DNA of 64,000 nt from the NCBI RefSeq assembly GCF_900109175.1, contig NZ_FNZE01000006.1:62001-126000 (forward strand), given 5' to 3'. Numbering within the stretch: the stretch's first letter is position 1; each line of letters begins with the position of its first letter. Below, piece after piece: positions 1-64,000 of this stretch. Source of the stretch: Pseudomonas linyingensis (lineage in GTDB: Bacteria > Pseudomonadota > Gammaproteobacteria > Pseudomonadales > Pseudomonadaceae). The notes below the pieces were generated by a model. The model was given only the letters and a program-made list of their open reading frames with translations. It ran no database searches and was not told where the DNA came from. The translations under genes and the position numbers were made by a program.

Positions 1-911
1 AGCGCACCGAAGCCAACGGCCTGGAGCGCGAGTGGCTGTCCGCCGGCGCATTGCGCGAGCGCGAGCCGAACATCACCGGCATCGGCGGCATCTTCGTGCC
101 GTCCAGCGGCATCGTCAGCTACGCCGAGGTCACCGCGGCCATGGCCCGTGAGTTCCAGATGCGCGGCGGCGAGATCCGCTACGGCGTCGAGGTGATCGGC
201 CTCGACGAACGTCCCACCGAGATGCTGGTCAAGACCAGCGCCGGCGAGTTCACCAGCCGCTTCATGGTCTCCTGCTCGGGGCTGATGGCCGACCGCGTGG
301 TGCGCATGCTCGGCCTCGATCCCGGCTTCAGCATCTGCCCGTTCCGCGGCGAGTACTACCTGCTGCCGGCCGAGCACAACCGCATCGTCAACCACCTGAT
401 CTACCCGATCCCCGACCCGTCGATGCCGTTCCTTGGCGTGCACCTGACGCGGATGATCGACGGCACCGTGACGGTCGGCCCCAACGCGGTGCTGGCGCTC
501 AAGCGCGAGGGCTACCGCAAGCGCGACATCTCGCTCTCCGACACCTTCGCCATGCTCACCGACCCAGGCATCCTCAGGGTGCTGAAGAACAACCTGCGCC
601 CCGGCCTGGTGGAGATGCGCAACTCGCTGTTCAAGCGCGGCTACCTGCAGGAAGTGCGCAAGTACTGCCCGAGCATCGAGCTGAAGGACCTCAAGCCCTA
701 CCCGGCGGGCGTGCGCGCCCAGGCGGTATCCCGCGAGGGCAAGCTGATCGAGGACTTCCTGTTCCGCAACACGCGGCGCAGCGTCAACGTGTGCAACGCG
801 CCGTCGCCGGCGGCCACCTCGGCGATCCCGATTGGTGCCTACATCATCGAGCAGATCGACGCCCAGCTCGCCGACCTGCCCGGCTTCGACAGGCAGCGCC
901 AGACCGCCTGA
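1..911 (+). CDS. lhgO: L-2-hydroxyglutarate oxidase/dehydrogenase, 5' end missing
   Basis: FAD-dependent oxidation of L-2-hydroxyglutarate to 2-oxoglutarate at the membrane, with electrons going to the quinone pool; in Pseudomonas this completes glutarate (lysine) catabolism after the CsiD/GlaH hydroxylase. About 303 residues are visible from the codon at position 3. The N-terminal FAD Rossmann motif lies outside the window. The DAO/LhgO fold is recognisable from FRGEYYLL, the segment FLGVHLTRMIDG, YPAGVRAQAV and the C-terminal NAPSPAATSAIPIG motif. TGA is at 909-911. The next gene, an aminotransferase, starts about 40 bases later on the same strand, so co-transcription is likely. The family call is firm; the exact electron acceptor is inferred from the family. 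Confidence 0.88.
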   Translation, partial: RTEANGLEREWLSAGALREREPNITGIGGIFVPSSGIVSYAEVTAAMAREFQMRGGEIRYGVEVIGLDERPTEMLVKTSAGEFTSRFMVSCSGLMADRVVRMLGLDPGFSICPFRGEYYLLPAEHNRIVNHLIYPIPDPSMPFLGVHLTRMIDGTVTVGPNAVLALKREGYRKRDISLSDTFAMLTDPGILRVLKNNLRPGLVEMRNSLFKRGYLQEVRKYCPSIELKDLKPYPAGVRAQAVSREGKLIEDFLFRNTRRSVNVCNAPSPAATSAIPIGAYIIEQIDAQLADLPGFDRQRQTA

Positions 912-951
912 AGCCTTGAATGCCTTGCCCCTATCCCATGGAGAGTGCGTC

Positions 952-2319
952 ATGACCCAGCCCGCTTCCTCGCTCCGCGAAAAAGACGTCCAGTACCAGC
1001 TGCATCCCTACACCAACGCCCGCCAGCACGAGGAGCAGGGTCCGCTGATCATCGAGCGCGGCGAAGGCGTGTACGTCTTCGACGAGCAGGGCAAGGACTA
1101 CATCGAGGGCATGTCCGGGCTGTGGAGCGCCGCGCTGGGCTTCAGCAACCAGCGCCTGATCCGCGCCGCGCAGCAGCAGCTCGAAACCCTGCCGTTCTAC
1201 CACCTGTTCAGCCACAAGGCGCACCGGCCGAGTATCGAGCTGGCCGAGAAGCTGATCCAGATGGCGCCGGTGCCGATGAGCAAGGTGTTCTTCACCAACT
1301 CCGGCTCCGAGGCCAACGACACCGTGGTCAAGCTGGTGTGGTTCCGCAACCACGCCCTCGGCAAGCCGGAAAAGAACAAGTTCATCGCCCGCACCAACGC
1401 CTACCACGGCATCACCGTGGCCAGCGCCAGCCTCACCGGCCTGCCGGCCAACCACCGCGGCTTCGGCCTGCCGCTGCCGGGTTTCCTGCACGTCGGCTGT
1501 CCACACCACTACCGCAACGCCCTGCCGGGGGAGAGCGAGGAGCTGTTCGCCGACCGCCTGGCCGCCGAGCTGGAGCAGACCATCCTCGCCGAGGGCCCGG
1601 AGACCATCGCCGCCTTCATCGGCGAGCCGCTGATGGGCGCCGGCGGGGTGATCGTGCCGCCGCACACCTACTGGACCAAGGTCCAGCAGGTGTGCCGCAA
1701 GTACGACATCCTGGTGATCGCCGACGAGGTGATCTGCGGCTTCGGGCGCACCGGCCAGATGTTCGGCAGCCAGACCTTCGGCATCCGGCCGGACATCATG
1801 GTGGTGTCCAAGCAGCTGTCCTCGTCCTACCAGCCGATCGCCGCGGTGCTGATCAACGACGCCGTGTACCAGCCCATCGCCGAACAGAGCGGCAGCCTCG
1901 GCACCCTCGGCCACGGTTTCACCGCCAGCGGCCACCCGGTAGCCACCGCGGTGGCGCTGGAGAACCTGAAGATCATCGAGGAGGACAACCTGATCGCCCA
2001 CGCCGCGGCGATGGGCGAGCGCATGCACGCCGCGCTGCGCCGCTTCACCGACCACCCGTTGGTCGGCGAGGTACGCGGCTGCGGCCTGATCGCCGCGGTC
2101 GAACTGGTCGGCGACAAGGACAGCAAGACGCCGTACCAGGCTACCGGCACCCTCGGCCGCTACCTGGCCGGCCGCGCCCAGCAGCACGGCCTGATCACCC
2201 GCGCCATGGGCGACGCCATCGCCTTCTGCCCGCCGCTGATCATCGACGAGCAGGAGATGGGCCTGCTGCTCGAACGCTTCGAACGCGCGCTGGAAGACAC
2301 GGCGCAGTGGGCCAAGTGA
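952..2319 (+). CDS. class III PLP-dependent aminotransferase (omega-amino acid type)
   Basis: A 455-residue fold-type I aminotransferase that would move an amino group from an omega-amino acid or diamine to pyruvate or 2-oxoglutarate in the cytoplasm. Visible motifs are TNSGSEAND near residue 115, IADEVICGFGRTG with the PLP-ring Asp near 258, and VVSKQLSSSYQP with the Schiff-base Lys near 287. The frame is open further upstream, but the ATG at 952 is preceded by GGAGAG and gives the usual family length. It follows lhgO closely and a strong terminator follows it, so the two probably form the end of one operon. The pairing suggests a role in lysine, 5-aminovalerate or polyamine breakdown; the substrate cannot be read from sequence. 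Confidence 0.88.
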   Translation: MTQPASSLREKDVQYQLHPYTNARQHEEQGPLIIERGEGVYVFDEQGKDYIEGMSGLWSAALGFSNQRLIRAAQQQLETLPFYHLFSHKAHRPSIELAEKLIQMAPVPMSKVFFTNSGSEANDTVVKLVWFRNHALGKPEKNKFIARTNAYHGITVASASLTGLPANHRGFGLPLPGFLHVGCPHHYRNALPGESEELFADRLAAELEQTILAEGPETIAAFIGEPLMGAGGVIVPPHTYWTKVQQVCRKYDILVIADEVICGFGRTGQMFGSQTFGIRPDIMVVSKQLSSSYQPIAAVLINDAVYQPIAEQSGSLGTLGHGFTASGHPVATAVALENLKIIEEDNLIAHAAAMGERMHAALRRFTDHPLVGEVRGCGLIAAVELVGDKDSKTPYQATGTLGRYLAGRAQQHGLITRAMGDAIAFCPPLIIDEQEMGLLLERFERALEDTAQWAK

Positions 2320-2327
2320 GCTGAGAG

Positions 2328-2354
2328 GAGGGCCGGCGCAAGCCGGCCCTCTTG
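2328..2354 (+). terminator. intrinsic terminator after the aminotransferase gene
   Basis: A perfect 10-bp stem, GAGGGCCGGC with GCCGGCCCTC, closed by a GCAA tetraloop and followed by a short T-containing tail. It begins nine bases after the stop codon and closes the lhgO-aminotransferase unit. Confidence 0.75.
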
Positions 2355-2435
2355 CGTCAGCGGACACAGCAAGCGGCTGGCGTCGAGTCAGGAGCCTGCC
2401 CGAACCACGGATCGCAACCCGAAAAGGAGGTCCCC

Positions 2436-2879
2436 TTGAACATCCAGGTCGTACCGATCACGGCAGACAACACCGCCAGCGCGGTCGACGCCTTGCGCGA
2501 GCTCTGGCCGCACTACGTGCCGGAGGAAATGGTTCGCGTGATCGACCAGCAGTTGCGGCCCAACGGCTACCAGCTGGTCGGCATCTTCGGCGACGACTCG
2601 CCCGCGGCCGCCGCCGTGCTCGGCTACCGCATCCAGCACTCGCTGTGGCTGGGCAAGTCGCTGTACATCGTCGACATCGCCACCCTGCCCGAGTGGCGCG
2701 GGCGGGGTTTCGGCGACCGCCTGATGGCGTGGGCCGAAGCCGAGGCGGCACGCCTGGGCTGCAGCGCCGTGCATCTGGACTCCGGCGTCGGCCGGGAGCG
2801 GGCGGCGGCCCATCGCCTGTACATGCGCCACCACTACCAGATCGGCTGCCACCACTTCGTCAAGAAGATCGGCGGGTAG
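2436..2879 (+). CDS. GNAT-family N-acetyltransferase, TTG start
   Basis: A 147-residue acetyltransferase of the GNAT fold that would transfer acetyl from acetyl-CoA to an amine on an unknown small molecule or protein. Motif A, with the acetyl-CoA loop WRGRGFGDRLM, lies near residues 87-97, after the strand YIVDIATLPE. The start is a TTG at 2436: the sequence AAAAGGAGG sits five bases upstream and is by far the best ribosome-binding site in the region, whereas the longer open frame from 2352 has none. It lies after a terminator and so needs its own promoter, which I could not place. The substrate is unknown. Confidence 0.8.
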   Translation: MNIQVVPITADNTASAVDALRELWPHYVPEEMVRVIDQQLRPNGYQLVGIFGDDSPAAAAVLGYRIQHSLWLGKSLYIVDIATLPEWRGRGFGDRLMAWAEAEAARLGCSAVHLDSGVGRERAAAHRLYMRHHYQIGCHHFVKKIGG

Positions 2880-3003
2880 CCCTGCCCTTGAGTGGGGTGG
2901 CTGATCACGAAAGTCCTGGGTGTGTCACTGGTAGCAATCTACTGGCGCTGTTCGGGGCTCTGGTTTACAAACCGTTGGCGAGTCATCGACCCTTGCGAAC
3001 CGG

Positions 3004-3031
3004 AACCGCGCCCTCCCATGGCGCGGTTTTT
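3004..3031 (+). terminator. intrinsic terminator, rightward
   Basis: Stem CCGCGCC/GGCGCGG at 3006-3012 and 3020-3026, seven-base loop, then TTTTT. It is 125 bases beyond the GNAT stop and just inside the gap before the convergent AraC gene. It probably ends the GNAT transcript; a short untranslated RNA of its own is an untested alternative. Confidence 0.7.
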
Positions 3032-3046
3032 CATTGAGCGTTGCCC

Positions 3047-4012
3047 TCAGTCCGCACGCTTTTGCAACCCCCCACGCACCTCCCGCGCGGTGCAGCCGTA
3101 CTGCTGGCGGAAGGCGCGGGTGAACTGGGCCTGGTCGTTGAAGCCCCAGCGGAACGCCAGTTCGCCGATCGACAGGTGGCAGTGCGGGTCGCGCAGCTGG
3201 CGGTGCACGGCCTCCAGGCGCTGCAGGCGGACCCACTCGCCGAGGGTGTAGGGCGTGGCGGCGAACAGCTTGTGCAGGTAGCGCAGCGACAGGCCGCAGG
3301 CCTCGGCGATCTGTGGCGGGGCCAGCTCGGGGTTGGCCAGATTGCGCTCGACGTACTGCTCGACGCGCTGCAGGTGCACCGCGGCGAGGGTCGAGGTCTC
3401 GCTGTTGAGCACCCGCTCGTCCTGGCGCAGGGCCATCAGCAGGGTGGTCATGGCCTGTTCGAGCAGCAGGTGGCGGGCCGCCTGATCGCACTCGTCGAAG
3501 CGCGCGGCGCACAGGCCGAGTTGCTCGACGAAGATCCGCCCGAGGCCGCGGCGGGCGTCGAAGCAGAAGCGGGTGTAGCGCTCGGCGCCGCGCAGTTGGC
3601 CGTGCAGGGCGCGTTCGGGCAGCTTGAACACCCACAGATCGTTGTCGGCGGCGTAGTGGAAGCGGTAGGGCGCATCGCCGCGCTCGACGATGAAGCCGCC
3701 TGGCTGGCAGCGCAGTTCGCGGCCGTCCTGCTCGAAGTGCACCTCGGTCTGCCGCGGCACGGTGACCAGGTAGCAGGCCTCCGGATCCTGGCTGACCTGG
3801 GCCTTGCTGCGCGAGTAGGCGAGCTGGCTGGAGCGCAGGCGCGAGAGGGTGAGCGGGGTGCTGGGCGTGTCCCAGATGCGCAGGCTGCCCTGGAAGCTGG
3901 CGCCCGGATTGAATTCGAGGGTCAGGGGGAAGTAGGTGTTGCCGATAGCTTCTGCCCAGCGCGGTTGCCGCTCGTGTTGCGGCCAATACCGGGTGGAGAG
4001 TTGATGTGCCAT
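3047..4012 (-). CDS. AraC/XylS-family transcriptional regulator
   Basis: A 321-residue regulator with an N-terminal AraC-ligand-binding-like domain (about 1-200) and a C-terminal double helix-turn-helix (about 220-315): IAEACGLSLRYLHKLF, then IGELAFRWGFNDQAQFTRAF, a textbook AraC signature. It is the last leftward gene after hyuB and hyuA and is separated from hyuA by 98 bases that contain a 12-bp stem. The likely role is activation of the adjoining hydantoin/oxoproline import and hydrolysis genes in response to substrate; that is inferred from position only. The start ATG is preceded by GAGGAC. Confidence 0.9.
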   Translation of the reverse strand: MAHQLSTRYWPQHERQPRWAEAIGNTYFPLTLEFNPGASFQGSLRIWDTPSTPLTLSRLRSSQLAYSRSKAQVSQDPEACYLVTVPRQTEVHFEQDGRELRCQPGGFIVERGDAPYRFHYAADNDLWVFKLPERALHGQLRGAERYTRFCFDARRGLGRIFVEQLGLCAARFDECDQAARHLLLEQAMTTLLMALRQDERVLNSETSTLAAVHLQRVEQYVERNLANPELAPPQIAEACGLSLRYLHKLFAATPYTLGEWVRLQRLEAVHRQLRDPHCHLSIGELAFRWGFNDQAQFTRAFRQQYGCTAREVRGGLQKRAD

Positions 4013-4047
4013 GGCCCGTCCTCACAATTATCGTTGTTCTGAGGACA

Positions 4048-4073
4048 GCGCGGCAGGGAAATCCCTGCCGCGC
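4048..4073. repeat. perfect inverted repeat between hyuA and araC-type gene
   Basis: GCGCGGCAGGGA and TCCCTGCCGCGC separated by AA form a 12-bp stem between the hyuA stop and the regulator start. No T-run follows on the leftward strand, so it could attenuate, protect the hyuA mRNA end, or terminate inefficiently. Confidence 0.6.
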
Positions 4074-4110
4074 CGTTATTTCGCCATCATTGGCCTGGGT
4101 GACCGGGTGG

Positions 4111-6195
4111 TCAAGTCCGTGGCGTCACCCGGTAGGTGGCGGATGGCGTCAGGCTCGCCTGCCAGCCCGGCGGGATGACGATGTTGGTGGTGTTTTCCTC
4201 GATCACGCACGGGCCCTGCATGGTCTGCCCCGGCTGCAGGCGGTTGCCGTCGTACACCGCGGTCGGCTGCCACTCGCCGTCGGCGCTGAACAGCATCTTG
4301 CGCAGGCTGGACGGGACCGGCTCGCCGACCTCGGTCGGCAGCGGCAATTCGGGCAACGGCGGGCGCGGCAGGCGGCCGATCACCGAGCACTCCAGGTTGA
4401 CCAGTTCCACCGGACTGCCCGGCTCGCTGTAGGAATACAGAGACTGGTGACGCTGGTGGAAGGCGTCGCACAGCGCGGTCAGGCCCTGCTCGTCGAGCCG
4501 GCTGCTGGCCAGCTCCACGCTGCACTCGTGGATCTGCCCGAGGTAGCGCATCTCCAGGGTGTAGTGGCACTCGATGGCGTCGGCGCCGAAGCCGTCGTCG
4601 CGTAGGTTGTCCAGGCCCTTGCCGCGCAGTTCGGCCAGCGCCTGGTTGAGCTGCGCGAGGTCGGCGTGGCCGGCGTCCAGGCGCATCGGCAGGGTGGTCA
4701 GCTGGTCGTAGCGCATGTCGGAGAGGATCTGGCCGAAGGCGCACAGGCCGGAGGCGACCTTGGGGATCAGCACGGTGTGGATGCCGATCTCTTCGGCCAG
4801 GCGCACCACGTGCAGGCCGGCTGCGCCGCCGGCACCGATCAGGGCGAAGTCGCGCGGATCGTGGCCGCGCTCGATCGACACGCGGCGGATGCCGTTGACC
4901 ATGTTCAGGTTGACCAGGGTGGTGATGCCGTAGGCCGCGCGCTCGATGCTGATGCCCAGCGGGTCGGCGATCTTGCTGCGGATGGCGTCCAGCGCCGCCT
5001 GGCGGTTGAGGCGGATGCTGCCGCCGAGCAGGGCGCCGTCGGGCAGGTAGCCGAGCACCAGGTTGGCGTCGGTCACCGTGGGTTCGGTGCCGCCCTTGCC
5101 GTAGCACACCGGGCCGGGCTTGGCGCCGGCGCTGCGCGGGCCGACCTGGAGCATGCCGAACTCGTCGAGGTGGGCGATCGAGCCGCCGCCGGCGCCGAGG
5201 GTTTCCACCTGGATCATCGGCACGCCGATACGCTGGCGCAGGAAGTCGACGTCCTTGCTGAAGTTGGTGCGCCCGGCGCTGGTCAGGGTGATGTCGAACG
5301 AGGTGCCGCCCATGTCGACGGTGATCACGTTGTCGATGTCGAACGGCTTGGCCACCGACAGACCGGCCTGCGGCGCCGAGGCCGGGCCGGAGTTGATCGC
5401 GTTGACCGCGCGCTCGCGCATCATGCCGCCCGGCGCCAGGCCGCCGTTGGACTGGAAGTAGCGCACCGGCTGCTGGGCGCCGAGCTCCTCGAACAGCGTG
5501 TCGATGCGCTCGACGTAGCGCGCCATCACCGGGCTCAGGTAGGCGTTGACCACGGTGGTCGAGGTGCGGGTGTATTCGCGGATCTGCGGGAACACCTCGA
5601 CGCCGGTGCAGACGAACACCCCGGGCAGGGCAGCGCGCACCATCTCGGCGGCGCGCTGCTCGTGGGTCGGGTTGCGCACCGACCAGACGAAGGAGATCGC
5701 CACCGCCTCGACGCCCTCGGCGCGGAAGTACTCGATGGCCTCGCGCACCGCGGCCTCGTCCAGAGGGCTGTACTCGCGGCCGTCGCTGAGGATGCGCCCG
5801 CCCACCGGGCGGCGCAGGTGGCGCGGCACCAGCATGTGCGCCGGCGGGTAGTGGGCGTCGTAGCGGTGGCCTTCCTCCTTGTGGCCGAGACGGATCTCCA
5901 GGCTGTCCTCGTGACCCTCGGTGCACAGCAGGCCGACCTTGACCCCGGTGCGCTCGATCAGCGCGTTGAGCGCCACGGTGGTGCCGTTGATGCACAGGTC
6001 GCAGTCGGCAATGATCTCGGCCGGCGAGCGGCCGACGGCGTCGGCGATCTGCGCCAGGCCGGCGCGGATCGCGAGGGTTCCGTCCTGCGGGGTGGACGGC
6101 GCCTTGAACAGCTGCACGCCGCCGTCGCGGTCGGCGAGGATGAAGTCGGTGAAGGTGCCGCCGGCGTCGATGCCCAGACGATATTGGTTACGCAT
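4111..6195 (-). CDS. hyuA: hydantoinase/5-oxoprolinase family subunit A
   Basis: A 694-residue ATP-binding subunit of the HyuA/OplA N-terminal family, which with HyuB hydrolyses a cyclic amide (hydantoin, N-methylhydantoin or 5-oxoproline) using ATP in the cytoplasm. The N terminus GIDAGGTFTDFILA is the acetate/actin-type phosphate-binding loop. Later landmarks are INGTTVALNALIERTG, VDMGGTSFDI, LGAGGGSIAH and IGAGGAAGLH. The length matches stand-alone A subunits. hyuB lies 21 bases upstream on the same strand, so the two are co-translated partners. The family is certain; the ring substrate is not determinable from sequence. Confidence 0.92.
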   Translation of the reverse strand: MRNQYRLGIDAGGTFTDFILADRDGGVQLFKAPSTPQDGTLAIRAGLAQIADAVGRSPAEIIADCDLCINGTTVALNALIERTGVKVGLLCTEGHEDSLEIRLGHKEEGHRYDAHYPPAHMLVPRHLRRPVGGRILSDGREYSPLDEAAVREAIEYFRAEGVEAVAISFVWSVRNPTHEQRAAEMVRAALPGVFVCTGVEVFPQIREYTRTSTTVVNAYLSPVMARYVERIDTLFEELGAQQPVRYFQSNGGLAPGGMMRERAVNAINSGPASAPQAGLSVAKPFDIDNVITVDMGGTSFDITLTSAGRTNFSKDVDFLRQRIGVPMIQVETLGAGGGSIAHLDEFGMLQVGPRSAGAKPGPVCYGKGGTEPTVTDANLVLGYLPDGALLGGSIRLNRQAALDAIRSKIADPLGISIERAAYGITTLVNLNMVNGIRRVSIERGHDPRDFALIGAGGAAGLHVVRLAEEIGIHTVLIPKVASGLCAFGQILSDMRYDQLTTLPMRLDAGHADLAQLNQALAELRGKGLDNLRDDGFGADAIECHYTLEMRYLGQIHECSVELASSRLDEQGLTALCDAFHQRHQSLYSYSEPGSPVELVNLECSVIGRLPRPPLPELPLPTEVGEPVPSSLRKMLFSADGEWQPTAVYDGNRLQPGQTMQGPCVIEENTTNIVIPPGWQASLTPSATYRVTPRT

Positions 6196-6216
6196 GTCGA
6201 TGTTCCTCAGCAGTGC

Positions 6217-7962
6217 TCAGTGGGGGGCGCGGGCGGCGCGGGTGGCGGCTTCGTCGAGATGGCCGTCGGCGTCGACGATCACCCCGTACTCGAGGCGCGC
6301 GCCCTCGGCGGAGACCAGGCCGTTGCGCAGGTCGTCGAGGACCGCGGCGACCGGGCGGCGCAGCGGGTCGCCGTAGCCACCGCCACCGGGATTGACGTTG
6401 ATCACCCGCTCGCCGGGGCGCACGGTCAGCACTGGGTTCTGGATGTAGTGGGTTTCCTCGCCGTCGGCGCGGCGGTGGATCAGGCGGCCGAGCTTGGGTT
6501 CGATCAGCGCGTTGCGTGCCCCGGCGGCGCCGGCGGTGGCCAGCTGGCGGCCCTCGCCGAAGCCGACCACGGTCATCTCGTGCTCCAGCGGTTCGATCTC
6601 CAGGCGGGTGCCGGAGCCGCCGCGCAGCTCGCCGGCGCCGCCGCTGTCGCTCATCAGGCTGTAGCGGTGGATGACGATCGGGTAGGAGTACTCGAGCAGC
6701 TCGATGTCGCCGCTCATCAGCGCGCCGAAGCAGCACAGCGGGCCGCAGGCGTGCCAGCCGTCCATCACCTTGTTGGCGCCGGCGCCGGAGATGATCGAGG
6801 CGAGCACCATGGTCACGTACTCGTCGCCGCCGCGGCGCGGGTCGTGGCCGGCGATGTTGATGCCGCTTGCGTGGCCCCAGGAGGCGGTGACGCGCTCGGG
6901 CGCGGCCTGCTCCAGCGCCAGACGCACGGCGTCGGCGAGGGTTTCCATCGGCGTGGTGGTGCAGTTGACGTGCGGCGCCGGCTCCTCGGCGTTGCACAGG
7001 GTGCCCTTGGGCCCGAGGTCGACGCTGACGCAGCGGTACAGGCCTTCGTTGTAGGGCGGCGGCACCTGGGCGAACATCATCAGGCCCAGGTAGACCCCGG
7101 ACACCGAGTTGCCCTCGTAGGAGTTGATGAAGTAGGGCACCTGGGGCGGGCTGTCGATGCGCACGTGCGCCTCGTCGCCGCGGATTTCCACGTGGGCGGT
7201 GATCGCCAGCTCGCCGAGGCCGTGGCCGGAGTCCTCGAGGATCGCGGTGCCGCTGTAGTGGCCGTCCGGCACGTCGCGCAGCAGGGCGCGCATGTGGCGG
7301 TCGGCCATGTTCTTCAGCTCGGCGATGCAGGCGCGCACCTGCTCGACGCCATACTTGGCCACCAGCTCCAGCAGGTGGCGCTCGCCGACGCAGCAGGCGC
7401 CGTACTGGGCATTGATGTCGCCCTCCTGGTAGGGACGGGCGCGCATGTTGGTGAGCAGCAGGTTGAACACGTCCTCGCGGCGTTTGCCGTTGGTCCACAG
7501 CTTGACCGGCGGAATGCGCAGGCCTTCGGCGTAGATCTCCTTGGCGTCCGGGTTGTAGCCGGCCGGCACCGGGCCGCCGATGTCGGTGAGGTGGCCCTTG
7601 CACACGGTCCAGAACACCAGCTCGCCCTGGTAGAACACCGGTTTGTACATGCAGCAGTCGAGGATGTGGCTGCCCTTGTAGGCCGGGTCGTTGTGATAGA
7701 TCACGTCGCCTTCGGCGATGTCGCCCGCGAAGAACTCGGCCACGCACTTCATCGCCGGGATCAGTGAGCCGAGGTGGATCGGGATGTCCTGGCCTTGCAG
7801 GATCATTTCCGGGAAGTGGTCGAACAGGGCGTTGGAATAGTCGTGGGCCAGGTTGAACACGCTCGACCGGCCGGTCTTTTCCAGGGTCAGGGTCATCTCG
7901 CGCTGGGCCGTTTCGAGCGCACCGCGCACGACCGCCAGGGTGATCGGATCTACTGTACTCAT
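6217..7962 (-). CDS. hyuB: hydantoinase/5-oxoprolinase family subunit B
   Basis: A 581-residue HyuB/OplB subunit that forms the amidohydrolase with HyuA. Recognisable segments are the start DPITLAVVRGALET, SSVFNLAHDYSNALFD, GDVIYHNDPAYKGSHI, and the C-terminal GGSGTRLEIEPLEHEM, VNPGGGGYGDP and GVIVDADGHLD. The start is ATG 7962 with GGTGA upstream; further upstream in the leader is an AACAACAAGA motif like an Hfq/Crc site. It is the first gene of hyuBA, and the araC-type gene follows. A leftward terminator at 8121-8149 separates it from the porin gene, so it needs its own promoter in the 160-base gap. Confidence 0.92.
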   Translation of the reverse strand: MSTVDPITLAVVRGALETAQREMTLTLEKTGRSSVFNLAHDYSNALFDHFPEMILQGQDIPIHLGSLIPAMKCVAEFFAGDIAEGDVIYHNDPAYKGSHILDCCMYKPVFYQGELVFWTVCKGHLTDIGGPVPAGYNPDAKEIYAEGLRIPPVKLWTNGKRREDVFNLLLTNMRARPYQEGDINAQYGACCVGERHLLELVAKYGVEQVRACIAELKNMADRHMRALLRDVPDGHYSGTAILEDSGHGLGELAITAHVEIRGDEAHVRIDSPPQVPYFINSYEGNSVSGVYLGLMMFAQVPPPYNEGLYRCVSVDLGPKGTLCNAEEPAPHVNCTTTPMETLADAVRLALEQAAPERVTASWGHASGINIAGHDPRRGGDEYVTMVLASIISGAGANKVMDGWHACGPLCCFGALMSGDIELLEYSYPIVIHRYSLMSDSGGAGELRGGSGTRLEIEPLEHEMTVVGFGEGRQLATAGAAGARNALIEPKLGRLIHRRADGEETHYIQNPVLTVRPGERVINVNPGGGGYGDPLRRPVAAVLDDLRNGLVSAEGARLEYGVIVDADGHLDEAATRAARAPH

Positions 7963-7973
7963 GGGTCACCACA

Positions 7974-7984
7974 TCTTGTTGTTG
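7974..7984 (-). promoter_or_regulatory. A-rich (AANAANAA-type) Hfq/Crc-like site in the hyuB leader
   Basis: The leader mRNA reads AACAACAAGA beginning about 20 bases before the hyuB ATG. This matches the catabolite-activity motif AANAANAA bound by Hfq with Crc in Pseudomonas. Position near the start codon fits translational repression; binding is inferred. Confidence 0.5.
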
Positions 7985-8120
7985 TCGGACAGGGGCGCCG
8001 TGGGAGGCGCCGCCCTGCTCAACAAGCTACGCGGCGCGCGGCGCCCGGGCTTGTCGTGGGGCGCACCGGTTTTTGCGTCTGCGTGCACTCGTTCGTGGGT
8101 CACGGCGGCGGGCGCGGACG

Positions 8121-8149
8121 AAAAAAAAAGGCCAGCGCGAGGCTGGCCT
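8121..8149 (-). terminator. intrinsic terminator after the porin gene
   Basis: On the leftward strand an AGGCCAGC/GCTGGCCT stem with a five-base loop is followed by nine T residues. It begins about 34 bases after the porin stop codon. It is one of the strongest terminators in the window and makes hyuB a separate unit. Confidence 0.9.
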
Positions 8150-8182
8150 GAACAGGGGACTATCGGGTAGCGATACGGCGGC

Positions 8183-9358
8183 TCAGAAGTAGTAGCCGAT
8201 GTTGCTGTACAGCTGGTTTTCCCAACGGTCGCTGCCGCCGGCGCCGAGGCTCTGGGTGTAGCTGCCGCCGCCGATGTATGGATCGTGCTTGCCGTGCAGC
8301 CATTCCAGGGCGATCCACAGCGGGCCGAAGGTGAACGAACTGCCGGCGATGAAGCGCTGCGAGTCCTCGAAGCCGCTGACGTCCTTGGTGAAGTGGCTGT
8401 AGTTGGCGTACAGCTTGACCCCGGAGAGCCAGCCGTACTCGCCGGGCAGCGTATAGCTGAGGTCGGCGACGTAGAGGTTGCCCTTGGCGGCGACGTTGAA
8501 GGTGCCGTCGAAGCTGCCGAAGGTCACCAGCTTGTCGCTGCCGGGATTCTCCGGGGTCATTTCCTGGCGTGCCGCCAGCATCTGCACGCCCCAGGGGCCG
8601 TGCGTGCCGAGGTAGTGCAGGGCCAGGGCGTGGCGATGGCCGTCGTCGCCGGTGTCCTGGTTCTCCAGGGTTGAGGTCAGCGCCGAGACGCCGATCTCCG
8701 AGGTCCAACTTCCCAGCTCCAGGCTGCGTGCCAGACGTGCGACCAGGATGTCTTTCTCGTGGTTGTCGCTGCCGTCGACCACGTAGGCGTCGGCGCTGGC
8801 CACCCCGGTGCCGTAGGTGGTGCCGCCGCGGCTGGTGCCGTGGCCCTGTTCGGCCGGCATGGCGAACCAGGCCGCCTGCAGGTTCCACGCGCCGCTCTGC
8901 TGGGTGTACTTGATGCCGATGTCCTGGGCGTCCTCCATGCCGATCACGCTGCCCAGGGTCTCGAAGAAGGTGCTGCCGTAGTAGGGCTGCAGGCCGAACG
9001 GCACCGGGATCAGGCCGGCCTGGACCTGGTGGTCGGCGTCGAACCGGTAGCCCAGCCAGGCGTACTCGGCGAAGGAGATGTCGCCGACCTCGTCGGTGTA
9101 GTCGAACGGGTAGTGCTTGCCGTAGAAGCGGTACTTGGCCGCGCCGATCCAGCTGTCCGAGGTGTAGGCGGCGGTGAGGAAGGCGGTGTCGAAGCCGAAC
9201 TCGGAGAGATCGCGGTCGGGATCGTAGTCCAGGCGGGCGCGGATGGCGCCGCCGAGGTCGAGGTTGTCGGTGACCTGCACGGCGCTGGCCGGCAGGGCAA
9301 AGGCGGCCAGCAGCGGCCACAGCAGCAGGGTGGTGCGGCGGGAAAGCGGGTGACGCAT
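8183..9358 (-). CDS. outer-membrane porin-like beta-barrel protein
   Basis: A 391-residue exported protein. Residues 1-27 are a Sec signal peptide ending ALPASA before VQVTDN. The rest alternates polar and aromatic residues as in barrels and ends NIGYYF, with the terminal Phe recognised by the BAM complex. It resembles phosphate-selective/OprP-OprO-like or alginate-type Pseudomonas porins only in general layout. The ATG at 9358 has GGAGA upstream. It sits between the permease gene and hyuB, so it probably admits the same cyclic amides through the outer membrane. The assignment as a porin is good; the specificity is inferred from context. Confidence 0.75.
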   Translation of the reverse strand: MRHPLSRRTTLLLWPLLAAFALPASAVQVTDNLDLGGAIRARLDYDPDRDLSEFGFDTAFLTAAYTSDSWIGAAKYRFYGKHYPFDYTDEVGDISFAEYAWLGYRFDADHQVQAGLIPVPFGLQPYYGSTFFETLGSVIGMEDAQDIGIKYTQQSGAWNLQAAWFAMPAEQGHGTSRGGTTYGTGVASADAYVVDGSDNHEKDILVARLARSLELGSWTSEIGVSALTSTLENQDTGDDGHRHALALHYLGTHGPWGVQMLAARQEMTPENPGSDKLVTFGSFDGTFNVAAKGNLYVADLSYTLPGEYGWLSGVKLYANYSHFTKDVSGFEDSQRFIAGSSFTFGPLWIALEWLHGKHDPYIGGGSYTQSLGAGGSDRWENQLYSNIGYYF

Positions 9359-9370
9359 GAGGTGTCTCCG

Positions 9371-9390
9371 GGTGTTGTCGTTGTTTTTTC
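9371..9390 (-). promoter_or_regulatory. A-rich Hfq/Crc-like site in the porin leader
   Basis: The leader mRNA reads AAAAAACAACGACAACA just upstream of the ribosome-binding site. It contains AAAAACAA, a full AANAANAA match, plus a near match downstream. Inferred Hfq/Crc target. Confidence 0.45.
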
Positions 9391-9398
9391 GGGCACAC

Positions 9399-9430
9399 CG
9401 GAACGCGCTGCCGGGGGGCGGCGCGTTCCG
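9399..9430 (-). repeat. 10-bp inverted repeat between permease and porin genes
   Basis: CGGAACGCGC and GCGCGTTCCG flank a 12-base loop in the gap after the permease stop. There is no T-run, so it may be a Rho-dependent end, an mRNA-stabilising hairpin, or a partial terminator between permease and porin. Confidence 0.55.
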
Positions 9431-9471
9431 AAACGGGGAGGGAGTCGGGCAGGCGGGCGCCTGCGCCGGAC

Positions 9472-10806
9472 TCAGAGGCTGTCGGTGCTGGCTGACCAGG
9501 CGCGCCGGCGGTTGGCGGACAGCAGCCGGTAGCCGGCGAAGGCGACGACGAAGGTGGCCGGCGCCGCGAAGGTGGCCAGGCTGGCGTCGCCGACCTTGAG
9601 CAGGACGATGCCCGTGGCCGCGGCGGCGAACCAGGCGAGCAGGCCGCGGGCGTTGAAGGCCGGCAGGCTGGTGTCGTCGGCCGGCGGCGCGCCGCGCGCG
9701 GCGAGAATGTGCGCCAGGGCGATGGCCACCCAGGCGACGATGAAGATGCTCTGCCAGGCCAGAGCCTGGAGGATGTAGCTGAACACGTCGAAGCGCATCA
9801 GCAGGTAGACCACCAGCCCGGTGAGCGCCGCCCAGGCCATGTAGGGCACGCGGCCGAGGCCCAGGCCGGTGCACAGCGCCTGCAGGTTGGTCGCGCCGAG
9901 GAAGAAGTTGCCGGTATTGATGCGAGTCTGGGTGACCCACACGAACAGCAGGCCCCAGATGCCCATCAGCTGGACGATCGACAGCACCACCGACACCTCG
10001 CTGACACCGCCCTCGGTGGGGATGGTGGCGGCGAGGAAGATCCCGGCCAGGCCGTTGAGCAGGAAGGCCACCGCGTAGAACGGCATGCCGAAGTTGAAGC
10101 GCGCGTGGTAGTCGCTGTCCTCGGGGCGGCCGAAGCGGGCGTAGTCCCAGGTGTACATCATCAGTACCCAGACGCCCATGAAGTAGGTGAAGCAGTTCCA
10201 CCAGCCGTACTCGACCGCGCCGCCCGCCGGGACCAGATCCAGCCAGGCGGAGGAGTAGCCGTGCTCGCCGACCGCCATCAGCAGGGTCGCCAGCAGGCCG
10301 AGCAGGTACAGCGGCAGCAGCACGCCGTTGAGCTTGTCCAGCCAGCGCATGGCGTGGCCGAAGATCAGCAGCACGCTGTACACCACCACGATCAGGTAGG
10401 CCTGCTCGAGGCTCACCGCGCCGGCGTAGTGGTTGAGGGCCACCGCCATCACCGAGCCCTCGAAGGCGGCGTAGTAGATGGCGGTGGCGCTGAACAGCAG
10501 GGTCGCCAGGGCGGCGCCGGCGCGGCCGAACAGCCGGCGCGAGAACTGCGCCACCGACAGCCCACTGGCAATGGCGTAGCGGCTGATCACCGCGTTGATC
10601 GCCCCGTAGCAGACCACCGACAGCAGCAGGCCGACGATCGCGTTGCGCGTGCCGAAGCCCATCGCCAGGGCGGCGCCGACCACCAGGTAGAACATCGCGC
10701 TGCAGATGCCCCACCAGGCCATGGTCAGCGAGCTGCGGCTGAGGCGTTGATCGAGGGGTACCGCGCTATCGGTCCCCGAATACTGGTTTGCAGGTTTTCC
10801 GGCCAT
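9472..10806 (-). CDS. NCS1-family (purine/cytosine/hydantoin) permease
   Basis: A 444-residue inner-membrane transporter of the nucleobase:cation symporter-1 family with about 12 hydrophobic helices. TM1 begins with SLTMAWWGICSAMFYLVVGAALAMG. Other family-like segments are YGAINAVISRYAIASGLS, GYSSAWLDLVPAGG, YFMGVWVLMMYTWDYARFG and QTRINTGNFFLG. NCS1 proteins include CodB and the hydantoin transporter Mhp1. Next to hyuBA and a porin, import of a hydantoin-like compound is the best guess. The start ATG at 10806 has AAGAGA six bases upstream, overlapping an AACAACAACAA motif. Confidence 0.88.
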   Translation of the reverse strand: MAGKPANQYSGTDSAVPLDQRLSRSSLTMAWWGICSAMFYLVVGAALAMGFGTRNAIVGLLLSVVCYGAINAVISRYAIASGLSVAQFSRRLFGRAGAALATLLFSATAIYYAAFEGSVMAVALNHYAGAVSLEQAYLIVVVYSVLLIFGHAMRWLDKLNGVLLPLYLLGLLATLLMAVGEHGYSSAWLDLVPAGGAVEYGWWNCFTYFMGVWVLMMYTWDYARFGRPEDSDYHARFNFGMPFYAVAFLLNGLAGIFLAATIPTEGGVSEVSVVLSIVQLMGIWGLLFVWVTQTRINTGNFFLGATNLQALCTGLGLGRVPYMAWAALTGLVVYLLMRFDVFSYILQALAWQSIFIVAWVAIALAHILAARGAPPADDTSLPAFNARGLLAWFAAAATGIVLLKVGDASLATFAAPATFVVAFAGYRLLSANRRRAWSASTDSL

Positions 10807-10814
10807 GACAGATC

Positions 10815-10828
10815 TCTTGTTGTTGTTG
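10815..10828 (-). promoter_or_regulatory. A-rich Hfq/Crc-like site over the permease ribosome-binding site
   Basis: The leader mRNA contains AACAACAACAAGAGA, a clean AANAANAA motif that runs into the AAGAGA ribosome-binding site. This is the arrangement of known Crc/Hfq catabolite-repression targets for uptake genes in Pseudomonas. Binding is inferred. Confidence 0.6.
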
Positions 10829-10942
10829 GAAGAAACGAGAGGTCATGACAGTAGAAAAATCGGCGCGGTCGGGCTTGCTGTTGCGGGCCCGGGCTTTTGT
10901 CGAGGGGTGCACTGCTGCTGCGCGGCGCTTGCCGCGCCGGAA

Positions 10943-12640
10943 TCAGCGCGGATACAGCGGTGGCAGCGAGCCGGCCGGTGGCTCGCCGTTGGCGAGGTGA
11001 TGGGCGGGGGGCAGGCTGCCGATGGCCTGCCACAGTGCCTCGCCCTGCCAGGAATGGCCGGTTTCGCTGTACAGCGCGCCGTTGAGGCCGTCGAGGGCGT
11101 CGGACAGCGGCACGTAGCGCGCGGCCATGTCGGCGAGGGTTTCCGGCTGCTGGCGCGCCCAGGCGTCGAGCGCCTGGCGGGTGGCGTGGGGGTCGTTGCT
11201 CTGGCAGGCGCGCCGCAGGTCGTCCTGCAGGGTGCGCGGGCTGGGGCCGCTGGCGGCGGCGCGGGCCACCGCCGGCAGGCGCCGCGCGCGCCACCACAGG
11301 CCGAAGCCGAGCAGGGTGGTCAGGCCGAGCAGAGCGGTGGACAACTGCCACGGCCACAGGGTGACCTCGACTGCCCGCGGCGCGCTCGGCACCACGGGTG
11401 CGGCCTCCACCACCAGTGCCGGGTTCTCCTCCACCTCCAGGGTGTGGGCCGGCAGACGGCTGCGCATCAGGCGGTCCTCGACGGTGCTCCACCACACCAC
11501 TTCCAGCGCCGGCAGCTCGATGCGCCCGGCGGCGGTCGGCACCAGGGCGCTGCTTTCCTCGCGACTGCCGATCAAGCCGTGCTCGCCCTCGCGGTTGCTC
11601 AGCCGCGGCTGCTCCGGATAACGGCGCAGCCAGGGCTCCTGGATGCGCGGTTCGAGCAGTGGCAGCTGCGAGCTGGCCAGCCCCTCGGCGCGGATCAGCA
11701 GGCTGCGGGTCAGCGAATCACCGACCTGCAGCTTGTCCGCCGGCGGGCTCCAGTGCTCGCTCAGGTTCAGCACCCGGGCCGGCAGCCAGGGCGCGCCGGC
11801 CGGGTAGTCGGCTGGCTTGGGCTTCACCTGCAGGGTCAGCGCCGGCGAGCGCACCTGCACCGGCCGCCCGCTGCGCGGCCCGAACGGCTGCTGGCTGGTC
11901 GCCTGCGGATCGAGGGCGGTGGCGCTGAACAGCAGGGCGGGAATCGACAGCTCGCCGCTCTGCTGGGGAAACAGCGCATAGCGCGTTTCGATCACGCCGT
12001 GGCGCACGCCGCCGATCAGGGTCTCGTAGGTGCGCTGCGAACCCAGAGGCTCCACGCGCGCCTCGGCGATTTCCAGCGGGCTCAGCTGGCTGTCGTCGTA
12101 CAGCGCCAGCGAGTGGTAGACGCTCAGGGTGAGGATGGCCTGGGCCTGTACGTAGACGCTGTCCTGATCGAGCTGGGCGTCGACGAAGACCGGTGCCAGG
12201 CTTTGCGCGGCAGCGACCGGTCTGGCTTCGCTGACCTGCAGGGTGATGGCCGGCGAGCGCGCCTCGCCGATCTGCAGCGAGGGAATCTGCAGCTGCCCGG
12301 CCACGCGCGGTTGCAGGCCGATGACCAGCCGGCTGTTCAGGTCGCCCGACTCGCCGTCATCACCCTGGCGGGTCAGCAGACGGGTGTCGAGAACTTCGAA
12401 CTGCTCCTCGAGGGGCGTCAGGTTGGGGCGGCCGAACAGCACCGGGTCGTCGCTCTCCAGGGTCAGCTCGACGATTTCGCCCACGGCCAGTTCGCTGCGG
12501 TCGACCCGCGCCCGCAGTTCGGCGGCTTGGCTGGCGAGGCTGGTGATCAGCAGAGCGAATGCCGCCGCCAGGCAGAGCAGGGCGCGCAGCCAGCGGCGGA
12601 TGGGCAGGGTGGTGACCGGGGTGTGCATGGACGCGCTCAT
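10943..12640 (-). CDS. batD: BatD family protein (oxygen tolerance)
   Basis: A 565-residue BatD protein. It has an N-terminal hydrophobic export segment (about 18-40), a long periplasmic region of immunoglobulin-like repeats starting LRARVDRSELAVGEIVELTL, a transmembrane helix near 430-450 (LSTALLGLTTLLGFGLWW), and a short cytoplasmic tail with the repeat-like segment DDLRRACQSNDPHATRQALDAWA. It is the last gene of the MoxR-Bat operon and overlaps batB by four bases. Bat proteins are thought to act with the MoxR ATPase in envelope-stress or chaperone functions; the molecular role remains poorly defined. Confidence 0.88.
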   Translation of the reverse strand: MSASMHTPVTTLPIRRWLRALLCLAAAFALLITSLASQAAELRARVDRSELAVGEIVELTLESDDPVLFGRPNLTPLEEQFEVLDTRLLTRQGDDGESGDLNSRLVIGLQPRVAGQLQIPSLQIGEARSPAITLQVSEARPVAAAQSLAPVFVDAQLDQDSVYVQAQAILTLSVYHSLALYDDSQLSPLEIAEARVEPLGSQRTYETLIGGVRHGVIETRYALFPQQSGELSIPALLFSATALDPQATSQQPFGPRSGRPVQVRSPALTLQVKPKPADYPAGAPWLPARVLNLSEHWSPPADKLQVGDSLTRSLLIRAEGLASSQLPLLEPRIQEPWLRRYPEQPRLSNREGEHGLIGSREESSALVPTAAGRIELPALEVVWWSTVEDRLMRSRLPAHTLEVEENPALVVEAAPVVPSAPRAVEVTLWPWQLSTALLGLTTLLGFGLWWRARRLPAVARAAASGPSPRTLQDDLRRACQSNDPHATRQALDAWARQQPETLADMAARYVPLSDALDGLNGALYSETGHSWQGEALWQAIGSLPPAHHLANGEPPAGSLPPLYPR

Positions 12641-14397
12641 CGGGGGAGTTCCTGCCGCTGTTGCTGCTCGTACCAGAACTTGCGGCGCAGCAGTTCGGCC
12701 GGGTCATCGGGGATCTGGCGCAGCCATTGCTCCAGGGCCTGGCGCTGTTCGCCGCGCTCGGGGGGCGGCGCCGCTTCGGGCTCGGCGGGCGTCTGGCGGG
12801 GCGCCTCCGTGCTGGGGGCCTGCTCCTCGCCAGCGCCTGCCGTGGGGTCACTGGCCGGAATGCTGGCCGCCGGCGTTTCCTGTGCCGGTGGGCCCTCTTC
12901 GCGTCGGCTGTCGCTCGGCGTCTGGGCGGGATGCTGACTGGCAGCGCTGCGCTCGCCGGCGGCCGCGCGGGCGGATTCCGCCGCGTCGCGCTCCTCGCGC
13001 TCGCTTTCGGCGGCAGCCTGCGCGGCGGCCTGCGCCTGGCTGAGCAGCAGTTGCGCGACCAACTCGCGATTATGGCGCGCCACCTCCAGCTGCGGATCCT
13101 CGCGCAGCGCCTGCTCGTAGGCATCCAGCGCGCCTTCCAGCTCGCCGCCGCGGGCCAGGGCGTTGCCGCGGTTGTAGTGGGCGGTGGCGTCCGTGCCCTG
13201 GGCAAAGGCTTCGGCCGCCGCGGCGTAGTCGCCGGCCTGGTAGTGGGCCAGGCCACGCCACTGCGGATCGCTGAAGCGCTGCGCGGCTTCCGCCGGGCGC
13301 CCGGCCTCGAGCAGGCGGCGGCCTTGCTGGTCGTCGCGCCACCACAGATCGGCGAAGTCCAGGGCCATGGCCGGTGGCGGTGTGATCAGCAGGGCGGCGA
13401 GGGCGAACAGCCAGCCGCGGCGGCCGGCGCAGGCGGCCAGCAGGAGCAGCGGCAGCAGCAGCCAGTGACCCTGGTCGGCCCAGCCGGCCAGCGGCTGCAT
13501 GGCCGGCGCGGCCTCGCGGCGGGCGCCACGGCTGGCCAGCAGGCCGAGGTCGGCCAGATCGCCATCGTCCAGGCGCAGGGCGCTGTAGCTGCCGCCTAGG
13601 CTGGCGGCGAAGGCGGCCAGCTGCTCGCCGTGCAGTCGTGGCAGGACGATGCTGCCGGCCGCATCACGCAGAAAGCCGCCATCTTCCAGCGGCACCGGGG
13701 CGCCGGCCGGGGTGCCGACGCCGAGCAGCAGCAGCTGGTTGTCGCGTCCCGCCAGGGCGGCGCGGATGCCGCTCTGCTCGGCGGCGTCGAGGGCGCCGCT
13801 GAGCAGCAGCAGGCGGCCCTGGCCGTTGGCGCCCTGGTCGAGCAGGGCGAGGGCACGCTGCACGGCCAGGTCGGCACGCTGGCCGGGCGCGGGCATCAGC
13901 GACGGGGTCAGGGCGCCCAGCAGGTTCTGCGCGGTGGCCAGGTCGTCGGACAGCGGCACCAGCACATGGGCGCTGCCGGCGTAGACGACGATGGCGGTCT
14001 GCGCCTCGCCGCGTGCGGCGAGCAGGTCGAGCAGCTTGCGCCGGGTCTGCTCGAGACGATTGGGCGCCAGGTCGGCGGCGAGCATCTGCGGGGTCAGCTC
14101 GATGATCGCCACCAGTGGGTCGCTGCGCAGCTGCGCCGGCTGCTGCAGGCGTTGCCAGCCGGGGCCGATCAGCGCCAGCAGGGCCAGCAGCCAGGCCAGG
14201 CCGAGCAGCAGCCAGGCCAGCCGGCTCTGCCGGTGGCGGCCGCCCTGCAGCAGCCAGGGCTGGAACGCCGCCGGCAGCAGCGCCTGCCAGCGGCCGAGGC
14301 GGCGCTCGCGGTGCCACAGGCGCCAGAGCAGCCAGCCGCCCAGCGGCAGCAGCAACAGCCAGGCGGGACGGGCCAGATGGGGCAGCAGGTCGCTCAT
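12637..14397 (-). CDS. batB: VWA and TPR protein, BatB-BatC fusion
   Basis: A 586-residue membrane protein. Two N-terminal helices (about 8-25 and 55-75) lead into a von Willebrand A domain (about 85-290), then two hydrophobic segments, then TPR repeats around 360-440 (AHYQAGDYAAAAEAFAQG, AHYNRGNALARGGELEGAL), then a low-complexity Ala/Glu/Pro-rich tail. The joining of VWA and TPR modules corresponds to BatB plus BatC in other bacteria. The metal site is odd: the expected DxSxS reads ELTPQ, so divalent metal binding is doubtful. The ATG at 14397 overlaps the batA stop by four bases. The frame is open 13 codons further, but the coupled start is preferred. Confidence 0.87.
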   Translation of the reverse strand: MSDLLPHLARPAWLLLLPLGGWLLWRLWHRERRLGRWQALLPAAFQPWLLQGGRHRQSRLAWLLLGLAWLLALLALIGPGWQRLQQPAQLRSDPLVAIIELTPQMLAADLAPNRLEQTRRKLLDLLAARGEAQTAIVVYAGSAHVLVPLSDDLATAQNLLGALTPSLMPAPGQRADLAVQRALALLDQGANGQGRLLLLSGALDAAEQSGIRAALAGRDNQLLLLGVGTPAGAPVPLEDGGFLRDAAGSIVLPRLHGEQLAAFAASLGGSYSALRLDDGDLADLGLLASRGARREAAPAMQPLAGWADQGHWLLLPLLLLAACAGRRGWLFALAALLITPPPAMALDFADLWWRDDQQGRRLLEAGRPAEAAQRFSDPQWRGLAHYQAGDYAAAAEAFAQGTDATAHYNRGNALARGGELEGALDAYEQALREDPQLEVARHNRELVAQLLLSQAQAAAQAAAESEREERDAAESARAAAGERSAASQHPAQTPSDSRREEGPPAQETPAASIPASDPTAGAGEEQAPSTEAPRQTPAEPEAAPPPERGEQRQALEQWLRQIPDDPAELLRRKFWYEQQQRQELPR

Positions 14398-15404
14398 GGC
14401 CGCCTCCGCCGCAGGCGCAGCGGCACCTGCGGCCACAGTTCGTGGGCGACCAGCAGCAGGCTGAGCAGCATGGCTGCGGCCAGCGGCCAGGCGTACAGCG
14501 GACGGACCTGGTACACCGTGGTGGGCGCCTGGGCCGCCGGCTCGAGGCGATCGAGGGTGGCGGCGATGCGCCGTAGCTCGTCCTGCGAGCGGGCGCGGAA
14601 GTATTCGCCGCCGCTGACTTCGGCCAGCTCGCGCAGCAGCGGCTCGTCCAGATCGAGGCCGGGGTTGAGGCCATAGAGGCCCATCGCGCCGGCCTGGTCG
14701 GCATCGGCGCCGATGCCGATGGTGTAGATGCGCATCCGCTCGCCGGCGGCCAGGCGCGCGGCAGTCAGCGGGGCCACCTCGCCGCCGGTGTTGGCACCGT
14801 CGGTGATCAGGATAAGCACCCGGCTGTCGGCAGGGCGCTGGCGCAGGCGCTTGACGGCCAGGCCGATGGCGTCGCCGATGGCGGTGTTCTTGCCGGCGAT
14901 GCCGACCACCGCCTCGTCCAGCCAGCTGCGCACGCTGTGGCGGTCGAAGGTCAGTGGCGTCTGCAGGTAGGCCTGGCTGCCGAACAGGATCAGGCCGAGG
15001 CGGTCGCCGGTGCGGCCCTCGATGAACTCACCGAGCAGCCGCTGGACCAGGGTCAGGCGGCTGACCAGCTCGCCCTGCCACTGCATGTCGCGATAGTCCA
15101 TGGAGCCGGATACATCCACCGCCAGCAGCAGGTCGCGCCCGCTCGAGGGCAGCGGCAGCGGTTCGCCCAGCCACTGCGGGCGCGCCGCGGCGAGCAGCAG
15201 CAGCAGCCAGAGCAGGCTGAACGGCGCCTGGCGTCGCCAGCCCGGCAGGCGCGGACGGGCACGGCGTCCGGCGAGGCTTTCCAGCTCGTCGAGAAAGCTC
15301 ACCTTGAGCGCCGCCTCGCCGCTGTCGGCCGGCGGCAGCAGCAGGCGCAGCAGCCAGGGCAGCGGCAGGAGCAGGAAGACCCAGGGCCAGGCGAGTTCAA
15401 GCAT
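14394..15404 (-). CDS. batA: VWA-domain protein BatA
   Basis: A 336-residue membrane-anchored von Willebrand A protein. Hydrophobic helices lie near 5-22 and 65-80 and at the C terminus (about 308-325). The metal-ion-dependent adhesion site is intact: DVSGSM near residue 96, the threonine in LQTPLT, and the aspartate in ITDGANT. It overlaps the DUF4381 gene by eight bases and batB by four, indicating translational coupling. It contrasts with its partner BatB, whose metal site is degenerate. Presumed to present the VWA domain to periplasmic or MoxR partners. Confidence 0.9.
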   Translation of the reverse strand: MLELAWPWVFLLLPLPWLLRLLLPPADSGEAALKVSFLDELESLAGRRARPRLPGWRRQAPFSLLWLLLLLAAARPQWLGEPLPLPSSGRDLLLAVDVSGSMDYRDMQWQGELVSRLTLVQRLLGEFIEGRTGDRLGLILFGSQAYLQTPLTFDRHSVRSWLDEAVVGIAGKNTAIGDAIGLAVKRLRQRPADSRVLILITDGANTGGEVAPLTAARLAAGERMRIYTIGIGADADQAGAMGLYGLNPGLDLDEPLLRELAEVSGGEYFRARSQDELRRIAATLDRLEPAAQAPTTVYQVRPLYAWPLAAAMLLSLLLVAHELWPQVPLRLRRRRP

Positions 15405-15900
15405 GCTTGCGGATCCAGGTTTCCACGGCCTGCTGCAGGCCGTTGATCGCCTTGTCGTCGAGCCGGCAGTCGGCGCGGTAGGTGCCTTCCACCAGGATCA
15501 TCCAGCGGGTCAGGCCGGCGGCCGGGCAGCGGTTGTCGAGAAACGCCAGCCAGGCCCGCCCACTCAGGGTATGGCTGTGGCTGTCGGGATAGTGGACGCG
15601 GCACAGGCGCTTGAGCAGGGCATTGATCGCCTGCAGCCAGGGGCCGGCCGGGGCGCGGTCGTAGGGGCGCGGCAGGCGCTGCAGCTCGTCGAGGGCGGCC
15701 TGGCGCTGCGGGTCGAGCGCTTCGGCAGCGGGTGGCGGGGCTTCCTGGCGCTGCCACCAGGCCCGCCAACGGGCGCGCTGGCGCCAGAGCAGCAGCGCGG
15801 CCAGTAGCAGGGCGGCCAGCAGCCACCAGCCGGGGGCCGGCGGCCAGAAGCCGGGCGGCGGCGGCGCAATCGGCGCGGCGAGCTGCTCGAGCGGGTTCAT
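15397..15900 (-). CDS. DUF4381 domain-containing membrane protein
   Basis: A 167-residue protein with a proline-rich N terminus, one transmembrane helix at about 22-42 (PGWWLLAALLLAALLLW), and a cytoplasmic domain containing LQAINALLKRLCRVHYP and LSGRAWLAFLDNRCP. It matches the small DUF4381 protein normally found between DUF58 and BatA in MoxR clusters. It overlaps both neighbours (four and eight bases). Its biochemical function is unknown. Confidence 0.85.
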   Translation of the reverse strand: MNPLEQLAAPIAPPPPGFWPPAPGWWLLAALLLAALLLWRQRARWRAWWQRQEAPPPAAEALDPQRQAALDELQRLPRPYDRAPAGPWLQAINALLKRLCRVHYPDSHSHTLSGRAWLAFLDNRCPAAGLTRWMILVEGTYRADCRLDDKAINGLQQAVETWIRKHA

Positions 15901-16844
15901 GCCTGCTGCCCCGCATGCTGCGGCAGGGTGTGCTCGCGCAGTTGCTCGATCAGGTCGCGCTGGGTGCTCAGCGGCAGCAGCAGCACGCCGAGCTTCTGCG
16001 CCATGCGCTGCCAGCGTTGCCGGCGCGCCTCGCCGCGTTCGCGCCAGGTTTGGCGCAGCTCGGCGTCGCCGGTGTCCAGTTCGAGGCGGGCATGGGCATC
16101 GGCAAAGCGCAGCAGGCCGGCGGCCGGCAGCGCGTGGTCGAGGGGATCGGACAGCGGCAGCAGGATCAGGTCGCAGTGGCGGGCCAGCAGGGCGCACTGC
16201 TGTTCGCCGCTGTCCAGCAGGGTCCGCTCGTCGCAGATCACCAGCACCAGGCTGCCCGGGCGCAGCACCTCGCGGGCGCGGCGCAGGGCCAGGCCGAGGC
16301 CGTCGCCGGCCACCTCGGTCGCGTCGGGCGCGGCCAGCGCCTGGTTGGCCTTGACCAGGCGGCCGAGCAGCTGCAGCAGGCTCTGCTTGCTGCGCCGCGG
16401 GCGCACCTCGGTGCAGTGACTGTCGTCGAACACCAGACCGCCGATGCGGTCGTTGTGGGCCAGGGCGGCCCAGCCGAACAGCGCGGCGGTCTGCGCGGCG
16501 AGCACCGACTTGAAGCACTGGCCGCTGCCGAAGAACAGCCGCGGGCTCTGCTCGATCAGCAGGAATACAGGACGCTCGCGCTCCTCGTGGAACAGCTTGG
16601 TGTGCGGCTCCTGGGTGCGTGCGGTGACCCGCCAGTCGATGTTGCGCACGTCGTCGCCGGCCTGGTAGACACGCACCTGGTCGAAGTCGACGCCGCGGCC
16701 GCGCAGCTTCGAATGGTGCAGGCCGATCAGCGGGCTGCGCCGCAGGGCGCTGGAGAACAGCTGCACCTCGCTGAGGCGGTGGCGCATGTCCAGCAGTTCG
16801 GCGAGGCTGACCATCACCCCCGGCAGCAGCGTGTCGGTATGCAT
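15897..16844 (-). CDS. DUF58 domain-containing protein
   Basis: A 315-residue cytoplasmic VWA-like protein. The DUF58 signature GRGVDFDQVRVYQAGDD followed by VRNIDWRVTARTQEPH is near residues 50-82, and FLLIEQSPRLFFG follows. It starts seven bases after the moxR stop. DUF58 proteins nearly always sit beside MoxR ATPases and are thought to be adaptor or substrate partners. Confidence 0.9.
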   Translation of the reverse strand: MHTDTLLPGVMVSLAELLDMRHRLSEVQLFSSALRRSPLIGLHHSKLRGRGVDFDQVRVYQAGDDVRNIDWRVTARTQEPHTKLFHEERERPVFLLIEQSPRLFFGSGQCFKSVLAAQTAALFGWAALAHNDRIGGLVFDDSHCTEVRPRRSKQSLLQLLGRLVKANQALAAPDATEVAGDGLGLALRRAREVLRPGSLVLVICDERTLLDSGEQQCALLARHCDLILLPLSDPLDHALPAAGLLRFADAHARLELDTGDAELRQTWRERGEARRQRWQRMAQKLGVLLLPLSTQRDLIEQLREHTLPQHAGQQA

Positions 16845-16851
16845 GGCGGGC

Positions 16852-17817
<966 letters not shown>

Positions 17818-17977
17818 GTCGGGGCTCGGCAGGGAATGGCCGGCTTTTTGGGCCGGACGGGGTATCAACTTTAATGCATCTGCCCCTGCCTCGACTAACT
17901 TGTGATGAGGGGGCGTGCCGGCAGCGTGAACCGATGCGTGCCGGTCACCCGATCACCTCATTCAGCGGAGCGTGCCC

Positions 17978-20900
17978 ATGGCCTTTTTCAGCGCAGCGGA
18001 CCGGGACGAGTTCCACCGCCAGCTGCAGGTGTTGCTCGAGCGCCAGGTCGGCGAAGCAGGCCTGGCGCAGGTGGCGTTGTTCGCCCGGCAGTTCTTCGCC
18101 AGCGTGGCGCTCGACGAGCTGGGCGAGCGACGCCTGGCCGATCTGGCCGGTTGCTGCCTGTCGGCCTGGCGTATGCTCGGGCGCTTCGATCCGGACGTCG
18201 CCCAGGTGCATCTGTTCAGCCCCGACTACGAGCGCGATGGCTGGCAGTCGCCGCACAGCGTGCTGCAGGTGCTGCATGCCGACATGCCATTCCTGGTCGA
18301 CTCGCTGCAGCTGGAACTGCGCCGCCGCGGGCATACCATCCACAGCCTGCAGAGCTGTGTGCTCGGCCTGCGCCGCGACGCCCAGGGCGGCCTGCTCGAG
18401 CTGCTCGCGCCGGGGGCGCTGGACGAAACCGCCAGCCGCGAGGCGCTGATCAGCCTGGAGATCGACCGCTGCGCCAGTGCTGGCGAGCAGCACATGCTGG
18501 TCAAGGCGCTGCGCGAGGTGCTCGGCGAGGTGCGCCTGGCGGTGACCGACTTCGCGGCGATGCGCGCGCGGGTGGACGCGCTGCTGGCGACTCTGGAGTC
18601 GGCCTGCCTGGCGGCGCACGTCGAGGATTGTGCCGAGGTGCGCGGCTTCCTCGACTGGCTGCTGGATGACCACTTCACCTTCCTCGGCTACGAGGAGTTC
18701 CAGGTCGAGGCGCAGGCCGACGGCAGCGGGCTGATCGTCTACGACGAGGCCTCGCTGCTCGGACTGTCGCGGCGCCTGCGCCACGAGTTGCCGGCGGCGC
18801 AGCGCTGGGTATCGCCGCAGGCTTTGGCCTGGCTGCGCACGCCCTGTCTGCTGTCGTTCGCCAAGGCCGACCAGCCGGGGCGGGTGCATCGCGCGGCCTA
18901 CCCGGACTTCGTGTCTCTGCGCCAGTTCGACGCCGACGGCCAGTTGCTGCGCGAGTGCCGCTTCATGGGGCTGTACACCTCCGCGGTGTATACCGAGAGC
19001 GCGCGGTGCATTCCCTGCGTACGCGGCAAGGTGGACGAGGTGATCCAGCGCTCCGGATTCGATCCGCTCACCCACCTGGGGCGCAGCCTGCAGCAGGTGC
19101 TCGAGGTGCTGCCGCGCGACGATCTGTTCCAGACCCCGGTCGAGGATCTCTGCGCCACCGCGGTGGCCATAGTGCAGATCCAGGAGCGCAACCGACTGCG
19201 CCTGTTCCTGCGCCGCGATCCCTATGGGCACTTCTGCTACTGCCTGGTCTACGTGCCGCGCGAGATCTACTCCACCGAGACGCGCCTGCGGATCGAGCGG
19301 GTGCTGCGTCAGCGCCTGGCGGCCAGCGACTGCGAGTTCTGGACCTGGTTCTCCGAGTCGGTGCTGGCGCGGGTGCAGTTCATCCTGCGCGTCGATCCGC
19401 ATCAGCCCGTACAGGTCGACCCGCAGCGGCTCGAGCAGGAGGTGATCCAGGCCTGTCGCAGCTGGCAGGACGAATGCGCCAGCCTGGTGGTGGAAAGTTT
19501 CGGCGAGGCCCAGGGCACCGACCTGTTGGCCAGCTTCGCCGGCGGTTTTCCGGCGGGCTACCGCGAACGCTTCGAACCGCACCTGGCGGTGGTCGACCTG
19601 CGCCACCTGCTCAGCCTGTCGGCCGAGCGGCCGCTGGTGATGAGTTTCTACCAGCCGTCGCTGCAGCACGATGCGCTGCTGCACTGCAAGATCTACCACG
19701 CCGACGCCCCGCTGCCGCTGTCGGACCTGCTGCCGATCCTGGAGAACCTCGGCCTGCGGGTGTACGGCGAGTACCCGTTCCGCCTGCGCCGTCAGGACGG
19801 CCGCGAGTTCTGGATCCACGACTACAGCTTCACCTACGCCGAAGGCCTCAGCGTCGACCTGCAGCAGCTCAACGACACCCTGCAGGACGCCTTCATTCAC
19901 ATCGTCCGCGGCGCGGCGGAGAACGACGGCTTCAACCGCCTGGTGCTCAACGCCGGCCTGCCCTGGCGCGAGGCGGCGCTGCTGCGCGCCTACGGGCGCT
20001 ATCTCAAGCAGATCCGCCTGGGCTTCGATCTCGGCTACATCGCCGCGACCCTGAACAATCATGCGCACATCACCCGCGAACTGGTGCGCCTGTTCAAGAC
20101 CCGCTTCTACCTGGCGCGCAAGCTGTCCGCCGAGGAGCTGGCGGACAAGCAGCAGCGTCTGGAGCAGGCCATCCTCGGCGCGCTGGAGCAGGTCCAGGTG
20201 CTCAACGAGGACCGCATCCTGCGCCGCTACCTGGAGCTGATCCGTGCCACCCTGCGCAGCAACTTCTACCAGAACGCCGCCGACGGCGGTGCCAAGGACT
20301 ACTTCAGCTTCAAGCTCGATCCGCAGCAGATCGCCGAGATGCCGCGGCCGGTGCCGCGCTACGAGATCTTCGTCTACTCGCCGCGGGTCGAGGGCGTGCA
20401 TCTGCGCGGCGGCAAGGTCGCGCGCGGCGGCCTGCGCTGGTCGGACCGCGAGGAGGACTACCGCACCGAGGTGCTCGGCCTGGTCAAGGCCCAGCAGGTG
20501 AAGAACGCGGTGATCGTGCCGGTCGGCGCCAAGGGCGGCTTCGTGCCGCGGCGCCTGCCGGCCGGCGGTACCCGCGACGAGATCCAGGCCGAGGCCATCG
20601 CCTGCTACCGCCTGTTCATCAGCGGCCTGCTGGATCTGACCGACAACCTCAAGGAGGGCCGGGTGGTGCCGCCGGCGCAGGTGGTGCGCCACGACGAGGA
20701 CGATCCCTACCTGGTGGTGGCGGCGGACAAGGGTACCGCCAGCTTCTCCGACATCGCCAATGCGCTGTCCGCCGACTACGACTTCTGGCTCGGCGATGCC
20801 TTCGCCTCCGGCGGCTCGGCCGGCTACGACCACAAGGGCATGGGCATCACCGCGCGCGGCGCCTGGGTCGGCGTGCAGCGGCATTTCCGCGAGCGCGGCG

Positions 20901-22843
20901 TCGACGTGCAGCAGGAGCCGATCAGCGTGGTCGGCATCGGCGACATGGCCGGCGACGTGTTCGGCAACGGCCTGCTGCGCTCGGAACAGCTGCTGCTGGT
21001 CGGCGCCTTCAACCACCAGCACATCTTCCTCGACCCCGATCCCGACCCGGCGGCGAGCTTCGCCGAGCGCCAGCGGCTGTTCGCGTTGCCGCGCTCGAGC
21101 TGGGCGGACTACGACGCCGCGTTGATCTCGCCCGGGGGCGGGGTGTTCCCGCGCAGCGCCAAGAGCATCGAGATCAGTCCCGAAGTGCGTGCGCGGCTGG
21201 CCATCGACGCCGAGCGGCTGGCGCCCAACGAGCTGATCAGCGCACTGCTGCGCGCGCCGGTGGACCTGCTGTGGAACGGCGGCATCGGCACCTACGTCAA
21301 GTCCAGCCGCGAGAGCCACATGGAGGTCGGCGACAAGGCCAACGACGGCCTGCGCGTCGACGGGCGCGAGCTGCGCTGCAAGGTGGTGGGCGAGGGCGGC
21401 AACCTCGGCCTGACCCCGCTCGGCCGCGTCGAGTACTGCCTGCACGGCGGTGCCTGCAACACCGACTTCATCGACAATGCCGGCGGGGTGACCTGCTCCG
21501 ACCACGAGGTCAACATCAAGATCCTCCTCGGCGAGGTGATGCGCGCCGGCGAGCTGACCCTCCAGCAGCGCAACGCGCTGCTGCGCGAGATGACCGAGGC
21601 GGTGGCGACGCTGGTGCTGACCACCAGCTATCGGCAGGCCCAGGCGCTGTCGCTGGCGCAGCGGCATACCCGCGGCCGGCTCGGCGAGTACCGCCGGCTG
21701 ATGGCGGATCTGGAGAGCCGCGGCCGGCTCGATCGCGCCCTGGAGTTTCTCCCTGCCGATGACGAACTGAACGCGCGGGGCGCCCAGGGCCAGGCGCTGA
21801 CCCGCCCGGAGCTGGCGCTGCTGCTGTCCTACAGCAAGTTCGACCTCAAGGAATCGCTGCTGCATTCGCCGCTGGTGGACGACGCCTACCTGTGCGAGGA
21901 ACTCCACGACGCCTTCCCGCCGCTGCTGGTGCAGCGCTTCGCCGCCGCTCTGGAGCATCACCGCCTGCGCCGCGAGATCGTCAGCACGCGCATCGCCAAC
22001 GATCTGGTCGACCACATGGGGGTGACCTTCGTTCAGCGCCTCAACGAGTCCACCGGCCTGTCGGCGGCGCACATCGCCGGCGGCTGGGTGGTGGTGCGCG
22101 ACCTGTTCGACCTGCCGAACTACTGGCAGCAGATCGAGGCGCTCGACTACCGGGTGGATGCCGAGCTGCAGCTGGGGCTGATGGAGGAGCTGATGCGCCT
22201 GGGCCGGCGCGCCACCCGCTGGCTGCTGCGCAACCGGCGTACCGAGCTGGACCTGGCGCGCGACGTCGAGCACTTCGCGCCCTGCGTCAGCGAGCTGACC
22301 GCGAACCTCGAGGAGCTGCTCGAAGGCCCGGCCCGCGAGGCCTGCCAGTTGCGCCGCGAGGAACTGGCGGAGGCCGGCGTGCCGGCCGAGCTGGCCCGGC
22401 GGCTGGCCGGCTGCAGCCACCTGTACACCCTGCTGCCGATCATCGAGGCGGCCGATGTCACCGGGCAGCCGCCGATGCGGGTGGCCGCCTGCTACTTCGG
22501 CATCGGCGCCGAACTGGAGCTGGGCTGGTACCTGCAGCAGCTCAACGCCCTGCCGGTGGAGAACAACTGGCAGGCGCTGGCCCGCGAATCGCTGCGCGAC
22601 GACCTCGACTGGCAGCAGCGGGCGATCACCATCGCGGTGCTGCAGATGGCCGAGGGACCGCTGGAAATCGACAATCGGCTGACCCTGTGGCTGGCCCAGA
22701 ACCAGCCGCTGGTGGCGCGCTGGCGCAACCTGCTCGCCGAGCTGCGCGCCGCCAGTGGCAGCGACTACGCGGTGTACGCGGTGGCCAACCGCGAGCTGCA
22801 GGATCTGGCGCAGAGTGCCCAGCGCGGTGTGTGCACTCCGTGA
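17978..22843 (+). CDS. gdhB: NAD-specific glutamate dehydrogenase, large (180-kDa) type
   Basis: A 1621-residue enzyme that oxidatively deaminates glutamate to 2-oxoglutarate with NAD, feeding arginine- and glutamate-derived carbon into the TCA cycle. The length is typical of the GDH-180 class. N-terminal ACT-like regions precede the catalytic core around residues 800-1270, with the segments GGKVARGGLRWSDREEDYRT, GAKGGFVPRRLP, DPYLVVAADKGTA and VVGEGGNLGLTP. The ATG at 17978 (MAFFSAADRDEF) has GGAG upstream; an in-frame ATG two codons earlier is less likely. It diverges from the MoxR operon as in P. aeruginosa. In P. aeruginosa this enzyme is allosterically activated by arginine. Confidence 0.95.
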   Translation: MAFFSAADRDEFHRQLQVLLERQVGEAGLAQVALFARQFFASVALDELGERRLADLAGCCLSAWRMLGRFDPDVAQVHLFSPDYERDGWQSPHSVLQVLHADMPFLVDSLQLELRRRGHTIHSLQSCVLGLRRDAQGGLLELLAPGALDETASREALISLEIDRCASAGEQHMLVKALREVLGEVRLAVTDFAAMRARVDALLATLESACLAAHVEDCAEVRGFLDWLLDDHFTFLGYEEFQVEAQADGSGLIVYDEASLLGLSRRLRHELPAAQRWVSPQALAWLRTPCLLSFAKADQPGRVHRAAYPDFVSLRQFDADGQLLRECRFMGLYTSAVYTESARCIPCVRGKVDEVIQRSGFDPLTHLGRSLQQVLEVLPRDDLFQTPVEDLCATAVAIVQIQERNRLRLFLRRDPYGHFCYCLVYVPREIYSTETRLRIERVLRQRLAASDCEFWTWFSESVLARVQFILRVDPHQPVQVDPQRLEQEVIQACRSWQDECASLVVESFGEAQGTDLLASFAGGFPAGYRERFEPHLAVVDLRHLLSLSAERPLVMSFYQPSLQHDALLHCKIYHADAPLPLSDLLPILENLGLRVYGEYPFRLRRQDGREFWIHDYSFTYAEGLSVDLQQLNDTLQDAFIHIVRGAAENDGFNRLVLNAGLPWREAALLRAYGRYLKQIRLGFDLGYIAATLNNHAHITRELVRLFKTRFYLARKLSAEELADKQQRLEQAILGALEQVQVLNEDRILRRYLELIRATLRSNFYQNAADGGAKDYFSFKLDPQQIAEMPRPVPRYEIFVYSPRVEGVHLRGGKVARGGLRWSDREEDYRTEVLGLVKAQQVKNAVIVPVGAKGGFVPRRLPAGGTRDEIQAEAIACYRLFISGLLDLTDNLKEGRVVPPAQVVRHDEDDPYLVVAADKGTASFSDIANALSADYDFWLGDAFASGGSAGYDHKGMGITARGAWVGVQRHFRERGVDVQQEPISVVGIGDMAGDVFGNGLLRSEQLLLVGAFNHQHIFLDPDPDPAASFAERQRLFALPRSSWADYDAALISPGGGVFPRSAKSIEISPEVRARLAIDAERLAPNELISALLRAPVDLLWNGGIGTYVKSSRESHMEVGDKANDGLRVDGRELRCKVVGEGGNLGLTPLGRVEYCLHGGACNTDFIDNAGGVTCSDHEVNIKILLGEVMRAGELTLQQRNALLREMTEAVATLVLTTSYRQAQALSLAQRHTRGRLGEYRRLMADLESRGRLDRALEFLPADDELNARGAQGQALTRPELALLLSYSKFDLKESLLHSPLVDDAYLCEELHDAFPPLLVQRFAAALEHHRLRREIVSTRIANDLVDHMGVTFVQRLNESTGLSAAHIAGGWVVVRDLFDLPNYWQQIEALDYRVDAELQLGLMEELMRLGRRATRWLLRNRRTELDLARDVEHFAPCVSELTANLEELLEGPAREACQLRREELAEAGVPAELARRLAGCSHLYTLLPIIEAADVTGQPPMRVAACYFGIGAELELGWYLQQLNALPVENNWQALARESLRDDLDWQQRAITIAVLQMAEGPLEIDNRLTLWLAQNQPLVARWRNLLAELRAASGSDYAVYAVANRELQDLAQSAQRGVCTP

Positions 22844-22852
22844 CGGCGCTTG

Positions 22853-22878
22853 AAATTCTGCACGAGTGGTGAGAATTT
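22853..22878. repeat. imperfect dyad between gdhB and the glutamine-synthetase-like gene
   Basis: AAATTCTGCAC and GTGAGAATTT pair around GAGTG with a single bulged G. It is AT-richer than its surroundings and lies ten bases after the gdhB stop. It could be an operator for the downstream gene or a weak terminator. Confidence 0.45.
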
Positions 22879-22941
22879 TGTACGCCTGCGTTGGGCAGCC
22901 GGCCTGCGGCGTGGCGCGGGTCGGCCCATGAAAGGATTGCG

Positions 22942-24288
22942 ATGATGAAAAGCCCGGAAGAGTTGCTGCTGTTCGCCGAACGGTTGGCGGCGGTCGAGGA
23001 GATCGAGTGCGTGACGCCGGACCTCAACGGCATCCCGCGTGGCAAGACGATGACGGTCGAGGGCTTCCTCTCCGGGCGCCGCCTGCAGCTGGCGCGCGGC
23101 GTGCTGCTGCAGTGCCTGATGGGCGGCTATCCGCCGGCGAGCTTCTACGGCGGCGACGACGGCGACCTGGCCTTGCACGCCGATCCGCAACAGGTGCACA
23201 TCCTGCCGTGGAGCGAGCCGCCGCGCGCGCTGGCCATCTGCGATGCGCTGGAGGTCGACGGCCGGCCCTGCGGGCTGTCCACCCGCGGCCTGTTGCGCCG
23301 GGTGCTGGCCGACTACGCGGCGCTGGGGATCACTCCGGTGGTGGCCACCGAGGTGGAGTTCTTCATCTTCGCCCCCAATCCCGACCCGCGCGAACCCTTC
23401 CTGCCACCGCTGGGCCTGGACGGGCGCCGCGAAGTCGGTGCCTCGGCCTTCACCGTGGCTTCCAGCAACGGCCTGCGGCCGTTCTTCGCCGAGGTCTACC
23501 GCTGCATGGCGGCGCTCGGCCTGCCGCGCGACACCTTCATGCACGAGATGGGCGTCAGCCAGTTCGAGATCAACTTCCCCCACGGCGATGCCCTGCAGCT
23601 GGCCGACCAGACCTTCCTGTTCAAGCACCTGCTGCACGAGGTGGCGCTCCAGCACGGGCTGATCGCGGTGTGCATGGCCAAGCCGCTCGGCGGCGTGCCG
23701 GGCAGCTCGATGCACATCCACCAGAGCTTGGTCGACGCGTCCGGGCGCAACCTGTTCAGCGCTGCCGACGGCGAGGCGACGCCGGCCTTCGCCCAGTTCA
23801 TCGGCGGCCTGCAGGCGGGACTAGCCGAGCTGACCCTGCTGCTGGCGCCGAACGTCAACTCCTACCATCGCCTGGCCCATCCCTACGCCTCGCCGAACAA
23901 CGTCTGCTGGGCCTACGACAACCGCGCCGCCGGCCTGCGCATCCCGGCCAGCGGCCCGGAGGCGCGACGGGTGGAGAACCGTCTGCCGGGCGCCGACGCC
24001 AACCCCTACCTGGCCCTGGCCGCCAGCCTCGGCGCCGGCCTCTACGGCCTGGTGCGCGGCCTGCATCCGTCGCTGCCGGCGCGCGGCGAATTCCAGGTGC
24101 CGGACGCCCTGCGCCTGCCCAGCAGCATGAACGAGGCGCTGCATCGCCTGCAGCGCAGCAGCCTGGCCCGCGAGCTGTTCGGCGACGAGTTCGTCGACGG
24201 CTACCTGGCCAGCAAGGCGCTGGAGCTGGCCAGCTTCCTCGAGGAGATCACCCCCTGGGAGCGGCGCGTGCTGGCGCCGCAGTTGTGA
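22942..24288 (+). CDS. glutamine-synthetase-family protein (gamma-glutamyl-amine ligase type)
   Basis: A 448-residue cytoplasmic ligase of the glutamine synthetase superfamily (GSIII/PuuA-PauA-like branch rather than GlnA). Catalytic-core landmarks are VATEVEFFIF near residue 135, MHEMGVSQFEINF near 195, GSSMHIHQSL near 255 and the ATP/glutamate segment NVCWAYDNRAAGLRIP near 328. AAAGGA lies five bases before the ATG at 22942. It follows gdhB by 98 bases with a hairpin between. Relatives glutamylate putrescine, other polyamines or ethanolamine; next to glutamate dehydrogenase a catabolic role is plausible but unproven. Confidence 0.85.
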   Translation: MMKSPEELLLFAERLAAVEEIECVTPDLNGIPRGKTMTVEGFLSGRRLQLARGVLLQCLMGGYPPASFYGGDDGDLALHADPQQVHILPWSEPPRALAICDALEVDGRPCGLSTRGLLRRVLADYAALGITPVVATEVEFFIFAPNPDPREPFLPPLGLDGRREVGASAFTVASSNGLRPFFAEVYRCMAALGLPRDTFMHEMGVSQFEINFPHGDALQLADQTFLFKHLLHEVALQHGLIAVCMAKPLGGVPGSSMHIHQSLVDASGRNLFSAADGEATPAFAQFIGGLQAGLAELTLLLAPNVNSYHRLAHPYASPNNVCWAYDNRAAGLRIPASGPEARRVENRLPGADANPYLALAASLGAGLYGLVRGLHPSLPARGEFQVPDALRLPSSMNEALHRLQRSSLARELFGDEFVDGYLASKALELASFLEEITPWERRVLAPQL

Positions 24289-24411
24289 ACCGACGCGGCT
24301 GACGCCGGTCGGAACCAGACCCGGACTGTCGCGCGAGGCCTGCGGGGGAGCCACGGATCACCGGCCTGAGGGCCGAACCGCCGGCACTGGCCGGCTGCCT
24401 CTGGAGGATGC

Positions 24412-25767
24412 ATGCCCCGTTCGATGTTCGCTTTCCCCTCGCTGTACACCGCCACCCTGCTGATGCTGCTCGGCTCCGGCCTGCTGACCACCTACCTGGC
24501 CCTGCGTCTGGCCGCCGCGGGCGCGGCCAGTCAGGCCGGCTGGCTGATGGCCGCCCACTACGCCGGGCTGGTGCTGGGCGGCAAGTTCGGTCATCGGCTG
24601 ATCGCCCAGGTCGGCCACGTGCGCGCCTATGTCGCCGCCGGCGGGGTGGTGACCGCCGCGGTGATCGCCCATGGTCTGTTCGAGTGGATCGGCGCCTGGC
24701 TGCCGCTGCGCTTTCTCATCGGTCTGAGCATGATGTGCCAGTTCATGGTGGTGGAGAGCTGGCTCAACGAGCAGGCCGAGCCGCGCAAGCGCGGCCGGGT
24801 GTTCTCGATCTACATGACGGCCAGCTACCTGGGCCTTGCGCTCGGTCAACTGGTGCTGGTGCTGCGCCCCGGCCTCGGTCTGGAACCGCTGCTGATGGTG
24901 GCGCTGTGCTTCGCGCTGTGCCTGGTGCCGGTGGCGACCACCCGCAGCATCCACCCCGCGCCGCTCACGCCGGCGCCGCTGGAGCCGCTCTTCTTCCTGC
25001 GGCGAGTGCCGCAGTCGCTGACCACGGTGGCCATGGCCGGCCTGGCGATCGGCGCCTTCTACGGTCTCGGGCCGATCTACGCCCAGGCCCAGGGGCTGGA
25101 TACCCGCGAGGTCGGTCTGTTCATGACCACCTGCGTGTTCGCCGGCCTGGTGGTGCAGGCACCGCTCGGTAGGCTGTCCGACCGCTTCGACCGCAGCCTG
25201 CTGATCCGCCTGATCGCCGTGGCCCTGGTGCTCACCGTGCTGCCGCTGGGCCTGCTGCCGCGGCCACCGCTGCCGATGATGCTGGCCGTGGGTTTTGTCG
25301 TCAGTCTGCTGCTGTTCGCCCTCTATCCGCTGGCCGTGGCGCTGTCCAACGACCACGTCGAGCAGGAGCGCCGCGTCGCCCTGTCGGCGATGCTGCTGGT
25401 GGTGTTCGGCGTCGGCGCCTGCATCGGTCCGCTGGTTGCCGGCGAGCTGATGAACCGGGGGGTGCCGCGGCTGCTGTACCTGTTCATCGGCGCCTGCGCG
25501 CTGGTGCTGGTGTGGCGGGTGCGCCCGCAGGACGTGCGCGGCCTGCACCGGGTCGACGAGGCACCGCTCGGCCACGTCGCCGTGCCGGTGGCGATGGCCG
25601 GCTCGCCGTTGTCGGTGGCCCTCGATCCGCGCGTCGACGAGGCGGTGGTGCAGGAGCAGATGCAGGGCGAGGCCCAGCCGGCGGCCGAGCCGCCACCGGA
25701 ATCTGACGCCGACGGCGCATCGCCGGCTGCGCCCGTCGCGGCTGACGGAACACGAGGCCCGGAATAG
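24412..25767 (+). CDS. major facilitator superfamily transporter (YcaD-like)
   Basis: A 451-residue inner-membrane protein with about 12 hydrophobic helices. The family loop after TM2 reads GGKFGHRLIAQVGHVRAY and the loop between TM8 and TM9 reads PLGRLSDRFDRSLLIRL. The C-terminal 60 residues are hydrophilic and Ala/Pro/Glu-rich. The ATG has GGAGG a few bases upstream. Its substrate cannot be predicted. It lies between the glutamine-synthetase-like gene and fleQ, with no terminator seen on either side. Confidence 0.85.
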   Translation: MPRSMFAFPSLYTATLLMLLGSGLLTTYLALRLAAAGAASQAGWLMAAHYAGLVLGGKFGHRLIAQVGHVRAYVAAGGVVTAAVIAHGLFEWIGAWLPLRFLIGLSMMCQFMVVESWLNEQAEPRKRGRVFSIYMTASYLGLALGQLVLVLRPGLGLEPLLMVALCFALCLVPVATTRSIHPAPLTPAPLEPLFFLRRVPQSLTTVAMAGLAIGAFYGLGPIYAQAQGLDTREVGLFMTTCVFAGLVVQAPLGRLSDRFDRSLLIRLIAVALVLTVLPLGLLPRPPLPMMLAVGFVVSLLLFALYPLAVALSNDHVEQERRVALSAMLLVVFGVGACIGPLVAGELMNRGVPRLLYLFIGACALVLVWRVRPQDVRGLHRVDEAPLGHVAVPVAMAGSPLSVALDPRVDEAVVQEQMQGEAQPAAEPPPESDADGASPAAPVAADGTRGPE

Positions 25768-25816
25768 AGCGAGTTCGCAAGAATGGCAGCGGCAAGGCGA
25801 AAAACATGTCATAAAA

Positions 25817-25845
25817 TTGACTGACGCCAGCCTTTTGGCTTTACT
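25817..25845 (+). promoter_or_regulatory. sigma-70-type promoter for fleQ
   Basis: TTGACT at 25817-25822 and TTTACT at 25840-25845, separated by exactly 17 bases, about 90 bases before the fleQ ATG. P. aeruginosa fleQ is also transcribed from a sigma-70 promoter. Confidence 0.55.
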
Positions 25846-25931
25846 GCGTGCACTCTTCGAGTGCACCTGCCGAACGCCGTGAACAAGACGCGCCCCGGCA
25901 GCCTCTCCAGCCAGTCTCAAGCCGAGCAATC

Positions 25932-27404
25932 ATGTGGCGTGAATCCCGAATCCTGCTGATCGACGACAACCTGCAACGCCGCCATGACCTGGCGGTAATC
26001 CTGGATTTTCTCGGCGAGCCATGCAGCAGCTGCAGCAGCAGCGACTGCGCCGCCGTGCTGGCCCCGCTGGAGTCCCATCAGCTGTCCTGCGTGCTGCTCG
26101 GCCAGGTCGACAGCAAGGGCGGCGCCCCGCGCCTGCTCAAGCAGCTGGGCGCGCCGACGGAGAATCTGCCGCTGCTGCTGATCGGCGAGCAGGCCACGGC
26201 CGACTGGCCGGAAGCGTTGCGCCGCCGCGTGCTGGCGCGCCTCGACATGCCGCCGAGCTACAACCAGCTGCTCGACTCGCTGCATCGCGCCCAGGTCTAC
26301 CAGCAGGTGTTCGACGTCGCCCGCGAGCGGGGGTTGCAGCGCGAATCCAACCTGTTCCGCAGCCTGGTCGGCACCAGTCGGGTGATCCAGCAGGTGCGCC
26401 AGCAGATGCAGCAGGTGGCCGGCACCGAGGTCGGCGTGCTGCTGCTCGGCGAGTCCGGCACCGGCAAGGAGGTGGTGGCGCGCAACCTGCATTACCACTC
26501 CGGTCGCCGCGAGTTCCCGTTCGTGCCGTTCAGCTGCACGGCGATCGCTCCCGAGCTGGTGGAGAGCGAGCTGTTCGGCTACGAGCCCGGCGCCTTCGTT
26601 GGCGCCATCTCCAGCCACAAGGGGCGCCTCGAACTGGCGGCGGGGGGCACGCTGTACATCGACGAGGTGGCCGACCTGCCGGCGGACCTGCAGGTGCGTC
26701 TGCTGCGGGTGCTGCAGGAGGGCCGCTTCAAGCGTCTCGGCAGCGAGGAAGAGCATCCGATCGACGTGCGGGTGATCGCGGCCAGTCGGCACGACCTGGA
26801 GCAGCGCGTGGCCGAGGGCAGCCTGCGCGACGATCTCTACTACAGCCTCAACCAGTTTTCCATCGAGCTGCCGCCGCTGCGCGAGCGGGTCGAAGACATC
26901 CCGCTGCTGATCAACGAGCTGATCGCCCGCCTGGAACATGAGAAGCGCGGCTCGATCCGCTTCAGTTCGGCGGCCTTGATGTCGCTGTGTCGCCACGACT
27001 GGCGCGGCAACGTGCGCGAGCTGGCCAATCTGGTCGAGCGCCTGGCGATCATGCATCCCTACGGGGTGATCGGCGTCGCCGAGCTGCCGAAGAAGTTTCG
27101 CCATATCGACGACGAGACAGCGCGCCAGAGCGACGGCTCGTATGGCGAGGCCGCCGAATCGCGGGGGCTGGCGGAAGGCAGCCTGCCGGGGCTGGATGCG
27201 CCGGCGCTGCTGCCGGTCGGTGGCCTGGATCTCAAGGACTACCTGAACAGCCTCGAGCGTTCGCTGATCCAGCAGGCGCTGGATGATGCCGGCGGGGTGG
27301 TGGCGCGCGCCGCCGAGCACCTGCGGGTGCGGCGTACCACGCTGGTGGAGAAGATGCGCAAATACGGCATGGGCCGGCGCGACGACGAGGAAGGGGAACT
27401 CTAG
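25932..27404 (+). CDS. fleQ: FleQ, cyclic-di-GMP-responsive regulator with altered sigma-54 motif
   Basis: A 490-residue enhancer-binding-type regulator, the same length as P. aeruginosa FleQ. Domains: N-terminal FleQ receiver-like domain (1-120), AAA+ domain (about 140-375), Fis-type helix-turn-helix at the C terminus ([20 protein letters not shown]). Walker A GESGTGKE is at 173-180. LFRS at 141-144 and R184-N185, which contact cyclic-di-GMP in the P. aeruginosa protein, are present. The sigma-54-contacting GAFTGA loop reads GAFVGA at 220-225 and the second Arg of the R-finger region is Ser305 (YYSLN), so sigma-54 activation is doubtful. Start ATG 25932 begins [12 protein letters not shown] as in FleQ; the longer frame from 25848 is not conserved. 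fleN overlaps its stop. Confidence 0.92.
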
Positions 27405-28279
27405 TGGGCTGCCAGTCTGTGGGAGCGCGTGTGGGCCTGGCCAAGGCTCTGCCCAGGCCCGTGCAGGTGATCGCCATCGCCAGCGGCAAGGGCGGCGTCG
27501 GCAAGACCCAGACGGCGATCAACCTCGCCTGGGCGCTGGCGGCGCGCGGGCGGCGGGTGATGTTGCTGGATGCCAGTTTCGCCCTGCCCAACGTCGATAC
27601 CGCGCTCGGTCTGACCCCGCGGCACACGCTGCAGGACGTCCTGGCCGGGCGCTGCCGTCTGGCCGATGCCCTGCTGGGCGGACCGGGCGGCGTGCAGGTG
27701 ATCGCCGGTTCGGCCGCGGCGGGCGCGGTGGCCGAGCCGAGTGCGCGTCAACTGGCCGGCCTGATCCGCGCCTTCAGCGAGCTGCCGGAGCTGCCGGATG
27801 TGCTGCTGATCGACACCGCGCCGGGCATCGGTCTCGGCGTATCGAGCATGCTGCAGGCGGCCAGCGAGGCGTTGCTGGTGGTCAACGACGAGCCGGCGGC
27901 CCAGGCCGATGCGCTGGTCCTGCTGCGGCGCCTCAACGAGCAATACGGCATGACCCGTTTCCGCCTGCTGGTCAGCATGACCTTCGCCCAGCAGGAAGGC
28001 CGGGCGTTGCACGAGCGTCTGCTGCGCCTCAGCGAGCCGCTGGCCGGCGTGGTGCTGGACTATGTGGGCGCGATTCCCTTCGACGACGCCCTGCGCCGCG
28101 CGGTGCAGCGCCAGCGTCCGCTGCTCGAGATATTGCCGCGCAGTCGCGCCGCCCTGGCCTTCGCGGCGCTGGCCGAGAAGGTCGACGGCTGGCCGCTGCC
28201 GGCCAACCCGCGCGGTCACTTGGAGTTCTTCGTCGAGCAGATGATCGCCGCGCAGGCGATGCCGCGGCTCGGCGGCTGA
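27404..28279 (+). CDS. fleN: FleN, MinD-like ATPase antagonist of FleQ
   Basis: A 291-residue ParA/MinD-family ATPase that in Pseudomonas binds FleQ, limits flagellar number and takes part in FleQ control of polysaccharide genes. The deviant Walker A KGGVGKT is at 29-35, followed by VMLLDASFALPNVD, the phosphate-loop segment LLIDTAPGIG, and the near-invariant FleN tail WPLPANPRGHLEFFVEQM. The start is taken as GTG 27404, overlapping the fleQ TAG and preceded by AGGAAGGGG; GTG 27431 is an alternative that would give a length closer to known FleN. The order fleQ-fleN with coupling is unusual, as is the absence of flhF before it and fliA after it. Confidence 0.9.
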   Translation: MGCQSVGARVGLAKALPRPVQVIAIASGKGGVGKTQTAINLAWALAARGRRVMLLDASFALPNVDTALGLTPRHTLQDVLAGRCRLADALLGGPGGVQVIAGSAAAGAVAEPSARQLAGLIRAFSELPELPDVLLIDTAPGIGLGVSSMLQAASEALLVVNDEPAAQADALVLLRRLNEQYGMTRFRLLVSMTFAQQEGRALHERLLRLSEPLAGVVLDYVGAIPFDDALRRAVQRQRPLLEILPRSRAALAFAALAEKVDGWPLPANPRGHLEFFVEQMIAAQAMPRLGG

Positions 28280-28291
28280 TTTCAGCCTTGT

Positions 28292-28324
28292 GGATGAGCT
28301 GCGACAGTCGGTCGCAGCTCATCC
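28292..28324 (+). terminator. long dyad after fleN, probable terminator
   Basis: A perfect 14-bp stem, GGATGAGCTGCGAC with GTCGCAGCTCATCC, around a five-base loop 12 bases after the fleN stop, followed by TTAA rather than a long T-run. It probably ends the fleQ-fleN transcript. Confidence 0.6.
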
Positions 28325-28379
28325 TTAAGCCCGTCATAAGCTGTCGAAAATACGATCTCCGGCCCTCTGGGACGCCATG

Positions 28380-28385
28380 TATAAT
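28380..28385 (+). promoter_or_regulatory. -10 element of the ccm operon promoter
   Basis: A consensus TATAAT followed by GCGCC, about 70 bases before ccmA. No convincing -35 hexamer is visible at 16-18 bases upstream. Because it lies inside the open frame that extends from 28377, it argues that ccmA translation begins further downstream. Confidence 0.5.
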
Positions 28386-28454
28386 GCGCCCCGACCTGGC
28401 TGGGGCACGCCCCGGTCGCCGCTTTCGATTGCTCCGCCGACGGGTAGCCATGCA

Positions 28455-29102
28455 GTGACCAGTCCCTTTCTCGAAGCTGTTGCGCTCGCCTGTGAGCGGG
28501 ACCTGCGCATGCTGTTCGAGCGGCTCGACTTCGCCCTGCACGCCGGCGAGATGCTGCAGATCGCCGGCCCCAACGGCAGCGGCAAGACCAGCCTGCTGCG
28601 CCTGTTGGCCGGGCTGATGCAGCCCACCGAAGGCGAGATCCGCCTGGCCGGCAAACCGCTGGCCGAGCAGCGTGGCGAGCTGACCCGCAACCTGCTGTGG
28701 GTCGGCCATGCCGCCGGCATCAAGGGCCTGCTCAGTCCCGAGGAAAACCTCGCCTGGCTGTGCGCCCTGCATACCCCCGAATCGCGCGAGGCGATCTGGC
28801 GGGCGCTGGAGGCGGTCGGCCTGCGCGGCTTCGAGGATGTGCCCTGCCATACCCTGTCCGCCGGCCAGCAGCGCCGCGTGGCCTTGGCGCGCCTGTACCT
28901 GGATGCGCCGCCGCTGTGGGTCCTCGACGAACCCTTCACCGCTCTCGACAAGCACGGCGTGGCCCAGCTCGAGGAGCATCTGGCCCGCCACTGCGAGCAG
29001 GGCGGCATGGTGGTGCTGACCACCCACCATAGCCTGACGCGCAAGCCGGCCGGCTACCGCGAGCTGGACCTGGCCCAGGCCGGGAGCACCGCCGATGAGT
29101 AA
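28455..29102 (+). CDS. ccmA: heme exporter ATP-binding subunit CcmA
   Basis: A 215-residue ABC ATPase that with CcmB and CcmC powers transfer of heme to the chaperone CcmE during cytochrome c maturation. Walker A is GPNGSGKTS near residue 37, the ABC signature [14 protein letters not shown] near 132, Walker [13 protein letters not shown] near 155. The GTG at 28455 begins the sequence [15 protein letters not shown] shared with other Pseudomonas CcmA; the longer frame from 28377 would overlap the promoter. A short ATG-CAG-TGA overlaps the GTG out of frame. ccmB starts eight bases before the ccmA stop. Confidence 0.9.
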
Positions 29103-29766
29103 CGTGTTCACCCAGTTGCTGAGCCGCGAGGCGCGCCTGCTGTTCCGTCGCCCGGCCGAGCTGCTCAACCCGCTGGTGTTCTTCGCCATCGTCGTGGCGC
29201 TGTTCCCGCTGGCCGTGGGGCCGGAGAGCAAGCTGCTGGAAACCCTGTCGCCGGGGCTGGTGTGGGTCGCCGCGCTGCTCGCCGTGCTGCTGTCGCTGGA
29301 CGGCCTGTTCCGCAGCGATTTCGAGGACGGCTCGCTCGAGCAGTGGGTCCTTTCGCCGCACCCGCTGCCCCTTCTGGTGCTGGCCAAGGTGCTGGCACAC
29401 TGGCTGTTTTCCGGTCTGGCGCTGGTCCTGCTGGCGCCCCTGCTGGCGCTGATGCTCGGCCTGCCGGCGCGCTGCCTGCCGGTGCTGCTGCTCTCCCTGC
29501 TGCTCGGCACGCCGATCCTCAGCCTGCTCGGCGCGGTCGGCGCGGCGCTGACCGTCGGTCTCAAGCGCGGTGGCCTGCTGCTCGCGCTGCTGATCCTGCC
29601 GCTGTACATCCCGGTGCTGATTCTCGGCAGCGGGGCGTTGCAGGCGGCTCTGCAAGGATTGCCGGCGGTCGGCCAGCTGTTGTGGCTAGCCAGCCTCACC
29701 GCCCTGGCGGTAACCCTGACTCCCTTTGCCATCGCCGCCGGCCTGACCATCAGCGTCGGCGAATGA
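29095..29766 (+). CDS. ccmB: heme exporter membrane subunit CcmB
   Basis: A 223-residue inner-membrane protein with six hydrophobic helices that forms the channel partner of CcmA in the CcmABCD complex. The N terminus [20 protein letters not shown] and the segment [14 protein letters not shown] are typical of the family, and the length is standard. It overlaps ccmA by eight bases. The stop overlaps an in-frame upstream ATG of the ccmC frame. Confidence 0.93.
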
Positions 29767-29801
29767 GTGAACATACGCGCAGCAGTTTCAAGGCGGTTTC
29801 T

Positions 29802-30545
29802 ATGAATTGGACGTGGTTTCACAAGCTGGGCTCGCCCAAATGGTTCTACGACATCAGCGGTCGCTGGTTGCCCTGGCTGAGCCTGGCGGCGGCGCTGCTG
29901 ATCGGCGTCGGCACGGTGTGGGGCCTGGCTTTCGCGCCGCCGGACTACCAGCAGGGCAACAGCTTCCGGATCATCTACATCCACGTGCCGGCGGCGATCC
30001 TCGCCCAGTCCTGCTACGTCATGCTGGCGGTGGCCGGGGTGGTCGGCCTGGTGTGGAAGATGAAGCTGGCCGACGTCGCCCTGCAGTGCGCCGCGCCGAT
30101 CGGCGCCTGGATGACCTTCGTCGCCTTGCTCACCGGCGCGGTGTGGGGCAAGCCGACCTGGGGCGCCTGGTGGGTCTGGGATGCCCGGCTGACCGCCATG
30201 CTGATCCTGCTGTTCCTCTACTTCGGGGTGATCGCCCTCGGCCAGTCGATCAGCAACCGCGACAGCGCCGCCAAGGCCTGCGCGGTGCTGGCCATCGTCG
30301 GGGTGATCAACATCCCGATCATCAAGTACTCGGTGGACTGGTGGAATACCCTGCACCAGCCGGCCACCTTCAAGATCACCGAGAAACCGGCGATGCCGGC
30401 GGAGATGTGGGTGCCGCTGTTGATCATGGTGCTCGGTTTCTACTGCTTCTTCGCCGTCAGCCTGCTGCTGCGCATGCGCCTCGAGGTGCTCAAGCGCGAG
30501 TCGCGGGCCAGTTGGGTCAAAGCCGAAGTGGAGCGTAGCCTGTGA
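29802..30545 (+). CDS. ccmC: heme handling protein CcmC
   Basis: A 247-residue inner-membrane protein with six helices and the tryptophan-rich periplasmic motif [12 protein letters not shown]. It binds heme and, with CcmD, loads it onto CcmE. The start ATG 29802 has AAGGCGG upstream and begins [19 protein letters not shown], the conserved Pseudomonas start. An in-frame ATG at 29763 overlapping the ccmB stop would add 13 residues and cannot be excluded. ccmD overlaps the stop by four bases. Confidence 0.93.
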
Positions 30546-30718
30546 GTTTCGAGTCCTTCGCCGATTTTCTCGCCATGGGCAAGCATGGCCTGTACGTCTG
30601 GACCTCCTACGGCATCAGCCTGGCGGTCCTGGCCCTGAACGTCGCGCTGCCGATCCTGGCGCGCCGCCGTTACCTGCAAGACGAGGCGCGCCGTCTGCGC
30701 CGGGAGAGCAAGCCATGA
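30542..30718 (+). CDS. ccmD: heme exporter protein CcmD
   Basis: A 58-residue single-span membrane protein found between ccmC and ccmE by position and overlap: the GTG at 30542 overlaps the ccmC stop and its own TGA overlaps the ccmE ATG. The sequence begins [16 protein letters not shown] and has one transmembrane helix (about 18-40, [20 protein letters not shown]) followed by a basic tail, the usual CcmD layout. It releases holo-CcmE from the CcmABC complex. Confidence 0.9.
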
Positions 30719-31197
30719 ATCCGCTACGCAAGAAACGCCTGTTCATCATCCTCGGGATCCTCGCCGGGGTCGGCGTCGCTGTGGGCCTGGCGCTGAGTGC
30801 GTTGCAGCAGAACATCAATCTGTTCTACACGCCGACGCAGATCGCTGCTGGAGAGGCGCCGCAGGATGCGCGCATCCGTGCCGGCGGTATGGTCAAGGAA
30901 GGCTCGGTGAGCCGCTCGGCCGACTCGCTGGACGTGCAGTTCGTGGTGACCGACTATGCCCAGGATGTGACCATCCGCTACCGCGGCATCCTTCCCGACC
31001 TGTTCCGCGAAGGGCAGGGCATCGTCGCCCTCGGCCGCCTGAATGCCGACGGCGTGTTGGTCGCCGACGAGGTGCTGGCCAAGCACGACGAGAACTACAT
31101 GCCGCCCGAGGTGACCAAGGCGCTGAAGGAAAGCGGCAAGCAGCCCGAAGGCGCCATGCCGGCCAGTGCCGGCGGCAAGATGGGAGGTGGGCAATGA
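30715..31197 (+). CDS. ccmE: periplasmic heme chaperone CcmE
   Basis: A 160-residue protein with an N-terminal signal anchor (about 9-30) and a periplasmic beta-barrel domain. The heme-linking motif HDENY is intact, with His near 124 binding heme covalently and Tyr near 128 as axial ligand. The C-terminal tail is flexible and Gly/Ala-rich. It carries heme from CcmABCD to CcmF. It overlaps ccmD and ccmF by four bases each. Confidence 0.95.
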
Positions 31198-33167
31198 TCC
31201 CCGAACTCGGCCACCTGGCCATGATCCTCGCCTTGTGCCTGGCCGTGGTGCAGGCGACCCTGCCGATGGTCGGCGCCTGGCGTGGCGATCGCCAGTGGAT
31301 GAGTTTGGCCCAGCCGGCTGCCTGGGGGCAGTTCGCCTTCCTGCTGTTCTCCTTCCTGTGCCTGACCCAGGCCTTCCTGGTCGACGACTTCTCGGTGGCC
31401 TACGTGGCCAAGAACTCCAACAGCGCGCTGCCGTGGTTCTACAAGTTCAGCGCGGTGTGGGGCGCCCACGAGGGCTCGCTGCTGTTGTGGGCGCTGATCC
31501 TCGGCGCCTGGACCTTCGCCGTGTCGATCTTCTCGCGCCAGCTGCCGGAGGTGATGCTGGCCCGCGTGCTCGGCGTGATGGGCATGATCAGCGTCGGCTT
31601 CCTGCTGTTCCTGATCGTGACCTCCAACCCCTTCGAGCGCCTGCTGCCCAACGCGCCGGCGGATGGTCGCGACCTCAACCCGCTGCTGCAGGACTTCGGC
31701 CTGATCGTCCACCCGCCGATGCTGTACATGGGCTACGTCGGCTTCTCGGTGGTGTTCGCCTTCGCCATCGCTGCGCTGCTCGGCGGCCGTCTCGACGCCG
31801 CCTGGGCGCGCTGGTCGCGGCCGTGGACCATCGTCGCCTGGGCCTTCCTCGGCATCGGCATCGTGCTCGGCTCCTGGTGGGCCTACTACGAACTGGGCTG
31901 GGGCGGCTGGTGGTTCTGGGACCCGGTGGAAAACGCCTCGTTCATGCCCTGGTTGGTCGGCACCGCGCTGATCCACTCGTTGGCGGTGACCGAGAAGCGT
32001 GGCGTGTTCAAGAGCTGGACGGTGCTGCTGGCCATCGCCGCCTTCTCGCTGAGCCTGCTGGGGACCTTCCTGGTGCGTTCCGGCGTGCTGACCTCGGTGC
32101 ACGCCTTCGCCGCCGATCCCGAGCGCGGCACCTTCATCCTGATCTTCCTGCTGTTCGTGGTCGGCAGCTCGCTGACCCTGTTCGCCCTGCGCGCCCCGGT
32201 GGTCAAGAGCGTCGTCGGTTTCGGCCTGTGGTCGCGGGAGACCCTGCTGCTGGCCAACAACCTGATCCTGGTGGTGGCCTGCGCGACGATCCTGCTCGGC
32301 ACCCTGTATCCGCTGGTGCTGGATGCGCTGACCGGCGCCAAGCTGTCGGTCGGCCCGCCGTACTTCAACGCGCTGTTCCTGCCGCTGATGGCGATCCTCA
32401 TGCTGGCGCTCGGCGTCGGCGTGCTGGTGCGCTGGAAGGAAACCCCGCTGCAGTGGTTGGGCGGCATGCTGATGCCGGTGCTGATCGCCAGTGGCGCGCT
32501 CGGCCTGCTCGGCGCCTGGTTGTTCGGCGATTTCCACTGGGCGGTGCTGGCCACCTGCCTGCTGGCCGCCTGGGTGGTGCTCGCCGGCCTGCGCGACCTG
32601 CACGGCAAGACCCGCCACAAGGGGCTGGTCAAGGGTATCGCCGGTCTGTCGCGCAGCTACTGGGGCATGCAGATCGCCCACCTGGGCATCGCCGTGTGCG
32701 CCCTGGGCGTGGTGCTGTCCAGCCAGTACGCCCTGGAGCGTGACCTGCGCATGGCACCGGGCGAGTCGGTCGAGGTGGGCGGCTACCAGTTCGTCTTCGA
32801 CGGCGCCCAGCACCATGAAGGCCCCAACTACAGCGCTGACCGCGCCACCGTGCATGTGCTGGAGGACGGCCGCGAGATCGCCGTGCTGCATCCGGAGAAG
32901 CGCCTGTACACCGTGCAGCAGATGCCGATGACCGAGGCCGGCATCGACGCCGGCTTCACCCGCGACCTCTACGTGGCCCTCGGCGAGCCGCTGGAAGACG
33001 GCGCCTGGGCCGTGCGCCTGCACGTCAAGCCGTTCGTGCGCTGGATCTGGCTGGGCGGCCTGCTGATGGGCCTCGGCGGCTTCCTCGCCGCCCTCGACCG
33101 TCGCTACCGGGTCAAGGTGACCACCAAGGCCCGCGAGGCCCTGGGCATGACTGGAGCTCGAGCATGA
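31194..33167 (+). CDS. ccmF: cytochrome c heme lyase subunit CcmF
   Basis: A 657-residue inner-membrane protein with about 15 helices. The hallmark WWD heme-handling motif is present as [19 protein letters not shown] near residue 235, and [13 protein letters not shown] precedes it. It joins heme from CcmE to apocytochrome c, working with CcmH and CcmI. It overlaps ccmE and ccmG by four bases each, so the genes are translationally coupled. Confidence 0.95.
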
Positions 33168-33706
33168 ATCGACGTCTGTTGCTGTTGCTGCCGCTGGTCG
33201 GCTTCCTGGTGCTGGCGGGCTTTCTCTACAAGGGCCTCTCGCTGGATCCGAAAGATATCGGTTCGACGATGATCGGCAAGCCGCTGCCCGCGTTCTCCCT
33301 GCCATCGCTGGAGGACCCGGCGCGCAGCCTGGGCACCGCCGACTTCAAGGGGCAGCCGGCGCTGGTCAACGTCTGGGCGACCTGGTGCCCCACCTGCCGG
33401 GCCGAGCACCAGATGCTCAACCGCCTGGCCGGACAGGGCGTGGCGGTCTATGGGATCAACTACAAGGACGACGGCGACGCCGCACGCCGCTGGCTGACCG
33501 AGCTGGGCAATCCCTACCGCTTCAACGTCGAGGACCCGCAGGGCAGTCTGGGCATCAACCTGGGCGTCTACGGCGCACCGGAAACCTTCCTGATCGACAA
33601 GGACGGCATCATCCGCCACAAGTTCGTCGGCGCCATCGACGAACGGGTCTGGCGCGAGCAACTGGCGCCGCTATACCGCGAACTGCTCGACGAGGCTGGC
33701 CAATGA
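33164..33706 (+). CDS. ccmG: thiol:disulfide interchange protein CcmG/DsbE
   Basis: A 180-residue membrane-anchored periplasmic thioredoxin that keeps apocytochrome c cysteines reduced. N-terminal anchor about 5-23; active site WCPTC at residues 74-78, in VNVWATWCPTCRAEH. The family acidic/GVYGAPETFLID segment is present with its cis-proline region. It overlaps ccmF and ccmH by four bases each. Confidence 0.95.
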   Translation: MNRRLLLLLPLVGFLVLAGFLYKGLSLDPKDIGSTMIGKPLPAFSLPSLEDPARSLGTADFKGQPALVNVWATWCPTCRAEHQMLNRLAGQGVAVYGINYKDDGDAARRWLTELGNPYRFNVEDPQGSLGINLGVYGAPETFLIDKDGIIRHKFVGAIDERVWREQLAPLYRELLDEAGQ

Positions 33707-34260
33707 AGCGTCTGCTGAGCAAGCGCTGGCTGGGCGCCGGCCTGCTGGGCCTGAGCCTGTCGCTGGGCGCCCAGGCGGCCATCGACACCTACGAGTTCAA
33801 GGACGACGGTGACCGCGCCCGCTACCGCACCCTCACCGAGGAGCTGCGCTGCCCGAAGTGCCAGAACCAGAACATCGCCGACTCCGACGCGCCGATCGCC
33901 ATGGACCTGCGCCGCGAGATCCACCGCATGCTCGGCGAGGGCAAGAGCGACGACGAGATCGTCGACTATCTGGTCGACCGCTACGGCGACTTCGTGCGCT
34001 ACAACCCGCCGGTCAACGCCCGCACCTGGCTGCTCTGGTACGGCCCCTGGCTGATGCTCGGCGGCGGCCTGGGCGTGCTGGCGCTGATCGTCCTGCGCCG
34101 TCGGCGTCCCGCTGCGCCTGGTGGGGCCGCGGCGTCCGGCAATGCCGGCAGCGATCTCTCCGCCGAGGAGCGTGCGCGCCTTGACCAACTGCTGAAGAAT
34201 TCTGTTCACAAGAACTCTGGCGACCAGAGCTCTGTCGACAACACCAAGGCTGATAAATGA
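33703..34260 (+). CDS. ccmH: cytochrome c maturation protein CcmH
   Basis: A 185-residue protein with a cleavable signal (about 1-26, ending GAQAA), a periplasmic thiol domain with RCPKCQNQNIADSDA (Cys50 and Cys53), one transmembrane helix (about 105-127), and a charged Ser/Asn-rich tail. It reduces or presents the apocytochrome thiols to CcmF. The ATG at 33703 overlaps the ccmG stop; the frame is open far upstream, inside ccmG, but without homology. Confidence 0.94.
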   Translation: MKRLLSKRWLGAGLLGLSLSLGAQAAIDTYEFKDDGDRARYRTLTEELRCPKCQNQNIADSDAPIAMDLRREIHRMLGEGKSDDEIVDYLVDRYGDFVRYNPPVNARTWLLWYGPWLMLGGGLGVLALIVLRRRRPAAPGGAAASGNAGSDLSAEERARLDQLLKNSVHKNSGDQSSVDNTKADK

Positions 34261-35459
34261 CCGCTTTCTGGCTTGCCGCCGGAGTGCTGCTGCTGGCAGC
34301 GCTCGCCTTCGTGCTGATTCCGCTGCTGCGTGGCCGCCGTGCCCAGGCCGAGGAAGACCGCACCGCCCTCAACGTCGCCCTGTATCAGGAGCGCATCGCC
34401 GAACTGGACGCTCAGCATGCCGCCGGCGCGCTGGATGCCGCCCAGCTGGATGCCGGCCGCAGCGAGGCCGCCCGCGAGCTGCTGGCCGATGCCGAGCAGG
34501 CCGAAGGCACGCGTCGCGTGCTGGGCCGCTGGCTGCCGCTGGTCATGGCCCTGCTGGTGCCGCTGGCCGGTCTCGGCCTGTATCTGCACTGGGGCGCCAG
34601 CGATGCGCTTAAGCTGCGCAGCGAGCTGGCCACCGCGCCGCAGAACATCGAGGAGATGACTGCGCGCCTGGAGGAGACGGTTCGCCTGCAGCCGGATCAG
34701 GCCGAGGCCTGGTACTTCCTCGGCCGCACCTACATGGCCCAGCAGCGTCCCCAGGACGCCGCAAAGGCCTTCGCCCGCGCCGCCGAGGTGGCCGGTCGCC
34801 AGCCGGAGCTGCTCGGCCAGTGGGCGCAGGCGCTGTACTTCGCCGAAGGGCAGAAGTTCACCGCGCAGGTGCGCAGCCTCAGCGAGGAAGCGCTCAAGCT
34901 CGATCCGCAGGAGGTCACCACCCTCGGCCTGCTCGGCATCGCCGCCTTCGAGGAGCAGCGCTTCGCCGACGCCATGGGCTACTGGCAGCGCCTGGTCGGC
35001 GTGCTGGAGCCCAACGATCCGTCGCGCGAGGCGATCCAGGGCGGCATCGAGCGTGCCCGCGAGCAGTTGGTCGCCCGCGGCGAGCAGGTGCCGGAGGCCC
35101 CTGTCACGGTGGCGGCGGTGCAGCTCAAGGTCAAGGTCAGCCTGGCCCCGCAACTGGCCGACAAGGTGCAGCCGGACGACAGCCTGTTCATCTTCGCCCG
35201 CGCCGCCTCCGGCCCGCCGATGCCGCTGGCGGCCAAGCGTCTGAAGGTCTCCGACCTGCCGGTGGAGGTCAGTCTGTCCGATGCCGACGCGATGATGCCG
35301 CAGCTCAAGCTGTCCAACTTCGCCGAGATCCAGCTGGTGGCGCGCATCTCCCGTGCCGGCAGCCCGATGGCCGGCGAATGGATCGGCCAGAGCGCCGTGC
35401 TGAAGACCGCCGAGGCGGGCGAGCAGGTGCTGGTGATCGATCAGGCCGAGCAGAAGTAG
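34257..35459 (+). CDS. ccmI: cytochrome c biogenesis TPR protein CcmI
   Basis: A 400-residue apocytochrome c chaperone. Two N-terminal helices (about 3-22 and 95-112) flank a cytoplasmic loop; the periplasmic part carries TPR repeats (PDQAEAWYFLGRTYMAQQRP, then QPELLGQWAQALYFAEG) and a C-terminal beta-rich domain ending AVLKTAEAGEQVLVIDQ. It presents the apocytochrome C terminus to CcmFH. Last gene of the ccm operon, overlapping ccmH by four bases and followed by a terminator. Confidence 0.93.
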   Translation: MTAFWLAAGVLLLAALAFVLIPLLRGRRAQAEEDRTALNVALYQERIAELDAQHAAGALDAAQLDAGRSEAARELLADAEQAEGTRRVLGRWLPLVMALLVPLAGLGLYLHWGASDALKLRSELATAPQNIEEMTARLEETVRLQPDQAEAWYFLGRTYMAQQRPQDAAKAFARAAEVAGRQPELLGQWAQALYFAEGQKFTAQVRSLSEEALKLDPQEVTTLGLLGIAAFEEQRFADAMGYWQRLVGVLEPNDPSREAIQGGIERAREQLVARGEQVPEAPVTVAAVQLKVKVSLAPQLADKVQPDDSLFIFARAASGPPMPLAAKRLKVSDLPVEVSLSDADAMMPQLKLSNFAEIQLVARISRAGSPMAGEWIGQSAVLKTAEAGEQVLVIDQAEQK

Positions 35460-35467
35460 CTCTGCTC

Positions 35468-35505
35468 CCCGGTCCACCCGTGGCATCGGGTGGGCCGGGC
35501 ATTTT
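35468..35505 (+). terminator. intrinsic terminator of the ccm operon
   Basis: A 13-bp stem (CCCGGTCCACCCG with CGGGTGGGCCGGG, one G-T pair) and a six-base loop, followed by CATTTT, starting nine bases after the ccmI stop and before the convergent guaD gene. Confidence 0.85.
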
Positions 35506-35533
35506 CCTGGCGCGGCTGCTCAGCCGCGATCCG

Positions 35534-36844
35534 TCAGCCCTCGCGGCGATGCCGCGACACCCCGGCGACGAAGGTTTCCTGCACCACGCGGTCGTCGCCG
35601 AGGGTCAGCAGCACCGCCAGGCGCTCCGCCAAGCTGGTGGTGTGCTGCAGGCGGAACTGCAGCAGCGGCGTGGCATTCCAGTCCAATACCACGAAGTCGG
35701 CCTCGTGACCGGGGGCCAGGCTGCCGATCCGCTCGTCCAGGCCCAGCGCACGGGCGCCGCCCAGGGTGGCCAGGTACAGGGCCTTGAACGGATCGAGGCT
35801 GCGGCCCTGCAGTTGCTCGACCTTGTAGGCCTCATTGAGAGTCTGCAGCAGCGAGAAGCTGGTACCGGCGCCGATGTCGCTGCCCATGCCGACCTTGAGA
35901 CCCAGTCGCTCGGCGCGGCCGAGATCGAACAGGCCGCTGCCGAGGAACAGGTTGGAGGTGGGGCAGAACGCCACCGCCGCGCCGCTGGCGGCCAGCTGCC
36001 GGCAGTCGGAATCGCCGAGGTGGATGGCGTGGGCGAACAGCGAGCGCGGGCCGAGCAGGCCATGGTGGGCGTAGACGTCCAGATAGCTACTGCGTTCGGG
36101 AAACAGCGAGCGTACCCAAGTGACTTCCCGGCGATTTTCGGCCAGATGGGTGTGCAGGTGTACGCTGGGATGTTCGCGCAGCAGGCGTCCGGCCAGGTGC
36201 AGCTGTTCGTCGCTGCAGCTGCCGGCAAAGCGCGGCGTCACCGCGTAGCCGAGACGGCCTCTGCCATGCCAGCGCTCGATCAGCGCCTGGCTCTGTTCGT
36301 AGCCGCTGGCCGGGGTGTCGCACAGCGCCGGCGGGGCGTTGCGGTCCATCAGCACCTTGCCGCAGAGCATGCGCAGATCCAGCTCGGCAGCCACCGCGAA
36401 GAAGGCGTCCACCGACTCGGGATGCACGGTGGGAAACACCAACGCGCTGGTGGTGCCGTTGCGCAGCAGTTCGCCGACGAAGAAGCGCGCCACCTGTCCG
36501 GCGTAGTCGCGGTCGGCGAAGCGCAGCTCGGTCGGGTAGGTGTGGCGGGTGAGCCAGTCGAGCAGTTGCTCGCCGCCGGCACCGACGATGCCGGTCTGCG
36601 GGTAGTGGATGTGGGTGTCGATGAAGCCGGGGGTGATCAGCGCATCGGGCCAGTGGCGCACCTCGACCGTCGGCGCCAGGCCCGGCAGCAGTTCGGCCGC
36701 CGGACCCAGGGCGCGAATGCGACCCTCCTCGACCAGCAGCAGGCCGTCCTCGAGATGGCGGTAGGAGGCGGCGACCCCGACGCTGGCGGGATCGTCCAGG
36801 CTGTAGAGCAGGGCGGCGCGATAGGCCTGGGGTCGAGCAGACAT
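35534..36844 (-). CDS. guaD: guanine deaminase
   Basis: A 436-residue zinc amidohydrolase that converts guanine to xanthine and ammonia in purine breakdown. Metal and substrate motifs are intact: DTHIHYPQTG near residue 78, LMDRNAPPAL, HTHLAENRREV near 235, FAHAIHLGD and MGSDIGAGTS near 330. The start ATG 36844 is preceded by AAGGAAG; the frame is open further upstream but without homology. It is convergent with the ccm operon and divergent from the lipoprotein gene, with a 199-base shared upstream region. Confidence 0.93.
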   Translation of the reverse strand: MSARPQAYRAALLYSLDDPASVGVAASYRHLEDGLLLVEEGRIRALGPAAELLPGLAPTVEVRHWPDALITPGFIDTHIHYPQTGIVGAGGEQLLDWLTRHTYPTELRFADRDYAGQVARFFVGELLRNGTTSALVFPTVHPESVDAFFAVAAELDLRMLCGKVLMDRNAPPALCDTPASGYEQSQALIERWHGRGRLGYAVTPRFAGSCSDEQLHLAGRLLREHPSVHLHTHLAENRREVTWVRSLFPERSSYLDVYAHHGLLGPRSLFAHAIHLGDSDCRQLAASGAAVAFCPTSNLFLGSGLFDLGRAERLGLKVGMGSDIGAGTSFSLLQTLNEAYKVEQLQGRSLDPFKALYLATLGGARALGLDERIGSLAPGHEADFVVLDWNATPLLQFRLQHTTSLAERLAVLLTLGDDRVVQETFVAGVSRHRREG

Positions 36845-36939
36845 GGCGACGGGCTTCCTTGTGAACGCGGACACGGTGTTGTGGTGGCGCGTGGCTACGC
36901 TTGCAACCAGTACCGCGGTGCGCTGTCTGATAGGTGTAA

Positions 36940-36967
36940 GCGTCGTCTTGTCATCTTGCGACGACGC
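36940..36967. repeat. operator-like inverted repeat in the guaD/lipoprotein divergent region
   Basis: GCGTCGTC and GACGACGC separated by 12 bases, midway between the divergent start codons. A candidate regulator site or hairpin; no protein can be assigned. Confidence 0.4.
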
Positions 36968-37043
36968 AACTGCCCCGGCTTTCACCCCGGAGTGTTGACC
37001 ATCAATGTTCAGGCAGGCTACGTCCTGTTGTGGAGGCTGGCAA

Positions 37044-37886
37044 ATGAGGCGCTTCGCTGTTGGGATACTGATCGTTCTGATCCTGCCGCTGACGGCCTGC
37101 ACCCTTTCGGCGGGTGATGGTGGTTATCACGACTATCCGCGCTACGGGGGGCATTATCCGCCGCCGTCCCATGGCCACTGGCGCTGGGATGACGACCTGC
37201 GGGTGTATATCAACGTGGGTTCCCCGTACCTCTACTACCACGACCACACCTATTACCGCTGGTACGGCGATCGTTGGTCGTCGGGGCCGCGTTTCAATGG
37301 TCCGTGGCGGGTGATCGAGCACCGTCATGTGCCGTCGCGGCTGGGACAGCGACATCGTCCGGCGCAGCGCCACTACGATGACCGGCGCACTCCCGACCGG
37401 TACTGGGACCATCGGGACGACCGTTCGGAGCGTCGTGCTTATCGCGACCAACGCGACCAACGCGACCTGCGGGATTTTCGCGGGCAGAGCGAGCAGGAGC
37501 GACGCCGCGAGGCTCTGCATGGTCGCTCCGACGAGCGCCGCGACCTTCGCCAGGGGCAGCAGTGGCAACAACCGCGCTTCGAGCGCCAGGAGCGGCAGAG
37601 CCAGCAGCAGCGTTTCGAGCAGCAGCGCCGGCAGGTCGAGCAGCGCTTCGAGGGGCGTCAGCAGCCGCAGTGGCGGCAGCCGCGAGAGGAACACCGCGCG
37701 CAGGAGTGGGGTGATGGGCGGCGCCACGAATCACGCCAGCAGGGCAGCGAACCCCGCCAGCGCCAGGAGCGGCGCACGGTGATCCAGTCGAACCGGCAGG
37801 ACGGCGGCCAGGAGCGGCGCAGCCAGTCGCGCCCGCAGCAGGAGCGGCAGGGCGGGCGGCAATGGGAGGGCCGTGGCGAACGCTGA
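37044..37886 (+). CDS. lipoprotein with Gln/Arg-rich low-complexity tail
   Basis: A 280-residue predicted lipoprotein. Signal (1-18) ends with the lipobox LTAC, giving an acylated Cys near 19. A Tyr/His/Pro-rich segment follows (YHDYPRYGGHYPPPSHGHW) with a short beta-like region VYINVGSPYLYYHDHTYYRW. From about residue 95 the protein is almost wholly Arg, Gln, Glu, Asp and Ser, with short repeats such as DQRDQRDLRDF. The ATG at 37044 has GGAGG upstream. I do not recognise a function; the tail looks disordered and highly basic, suggesting binding to an acidic polymer such as polysaccharide, DNA or peptidoglycan. The call as an expressed lipoprotein is supported by signal and ribosome-binding site. 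Confidence 0.75.
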   Translation: MRRFAVGILIVLILPLTACTLSAGDGGYHDYPRYGGHYPPPSHGHWRWDDDLRVYINVGSPYLYYHDHTYYRWYGDRWSSGPRFNGPWRVIEHRHVPSRLGQRHRPAQRHYDDRRTPDRYWDHRDDRSERRAYRDQRDQRDLRDFRGQSEQERRREALHGRSDERRDLRQGQQWQQPRFERQERQSQQQRFEQQRRQVEQRFEGRQQPQWRQPREEHRAQEWGDGRRHESRQQGSEPRQRQERRTVIQSNRQDGGQERRSQSRPQQERQGGRQWEGRGER

Positions 37887-37921
37887 CCCTGTTGTCGGCG
37901 GCCCGCTGCGGGCTTGCAGGC

Positions 37922-37965
37922 ATGCAACAAGGCGCGTCGACGCAGGTCGCCGCGCCTTGTTGCGT
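37922..37965. terminator. inverted repeat between convergent genes, probable bidirectional terminator
   Basis: A perfect 13-bp stem GCAACAAGGCGCG with CGCGCCTTGTTGC around a 14-base loop, filling the 79-base gap between the lipoprotein stop and the convergent channel-gene stop. No long T-run on either strand. Confidence 0.6.
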
Positions 37966-38814
37966 TCAGTCCCCGCCTTGTTTCGGGAACAGCGGGTTGC
38001 CGCAGCGGCTGCAGAAGCTGGCTCCAGCCTCGTGGCTCGGCTTGTCGCAGCTCGGGCAGTGGCGCTGCAGGCCCGCGTCGCTGCCGCCGCGCATGGCGTT
38101 GGCCAGTTCGGCGGTGAAGATGCCGGTGGGCACGGCGATGATCGAGTAGCCGGTGATCATGATCAGACTCGCCAGGCCCTGGCCGAGCGGCGTCTTGGGG
38201 GTGATGTCGCCGAAGCCGACGGTGGTGAGGGTAACCACCGCCCAGTAGATGCTGGTGGGGATGCTGGTGAAGCCATGGCTGGGTCCCTCGATCACGTACA
38301 TCAGGGTGCCGAAGACGATGACCAGGGTGGAGACGGTCAGCAGAAACACGGTGATCTTCTGTCGGCTGCCACGCAGGGCCACCAGCAGGAAGTTCGCCTG
38401 GCTCAGGTAGGGCGCCAGCTTGAGTACCCGGAACACTCTCAACATGCGCACCACGCGGATGATCATCAGGTACTGGGCATCGGCGAAGATCAGCGCGAGG
38501 ATGCCGGGCAGCACGGCCAGCAGGTCGACCAGCCCGTAGAAGCTGAAGGCGTAGCGCAGCGGTTTCGGTGCGCAGTACAGGCGCAGCAGGTACTCGACCG
38601 CGAACAGGGCGGTGAAGACCCATTCGAGCAGCGTCAGTTGTGTGCTGTACTGTTCGCGGATCGGCGCAACGCTGTCGAGCATCACTACTGCCAGGCTGGC
38701 GAGGATGGTCAGCAGCAGGAGTTCGTCGAAGCGGCGCCCGGCCAACGTATCGCTGTGGAAGATGATCACGTACAGGCGTTCGCGCAGAGACTGAGGCGGC
38801 GTACTGGCGATCAT
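37966..38814 (-). CDS. voltage-gated-type potassium channel with C-terminal zinc ribbon
   Basis: A 282-residue inner-membrane ion channel. Six hydrophobic segments are visible; the fourth carries regularly spaced arginines (RVVRMLRVFRVLKLAPYL), a voltage-sensor S4. The pore has the selectivity filter TTVGFGDITPKT, which is potassium-specific. After the last helix is a short cytoplasmic tail with two cysteine pairs, CPSCDKP and CSRCGNPLF, a zinc-ribbon-like element. The start ATG 38814 precedes IASTPPQSLRERLYVIIF. The family is clear; the role of the tail is unknown. Confidence 0.9.
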   Translation of the reverse strand: MIASTPPQSLRERLYVIIFHSDTLAGRRFDELLLLTILASLAVVMLDSVAPIREQYSTQLTLLEWVFTALFAVEYLLRLYCAPKPLRYAFSFYGLVDLLAVLPGILALIFADAQYLMIIRVVRMLRVFRVLKLAPYLSQANFLLVALRGSRQKITVFLLTVSTLVIVFGTLMYVIEGPSHGFTSIPTSIYWAVVTLTTVGFGDITPKTPLGQGLASLIMITGYSIIAVPTGIFTAELANAMRGGSDAGLQRHCPSCDKPSHEAGASFCSRCGNPLFPKQGGD

Positions 38815-38890
38815 GACAGCGTTCCTGGGCAGGGGGGAGTTCGGGCCGTCGGCAGGAGGGGGCGCAGCTGGCAGGCCCAATACCGACAGG

Positions 38891-39025
38891 TTAGCGGAAC
38901 ATGCTCCAGGGGGTGCTGTACAGAACGACCAGGATGGCCAGACAGAGAAGTAGCGACACGACACAGCCGATGATTTCAACCTGCTCATCGCGGTGCGGGT
39001 TGTTGCGGGTGGCTTGAGCTCGCAT
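38891..39025 (-). CDS. small single-span membrane protein, 44 residues
   Basis: MRAQATRNNPHRDEQVEIIG is followed by a transmembrane helix (about 18-37, CVVSLLLCLAILVVLYS) and a short tail TPWSMFR. CGGAGG lies eight bases before the ATG at 39025, a strong ribosome-binding site on a very short frame. It lies 76 bases upstream of the channel gene on the same strand, so the two may be co-transcribed. I recognise no function; small hydrophobic proteins next to channels can be regulators, but that is only a possibility. Confidence 0.55.
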   Translation of the reverse strand: MRAQATRNNPHRDEQVEIIGCVVSLLLCLAILVVLYSTPWSMFR

Positions 39026-39185
39026 GTCGAGGCCTCCGAATCGGCTGGGTGAAGGCGTGTTCGTCACTCTCTGACGCTGTCTTGCCCCCGTCGCCGTGCC
39101 CGGCTTGCTCGAGAGCATTTGTGATCGTTTTAACAGTTTTTATGTGAACAAGGCTTGCAAAACCTTGCGATTCCCGAGGCGTGTG

Positions 39186-39938
39186 CTACCGCTGCACCTG
39201 CATTGCCAGGGTCAGTCGATAGCCGCGGCCGCGTTCGGCGCGGATCGGGTTACTGCCGGGCGGCAAGGACTTGAGCCGGCTGCGCAGGCGCGAGATCAGC
39301 ACCTCGAGCTGGGCCTTGCCGTAGATGTCCAGTGGCTTGCCCAGGCGTTCCAGCAGTTGCCAGCTTTCCAGGAAATTGCCGGGCGCGAGTGCCAGCGCAT
39401 AGAGGACCTCGACTTCCTGGCGGCGCAGGCTGAGTGATCCCCCCGGCACATGCAGCAGGCAGCTCGCCAGTTCGAGTGTCAGTCCGCCGCCGCCCGCGGC
39501 GGGATTGACCTTCAGCCGGCGTCCCAGCGCGTCCAGGGCGGCGCAGAGCTCGGCAGGCTCGGCCGGCTTGCCGAGGCTGAGGTCTGCGCCGTGCCGGTAC
39601 GCGGCGATTCGGTCGTCAAGATTGTGCCGCGCGCTGAGCAGGGCGATGCCGATGTCCGGCTGGATCTGGCGCAGGCGGGCCATGAGACTCAGGGTGTCCT
39701 CGCCCGGCAGCTCTTGATCGACCAGGGCGATATCGAAGTGGGTGCCGGCAGGCAACTCATACAACGCATCGGCAGTGCCTCCGCCGGCGACCGAGTAGCC
39801 GTGCCGGGCCAGGGCCTCGACGATGGTTTCGCGCTGCACGCGATCGGCCTCCAGCACCAGCACACGCAGGGTCACCGGGTGTGCGTGGCCAGAGGCACCG
39901 GAGGCACTCTTCGGCTCGGGGGAGCAGGTGATGACCAT
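39186..39938 (-). CDS. OmpR/PhoB-type response regulator
   Basis: A regulator of about 250 residues with an N-terminal receiver domain and a C-terminal winged helix. Receiver landmarks: acidic pair in VLVLEADRVQRETI, phospho-acceptor Asp in FDIALVDQELPG, and conserved Lys in LSLGKPAEPAELC. The winged-helix region is LSLRRQEVEVLYALA through QLEVLISRLRSRLKSL to RGRGYRLTLA. No sensor kinase gene is adjacent, so it is an orphan here. The start is uncertain: ATG 39938 is used; ATG 39977, which has a GGGG-containing leader, would add 13 residues, and a GTG at 39875 would begin exactly at the receiver domain. Confidence 0.82.
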   Translation of the reverse strand: MVITCSPEPKSASGASGHAHPVTLRVLVLEADRVQRETIVEALARHGYSVAGGGTADALYELPAGTHFDIALVDQELPGEDTLSLMARLRQIQPDIGIALLSARHNLDDRIAAYRHGADLSLGKPAEPAELCAALDALGRRLKVNPAAGGGGLTLELASCLLHVPGGSLSLRRQEVEVLYALALAPGNFLESWQLLERLGKPLDIYGKAQLEVLISRLRSRLKSLPPGSNPIRAERGRGYRLTLAMQVQR

Positions 39939-40440
39939 GGCTCGAAGCAGACCTCCGTTGTCGTGGCGATGTCTCATTCCGTATCCCCGGGGAAGGGGCG
40001 ACTGGTCGAGCGTCGGGTTTCCGGCATGACCGGGACGATACGCCGCAGGTGTCATGGCGCCATACCATGTCGGCAACAAGGGCTGCGTGGAGCGAGCGAG
40101 TTCCCTGCCTGAAATCTGTCGCCGGAGCTGTGGGCGCCATGTCCATGTCTGGGTTATCGTCAAGGTAATGTGTTTACGCTTCGTCGGGAAGCCCTCCGGT
40201 TGGTGTGCCTTTTCTTTTCTGATCGCCCCCGCGTGCGCGTACACGGCGGCAGATGCCGATCGCAGGGCGGCCCGTCGGAGGATTGCCGCGCTGGCCCTGT
40301 GCTAGACTGCCGCGCCGCGCAACCCGTGACCGACTCCCGCCCATGATTTTCCAGTCCGCCAGCGGAGCCTCGCCGATCTTCCATTCCCTGCAGCCGGATC
40401 TTGCCGCGTTGCCGCCGCGCCGCGCCCGGAGGCCTGCCCC
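39939..40440. other. intergenic region between the response regulator and smc
   Basis: About 500 bases between divergent genes. The frame upstream of the response regulator stays open to 40244 but the translated sequence looks non-protein-like. The only elements I can point to are the extended -10 near 40300 on the smc side and an AT-richer patch around 40155-40215. No RNA gene or repeat was recognised. Confidence 0.5.
40300..40308 (+). promoter_or_regulatory. possible extended -10 promoter for smc
   Basis: TGCTAGACT fits an extended -10 (TGN plus TAGACT), about 130 bases before smc. TTGCCG lies upstream but only 14 bases away, too close for a standard -35. Confidence 0.35.
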
Positions 40441-43400
40441 ATGCGTCTGAAGTGCATCCGCCTGGCGGGCTTCAAGTCCTTCGTCGATCCGACCACGGTG
40501 AACTTCCCGAGCAACATGGCGGCGGTGGTGGGGCCCAACGGCTGCGGCAAGTCCAACATCATCGACGCCGTGCGCTGGGTGATGGGCGAGAGTTCGGCGA
40601 AGAACCTCCGCGGCGAGTCGATGACCGACGTCATCTTCAACGGCTCCAACACCCGCAAGCCGGTCAGCCAGGCCTCCATCGAGCTGGTGTTCGACAACAG
40701 CGACGGCAGCCTGCTCGGCGAATACGCGGCCTATACGGAAATCTCCATCCGTCGCCGGGTCACCCGCGAAGGGCAGAACACCTACTTCCTCAACGGCACC
40801 AAGTGCCGGCGCCGCGACATCACCGACATCTTCCTCGGCACCGGCCTCGGTCCGCGCAGCTACTCGATCATCGAGCAGGGGATGATCTCCAAGCTGATCG
40901 AGGCCAAGCCCGAGGATCTGCGGAACTTCATCGAGGAAGCCGCCGGCATCTCCAAGTACAAGGAGCGCCGCCGCGAGACCGAGAGCCGCATCCGTCGTAC
41001 CCAGGAAAATCTCGAGCGCCTGGCCGACCTGCGCCAGGAACTGGAACGCCAGCTCGAGCGTCTGCAGCGCCAGGCCCAGGCCGCCGAGAAGTACCAGCAG
41101 TACAAGGCCGAGGAGCGCCAGCTCAAGGCCCAGCTGGCGGCGCTGCGCTGGCTGGCGCTGGACGAGCTGGCGCGCCAGCGCCAGGCGGTGATCGGCGATC
41201 AGGAAGTGGCCATGGAGGCGCTGATCGCCGAACAGCGCAATGCCGACGCCGGCATCGAGCGCCTGCGCGACGGTCATCACGAGCTGTCGGAAGCCTTCAA
41301 TCAGGTCCAGGCGCGCTTCTACTCGGTGGGCGGCGACATCGCGCGTATCGAGCAGAGCATCCAGCACGGCCAGCAGCGCCTGCGCCAGCTGCAGGACGAC
41401 CTGCGCGAAGCCGAACAGGCGCGCGAGGAAACCGCCGCCCATCTGGGTAGCGATCGCGCCCAGCTGGCCAGCCTGGCCGAGGAGCTGGAGCTGCTCGAGC
41501 CCGAGCAGGAGCTGGCGCAGGCCACCGCCGAGGAAGGCGCCGCCGGCCTCGAGGCCGCGGAAGGCGCCATGCAGGCCTGGCAGGAGCTGTGGGACGGCTT
41601 CAACCAGCGCAGTGCCGAGCCGCGCCGCCAGGCGGAGGTGCAGCAGGCGCGCATCCAGCAGCTGGAGCAGAGTCTGGAACGCTTGGTCGAGCGCCAGCGC
41701 CGCCTCGAGGACGAACGCCGCCAGTTGGCCGACGATCCGGCGGCGGCGCAGATGGAAGAGCTCGCCGAGCAGCTGGCCGAGGGCGAGCTGGCGCTGGAAA
41801 GCCTGCAGGCGGGCGAGGAACAGCTGGCCGAGCGTCTGCAGCAGCTGCGCGACGAGCTGCAGCAGGCCGGTCGCGAGCAGCAGCAGGCCCAGGGCGAGCT
41901 GCAACGCCTGAACGGCCGCATCGCCTCGCTGGAAGCGCTGCAGCAGGCGGCGCTGGACCCCGGCGCCGGGGTGGCCGAGTGGCTGCGCGAGCAGCAGTTG
42001 AGCGCACGCCCGCGCCTGGCCGAAGGCCTGCGCGTCGAGCCGGGTTGGGAGCTGGCGGTGGAAGCCGTGCTCGGCGCCGATCTGCAGGCGGTGCTGCTCG
42101 ACGACTTCGCCGACCTGGCCTTGGACGACTTCGCCCAGGGCGAGCTGCGCCTGGCCTGTGCCCGCGCAGGCGCCGCGCCGGTGTCCGCCAGCCTGCTGGA
42201 CAAGGTGCAGGCGCCGGTCGATCTCGCCCCCTGGCTGGCCCGCGTGCGCGCGGTCGAATCGCTGGACCAGGCGCTGGCGGGGCGTGCCGGCCTGGCCGAG
42301 GGCGACAGCCTGATCAGTCGTGACGGCTACTGGGTCGGCCGGCATTTCCTGCGCGTGCGCCGCGCCAGCGAAGCGCAAAGCGGCCTGCTGGCCCGCGGCC
42401 AGGAGCTGGAGCGCCTTACGGCCGAGCGCGAAGAGCTGGAGGCGGCCCTGGCTGGACTGGACGAGCGCCTGCAGCAGCTGCGCGAGCAGCAGCTCCGTGA
42501 GGAGGAGATGCGCGAGCAGCAACGCCGGCGCATCCAGGAGGAAAGCCGGCTGCTGGGCGAGCTCAAGGCTCGGCTGTCGGCTAATCAGGCGCGCCACGAG
42601 CAGCTGGCCCTGCGCCGTCGCCGCCTGGAGGAAGAGCTGGCCGAACAGGCCGAGCAGCGTGCCCTGGAAGTGGAGCAGCTCGGCGAGTCGCGCCTGTATC
42701 TGCAGGACGCGCTGGACGCCATGGCCAGCGATACAGAGCAGCGCGAGCAGCTGCTGGCCAGCCGCGATGCGCTGCGCGAGCGCCTCGACTGCGTTCGCCA
42801 GGAAGCCCGGCAGCACAAGGATCACGCCCATCAGCTGGCCGTGCGCATCGGCTCGCTGCGCGCCCAGCACGACTCCACCCGCCAGGCGCTGGAGCGCCTG
42901 GAGCTGCAGTCGGCCCGCCTGGTCGAGCGCTGCGAGCAGCTCAGCCTCAACCTCGAGGAGGGCGACGAGCCGCTGCTCGAGCAGCGCCTGCGTCTCGAGG
43001 AGCTGCTCGAGCGGCGCATGCAGGTGGACGAGGAAATGCGTCTGGCGCGCCTGGCCCTGGATGACGCCGACCGCGAGCTGCGCGAGACCGAGAAGCGCCG
43101 CGGCACGGCGGAGCAGCAGGCGCAGCTGTTGCGTGGCCAGCTCGAGCAGCAGCGGCTCGACTGGCAGACCCTCAGCGTGCGGCGCAAGACCCTCGAGGAT
43201 CAGTTGACGGAAGATGGCTACGACCTGCCCACGGTGCTGGCCAACCTGCCCGAGGAGGCCGGCGAGCGCGAGTGGGAAAGTCAGCTGGAGCAGCTGGTCG
43301 CGCGCATCCAGCGCCTCGGCCCGATCAATCTGGCGGCCATCGACGAATACCAGCAACAGTCCGAGCGCAAGCGTTATCTGGATGCGCAGAACGACGATCT

Positions 43401-43929
43401 GGTCGAGGCGCTGGAAACCCTGGAAAACGTCATCCGCAAGATCGACAAGGAAACCCGCAACCGCTTCAAGGATACCTTCGATCAGATCAATGCCGGTCTG
43501 CAGGCGCTTTTCCCCAAGGTCTTCGGCGGTGGTCAGGCCTATCTGGAACTTACCGGCGAAGATCTACTCGATACAGGGGTGGCGATCATGGCGCGCCCGC
43601 CAGGCAAGAAGAACAGCACCATCCATCTTTTGTCCGGCGGCGAGAAGGCGCTTACTGCGCTAGCCTTGGTGTTTGCGATTTTCCAGCTCAATCCGGCGCC
43701 GTTCTGCATGCTCGACGAAGTGGATGCGCCACTGGACGATGCCAACGTCGGCCGCTATGCCAGGCTCGTCAAGGAGATGTCGGAGAAGGTGCAATTCATC
43801 TATATCACCCACAATAAGATCGCCATGGAAATGGCGGATCAGTTGATGGGGGTGACCATGCATGAACCCGGTTGTTCGCGGCTGGTGGCGGTCAATGTGG
43901 AAGAAGCGGTAGCGTTGGCTGAGGCGTGA
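40441..43929 (+). CDS. smc: chromosome segregation protein SMC
   Basis: A 1162-residue structural-maintenance-of-chromosomes ATPase that organises and helps segregate the chromosome. Walker A GPNGCGKSNIIDAVRWVMGE is near residue 32. Two long coiled coils rich in Glu, Gln, Leu and Arg (about 165-490 and 650-990) flank a hinge (about 500-640, AEWLREQQLSARPRLAEGL). The C-terminal ATPase half has the signature LSGGEKALTALALVFAI and Walker B CMLDEVDAPLDDAN. The length is standard for proteobacterial SMC. zipA and ligA follow, as in P. aeruginosa. Confidence 0.96.
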   Translation: MRLKCIRLAGFKSFVDPTTVNFPSNMAAVVGPNGCGKSNIIDAVRWVMGESSAKNLRGESMTDVIFNGSNTRKPVSQASIELVFDNSDGSLLGEYAAYTEISIRRRVTREGQNTYFLNGTKCRRRDITDIFLGTGLGPRSYSIIEQGMISKLIEAKPEDLRNFIEEAAGISKYKERRRETESRIRRTQENLERLADLRQELERQLERLQRQAQAAEKYQQYKAEERQLKAQLAALRWLALDELARQRQAVIGDQEVAMEALIAEQRNADAGIERLRDGHHELSEAFNQVQARFYSVGGDIARIEQSIQHGQQRLRQLQDDLREAEQAREETAAHLGSDRAQLASLAEELELLEPEQELAQATAEEGAAGLEAAEGAMQAWQELWDGFNQRSAEPRRQAEVQQARIQQLEQSLERLVERQRRLEDERRQLADDPAAAQMEELAEQLAEGELALESLQAGEEQLAERLQQLRDELQQAGREQQQAQGELQRLNGRIASLEALQQAALDPGAGVAEWLREQQLSARPRLAEGLRVEPGWELAVEAVLGADLQAVLLDDFADLALDDFAQGELRLACARAGAAPVSASLLDKVQAPVDLAPWLARVRAVESLDQALAGRAGLAEGDSLISRDGYWVGRHFLRVRRASEAQSGLLARGQELERLTAEREELEAALAGLDERLQQLREQQLREEEMREQQRRRIQEESRLLGELKARLSANQARHEQLALRRRRLEEELAEQAEQRALEVEQLGESRLYLQDALDAMASDTEQREQLLASRDALRERLDCVRQEARQHKDHAHQLAVRIGSLRAQHDSTRQALERLELQSARLVERCEQLSLNLEEGDEPLLEQRLRLEELLERRMQVDEEMRLARLALDDADRELRETEKRRGTAEQQAQLLRGQLEQQRLDWQTLSVRRKTLEDQLTEDGYDLPTVLANLPEEAGEREWESQLEQLVARIQRLGPINLAAIDEYQQQSERKRYLDAQNDDLVEALETLENVIRKIDKETRNRFKDTFDQINAGLQALFPKVFGGGQAYLELTGEDLLDTGVAIMARPPGKKNSTIHLLSGGEKALTALALVFAIFQLNPAPFCMLDEVDAPLDDANVGRYARLVKEMSEKVQFIYITHNKIAMEMADQLMGVTMHEPGCSRLVAVNVEEAVALAEA

Positions 43930-44075
43930 CAAGACTGACGGTGTATAGTTCGTGTCGGCATGTTAATTTATGGGCTATTACAAGCTGCTCCGGTATATAA
44001 ACGGGTCAAACCGGCGTGGAGTGGCTGAGCAATCAATTGATATGCCCGGATTCTGATTAGGGGAATGTGTCTTTC

Positions 44076-44996
44076 ATGGACATCGGTTTGCGCGAATGGC
44101 TGATCGTCATCGGTATCATGGTGATCGGCGGTATCCTGTTCGATGGCTGGCGCCGCATGCGCGGGAGCAAGGGGCGCCTGAAGCTCAAGCTCGACCGCAA
44201 CGCCGCCAACCTGGCGGACGACGGCGACGACGACCCGGAGCTGCTGGGTCCCTCGCGCGTGATCAACAAGCACCAGGAGCCTTCGCTGGACGAGCATGAC
44301 CTGCCTGAGTCGGCCCTGCGCAGCTCGCGCCGTGACGAACCACTGGCGGGCGATCTGGACCTCGAGCTGGACGAGCCGGTTGCCGTTGCCGAGCGCCTGA
44401 GCTCCGTCGACGAACGCAGTGAGGAGCCGCGCAGCAAGGGCCAGGACAAGCCGCGCGAGAAGACGGTCGAGAAGGTCGTCGAGAAGTCGGAAAAAATCGT
44501 GGACAAGGCCGGCGACAAGGCCCCGGCGAGCGCCAAGCCGGCGCCCGTGCGTGACCAGCCCAAGCCGCAGGAAGTGCTGGTGATCAGCGTGGTCGCCCGC
44601 GACCCCCATGGCTTCCGCGGCCAGGCGCTGCTGCAGAGCATTCTGGAAAGCGGCCTGCGATTCGGCGACATGGACATCTTCCATCGCCACGAGAGCATGG
44701 CCGGCAATGGCGAGGTGCTGTTCTCCATGGCCAACGGGGTCAAGCCCGGCACTTTCGATCTGGACAATATCGATACCTTCACCACCCGTGCGGTCAGCTT
44801 CTTCCTCGGTCTGCCGGGCCCGCGCCATCCCAAGCAGGCCTTCGACCTGATGGTGGCGGCAGCGCGCAAGCTATCCCACGAGCTGGATGGCGAGCTGAAG
44901 GACGAGCAGCGCAGCGTGATGACGGCTCAGACCATCGAGCATTACCGTCAGCGCATCGTCGAGTTCGAACGTCGGGCGCTGATGCACAAGCGTTGA
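44076..44996 (+). CDS. zipA: cell division protein ZipA
   Basis: A 306-residue FtsZ-membrane tether. One N-terminal transmembrane helix (about 6-24, [18 protein letters not shown]) is followed by a charged variable linker (about 30-165, with [16 protein letters not shown]) and the FtsZ-binding domain (about 170-300, [20 protein letters not shown] to [19 protein letters not shown]). The start ATG 44076 begins [12 protein letters not shown] as in other Pseudomonas; GTG 44067 in frame is nearer an AGGGGA and remains possible. A 146-base AT-richer gap separates it from smc. Confidence 0.94.
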
Positions 44997-47438
<2,442 letters not shown>

Positions 47439-47472
47439 TCGCCATCTTGCTGCCAGCACGTCCCGACTGGCG

Positions 47473-47478
47473 TATACT
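47473..47478 (+). promoter_or_regulatory. -10 element, probable prfB promoter
   Basis: TATACT about 42 bases before the prfB ATG. The best -35-like hexamer, TTGCTG, is 20 bases upstream, longer than ideal. Confidence 0.4.
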
Positions 47479-47519
47479 TTTGCGCTTTTCTCCAGTTCTG
47501 CCCGCGAGTGACGCCAGCC

Positions 47520-48615
47520 ATGGAAATCAATCCGATCCTGAACAGCATCAAGGACCTGACCAGCCGCACCCAGACTATTCGGGGGTATCTTTGACTACGA
47601 TCAGAAGCATGACCGCCTGACCGAAGTCAATCGTGAGCTGGAAGACCCGAACGTCTGGAACAATCCGGAATACGCGCAGAATCTGGGCCGTGAACGCGCC
47701 CAGCTGGCGCAGTTCGTCGACACTCTCGACGAACTGGCCAGCGGCCTGGCCGACTCCAGCGATCTGCTGAGCATGGCCGTCGAGGAAAACGACGAAGACG
47801 CGGTGAACGACGTCGCCAGCGAAGTCGAGCGCCTGCGCGAGATCCTCGAGAAACTCGAGTTCCGCCGCATGTTCAGCGGCGAGATGGACGCCAACAACGC
47901 CTATCTCGACATCCAGGCCGGCTCCGGCGGCACCGAGGCTCAGGACTGGGCCAACATGCTGCTGCGCATGTACCTGCGCTGGGCCGACAAGCACGGTTTC
48001 GAAGCCACCATCATGGAGCTGTCCGCTGGTGAAGTCGCCGGCATCAAGGGCGCCACCGTGCATATCAAGGGCGAGTACGCCTTCGGCTGGCTGCGCACCG
48101 AAATCGGCGTGCACCGTCTGGTGCGCAAGAGCCCGTTCGACTCCGGCAACCGTCGCCACACCTCGTTCACCGCGGTGTTCGCCTCGCCGGAAATCGACGA
48201 CAACATCGAGATCGACATCAACCCGGCCGATCTGCGTACCGACACCTACCGCTCCTCGGGTGCCGGTGGCCAGCACGTGAACACCACCGACTCGGCGGTG
48301 CGGATCACCCACATTCCCACCAATACCGTGGTGAGCTGCCAGAACGAGCGTTCCCAGCACGCCAACCGCGACACCGCCATGAAGATGCTGCGGGCCAAGT
48401 TGTACGAGCTGGAAGTGCAGAAGCGTAACGCTGCCGCCCAGGCGCTGGAAGACACCAAGTCGGACATCGGCTGGGGTCACCAGATCCGCTCCTACGTACT
48501 CGACCAGTCGCGGATCAAGGATCTGCGCACCGGCATCGAGGAGAGCAACTGCGACGCGGTGCTGGACGGTGATCTCGACGAATTCATCGAAGCCAGCCTG
48601 AAGCAGGGCCTTTGA
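47520..48615 (+). CDS. prfB: peptide chain release factor 2, programmed +1 frameshift
   Basis: RF2 recognises UGA and UAA and triggers peptide release. Translation starts at ATG 47520 ([18 protein letters not shown]) and reaches an in-frame TGA at 47592-47594 as codon 25, inside GGGGGTATCTTTGAC. This is the autoregulatory site known from E. coli: a Shine-Dalgarno-like G-run, slippery CUU and UGA-C. After a +1 shift the frame from 47593 runs to 48615, giving about 364 residues, the normal RF2 length. The SPF anticodon-like tripeptide ([11 protein letters not shown]) and the GGQ motif ([16 protein letters not shown]) are intact. The region before 47773 is easily missed by simple gene calling. 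Confidence 0.96.
47581..47595 (+). promoter_or_regulatory. RF2 programmed frameshift site
   Basis: GGGGGTATCTTTGAC: a purine-rich Shine-Dalgarno-like run, TAT, slippery CTT and TGA followed by C. Low RF2 slows termination at the TGA and allows the +1 shift, so RF2 controls its own synthesis. Confidence 0.95.
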
Positions 48616-48623
48616 TCTTTACT

Positions 48624-48718
48624 CCCTCTCCCCTGCGGGGGAGAGGGCGGGGGTGAGGGGGCTGGCAGCGGCCCCGGCACCACCCCTCTCCCTAACCCTC
48701 TCCCCGGCGGGGAGAGGG
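48624..48718. repeat. paired-hairpin intergenic repeat with CCCTCTCCCC/GGGGAGAGGG arms
   Basis: Two hairpins with identical 10-bp arms: CCCTCTCCCC with GGGGAGAGGG at 48624-48647 and again at 48696-48718, joined by a G-rich then C-rich spacer that can also pair. It begins nine bases after the prfB stop and occupies most of the gap before lysS. It looks like an interspersed palindromic element of the genome and may also end prfB transcription or stabilise its mRNA. Confidence 0.75.
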
Positions 48719-48746
48719 AACGAATCAGTGACGGAAACAGACGACC

Positions 48747-50252
48747 ATGAGCGAACAACCGCTGAACGAGCACGCCATCCACGAGGAAGAGAACAAGCTG
48801 ATTGCCCAGCGCAAGGAAAAGCTTGCCGCCGTGCGCGAGAGCCAGGCGATTGCCTTCCCCAACGACTTCCGCCGCGACAGCCAGGCGGGCGAGCTGCAGA
48901 AGCAGTACGTCGAGGCCAGCAAGGTTGAGCTGGAAGCCCAGCAGATCAAGGTCAGCGTGGCCGGGCGCATCATGCTCAACCGCGGCGCGTTCATGGTCCT
49001 CCAGGACACCAGCGGGCGCATCCAGCTCTACGTCAACCGCAAGACCCTACCGGCCGAGACCCTCGAAGCGATCAAGCACTGGGACCTGGGCGACATCGTC
49101 GGCGTCAGCGGCGTGCTGGCCCGTTCCGGCAAAGGAGACCTGTACGTCGACATGCAGGAAGCCCGCCTGCTGACCAAGTCGCTGCGTCCGCTGCCGGACA
49201 AGTTCCACGGCCTGACCGATACCGAGACCCGCTACCGCCAGCGCTACGTCGACCTGATCGTCAACGAGGAGGTGCGCGAGACCTTCCGCGTGCGCTCCCA
49301 GGTGATCGCCCACATCCGCCACTTCCTCAACGACCGCGGTTTCCTCGAAGTGGAAACCCCGATGCTGCAGACCATCCCCGGTGGTGCCGCGGCCAAGCCG
49401 TTCGAGACCCACCACAACGCGCTGGACATGCCGATGTTCCTGCGCATCGCGCCGGAGTTGTACCTCAAGCGCCTGGTGGTCGGTGGCTTCGAGAAGGTCT
49501 TCGAGATCAACCGCAACTTCCGCAACGAAGGCGTGTCGACCCGGCACAACCCCGAGTTCACCATGCTCGAGTTCTACCACGCCTACGCCGACTACGAAGA
49601 CAACATGGACCTCACCGAGGAGCTGTTCCGCGAGCTGGCCATGGCCGTGCTCGGCAGCACCGACGTGCCCTACGGCGACAAGCTGTTCCACTTCGGCGAG
49701 CCGTTCGCCCGTCTGTCGGTATTCGACTCGATCCTCAAGTACAACCCGGAAATCTCCGCCGCCGACCTGCAGGACATCGACACCGCCCGTGCCATCGCCA
49801 AAAAGGCCGGCGCCAAGGTGCTCGGCTTCGAGGGCCTGGGCAAGCTGCAGGTGATGATTTTCGAGGAGTTGGTCGAACACAAGCTGGAGCAGCCGACCTT
49901 CATCACCAAGTACCCGTTCGAAGTGTCGCCACTGGCGCGCCGCAACGACGCGGACCCGAGCGTCACCGACCGCTTCGAGCTGTTCATCGGCGGCCGCGAG
50001 ATCGCCAACGCCTATTCGGAGCTGAACGACGCCGAAGACCAGGCCGAGCGCTTCCACGCCCAGGTGCGCGACAAGGACGCCGGCGACGACGAGGCCATGC
50101 ACTTCGACGCCGACTTCGTGCGCGCCCTTGAGTACGGCATGCCGCCGACCGCTGGCGAAGGCATCGGCATCGACCGTCTGGTCATGCTGCTGACCAACGC
50201 ACCTTCGATTCGTGACGTGATCCTGTTCCCGCACATGCGTGCCGAGCAATAA
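48747..50252 (+). CDS. lysS: lysyl-tRNA synthetase, class II
   Basis: A 501-residue cytoplasmic enzyme that charges tRNA-Lys. N-terminal OB-fold anticodon-binding domain (about 65-150, [20 protein letters not shown]) and class II catalytic core with motif 1 [16 protein letters not shown], motif 2 [20 protein letters not shown] and motif 3 [13 protein letters not shown] near the C terminus. The length is typical. prfB-lysS adjacency is common in gammaproteobacteria; here the two are separated by the paired-hairpin repeat. Confidence 0.97.
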
Positions 50253-50392
50253 GATGCTGCTGTGAGCGCACGGTGAATCAGGCGCCGCCTGCCGTGGTCA
50301 AACCCGGTAGCGCGGCGCTCGCGTGCTGCGTCACCACCTGCTTTGGCCGCTGCTCTGGCTGCAGGACTTTCAGTCGAAACAAGGAGTGCTCG

Positions 50393-50944
50393 ATGAACGC
50401 AATGCGTGTGCTTGTTGTGCTGTCCTTCCTGCTGCTGGACGGTTGCCTGGCCACCTTCAAGGAGCCGATCCCCGTCGGGGAAACGGCACCGAAACACCTG
50501 CTCGGCACCTGGGCCGGCATGGACGAGTGGGGCGAGGAGCGTTTCCTCGAGATCACTCGTCAGGCCGATGGCCGCTATCACGCCCTGGCCTGGCGCGAGC
50601 GTCTGGACAATCGTGCCAAGGCGCGCGACTACGCCTTCACCGTGGCCCGTCACGGCCGCCGCTGGTACCTGTCGGTGGCGGCGCCCGAGCGCCTCGGCGG
50701 CAACTTCGCCTTCGGCGGCTTCGAGCTGACCGATGACGACGAACTGGTGCTTTACAGCCTGGACATCGAGCAGCTGCAGGATGTGCTGGCCAAGGGGCAG
50801 CTCGCGGGGCAGACGGTCGAGACCGACGAGGGCGACGGCGTGCTGATCTCCAGTCCGCTGGCCACGGTCTACGCCTTCCTCGACGATCAGGCCAACAGCG
50901 ATGTGTTCAGCGAGGTCGCCCGTTTCACGCGGGTCACCGAGTGA
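50393..50944 (+). CDS. conserved hypothetical lipoprotein
   Basis: A 183-residue predicted lipoprotein. The signal MNAMRVLVVLSFLLLDGC ends in a lipobox-like LLDGC with Cys near 18. The mature part is a compact beta-rich region (LLGTWAGMDEWGEERFLEIT, FGGFELTDDDELVLYSLD) resembling small periplasmic lipocalin-like folds, but I recognise no named family. The ATG at 50393 has AAGGAG six bases upstream. It lies 13 bases before the DUF1704 gene, so the two are probably co-transcribed. Function unknown. Confidence 0.78.
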   Translation: MNAMRVLVVLSFLLLDGCLATFKEPIPVGETAPKHLLGTWAGMDEWGEERFLEITRQADGRYHALAWRERLDNRAKARDYAFTVARHGRRWYLSVAAPERLGGNFAFGGFELTDDDELVLYSLDIEQLQDVLAKGQLAGQTVETDEGDGVLISSPLATVYAFLDDQANSDVFSEVARFTRVTE

Positions 50945-50957
50945 CAAGGACGGGGCG

Positions 50958-52250
50958 ATGAGCCGCAGCAAGGCAAATACCGAATACCACCAGACCATCC
51001 GTGCGCTGTCCGACCGCCTGGTCGAGGCTCAGACGCCGATCCGCGTGCTGGATGCGATCAAGTGGGATGACGGCATCCGCGAGGGCTTCCTCAAGGGACG
51101 CGGGCACAAGTTGCCGGCAGTGGATCGGGCCTACTACCAGAGCCGCCCGCTGTCCTTCGATCCCGACGACAAGAAGCAGCAGTTCCAGCAGATCGAGCGC
51201 GACATCACCCGCCAGCTCGGCCAGTTCAGCCCGGTCGGGCAGATCATGCGGCGCATGTGCAAGGAATACCGCATGGTGATCCGCATGCTCGAGGCGCGCG
51301 GCACCGCCGATTTCGGGCTGATCTCCCAGGAGCTGTATGGCTCGGCGTCCGATGCCTTCCATGCCGGCGACCCGACCCTGGCCGATCTGGGCGTGATGTT
51401 CTCCACCTACCTGGACAACATCGCCGACCGCAGCGACCTCAAGGACGAACCCAAGACCATCAATGCCAGCGATGCGGTGGCCATGCTGCAGGGCCAGCTC
51501 AACGGCGTGTTCGGCGACGAGGCGGTGGTGCGGGTGTTCGAGTCCGACGGCATCCTCGCCGATGCGGCGGCGGGCGCTGACTACATCAAGATCCGCGCCG
51601 ATGCCCTGTTCAACCAGCGCGACATCCGCGCTCTGGCAGTGCACGAAGGCCTGGTGCATGTCGGCACCACGCTCAACGGGCTGAACCAGCCGGTCTGCAC
51701 CTTCCTGGCCAAGGGCCCGCCGTCCTCGACCATCACCCAGGAAGGGCTGGCCATCCTCATGGAGGTGATTTCCTTCACCTCCTATCCGACCCGGCTGCGC
51801 AAGCTGACCAACCGCACCCGCGCCATCCACATGGCCGAGGACGGCGCGGATTTCCTGCAGATCTTCCAGTTCTATCGCGAGCAGGGCTACACGGCGGAGG
51901 ACAGCTACTCCAACAGCATCCGCGTGTTCCGTGGCTCGACCCCGGACGGCCTGCCGTTCACCAAGGACCTGTCCTACCTGAAGGGCTTCATCCTGATCTA
52001 CAACTACATCCAGCTCGCCGTGCGCAAGGGTAAGCTGGAGCAGATTCCGTTGCTGTTCTGCGGCAAGGCCACCCTGGAGGACATGCGCACCCTGGGTCAG
52101 TTGGTCGACGAGGGGCTGGTGGTGCCGCCCAAGTACCTGCCGCCGCAGTTCAGCGACCTCAATGCGCTGTCGGCCTGGATGTGCTTCTCCAACTTCCTCA
52201 ACCATCTGAGCCTCGATCGCGTCGAGGCCGACTATGCCAACATTCTCTGA
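50958..52250 (+). CDS. DUF1704 protein (QEGLA motif, putative metallopeptidase-like)
   Basis: A 430-residue protein of the DUF1704 family, often annotated as flavohemoglobin expression-modulating QEGLA-motif protein. Two conserved elements resemble a zinc-peptidase site: HEGLVHVGTTLNG near residue 230 and TQEGLAILMEVISFTS near 260. Related tyrosine-peptidase (KIAA0895/vasohibin-neighbour) proteins are known in eukaryotes. The ATG at 50958 lies 13 bases after the lipoprotein stop. The biochemical activity is not established; hydrolase function is inferred from the motifs. Confidence 0.82.
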   Translation: MSRSKANTEYHQTIRALSDRLVEAQTPIRVLDAIKWDDGIREGFLKGRGHKLPAVDRAYYQSRPLSFDPDDKKQQFQQIERDITRQLGQFSPVGQIMRRMCKEYRMVIRMLEARGTADFGLISQELYGSASDAFHAGDPTLADLGVMFSTYLDNIADRSDLKDEPKTINASDAVAMLQGQLNGVFGDEAVVRVFESDGILADAAAGADYIKIRADALFNQRDIRALAVHEGLVHVGTTLNGLNQPVCTFLAKGPPSSTITQEGLAILMEVISFTSYPTRLRKLTNRTRAIHMAEDGADFLQIFQFYREQGYTAEDSYSNSIRVFRGSTPDGLPFTKDLSYLKGFILIYNYIQLAVRKGKLEQIPLLFCGKATLEDMRTLGQLVDEGLVVPPKYLPPQFSDLNALSAWMCFSNFLNHLSLDRVEADYANIL

Positions 52251-52296
52251 CGGGCCTTGGCCCGTTGGTCCCTTCCCCTGACTTTTTCGGACTCCC

Positions 52297-52617
52297 ATGA
52301 GCGAACGCAATCCCATTCCGCTGATCCTCACCGGCATCGGCAGCGTCGCCGCGACTGTCGCGCTGCTCGGCTACTACGGTTACCTGCACATCGCCAAGCC
52401 CGAGGACGCGCTGCTGCTGGCCGACTACACCATGCTCAAGACCATTCCCGGCGAGGACTACAAGGTCTCGCTCAAGCCGGCCGACCAGGTCGCCCACTGC
52501 ATCGACGGCGTGCTGGTGTTGTTCGACGTCAACCAGAAGGGGCTGACCGGGGTGCTGGTGGACAACAAGAAGCGCGCGGTGCGCTGCATCCTGCCCGAGG
52601 CCGCGCCGGCCGAGTGA
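52297..52617 (+). CDS. small membrane-anchored hypothetical protein
   Basis: A 106-residue protein with one N-terminal transmembrane helix (about 8-28, PLILTGIGSVAATVALLGYYG) and a soluble domain containing TMLKTIPGEDYKVSLKPADQ and a Cys pair separated by about 29 residues (AHCIDG and VRCILPE). It lies 46 bases after the DUF1704 gene, in the same direction. I do not recognise the family. Confidence 0.7.
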   Translation: MSERNPIPLILTGIGSVAATVALLGYYGYLHIAKPEDALLLADYTMLKTIPGEDYKVSLKPADQVAHCIDGVLVLFDVNQKGLTGVLVDNKKRAVRCILPEAAPAE

Positions 52618-52671
52618 GGTCCTGCTGCTGGGCTATCCTTGCCTGGACCAGTAGTGTGCGAGGGCAGGGCA

Positions 52672-53061
52672 GTGATTGTCTGCAAGAGGGTCTATCAGCC
52701 GGCGACGGCGGACGACGGTTATCGGGTGCTGGTGGACCGGTTGTGGCCACGCGGTTGCAGCAAGGCCAGCCTGCCGCTGGATGAATGGCTGCGCGAACTG
52801 GCGCCCTCGGATGGCGTGCGTCAGGCCTTCGCCCATGAGCCGGGCCGTTTCGCCGAGTTCCGCACGGCTTATCGCGCCGAGCTGGCAGCCCAGCCAGCGC
52901 TCTGGCTGCCGCTTCTGGAGCGCGCTGGCCGCGGCACACTGACCCTGCTGTATGCGGCCCACGACGAGCAGTTCAACAACGCGCGCGTGCTTGCCGAGTT
53001 TCTCGGCGAGCAGCTGGCTGATGCGGCGCCAGCGGATGCCGGCCACGGGGAGGCTCGATGA
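52672..53061 (+). CDS. DUF488 family protein
   Basis: A 129-residue protein of the DUF488/YeaO-like family, recognisable by the N-terminal RVLVDRLWPRG segment, LPLDEWLRELAPS, then FRTAYRAEL and TLLYAAHDEQFNNARVLAEFL. The GTG at 52672 (IVCKRVYQP) is chosen because the family begins there and GAGGGCAGGG precedes it; the frame from 52639 adds an unsupported 11 residues. It overlaps the next gene by four bases. The function of the family is unknown. Confidence 0.85.
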   Translation: MIVCKRVYQPATADDGYRVLVDRLWPRGCSKASLPLDEWLRELAPSDGVRQAFAHEPGRFAEFRTAYRAELAAQPALWLPLLERAGRGTLTLLYAAHDEQFNNARVLAEFLGEQLADAAPADAGHGEAR

Positions 53062-54209
53062 AGACTGCGACGATCCTGATGCGCCACTGTGGCGCTCTGT
53101 TGATCGCCAGCCTGCTGAGCGCAGCCCAGGCCGCGCCCGGACCAGGCAGTGCGCATGGCCCGCTGGAGTTGCAGGAAGTCGCCAGCGGACTGGAGCATCC
53201 CTGGGCCCTGGCCTTCCTGCCGGGCGGTGAGGGCATGCTGGTCACCGAGCGTCCCGGGCGTCTGCGCCGGGTGACGGCCGAGGGCGTAGTGTCCGCGCCA
53301 CTGGCCGGCGTGCCGGAGGTGTTTGCTCGGGGGCAGGGTGGCCTGCTGGATGTCGCCCTGTCGCCACGCTTTGCCGAAGATCGTCTGGTCTACCTGAGCT
53401 ATGCCGAGCAGGGGGTGGATGGCCGGGCCGGTAGTGCAGTCGGCCGCGGCCGGCTGTCCGACAAGATGGACAGCCTGGAGGGGTTCCAGGTGATCTTCCG
53501 CCAGCAGCCCAAGCTGTCCAGCGGTATCCATTTCGGTTCGCGACTGGTGTTCGATCGCGCCGGCTACCTGTTCGTCACCCTCGGCGAGAACGGTCAGCGG
53601 CCCACCGCGCAGGAGCTCGACAAGCTGCAGGGCAAGGTGGTGCGCCTGCAGGCGGACGGGCGTATTCCCGGGGACAATCCCTTCGTCGGCCAGGCCGGCG
53701 CGCGGGCGGAAATCTGGTCCTACGGGCACCGCAACCCGCAGGGCGCGGCGCTCAATCCGTGGACCGGTGCACTGTGGGTCCATGAGCATGGTCCGCGCGG
53801 CGGCGACGAAATCAACATTCCACAGTCCGGGCGCAACTACGGCTGGCCGCTGGCCACCCATGGCATCAACTACAGTCGGCTGCCGATTCCCGAGGCACAG
53901 GGCGAGCGGGTGGCGGGCACCGAGCCGCCGCACCACGTGTGGACCAAATCACCGGCGATCAGCGGCATGGCCTTCTACGATGGCGAGCGTTTTCCGGCCT
54001 GGCGACACAGCCTGTTCATCGGTGCACTGGTCCAGCAGGCGCTGATCCGCCTGCAACTTGATGGCGACCAGGTGGTGGGCGAGGAGCGCCTGCTGGAGGA
54101 GTTGGATGCGCGCATTCGCGACGTGCGAGTGGGGCCGGACGGCTACCTGTACGTGCTGACCGACGAGAGCAACGGCAAGCTGTTGCGAGTCGGTTTGCAG
54201 GCGAATTAG
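53058..54209 (+). CDS. PQQ-dependent soluble aldose sugar dehydrogenase-like protein
   Basis: A 383-residue periplasmic beta-propeller of the GSDH family. A Sec signal (about 1-25, ending SAAQA) precedes LEHPWALAFLPGGEGMLVTE, the typical first blade. Further landmarks: GLLDVALSPRFAEDRLVYLSY, GSRLVFDRAGYLFVTLGENG, YGHRNPQGAALNPWTGALW and HEHGPRGGDEINIPQSGRNY, which carries conserved PQQ/calcium-site residues. It would oxidise aldose sugars and pass electrons to the respiratory chain, if PQQ is available. It overlaps the DUF488 gene and converges with the pseudouridine-synthase-like gene. Confidence 0.9.
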   Translation: MKTATILMRHCGALLIASLLSAAQAAPGPGSAHGPLELQEVASGLEHPWALAFLPGGEGMLVTERPGRLRRVTAEGVVSAPLAGVPEVFARGQGGLLDVALSPRFAEDRLVYLSYAEQGVDGRAGSAVGRGRLSDKMDSLEGFQVIFRQQPKLSSGIHFGSRLVFDRAGYLFVTLGENGQRPTAQELDKLQGKVVRLQADGRIPGDNPFVGQAGARAEIWSYGHRNPQGAALNPWTGALWVHEHGPRGGDEINIPQSGRNYGWPLATHGINYSRLPIPEAQGERVAGTEPPHHVWTKSPAISGMAFYDGERFPAWRHSLFIGALVQQALIRLQLDGDQVVGEERLLEELDARIRDVRVGPDGYLYVLTDESNGKLLRVGLQAN

Positions 54210-54228
54210 GAGTTCTTCAGGCCGTAGT

Positions 54229-54939
54229 TCAAAACCGCTCGTTGGCGCCGAGGAAGCGCCACTGACCTGGTTGCAGCTTGGCCATGGCCACGCGGCCGAT
54301 GCGGATGCGACGGATGTTGAGCACCTGCAGGCCAACGGCGCTGCACACGTGGGCGATCTGTCCCGGCTGCGGTGCCTTGAGGGCGAAGCGCAGGCGGGTT
54401 TCGCTCTGCCAGCTGACCTTGCACGGCGAAAGTGGCCGGCCGCGGTAGGTGAGGCCGAACTGCAGCTGCTTGAGCTGCTCCGAGGTCAGGGTGCCGGCGA
54501 CGTCGACGATGTATTCCTGCTCGATCTTGCTGAAGTCATCGGTCAGCTTGCGGATCACGCCCCAGTTCTGGGTCAGCACCAGCAGGCCGGAGGCCTCGGT
54601 CTCCAGCGTCAGCGGAACGCTCAGGCGTTGCAGGTGGCGCTTGAGCAGGTGCACGCCGGAGGCGTCGTCGGGCGCGCGACTGGCGGCCTCGACCAGCTCG
54701 CTGACCTGCTCGGCGTCATGACCGGCCGGCTTGTGCAGGATCAGGGTGATCGGCGGCTGGGATTCCGCACGGGCACCGGGACGCAGGGCGACGGCCTGCT
54801 CCTGAACCTTGAGTTGCGGCTCCTCGACCACCTCGCCATCCACCGTCACCCAGCCGCCCTCGATGTACAGCTCGGCCTCGCGGCGCGAGCAGGGCAGCAG
54901 TTCGGCGAGGCGTTTGGACAGGCGGACGGGTTCGCTCAT
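54229..54939 (-). CDS. RsuA/RluF-type pseudouridine synthase-like protein, catalytic Asp replaced
   Basis: A 236-residue protein with an N-terminal S4 RNA-binding domain (about 5-60, RLSKRLAELLPCSRREAELY) and a RsuA/RluF-type catalytic fold. In active relatives the loop reads GRLD before a Gly-Leu-Leu strand; here the aligned segment is LTLETEASGLLVLT, so the catalytic Asp is Glu113 and the adjacent Arg is Thr. The later RQIRR motif is also changed (GQIAHVCSAVG). RNA binding is likely; pseudouridylation is doubtful. The start ATG 54939 lies four bases after the stop of the upstream 61-residue gene. Family membership is firm. Confidence 0.85.
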   Translation of the reverse strand: MSEPVRLSKRLAELLPCSRREAELYIEGGWVTVDGEVVEEPQLKVQEQAVALRPGARAESQPPITLILHKPAGHDAEQVSELVEAASRAPDDASGVHLLKRHLQRLSVPLTLETEASGLLVLTQNWGVIRKLTDDFSKIEQEYIVDVAGTLTSEQLKQLQFGLTYRGRPLSPCKVSWQSETRLRFALKAPQPGQIAHVCSAVGLQVLNIRRIRIGRVAMAKLQPGQWRFLGANERF

Positions 54940-54943
54940 GGGG

Positions 54944-55129
54944 TCACTTCTTGCCAATGGTGATCTGGCGGGTGCTGCCGTACACCTGGCCGCTGACGCC
55001 ACGGGGGATCTGCTGGACTTCACCGCCAGCCTTGAGGAACGCCGCCATCTGCTCTTCGAGCGCCTGACGGGCTTCGGCGGAGGGGACGGGGGCAACCTTC
55101 TGCTTGGAGGCGCTGGGTTTGCTTTGCAT
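54944..55129 (-). CDS. small conserved-looking soluble protein, 61 residues
   Basis: A basic, probably partly disordered protein: MQSKPSASKQKVAPVPSAEA, then a helix (ARQALEEQMAAFLKAGGEV) and the tail RQITIGKK. GGCAGGAGA lies just before the ATG and a consensus TATAAT lies about 36 bases upstream on this strand, so it is a real transcription unit start. It is four bases from the pseudouridine-synthase-like gene and probably co-expressed. The combination suggests an RNA- or ribosome-associated role, by context only. Confidence 0.7.
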   Translation of the reverse strand: MQSKPSASKQKVAPVPSAEARQALEEQMAAFLKAGGEVQQIPRGVSGQVYGSTRQITIGKK

Positions 55130-55164
55130 GGTGATTCTCCTGCCTAAAGGTGAAAAGGCCAGTC

Positions 55165-55170
55165 ATTATA
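55165..55170 (-). promoter_or_regulatory. -10 element for the 61-residue gene and the synthase-like gene
   Basis: On the leftward strand TATAAT, preceded by ATG and followed by GACTGG, 36 bases before the start codon. No good -35 at standard spacing. Confidence 0.5.
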
Positions 55171-55234
55171 CATGAAATGGCGATCATTTTTTGCTCAGTC
55201 CGGCAGGATCTGGAAAGTATTTGCCGGGAAATGC

Positions 55235-55273
55235 CCGGCGAAAATCCCGGAAATCGCGATTTTCGCCGGTTTT
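55235..55273 (+). terminator. hairpin with T-run, possible rightward terminator
   Basis: Stem CCGGCGAAAATC with GATTTTCGCCGG (12 bp, 11-base loop) followed by TTTT on the + strand. No rightward gene precedes it, so it either acts as the end structure of the leftward oxidoreductase transcript or ends an unseen rightward RNA. Confidence 0.5.
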
Positions 55274-55315
55274 GCTCAGGGCTCCTTTGCTCGGGACTCC
55301 TTTGCTCAGAGCTCC
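55271..55315. repeat. three 15-bp tandem repeats at the 3' end of the oxidoreductase gene
   Basis: TTTGCTCAGGGCTCC, TTTGCTCGGGACTCC and TTTGCTCAGAGCTCC follow each other without gaps. The stop codon of the leftward gene lies in the third unit. Because 15 is a multiple of three, changes in copy number keep frame. Confidence 0.8.
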
Positions 55316-56313
55316 CGGGCCAGCAGGCGGTAGCTGTTCAGGCGGCTCTCGAAGCTGTGGGTGACGGTGACCAGGCCCAGCTCGTTGAGCTGGTAGTCGC
55401 GGGCGTGGGCGTGGAACTGTTCCCAGCACTGCTCGGGCGTGCCGACCACCATGGCGTCGCGGGTGGCATCCAGCTCGGCCAGGTCGCTGGGGCTCAGCTG
55501 ACGGCGGCGCTGGTCGATTTCCTCGGGGCTGAGCAGCGGCTCGCGGGCGCCGCGGCCGGTCATCATCTTGCGCCAGGCGGCCGTGCTGGCAACGCGCTTG
55601 GCTTCTTCCTCGGTCTCCGCGCAGATCACCGCCAACGCCAGCATGCGCGACGGCTTGTGCTGGTGCCCGGCCTGCTGGAAGTGGCGCTCGTAGTTGTCGA
55701 AGATCGCCGGCGAGCAGGCCTGCGGAGAGATGAACTTGGCCACCGACAGGCCCATGCCCAGGTAGCCGGCCAGCGACGAGCTGCCGCCGCCGGAGCCGAG
55801 CATCCACAGTTGCGGTACCGGCTCATCGTCCGGCAGGCAGTGCAGCTTGCGGTAGGGGTGGCGCTCGGGGTACTCGTTGCGCAGAAAGGCGCACAGCTCG
55901 GCAGCCTGTTGCGGGAAGGTGTCTTCTTCCAACTGCTCGTAGGGCGCGGCGAGGGCGGCGGAGGACAGCGGCGTGCCGCCGGGAGCGCGGCCGATGCCGA
56001 GGTCGATGCGCTCGGGGAACAGGCTGGCGAGCATGCGGAACACCTCGGCCACCTTGTACGGGCTGTAGTGGGTCAGCATCACGCCGCCGCTGCCGATGCG
56101 CATGTTCTGCGTGGCGCTGGCGATGCGCGCGACCATGATCTCCGGGCAGGGATTGGCGAACTGGATGCTGTTGTGGTGCTCGGCCAGCCAGTAGCGGTAG
56201 TAGCCCAGCTCGTCGCAGGCGCGGGCCAGGGCCACGGAGCTGTTGGGCGCCTCGCGGGCGGGCAGATCGCCGTGGACGGGCGTCTGGTCGACGATGGTGA
56301 GTTTCAGCGTCAT
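55306..56313 (-). CDS. LLM-class flavin-dependent oxidoreductase (luciferase-like monooxygenase)
   Basis: A 335-residue TIM-barrel flavoprotein of the bacterial luciferase-like superfamily (MsnO8/YhbW-like branch). Landmarks: LTIVDQTPVHG at the N terminus, YRYWLAEHHN near 40, GSGGVMLTHYSPYKVAE near 75, DLGIGRAPGG near 105 and FISPQACSPAIFDNY. It would use FMNH2 or F420-like reduced flavin from a separate reductase; the substrate is unknown. The start ATG 56313 matches the family start. It lies downstream of the csp gene and its terminator on the same strand. Confidence 0.9.
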   Translation of the reverse strand: MTLKLTIVDQTPVHGDLPAREAPNSSVALARACDELGYYRYWLAEHHNSIQFANPCPEIMVARIASATQNMRIGSGGVMLTHYSPYKVAEVFRMLASLFPERIDLGIGRAPGGTPLSSAALAAPYEQLEEDTFPQQAAELCAFLRNEYPERHPYRKLHCLPDDEPVPQLWMLGSGGGSSSLAGYLGMGLSVAKFISPQACSPAIFDNYERHFQQAGHQHKPSRMLALAVICAETEEEAKRVASTAAWRKMMTGRGAREPLLSPEEIDQRRRQLSPSDLAELDATRDAMVVGTPEQCWEQFHAHARDYQLNELGLVTVTHSFESRLNSYRLLAREL

Positions 56314-56361
56314 GGCAGGGTCTCGCAACAAGCGGCAGGGGCGCAGTGGGCGCCAGAATGC

Positions 56362-56388
56362 AAAAGCCCCGCACGTGGCGGGGCTTTT
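56362..56388 (-). terminator. intrinsic terminator after the cold-shock gene
   Basis: AAAAGCCCCGC and GCGGGGCTTTT form an 11-bp stem with a five-base loop; the A and T ends make it usable in both directions. It starts 21 bases after the csp stop. Confidence 0.85.
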
Positions 56389-56408
56389 GGCCAATCAGGG
56401 CAGGGTGA

Positions 56409-56618
56409 TCAGATCACCTGCACCTCATCAGCTTGCAGACCTTTCTGGCCATTCACGACCAGGAAGGAAACTTCCTGACCTTCTTTCAGGCTCTTGAAGC
56501 CGTCGGATTTGATGGCGCGGAAGTGAACGAATACGTCCGGGCCGCTCTGGGGAGTGATGAAGCCGAAGCCTTTTTCATCATTGAACCACTTGACGGTACC
56601 GGTTTGGCGATTAGACAT
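56409..56618 (-). CDS. cold-shock domain protein (CspA family)
   Basis: A 69-residue single cold-shock domain, a nucleic-acid chaperone that melts RNA structure. RNP1 is KGFGFITP near residue 16 and RNP2 is VFVHF near 29; W11 and F12 (KWFNDEKG) are in place. The length is that of CspA/CapB-type Pseudomonas proteins. GGAGAC is just before the ATG. It has a long untranslated leader of roughly 135 bases, as expected for csp genes regulated by mRNA structure. Confidence 0.95.
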
Positions 56619-57037
56619 GGATGTCTCCTTGAACAGTGATGGATACGACCGCGGAATTGCCCGAAGTCAGGACTGAGTGCAAGGAGCCAGGAAAACCGAA
56701 ATATGATTGGATCAAGATCTAAACCAGTCGATTACGATGACACAAGCAAACAGTGGGAATAACCTACGCGGTAATTTCCCGCGGTGCAAATCCTTTCTGC
56801 ATGCTGCCTGCGCCTCCCGTCGGCTGTGCGCGGCTGGCGGGGGGCGCGTCTCACCTTGCCGTGCGCTGTGTTTTCTTTGCAATCAATGACTTGCCATCGC
56901 TCGGCGCAGCGGCGAGAACGCGCCAGGGTGTCTGGCGAAAAAAACGCCTGCCTCGGCGGCGATTGGCCCGCCGACGGGTCGCTGCTTGCCCGGCGATCTC
57001 GGCTAGAATGCCGACCCTGGCAATCAAGGTAAGCGAC
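56619..57037. other. intergenic region between csp and the CvfB-like gene
   Basis: About 420 bases between divergent genes. The csp-proximal third is AT-richer and holds the long csp leader; a csp promoter candidate is at 56761-56789. The remainder is GC-rich with a -10-like TAGAAT at 57004-57009 in front of the CvfB-like gene. No other gene is evident. Confidence 0.5.
56761..56789 (-). promoter_or_regulatory. possible csp promoter with palindromic spacer
   Basis: On the leftward strand TTGCAC and TAGGTT are separated by 17 bases. The spacer contains CGCGG and CCGCG arms around seven bases, an operator-like palindrome. Confidence 0.4.
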
Positions 57038-57874
57038 ATGGCACTGATCGGGCGTTTCAATTCTCTGCAGGTGGTCAAGCACACCGACTTCGGTCTCTAC
57101 CTGGACGGTGGTCCGGACGGCGAAATACTCCTGCCGCGGCGCTACATCCCCGCCGGCGAGCCGTGCGAGATCGGCGACTGGCTCAACGTGTTCGTCTATC
57201 TGGACAGCGAAGACCGCATCATCGCCACCACGCAGAAACCCAAGGTCCAGGTCGGTGGCTTCGCCAGCCTCAAGGTGGTGGAGATCAGCCATGTCGGCCT
57301 GTTCCTCGACTGGGGCCTGCCCAAGGACCTGTTTCTGCCGCATTCCGAGGAAAAGCGCCCGCTGCAGGTTGGCGACTACTGCGTGGTGCACGTCTACCTC
57401 GACCCGCGCACCCGGCGCATCACCGCCACCGCGCGGCTGGATCGCTACCTCGACAACACCCAGCCCAACTACAAGCCCGGGCAGGCGGTCGAGCTGCTGG
57501 TCGCCGAGCGCACCGACCTCGGCTTCAAGGCCATCGTCAACGGCAAGCACTGGGGGCTGATCCACAAGAACGAGCTGTTCAAGTTCTTGCGCGTGGGCAT
57601 GCAGGAAACCGGCTACATCCGCGAAGTCCGTGCGGACGGCAAGATCAGCCTGAGCCTGCAACCCATCGGCCAGGGCGCCGCCGACAGCCTGGGCGAGCAG
57701 ATCCTCGCCAGACTGCGCGCCGAGGGCGGCAGCCTGGCGCTAAGCGACAAGAGTCCGCCGGAACTCATCGCCAAGCTGTTCGGGGTGAGCAAGGGCAACT
57801 TCAAGAAGGCCATCGGCGGGTTGTACAAGCAGGGGCTGATCGTGATCCGCGACGAGCGCATCGAGCTGCCCTGA
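57038..57874 (+). CDS. CvfB-like S1-domain RNA-binding protein
   Basis: A 278-residue protein of the CvfB/YitL family. It has tandem S1-type OB folds (about 1-60 GRFNSLQVVKHTDFGLYLDG; about 70-130 VEISHVGLFLDWGLPKDLFL; about 145-210 VAERTDLGFKAIVNGKHWGL) and a C-terminal winged helix (ELIAKLFGVSKGNFKKAIGGLY). Members bind RNA and affect expression of many genes in Gram-positive bacteria; the Pseudomonas role is not defined. The ATG at 57038 has AAGGTAAG upstream; upstream ATGs in frame lack homology. Confidence 0.9.
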   Translation: MALIGRFNSLQVVKHTDFGLYLDGGPDGEILLPRRYIPAGEPCEIGDWLNVFVYLDSEDRIIATTQKPKVQVGGFASLKVVEISHVGLFLDWGLPKDLFLPHSEEKRPLQVGDYCVVHVYLDPRTRRITATARLDRYLDNTQPNYKPGQAVELLVAERTDLGFKAIVNGKHWGLIHKNELFKFLRVGMQETGYIREVRADGKISLSLQPIGQGAADSLGEQILARLRAEGGSLALSDKSPPELIAKLFGVSKGNFKKAIGGLYKQGLIVIRDERIELP

Positions 57875-57880
57875 GCCTGC

Positions 57881-58555
57881 TCACGGCTTTTTCCCCCACA
57901 GCTCCTCCAGGCGCGCATCGCGACCGCAGCGGGTGCGATAGAAGTGGTAGCGCAGCGGGTTCTTGCGGTAGTAGTCCTGATGGTATTCCTCGGCCGGATA
58001 GAAAGTGCCGGCGGGGAGGATCTCGGTAACGACCGGTTTGGCAAAGCGTCCCGAGGCCTGCAGTTGGGCCTTCGACGCCTCGGCCAGGCGCTGCTGCTCG
58101 GGGCTGCGATAGAAGATCGCGCTGCGGTACTGCGAGCCGATGTCGCAGAACTGGCCGGTGGCGGTCAGCGGGTCGATGTTCGGCCAGAAGGCCGCCAGCA
58201 GCTTGGCATAGCTGGTCTGCGCCGGGTCGAAGCGCACCAGCACGGACTCAATATGGCCACTGCCGCCCGCCGACACCTGCTCGTAGGTCGGGTTGGCCAG
58301 GCTGCCGCCGGTATACCCCGAGGTGGTGGACAGCACCCCCGGTACCTTGTCGAAATCCGACTCCATGCACCAGAAGCAGCCGCCGGCGAAAATCGCCGTG
58401 GCCGCCGGGGCGTCGGCCGTGCTGGTCGTTGCCGGGCTGTCGGCCGCGAGGGCCTGGGGCAGGCCCGCTTCCATCGCTACCGCCACCAGCAGCGCCAGCA
58501 GCAGGGAGTGCAAACGGCCGGCGCATGGCCGCGGCCTGGCAATCGGGCGAATCAT
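57881..58555 (-). CDS. msrA: peptide methionine sulfoxide reductase MsrA, secreted
   Basis: A 224-residue MsrA reducing methionine-S-sulfoxide. An N-terminal signal (about 1-37, ending PQALA) indicates periplasmic location, unlike the housekeeping cytoplasmic MsrA. The catalytic GCFWCMESDF motif is near residue 60 and the C-terminal domain carries YHQDYYRKNP near 192. GAGGAGC precedes the ATG at 58555. It starts two bases after the msrB stop, so the pair are co-translated and together repair both sulfoxide stereoisomers in the envelope. Confidence 0.93.
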   Translation of the reverse strand: MIRPIARPRPCAGRLHSLLLALLVAVAMEAGLPQALAADSPATTSTADAPAATAIFAGGCFWCMESDFDKVPGVLSTTSGYTGGSLANPTYEQVSAGGSGHIESVLVRFDPAQTSYAKLLAAFWPNIDPLTATGQFCDIGSQYRSAIFYRSPEQQRLAEASKAQLQASGRFAKPVVTEILPAGTFYPAEEYHQDYYRKNPLRYHFYRTRCGRDARLEELWGKKP

Positions 58556-58557
58556 CG

Positions 58558-59076
58558 TCAGCTCCTCAATTCGGGCAGAGGTTCGGCGCGCGGCACGAAA
58601 CGCAGTGCCAGACCGTTGTTGCACCAGCGCTCGCCCCGTGGCGGCGGGCCGTCGTCGAACAGGTGACCCTGGTGTCCGCCGCAGCGCACACAGTGGTACT
58701 CGATGCGTGGCCAGATCAGCTTGAAATCGCGCTTGCGGCCGACATGGGCCTCGTCGAGCGGCTGGGTGAAGCTCGGCCAGCCGGTTTTGCTGTCGTACTT
58801 GTGCCGGCTGTCGAACAGCGGCAGGTAGCAGGCCGCGCAGACGAAGGTGCCGTCGCGGTGCTCGTCGTTCAGCGGGCTGCTGCCCGCCGGTTCGGTGTCG
58901 CCCTCGAACAGCACGCGCCACGCCGCCGCCGAGAGCAGCGGACGCCATTCGCTGGCCGGCTTGGCCAGTGGTGTCAGCGTGGCGGATGAAGCCGCCAGCG
59001 CCGTCCGCACGTGGTTACCGAGCAGCGCCCAGGCCGGCAACAGGGCCAGCCCCTGGAGCAGAAGTCGTCGCTTCAT
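58558..59076 (-). CDS. msrB: peptide methionine sulfoxide reductase MsrB, secreted
   Basis: A 172-residue MsrB reducing methionine-R-sulfoxide. The N terminus MKRRLLLQGLALLPAW with a hydrophobic stretch is a signal with a twin-arginine-like start. Zinc cysteines are present as CAAC and CVRCGG, HLFDDGP follows, and the catalytic Cys is in RWCNNGLALRF (usual form RYCxNxxxLRF). The frame is open upstream, but the ATG at 59076 gives the signal peptide. It precedes msrA by two bases on the leftward strand. Confidence 0.92.
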   Translation of the reverse strand: MKRRLLLQGLALLPAWALLGNHVRTALAASSATLTPLAKPASEWRPLLSAAAWRVLFEGDTEPAGSSPLNDEHRDGTFVCAACYLPLFDSRHKYDSKTGWPSFTQPLDEAHVGRKRDFKLIWPRIEYHCVRCGGHQGHLFDDGPPPRGERWCNNGLALRFVPRAEPLPELRS

Positions 59077-59275
59077 GGTCGCTCTCCCATGCATGGGTGG
59101 TGTACGAAGATTAGACAGACGTCGCCTTCTGGCGTTACAGCCGGCGTGCTCATTCGTCCGCTGATGGGGCATCGCTGGACGGCTTGGTCGAGAATTGTGC
59201 CTGCCTGGGTGCTGGGCCACGAAAATTACATCGCGCGCTGCTGGCTTAAACCTGTGCTTGGAAATTATTTCTTAA

Positions 59276-59296
59276 AAAACAATGACTTATTGTTTT
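59276..59296. promoter_or_regulatory. operator-like palindrome AAAACAAT-N5-ATTGTTTT
   Basis: A perfect 8-bp inverted repeat around GACTT, about 280 bases before the monooxygenase start, embedded in AT-rich DNA. Looks like a dimeric regulator site. Confidence 0.5.
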
Positions 59297-59355
59297 GTTT
59301 GGTGGTCATCTTGGCTTTTTCGGGGCGATTAAGGCTCATGTGGCAACAATGGATT

Positions 59356-59391
59356 TCCATGAAAAATGCAATATTGTCCATGAAAGATGCA
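59356..59391 (+). promoter_or_regulatory. direct repeat TCCATGAAARATGCA spaced by 21 bp
   Basis: TCCATGAAAAATGCA at 59356-59370 and TCCATGAAAGATGCA at 59377-59391 differ at one base. The 21-bp period places both on the same DNA face, as for AraC-type activator half-sites. Confidence 0.5.
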
Positions 59392-59571
59392 TTCTGTCCG
59401 CAGGATTACGCCCCCATAATGCCCCCACGGACCGCTGGCCGGTCGGGCGCATTGCCCGCAAGTCGACCAAACTGAATGGGTGGCTGCTGTTGCCCATGCA
59501 TCCCGGAGCCTCGGGTCCACTACGTGCATCGACAGTACCCACACAATAAGTATCTGCCTGGACATATCGCC

Positions 59572-60741
59572 ATGAAACGACCGAATCCCATGCTCGAGAA
59601 GCTGCAAACCATTCTGCCGGCCATCGCAGCCAACGCCGCCCGGGCAGAGCTTGAGCGCAAGGTGCCGGACGAGAACATCGCCCTGCTGAAGAGCATCGGT
59701 ATGCATCGTGTTTTCCAGCCTAAGGCATACGGCGGTCTGGAAATCTCCCTGCCCGAGTTCACCGACTGCGTGGCTGCCTTGGCCGGCGCCTGCGGCGGTA
59801 CTGCCTGGGCGTTCAGCCTGCTGTGCACCCACAGCCACCAGCTGGCGATGTTCCCCAAGCAACTGCAGGACGAGATCTGGGGCGAAAACCCGGATGCCAC
59901 CGCCAGCAGCAGCATCGCACCGTTCAGCACCATCGAGGAAACCGAGGGCGGCGTGCTGCTCAGCGGCGAGATGGGCTGGAGCAGCGGCTGCGACCACGCC
60001 GAGTGGGCCATCGTCGGCATGCGCCGCAAGAATGCCGAAGGCGAGCTGGTCTACAGCTTCGGCGTACTGCCGCGCAGTGACTACGAGATCCGCGACGACT
60101 GGTACGCCGTCGGCATGCGCAGCAGCGGCTCGAAGACCCTGGTGATCAAGAATGCCTTCATCCCCAACTACCGCATCCAGGCGGCCAAGGACATGATGGA
60201 AGGCCGCTCCGCCGGCCGCGATCTGTACCCGGACAGCAAGATCTTCCACACCCCGTACCGTCCGTACTTTGCCTGCGGCTTCGCCGCCATCAGCCTCGGC
60301 GTCGCCGAGCGCATGCTGGCCGCGTTCAAGGAAAAGCAGCAGAACCGCGTGCGGGCCTACACCGGAGCCAACGTGGGTGCTTCCATCCCGGCGCTGATGC
60401 GTCTGGCAGAGTCGACCCATCAGGTTGCCGCCGCCCGCGCCTTCATGGAGAAGACCTGGGAAGAGCACGCCGAATTTGGCGAGCGCCATCAGTTCCCGAC
60501 CCGTGCCGAGCTGGCCTACTGGCGTACCAACCAGGGCTACGCCGTGAAGATGTGCATCGCCGCCGTCGACCGCCTGTTCGAGGCTGCCGGCGCCACCAGC
60601 TGGTTCGACAACAGCGAAATCCAGCGCCTGTTCCGCGACTCGCACATGACCGGCGCGCATGCCTACACCGACTACGACGTCTGTGCGCAGATCCTCGGCC
60701 GCGAGCTGATGGGGCTGGAGCCGGACCCGACCATGGTCTGA
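59572..60741 (+). CDS. acyl-CoA dehydrogenase-fold flavin-dependent monooxygenase
   Basis: A 389-residue member of the acyl-CoA dehydrogenase/HpaB-C2/HsaA superfamily. N-terminal helical part begins PNPMLEKLQTILPAIAANAA, then IGMHRVFQPKAYGGLEISLPEF near 43-65, GGTAWAFSLLCTHSHQLAMF near 75 and a beta domain (GWSSGCDHAEWAIVGM, GMRSSGSKTLVIKNAFIP). This pattern is that of two-component aromatic hydroxylases (reduced-flavin users) rather than true acyl-CoA dehydrogenases. A reductase partner is not in the window. Start ATG 59572 lacks a strong ribosome-binding site; ATG 59590 is possible. Substrate unknown. Confidence 0.85.
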   Translation: MKRPNPMLEKLQTILPAIAANAARAELERKVPDENIALLKSIGMHRVFQPKAYGGLEISLPEFTDCVAALAGACGGTAWAFSLLCTHSHQLAMFPKQLQDEIWGENPDATASSSIAPFSTIEETEGGVLLSGEMGWSSGCDHAEWAIVGMRRKNAEGELVYSFGVLPRSDYEIRDDWYAVGMRSSGSKTLVIKNAFIPNYRIQAAKDMMEGRSAGRDLYPDSKIFHTPYRPYFACGFAAISLGVAERMLAAFKEKQQNRVRAYTGANVGASIPALMRLAESTHQVAAARAFMEKTWEEHAEFGERHQFPTRAELAYWRTNQGYAVKMCIAAVDRLFEAAGATSWFDNSEIQRLFRDSHMTGAHAYTDYDVCAQILGRELMGLEPDPTMV

Positions 60742-60757
60742 GTCGGCCAGTAACGAA

Positions 60758-60788
60758 GAAAGGGGTTGCCGCGAGGCAACCCCCTTTT
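60758..60788 (+). terminator. intrinsic terminator after the monooxygenase gene
   Basis: Stem GGGGTTGCC with GGCAACCCC, GCGA loop, then CTTTT, starting 20 bases after the stop. Confidence 0.85.
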
Positions 60789-60801
60789 GCTGTCTGGTGC
60801 C

Positions 60802-60826
60802 AGCCCGCCAGCGAGTGTGGCGGGCT
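60802..60826. repeat. inverted repeat after the small secreted-protein gene
   Basis: AGCCCGCCA and TGGCGGGCT around seven bases, just beyond the leftward gene's stop. No T-run; possible 3'-end hairpin. Confidence 0.45.
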
Positions 60827-60832
60827 GAGCGG

Positions 60833-61165
60833 TCAGTCGATGCGCGTGAAGGTGGCGGTACCGATGCCCTCGATCTGCTGGATCAGCCTGTCGCCGCCAT
60901 CCTCGATGCGCGCGTGCAGCAGGGCGGCGCCGTGCTTGTCGCGGGCGGTCACGTAGTCGCCGCTGTGCTCCCAGGTGCTGATCGCCGTCGTGTTGTCGCC
61001 CTCGCGGATGTACTGCGGGGTCAGCTCGACGGTGGCGCTCCTGACCTGGACGCCCATGGCCTCCATGGTCATGGCGTAGGTGCCTTCAATGGCGTTGCCG
61101 GCAATGGCGGTATTGGCCAGGGCGGCCAGCAGGAGAGCGAGGGAGGAGAGGGAGCGAGTCTTCAT
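60833..61165 (-). CDS. small secreted hypothetical protein
   Basis: A 110-residue protein with a Sec signal (about 1-20, LSSLALLLAALANTAIA) and a mature domain of beta character: AIEGTYAMTMEAMGVQVRSA, ELTPQYIREGDNTT, WEHSGDYVTARDKHGAAL, GIGTATFTRID. The start ATG 61165 has AAGGAAGG upstream. It resembles small periplasmic domains that bind lipids or ligands, but I recognise no family. It is convergent with the monooxygenase gene. Confidence 0.7.
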   Translation of the reverse strand: MKTRSLSSLALLLAALANTAIAGNAIEGTYAMTMEAMGVQVRSATVELTPQYIREGDNTTAISTWEHSGDYVTARDKHGAALLHARIEDGGDRLIQQIEGIGTATFTRID

Positions 61166-61388
61166 GATGGCGGGCCTTCCTTGTCGATGGCGGATCACGG
61201 TCGCACGGGGCGGATGCAGGCTTGCACGGCGGCATGTTTGCAGAGGCAACCTCGCCACATTCGGCGGGATCTTGCTGCGACCTGTGGAGCCAGCTTAGGC
61301 AGCCAAGGTCAGTGGTTTGTTGATCTATGTCGTGGAAAAGCCTGCAGTTAGATGAACTTTGCATGACAGGAGCGCTTTCCTGCGTGCG

Positions 61389-61417
61389 AAAAAAAGCCCC
61401 GCATAGAGCGGGGCTTT
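61389..61417 (-). terminator. intrinsic terminator after the truncated haemoglobin gene
   Basis: AAAGCCCCGC and GCGGGGCTTT stem with a five-base loop; seven A residues on the + strand give a T7 tail for leftward transcription. It begins 16 bases beyond the haemoglobin stop. Confidence 0.9.
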
Positions 61418-61432
61418 GGCCGGCACTCGCCA

Positions 61433-61828
61433 TCAGGCGGACGCGGATGTCTCGCGGTTGCGGATCATGTCGGCGATGGCCTGCAGCGGCTGCTTGAGCA
61501 TCGTCTTGACCTCCTCGCTGGCGCCGACCTGCTCCAGCGCGCGGTCCATGCACAGCAGCCACTGGTCGCGCTCCTTCGGGCCGATGGCAAAGGGACGGTG
61601 CGGGCCGGTCATGCAGATCGAGCCGTACTTCTGCGCATACAGATGCGGGCCGCCCAGCCAGCCGGAGAGGAACTCGAACAGCTTCTGGCGAATCCCCGAC
61701 AGATCCTCGCCATGCATGCGGCGAATGTCCGCCGCCTCCGGCAGTTGCTCCATGCAGTCGTAGAAGGCCTCGCACAGACGGCGCACGCCATCTTCGCCGC
61801 CGAGCAGTTGGTAAGGGGTGTTGTTCAT
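61433..61828 (-). CDS. group II truncated haemoglobin
   Basis: A 131-residue 2-on-2 globin (TrHbO class) for oxygen or nitric oxide chemistry in the cytoplasm. Typical pattern: YQLLGGEDGVRRLCEAFYD at the start, RRMHGEDLSGIRQKLFEFLS then GWLGGPHLYAQKYG in the middle, and the proximal-His region GPHRPFAIGPKERDQWLLCM near 78-98. The start ATG 61828 matches the family length. Upstream, a short palindrome TGACCTGGGTCA at 61893-61904 could be an operator. Confidence 0.93.
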   Translation of the reverse strand: MNNTPYQLLGGEDGVRRLCEAFYDCMEQLPEAADIRRMHGEDLSGIRQKLFEFLSGWLGGPHLYAQKYGSICMTGPHRPFAIGPKERDQWLLCMDRALEQVGASEEVKTMLKQPLQAIADMIRNRETSASA

Positions 61829-61892
61829 GGCTGCACTCCGCCAGTTTTCTTCGGAAAGTGGCTGATCTTGCCTGAGTGCAGCGCTGGGGAAT

Positions 61893-61904
61893 TGACCTGG
61901 GTCA
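61893..61904. promoter_or_regulatory. palindrome upstream of the truncated haemoglobin gene
   Basis: TGACC-TG-GGTCA, a perfect 5-bp dyad about 65 bases before the start codon of the leftward haemoglobin gene. Candidate regulator site. Confidence 0.35.
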
Positions 61905-61933
61905 GTGGTCGGAACAGCCCAAGAGCTTCGCCC

Positions 61934-61993
61934 CGAGGTCGGGTCTCCCACAAGAGCATGGGGCACGCCAGACCTGCAGGAGGCGCGACCTCG
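61934..61993. repeat. nested inverted repeat downstream of the VanZ-like gene
   Basis: Outer arms CGAGGTCG and CGACCTCG enclose inner arms GGTCT and AGACC, forming an imperfect 60-base hairpin between the VanZ-like stop and the haemoglobin start. May end leftward VanZ transcription. Confidence 0.45.
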
Positions 61994-62027
61994 CGGCGAT
62001 GCGAGCCGCAGGCCCGCCATCAATGGC

Positions 62028-62384
62028 TCAAGACTGCTCCTGCAATCGACGCATCACCGGTACCGCCAGCAGATAGCCCAGCACCATGCCGACCACATCT
62101 GCCACCAGGTCCTGGTATTCACTGAAGCGGTAGCCAGTCATGAATTGCAGGTTTTCGATCAGCGCACCGTAGGCCAGCAAGCCAAGGAGCAGCAGGACAC
62201 GCTGGGCGGGAAATGACATGCGGCCCAGGAAGGTGAGCACGGTGAAGGCCAGGACGTGGTTACCCTTGTCCCATCCGGTGTTGAGCAGCGCGGAGGGGTT
62301 TTTCATCAGCGCCAGGGTCAGGACACTCACCAGGCAGATGACGAACGCCAATTGCCAGACAGTCCGGGGGATACGATAAAGCAT
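62028..62384 (-). CDS. VanZ-like family membrane protein
   Basis: A 118-residue protein with four hydrophobic helices and the VanZ-type motif pattern WDKGNHVLAFTVLTFLG near residue 38 and IENLQFMTGYRFSEYQDLVAD near 76, ending in VVGMVLGYLLAV. VanZ-like proteins occur in glycopeptide-resistance and exopolysaccharide loci; the function is unclear. It diverges from the O-antigen-ligase-type gene, with 113 bases between, suggesting a shared polysaccharide role. Confidence 0.85.
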   Translation of the reverse strand: MLYRIPRTVWQLAFVICLVSVLTLALMKNPSALLNTGWDKGNHVLAFTVLTFLGRMSFPAQRVLLLLGLLAYGALIENLQFMTGYRFSEYQDLVADVVGMVLGYLLAVPVMRRLQEQS

Positions 62385-62497
62385 TGCGTGCCATTCGGTT
62401 GGTGGAGAAAAGGATGTTCCTTATACTGCCGTCCCTTTCTGAGACGATAGCTGCCCACCGACAGGTTGAGGTGGCCAAGCACGGATGATCCCGCACA

Positions 62498-63853
62498 ATG
62501 CACCAGACTTCCAATCGCCTCGAGCGATTCCTGATCGCTTCGGTCCTTGTCCTGCTGGTGTGGCTGCCTCTGCCGCTGGGCAGCAACCGCGAGTGGGCGG
62601 TCGGGCTATTTGTCGCGCTGACCGGCGTGCTGGCCGGCATCTGGAGCCTGGCGCTGTTGCGCAATCGGCTGTCCGAGAGCAAGGCGCTCCAGCCGGCCCT
62701 GCCGATGTTCGGCCTGTTGCTGGCTGCTCAGGCGTGGGTGGCGGTGCAGTGGCTGGGTGGGCTGACCGTCGATGTCGGCGCCACCTTCCAATACCTGATG
62801 CTGGGCATCGCCTACAGCCTGCTGTTCCTGCTGATCGTCAGCCTGTTCCATACCCGCAAGCGCCTGACCTGGCTGCTGGGCACGCTAGTGGTCAGTGGCA
62901 CCTTCCAGGCTTTCCATGGCGCATTCATGACCCTGTCGGGGATCGAATGGCATCTGCTCACCGCCAAGACCAGCTACACCGGTGATGCCACCGGCACCTT
63001 CGTCAACCGCAACCACCTGGCAGGCTATCTGGAGATCACCCTGGCCTGCGGTATCGGCCTGCTGCTGGCGCTGCGCGATGGGCGGCCGTTCCGCTGGGTC
63101 AACCTGCTGGAAATGCTCATGGGTGCCAAGGCACGGCTGCGCCTGGCTCTGGTGGTCATGGTCATCGCCCTGGTGATGACCCATTCGCGCGGTGGCAACG
63201 CCGCCTTCTTCACCGCGCTGATGGTCATCGGCGGCATCTTCGTCCTGCGCGACAAGGACAATCGACTGCGCAATGGCCTGATCCTGGCCAGCATCCTGCT
63301 CATCGACGTACTGGTGATCAGCCAGTACTTCGGCCTGGAGCGGCTCAAGGACCGCATGCTGAACACCCGCCTGACCGACGTGGTGGTGGCCGGCGAGGTG
63401 GTGCAGCAGGCTAACGAGGTGCGCGACGACGTGTTCCGCTACGCGATCCCGTTGGCGCAGGACAAGCCGCTGACTGGGCAGGGTGCCGGCAGCTTCGAGT
63501 CGGTGTTCCCCAGATACCCGGGCGAGGACATCCGCCTGCATTTCGACCACGCGCACAACGACTACCTGCAGTTCGCCATCGAGTACGGCCTGCTCGGCTG
63601 CCTGCCGCTGCTGGCTTTCGTGCTGCTGGCCCTGTGGCGGGCGCTGCAGGCGCTGTGGCGGCGGGAATCGCTGTATCGCAGCGGCGTCGGTTTCGGCGCG
63701 GCGGTGGGCATCATCGCCATCGCCATTCACTCATTGACCGACTTCAACCTGCAGATTCCGGCCAACGCGGCGACCCTGGTGGTGCTCTGCGCCATCGCGG
63801 TGCTGGCCAATCGGCACAGCAATCCGCGGCGCAAGGACAGCCTCGGCGAGTGA
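62498..63853 (+). CDS. O-antigen ligase/polymerase family membrane protein
   Basis: A 451-residue inner-membrane protein with roughly 10-12 helices and a large periplasmic loop (about 260-350) carrying the Wzy_C/WaaL-type region: PLAQDKPLTGQGAGSFESVF followed by DHAHNDYLQFAIEYGLLG, where the H-x-HN-x-YL core is conserved. Such enzymes polymerise or ligate lipid-linked glycans to lipid A core or another acceptor. The Arg-rich loop near 215-235 (MTHSRGGNAAFFTAL) also fits. The ATG at 62498 has only a weak ribosome-binding site. Acceptor and glycan are unknown. Confidence 0.85.
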   Translation: MHQTSNRLERFLIASVLVLLVWLPLPLGSNREWAVGLFVALTGVLAGIWSLALLRNRLSESKALQPALPMFGLLLAAQAWVAVQWLGGLTVDVGATFQYLMLGIAYSLLFLLIVSLFHTRKRLTWLLGTLVVSGTFQAFHGAFMTLSGIEWHLLTAKTSYTGDATGTFVNRNHLAGYLEITLACGIGLLLALRDGRPFRWVNLLEMLMGAKARLRLALVVMVIALVMTHSRGGNAAFFTALMVIGGIFVLRDKDNRLRNGLILASILLIDVLVISQYFGLERLKDRMLNTRLTDVVVAGEVVQQANEVRDDVFRYAIPLAQDKPLTGQGAGSFESVFPRYPGEDIRLHFDHAHNDYLQFAIEYGLLGCLPLLAFVLLALWRALQALWRRESLYRSGVGFGAAVGIIAIAIHSLTDFNLQIPANAATLVVLCAIAVLANRHSNPRRKDSLGE

Positions 63854-63875
63854 GTTCGGGAAGGGTTCGGGGAGG

Positions 63876-63905
63876 GCAGTAGGCAGCCGGACGGTTGCCT
63901 ACTGC
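63876..63905. terminator. inverted repeat between convergent genes, probable bidirectional terminator
   Basis: GCAGTAGGCA and TGCCTACTGC form a perfect 10-bp stem with a 10-base loop just after the O-antigen-ligase-type stop; the right arm overlaps the stop of the leftward gene at the window end. Confidence 0.55.
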
Positions 63906-64000
63906 GAGGGCAGCCGATGTTGGCGTGATGCCTGCCAGATATACCAGGCCAACCAGGCCAGCAGCACGCCAAGCAGATTGGCGGCGATATCCAGTTCGCT
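63899..64000 (-). CDS. second VanZ-like protein, C-terminal fragment at window edge
   Basis: The last 33 codons of a leftward gene that enters from beyond the window: SELDIAANLLGVLLAWLAW and a short polar tail ending PSQ before TAG. The D-x-x-AN-x-x-G pattern and terminal helix match the C terminus of VanZ-like proteins, as in the gene at 62.0-62.4 kb. The rest is outside the window, so the call is tentative. Confidence 0.5.
   Translation of the reverse strand, partial: SELDIAANLLGVLLAWLAWYIWQASRQHRLPSQ

Follow-up and report, generated by a model that had tools for sequence, protein, structure and literature searches.

The fleQ locus described here raises the question of what a FleQ protein can still regulate once the threonine by which it contacts sigma-54 has been replaced and its flagellar gene neighbourhood has been lost. 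It was analysed in a stretch of 64,000 nucleotides from Pseudomonas linyingensis, a soil bacterium, which is referred to below as the window. The initial annotation had proposed that this FleQ can no longer act at sigma-54 promoters and has become a dedicated c-di-GMP-responsive regulator of surface polysaccharide. The data presented below suggest a wider reading, to which we give a probability of roughly two in three, namely that FleQ and FleN of the genus Geopseudomonas together form a c-di-GMP-responsive regulator without sigma-54 output and probably without ATP turnover by FleN.

The features of the locus are collected in Table 1. The window FleQ is ca. 70% identical to that of P. aeruginosa and matches PF06490 (FleQ N-terminal domain), PF00158 (Sigma54_activat, AAA+) and PF02954 (HTH_8, Fis HTH), all above the Pfam cut-off, while NCBIfam returned no FleQ or FleN model above cut-off, the best rows being other activators and MinD. 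An earlier in-frame GTG at 25848 was rejected as the start of fleQ since FleQ proteins align from the ATG. The TTGAC element located upstream of the gene, which may correspond to its promoter, was found in 8/8 Geopseudomonas and at 5/5 other FleQ loci, and was unrecognisable upstream of fleQ in the four Azotobacter. Further upstream, the window carries a glutamine-synthetase-family gene and an MFS transporter gene. At one Geopseudomonas locus (L115, genome G003), unlike at the others, no match to the MFS gene was detected between the glutamine-synthetase-like gene and fleQ; the same genome is also without a match to the large NAD-glutamate dehydrogenase.

Table 1. Location of fleQ, fleN and their relevant motifs in the window (residue numbers of the window proteins unless indicated).
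Feature	Position	Strand	Remarks
Promoter-like element of fleQ, CATAAAATTGACT ... TTTTGGCTTTACT	25806..25845	+	Common to Pseudomonas fleQ upstream regions
fleQ	25932..27404	+	ATG start, 490 aa; REC-AAA+-HTH regulator, P. aeruginosa FleQ orthologue
LFRS motif of the c-di-GMP pocket, residues 141-144	26352..26363	+	Intact
FleQ Walker A GESGTGKE, residues 173-180	26448..26471	+	Intact
R184-N185 (P. aeruginosa R185-N186), c-di-GMP/ATP pocket	26481..26486	+	Intact
N202S (P. aeruginosa numbering)	26532..26534	+	Glutamate-switch partner, equivalent to PspF N64
GAFVGA for GAFTGA (T224V), residues 220-225	26589..26606	+	Val223 is GTT at 26598-26600
R306S (Ser305 in the window)	26844..26846	+	Second arginine of RxDLYYR
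Fis-type helix-turn-helix of FleQ	27303..27362	+	Kept
fleN (FleN/FlhG orthologue)	27404..28279	+	GTG as candidate start, in overlap with the end of fleQ
FleN residue 58 (P. aeruginosa switch-I D48)	27575..27577	+	Ser in the window
FleN C-terminal tail WPLPANPRGHLEFFVE	28180..28236	+	Kept
ccmA (ABC ATPase)	28377..29102	+	ABC_tran; CcmB and CcmF come next; delimits the lost flagellar region on its far side

Judged from the matches of its FleQ locus, the window would belong to the genus Geopseudomonas and not to Azotobacter: the nearest loci among named genomes include that of Pseudomonas oryzagri, a species assigned to Geopseudomonas (Pseudomonas_K of GTDB) by PMC10797017. Both genera are sisters, with a support of 0.997, in a tree of the NAD-glutamate dehydrogenase based on 24 genomes, the gene being present in 24 of the 30 that were searched. 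The genus labelled g17 was recognised as Azotobacter because one of its genomes, G058, matches both published A. vinelandii fleQ primers with 0 mismatches; its fleQ frame has 501 codons, the length given in PMC12022260. Residues were counted in eight Geopseudomonas genomes, four Azotobacter and 103 other distinct FleQ, the latter after removal of two duplicate rows (L069 and L125). Positions are given hereafter in P. aeruginosa numbering, which is that of the window FleQ plus one. The offset relative to PspF is 138 (E246/E108, R300/R162), so that T224, N202 and R306 of FleQ are equivalent to T86, N64 and R168 of PspF.

The coordinates and residues given by the initial annotation for GAFVGA, Ser305, the Walker A motif, LFRS and R184-N185 are all correct. 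Loss of the threonine is not restricted to the window: position 224 is occupied by V, P, P, P, P, P, V and P in the eight Geopseudomonas (V in two, P in six), by S, G, S and S in the four Azotobacter (S in three, G in one) and by T in 102 of the 103 other FleQ, the sole exception being a Ser in Pseudomonas sp. 2FG (L052). Neither V nor P occurs among these 103, so that a GAFVGA common in strains whose flagella are driven by FleQ, which would have contradicted the initial annotation, was not seen. A sequencing error or a one-strain oddity was rejected, the change being found in 8/8 genomes under the codons GTT, GTC, CCC or CCG. A second replacement, N202S, which the initial annotation did not describe, occurs in 8/8 Geopseudomonas, with N in 4/4 Azotobacter and 103/103 others. 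As for the reported loss of the arginine finger, Ser305 does replace R306, but the classical finger in the P. aeruginosa FleQ structure paper (PMC10723142) is R300 of RxDL, which is kept in 8/8 Geopseudomonas. R306 itself is lost in only three of the eight (S in G000 and G006, L in G001) and in one of the four Azotobacter, and is R in 103/103 others. The Walker A residues G174, E175, G177, G179, K180 and E181 as well as the ATPase residues K180, D245, E246 and R300 are kept in 8/8 Geopseudomonas. An absence of sigma-54 was rejected, RpoN (PF04552) having been found in 15/15 genomes searched, including the eight Geopseudomonas.

Work on other activators indicates what these replacements may entail. 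The PspF T86A variant keeps its ATPase and does not engage the sigma-54 closed complex (PMC4132715), and a T to P replacement in GAFTGA inactivated the B. japonicum NifA (quoted in PMC4641369). Together, these point to a loss of output with P and probably with V at position 224, the effect of V being extrapolated from other substitutions; no test of a GAFVGA variant was found in the literature searched. Some GAFTGA variants are tolerated in other activators, GAFSGA being listed among them (PMC4641369), and the Ser found in Azotobacter does not prove that output is lost. PspF N64S still engages the closed complex, supports transcription and escapes the negative regulator PspA (PMC4132715), so that N202S by itself need not abolish output. 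In the text of PMC12022260, the RpoN-interaction and AAA+ motifs of the A. vinelandii FleQ are called conserved; despite this statement, the Azotobacter FleQ (L188, L008 and L189, including A. vinelandii G058) display GAFSGA or GAFGGA. The Walker B replacement D245E was also found in 3/4 Azotobacter FleQ, that of G058 included.

The c-di-GMP pocket presents the opposite picture, as the initial annotation had proposed. LFRS is kept in 8/8 Geopseudomonas, 4/4 Azotobacter and 103/103 others, and each of the eight Geopseudomonas and four Azotobacter FleQ retains ten pocket residues, R138, L142, F143, R144, S145, R151, R185, N186, E330 and R334; the Geopseudomonas FleQ is accordingly predicted, from residue identity, to bind the nucleotide. 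Glu332, a pocket residue in PMC10723142, was left out because Ile occupies this position in the P. aeruginosa FleQ fetched. Conserved columns, defined by an identity of at least 97% among the other FleQ, were scored as changed when different in at least 4/8 Geopseudomonas or at least 2/4 Azotobacter. In Geopseudomonas, 34/132 were changed within residues 138-312 versus 7/122 elsewhere (Fisher p 1.2e-5), and in Azotobacter 25/132 versus 5/122 (p 3.2e-4). Nine of ten divergent other FleQ had fewer changes in 138-312 than in the rest, the tenth (L032) having three in each. None of the 38 conserved columns in 395-490 was changed in Geopseudomonas, in line with the retention of the Fis helix-turn-helix noted initially. 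These counts place the bulk of the damage in the ATPase core with its sigma-54 loop and not in the DNA-binding end. The fleQ frame is open in all eight genomes and its dN/dS in four Geopseudomonas pairs (0.150, 0.191, 0.192 and 0.313) is well under 1, which together with the fleN values given below shows that both genes are under purifying selection; it lies above those of both comparison pairs (0.099 and 0.015), suggesting that constraint has been relaxed.

The gene that follows fleQ, which the initial annotation did not connect with it, encodes a product 55% identical to P. aeruginosa FleN, with fleN as top match and FleN as best solved structures. In 8/8 Geopseudomonas, fleN lies directly after fleQ, abutting or overlapping it, and a possible start codon of fleN shares 1-4 bases with the stop of fleQ. 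Another feature beyond the initial annotation is the loss of FleN Asp48, where seven of the eight Geopseudomonas have S and one has N; the residue is D in the single Azotobacter FleN fetched and in 21/21 others. All eight Geopseudomonas retain K24, the deviant Walker A lysine K19 and the C-terminal tail, which reads PRGHLEFF followed by V or I and then E, as in P. aeruginosa, and which interacts with the FleQ active site (PMC10723142). According to that paper, FleN D48A binds ATP, is hydrolysis-incompetent and gave more stable complexes. It also proposes that FleN, by going through cycles of hydrolysis, allows sigma-54 activation of flagellar promoters, and that biofilm promoters are kept repressed by the FleQ-FleN assembly for as long as c-di-GMP has not rearranged it; control of pel is described as sigma-70-dependent and ATP-independent. 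Work cited in PMC10083355 indicates that FleQ antagonism needs nucleotide binding by FleN and not hydrolysis. The Geopseudomonas FleN may thus bind ATP with little or no turnover; D48S is not D48A, and this expectation is carried over from other substitutions. Overall, 53 of 180 conserved FleN columns are changed in at least 6/8 Geopseudomonas and fleN dN/dS is 0.144-0.366, pointing to a protein that evolves fast under constraint. FleN was found in 32/35 genomes (E < 1e-85). Genome G009 has FliF and a GAFTGA FleQ and no FleN orthologue (best E 4.6e-15), a flagellar FleQ apparently without FleN.

None of the eight Geopseudomonas loci, the window included, has fleS, fleR or fliF beside fleQ, and ccmA adjoins fleN in all of them and in L052. 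By comparison, fleS and fleR were found at 72 of 80 FleQ loci from genome contigs; the other eight correspond to three Geopseudomonas, L052, L073 (which ends with its contig) and three with sugar-type genes downstream. In the latter, which belong to the putida group (L078, L091 and L109), sugar-biosynthesis-like genes replace fleSR after fleQ, as judged by protein starts only. FlhC was detected in 7/8 Geopseudomonas and in G023; the 26 remaining genomes gave a single weak match, in G016 (45 bits). These seven Geopseudomonas have one FliF each, located less than 6 kb from FlhC in six, while in the fragmented G005 genome both genes lie on different contigs. The loss of the sigma-54 contact thus coincides across the genus with loss of the FleQ-type flagellar neighbourhood and, in seven of eight, with an FlhC-type system, as expected from the initial annotation. 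In the remaining genome, that of P. oryzagri (G001), no FliF, FlhC or FlhF match over cut-off was found and fleQ and fleN are kept; this strain is probably without flagella. At six loci (L121-L126) fleQ is not beside fleSR, FliF is present in the genome and Thr224 is kept in all six. FlhF-family matches over cut-off occur near the FlhC cluster in several genomes. The open frame holding an FlhF-family match over cut-off (G000:C19:79053-79967 and equivalents) is 775-808 codons long in 6/8 Geopseudomonas and 759 in three Azotobacter, versus 441-454 in six other genomes.

In the FleQ tree, the stem shared by Azotobacter and Geopseudomonas is short (0.057) and their own stems are long (0.34 and 0.33), which suggests that most of the FleQ change took place after both genera had split. 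A single shared event is therefore disfavoured for most of the FleQ change, despite their sister grouping; the flagellar loss may have been shared or separate. Pseudomonas sp. 2FG (L052, 10001-16632) carries another collapsed locus, which has lost almost every flagellar gene between fleQ and ccmA, the order being fleQ, a fliJ-like remnant (62%), a gene for a REC-SpoIIE-phosphatase protein, fleN and ccmA. Its FleQ has GAFSGA, and its FleN, 85% identical to that of P. aeruginosa, keeps Asp48. Since this FleQ pairs with that of L050, a locus that has fleS and fleR, with a support of 0.988, the loss in 2FG is separate from that of Geopseudomonas and Azotobacter, and L052 represents an independent and younger case of the same change.

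The search for a regulatory target gave less. PelF (PF11997) was found in 0/15 genomes, in a search that had no Pseudomonas positive control. AlgE (PF13372) was found in 4/4 Azotobacter with at least 272 bits, while no full-length AlgE was found in Geopseudomonas, where matches of 19-42 bits cover part of the profile only. Four of these (G001, G000, G006 and G004) are above the Pfam cut-off, so that an alginate-porin-like protein is not strictly excluded. Scans with GTCAATNNATTGAC, which we take to be the FleQ-box consensus, gave nine sites with up to three mismatches in the window versus 7.1 expected and, with at most one mismatch, five places in 4/8 Geopseudomonas genomes versus one for the reversed-pattern control, neither result being clearly above background. 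Sites L199 and L202 were found in two genomes within the same gap. Autoregulation of fleQ is not claimed, the relevant two-mismatch box coinciding with the promoter-like element that is also found before other Pseudomonas fleQ. Of the dedicated polysaccharide regulator put forward initially, the loss of the threonine and the intact pocket hold, whereas neither a pel-type nor an alginate target was recovered, and a role in surface polysaccharide is suggested by analogy with Azotobacter and Pseudomonas.

The following scenario would account for these observations. The FleQ-driven polar flagellar cluster would have been lost from the lineage, an FlhDC-type flagellum being used later or simultaneously, and the surviving fleQ and fleN would have been brought together as an overlapping pair, kept for the sigma-70-type job of FleQ. 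FleQ, having no sigma-54 contact through GAFTGA, could not open sigma-54 promoters. FleN, in the form of an ATP-bound sandwich dimer, would rarely or never hydrolyse for lack of Asp48 and would hold FleQ dimers in a 4:2 repressor form on duplicate FleQ boxes. Binding of c-di-GMP in the intact pocket would then break up this form and free or activate the promoter. Besides the outcome of the target searches and the relaxed constraint on fleQ, a published result counts against this scenario: in A. vinelandii at low c-di-GMP, algD expression was not recovered upon deletion of fleQ (PMC12022260). It is further tempting to regard the switch of Geopseudomonas as a separation of function that arose naturally: the two ATP-driven steps would both be disabled (FleQ output to sigma-54 by the changes at T224 and N202, FleN cycling by the loss of Asp48), and gating would be left to c-di-GMP only. 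Pseudomonas sp. 2FG would have gone part of the way in the same direction, as at least one further and independent instance. This extension is offered tentatively, its chances being somewhat short of even.

Other explanations have to be weighed against this scenario. FleQ and FleN might be relics of the lost polar flagellum, without a job and decaying towards pseudogenes, as the long Geopseudomonas stems in both the FleQ and FleN trees, the fleQ dN/dS above those of the two comparison pairs and the many changed FleN columns would suggest. Yet frames that remain open in all eight genomes with dN/dS of 0.14-0.37 for the two genes, an intact pocket, a C-terminal end of FleQ with 0/38 conserved columns changed in at least 4/8 and an overlap of fleQ and fleN common to the genus are hardly what decay leaves behind. 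In addition, G018 and G034 (genus g12, Pseudomonadaceae), in which no FliF was found, also have no FleQ or FleN orthologue, which indicates that unused copies do get lost and makes this explanation unlikely.

FleQ might on the other hand still activate some sigma-54 promoters, its L1 loop having changed so as to accommodate Val or Pro. RpoN is available in all eight genomes, Walker A and B as well as R300 are unaltered, and both GAFSGA elsewhere (PMC4641369) and PspF N64S (PMC4132715) are functional; the inactive NifA variant, the failure of PspF T86A to engage and the joint change of T224, N202 and, in some, R306, seen only in Geopseudomonas, nevertheless render such residual output improbable. 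More doubtful still is a flagellar role in which FleQ-FleN would repress flhDC or place the FlhDC-type flagellum through FlhF. The FlhF-family matches near the FlhC cluster and the single polar flagellum described for P. aromaticivorans, a Geopseudomonas (PMC9530055), would agree with it, but P. oryzagri has retained both genes with no FliF, FlhC or FlhF match over cut-off, and both swimming and flagellation of an A. vinelandii fleQ mutant are those of the wild type (PMC2885672).

That A. vinelandii FleQ is freed from flagella and represses algD has already been published (PMC12022260, PMC2885672); the new part here consists of the FleQ and FleN lesions of Geopseudomonas and the fleQ-fleN operon. 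No title or abstract in the limited collection of literature searched reports a natural loss of FleN Asp48 or these lesions. As a caution, a Geopseudomonas or Azotobacter protein annotated as FleQ should not be assumed to control flagella. The FleQ-FleN model has yet to settle whether the motility and biofilm roles of FleQ are separable, and PMC10723142 (2023) leaves open how FleQ uses sigma-54 versus sigma-70 at the two classes of promoters. A genus that would have discarded the motility role in the course of evolution and retained the biofilm role offers ready-made proteins for testing this model, and the scenario favoured here predicts that ATP hydrolysis by FleN matters only for the sigma-54 role.

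Among known systems, the A. vinelandii FleQ is alike in that neither flagella nor swimming require it, flagella being run there by FlhDC (PMC12022260, PMC2885672). It binds algD and represses it directly, mutation of fleN likewise leads to a mucoid phenotype, and a repression model resembling that of pel is put forward by the authors (PMC12022260). Unlike Geopseudomonas, A. vinelandii and other Azotobacter have GAFSGA (GAFGGA in one) and not V or P, keep N202 and FleN D48 (one sequence fetched), carry D245E in three of four and AlgE in all four, and have fleQ and fleN unlinked. The best solved relatives are P. aeruginosa FleQ and FleN (PDB 8p53, 8pb9, 5exp and 7ejw; PMC10723142), which share the domain order, the c-di-GMP residues, FleN K19/K24 and the C-terminal tail. 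P. aeruginosa differs by GAFTGA, N202, R306 and FleN D48, and by a fleQ located beside fleSR with fleN far away. There is also a likeness to bEBP-like proteins acting independently of sigma-54, among them Vibrio cholerae VpsR, a c-di-GMP-binding regulator of biofilm genes. VpsR is not known to carry GAFTGA and uses sigma-70. Its entry 7v2b is a distant match to the window FleQ, over residues 144-381 only. Similar in its proposed mode of action is the wss cellulose promoter of P. syringae DC3000, where the model has FleQ and ATP-bound FleN repressing when c-di-GMP is low, with activation when it is high (PMC10083355), with the difference that the DC3000 FleQ also serves flagella, unlike what is proposed here for Geopseudomonas.
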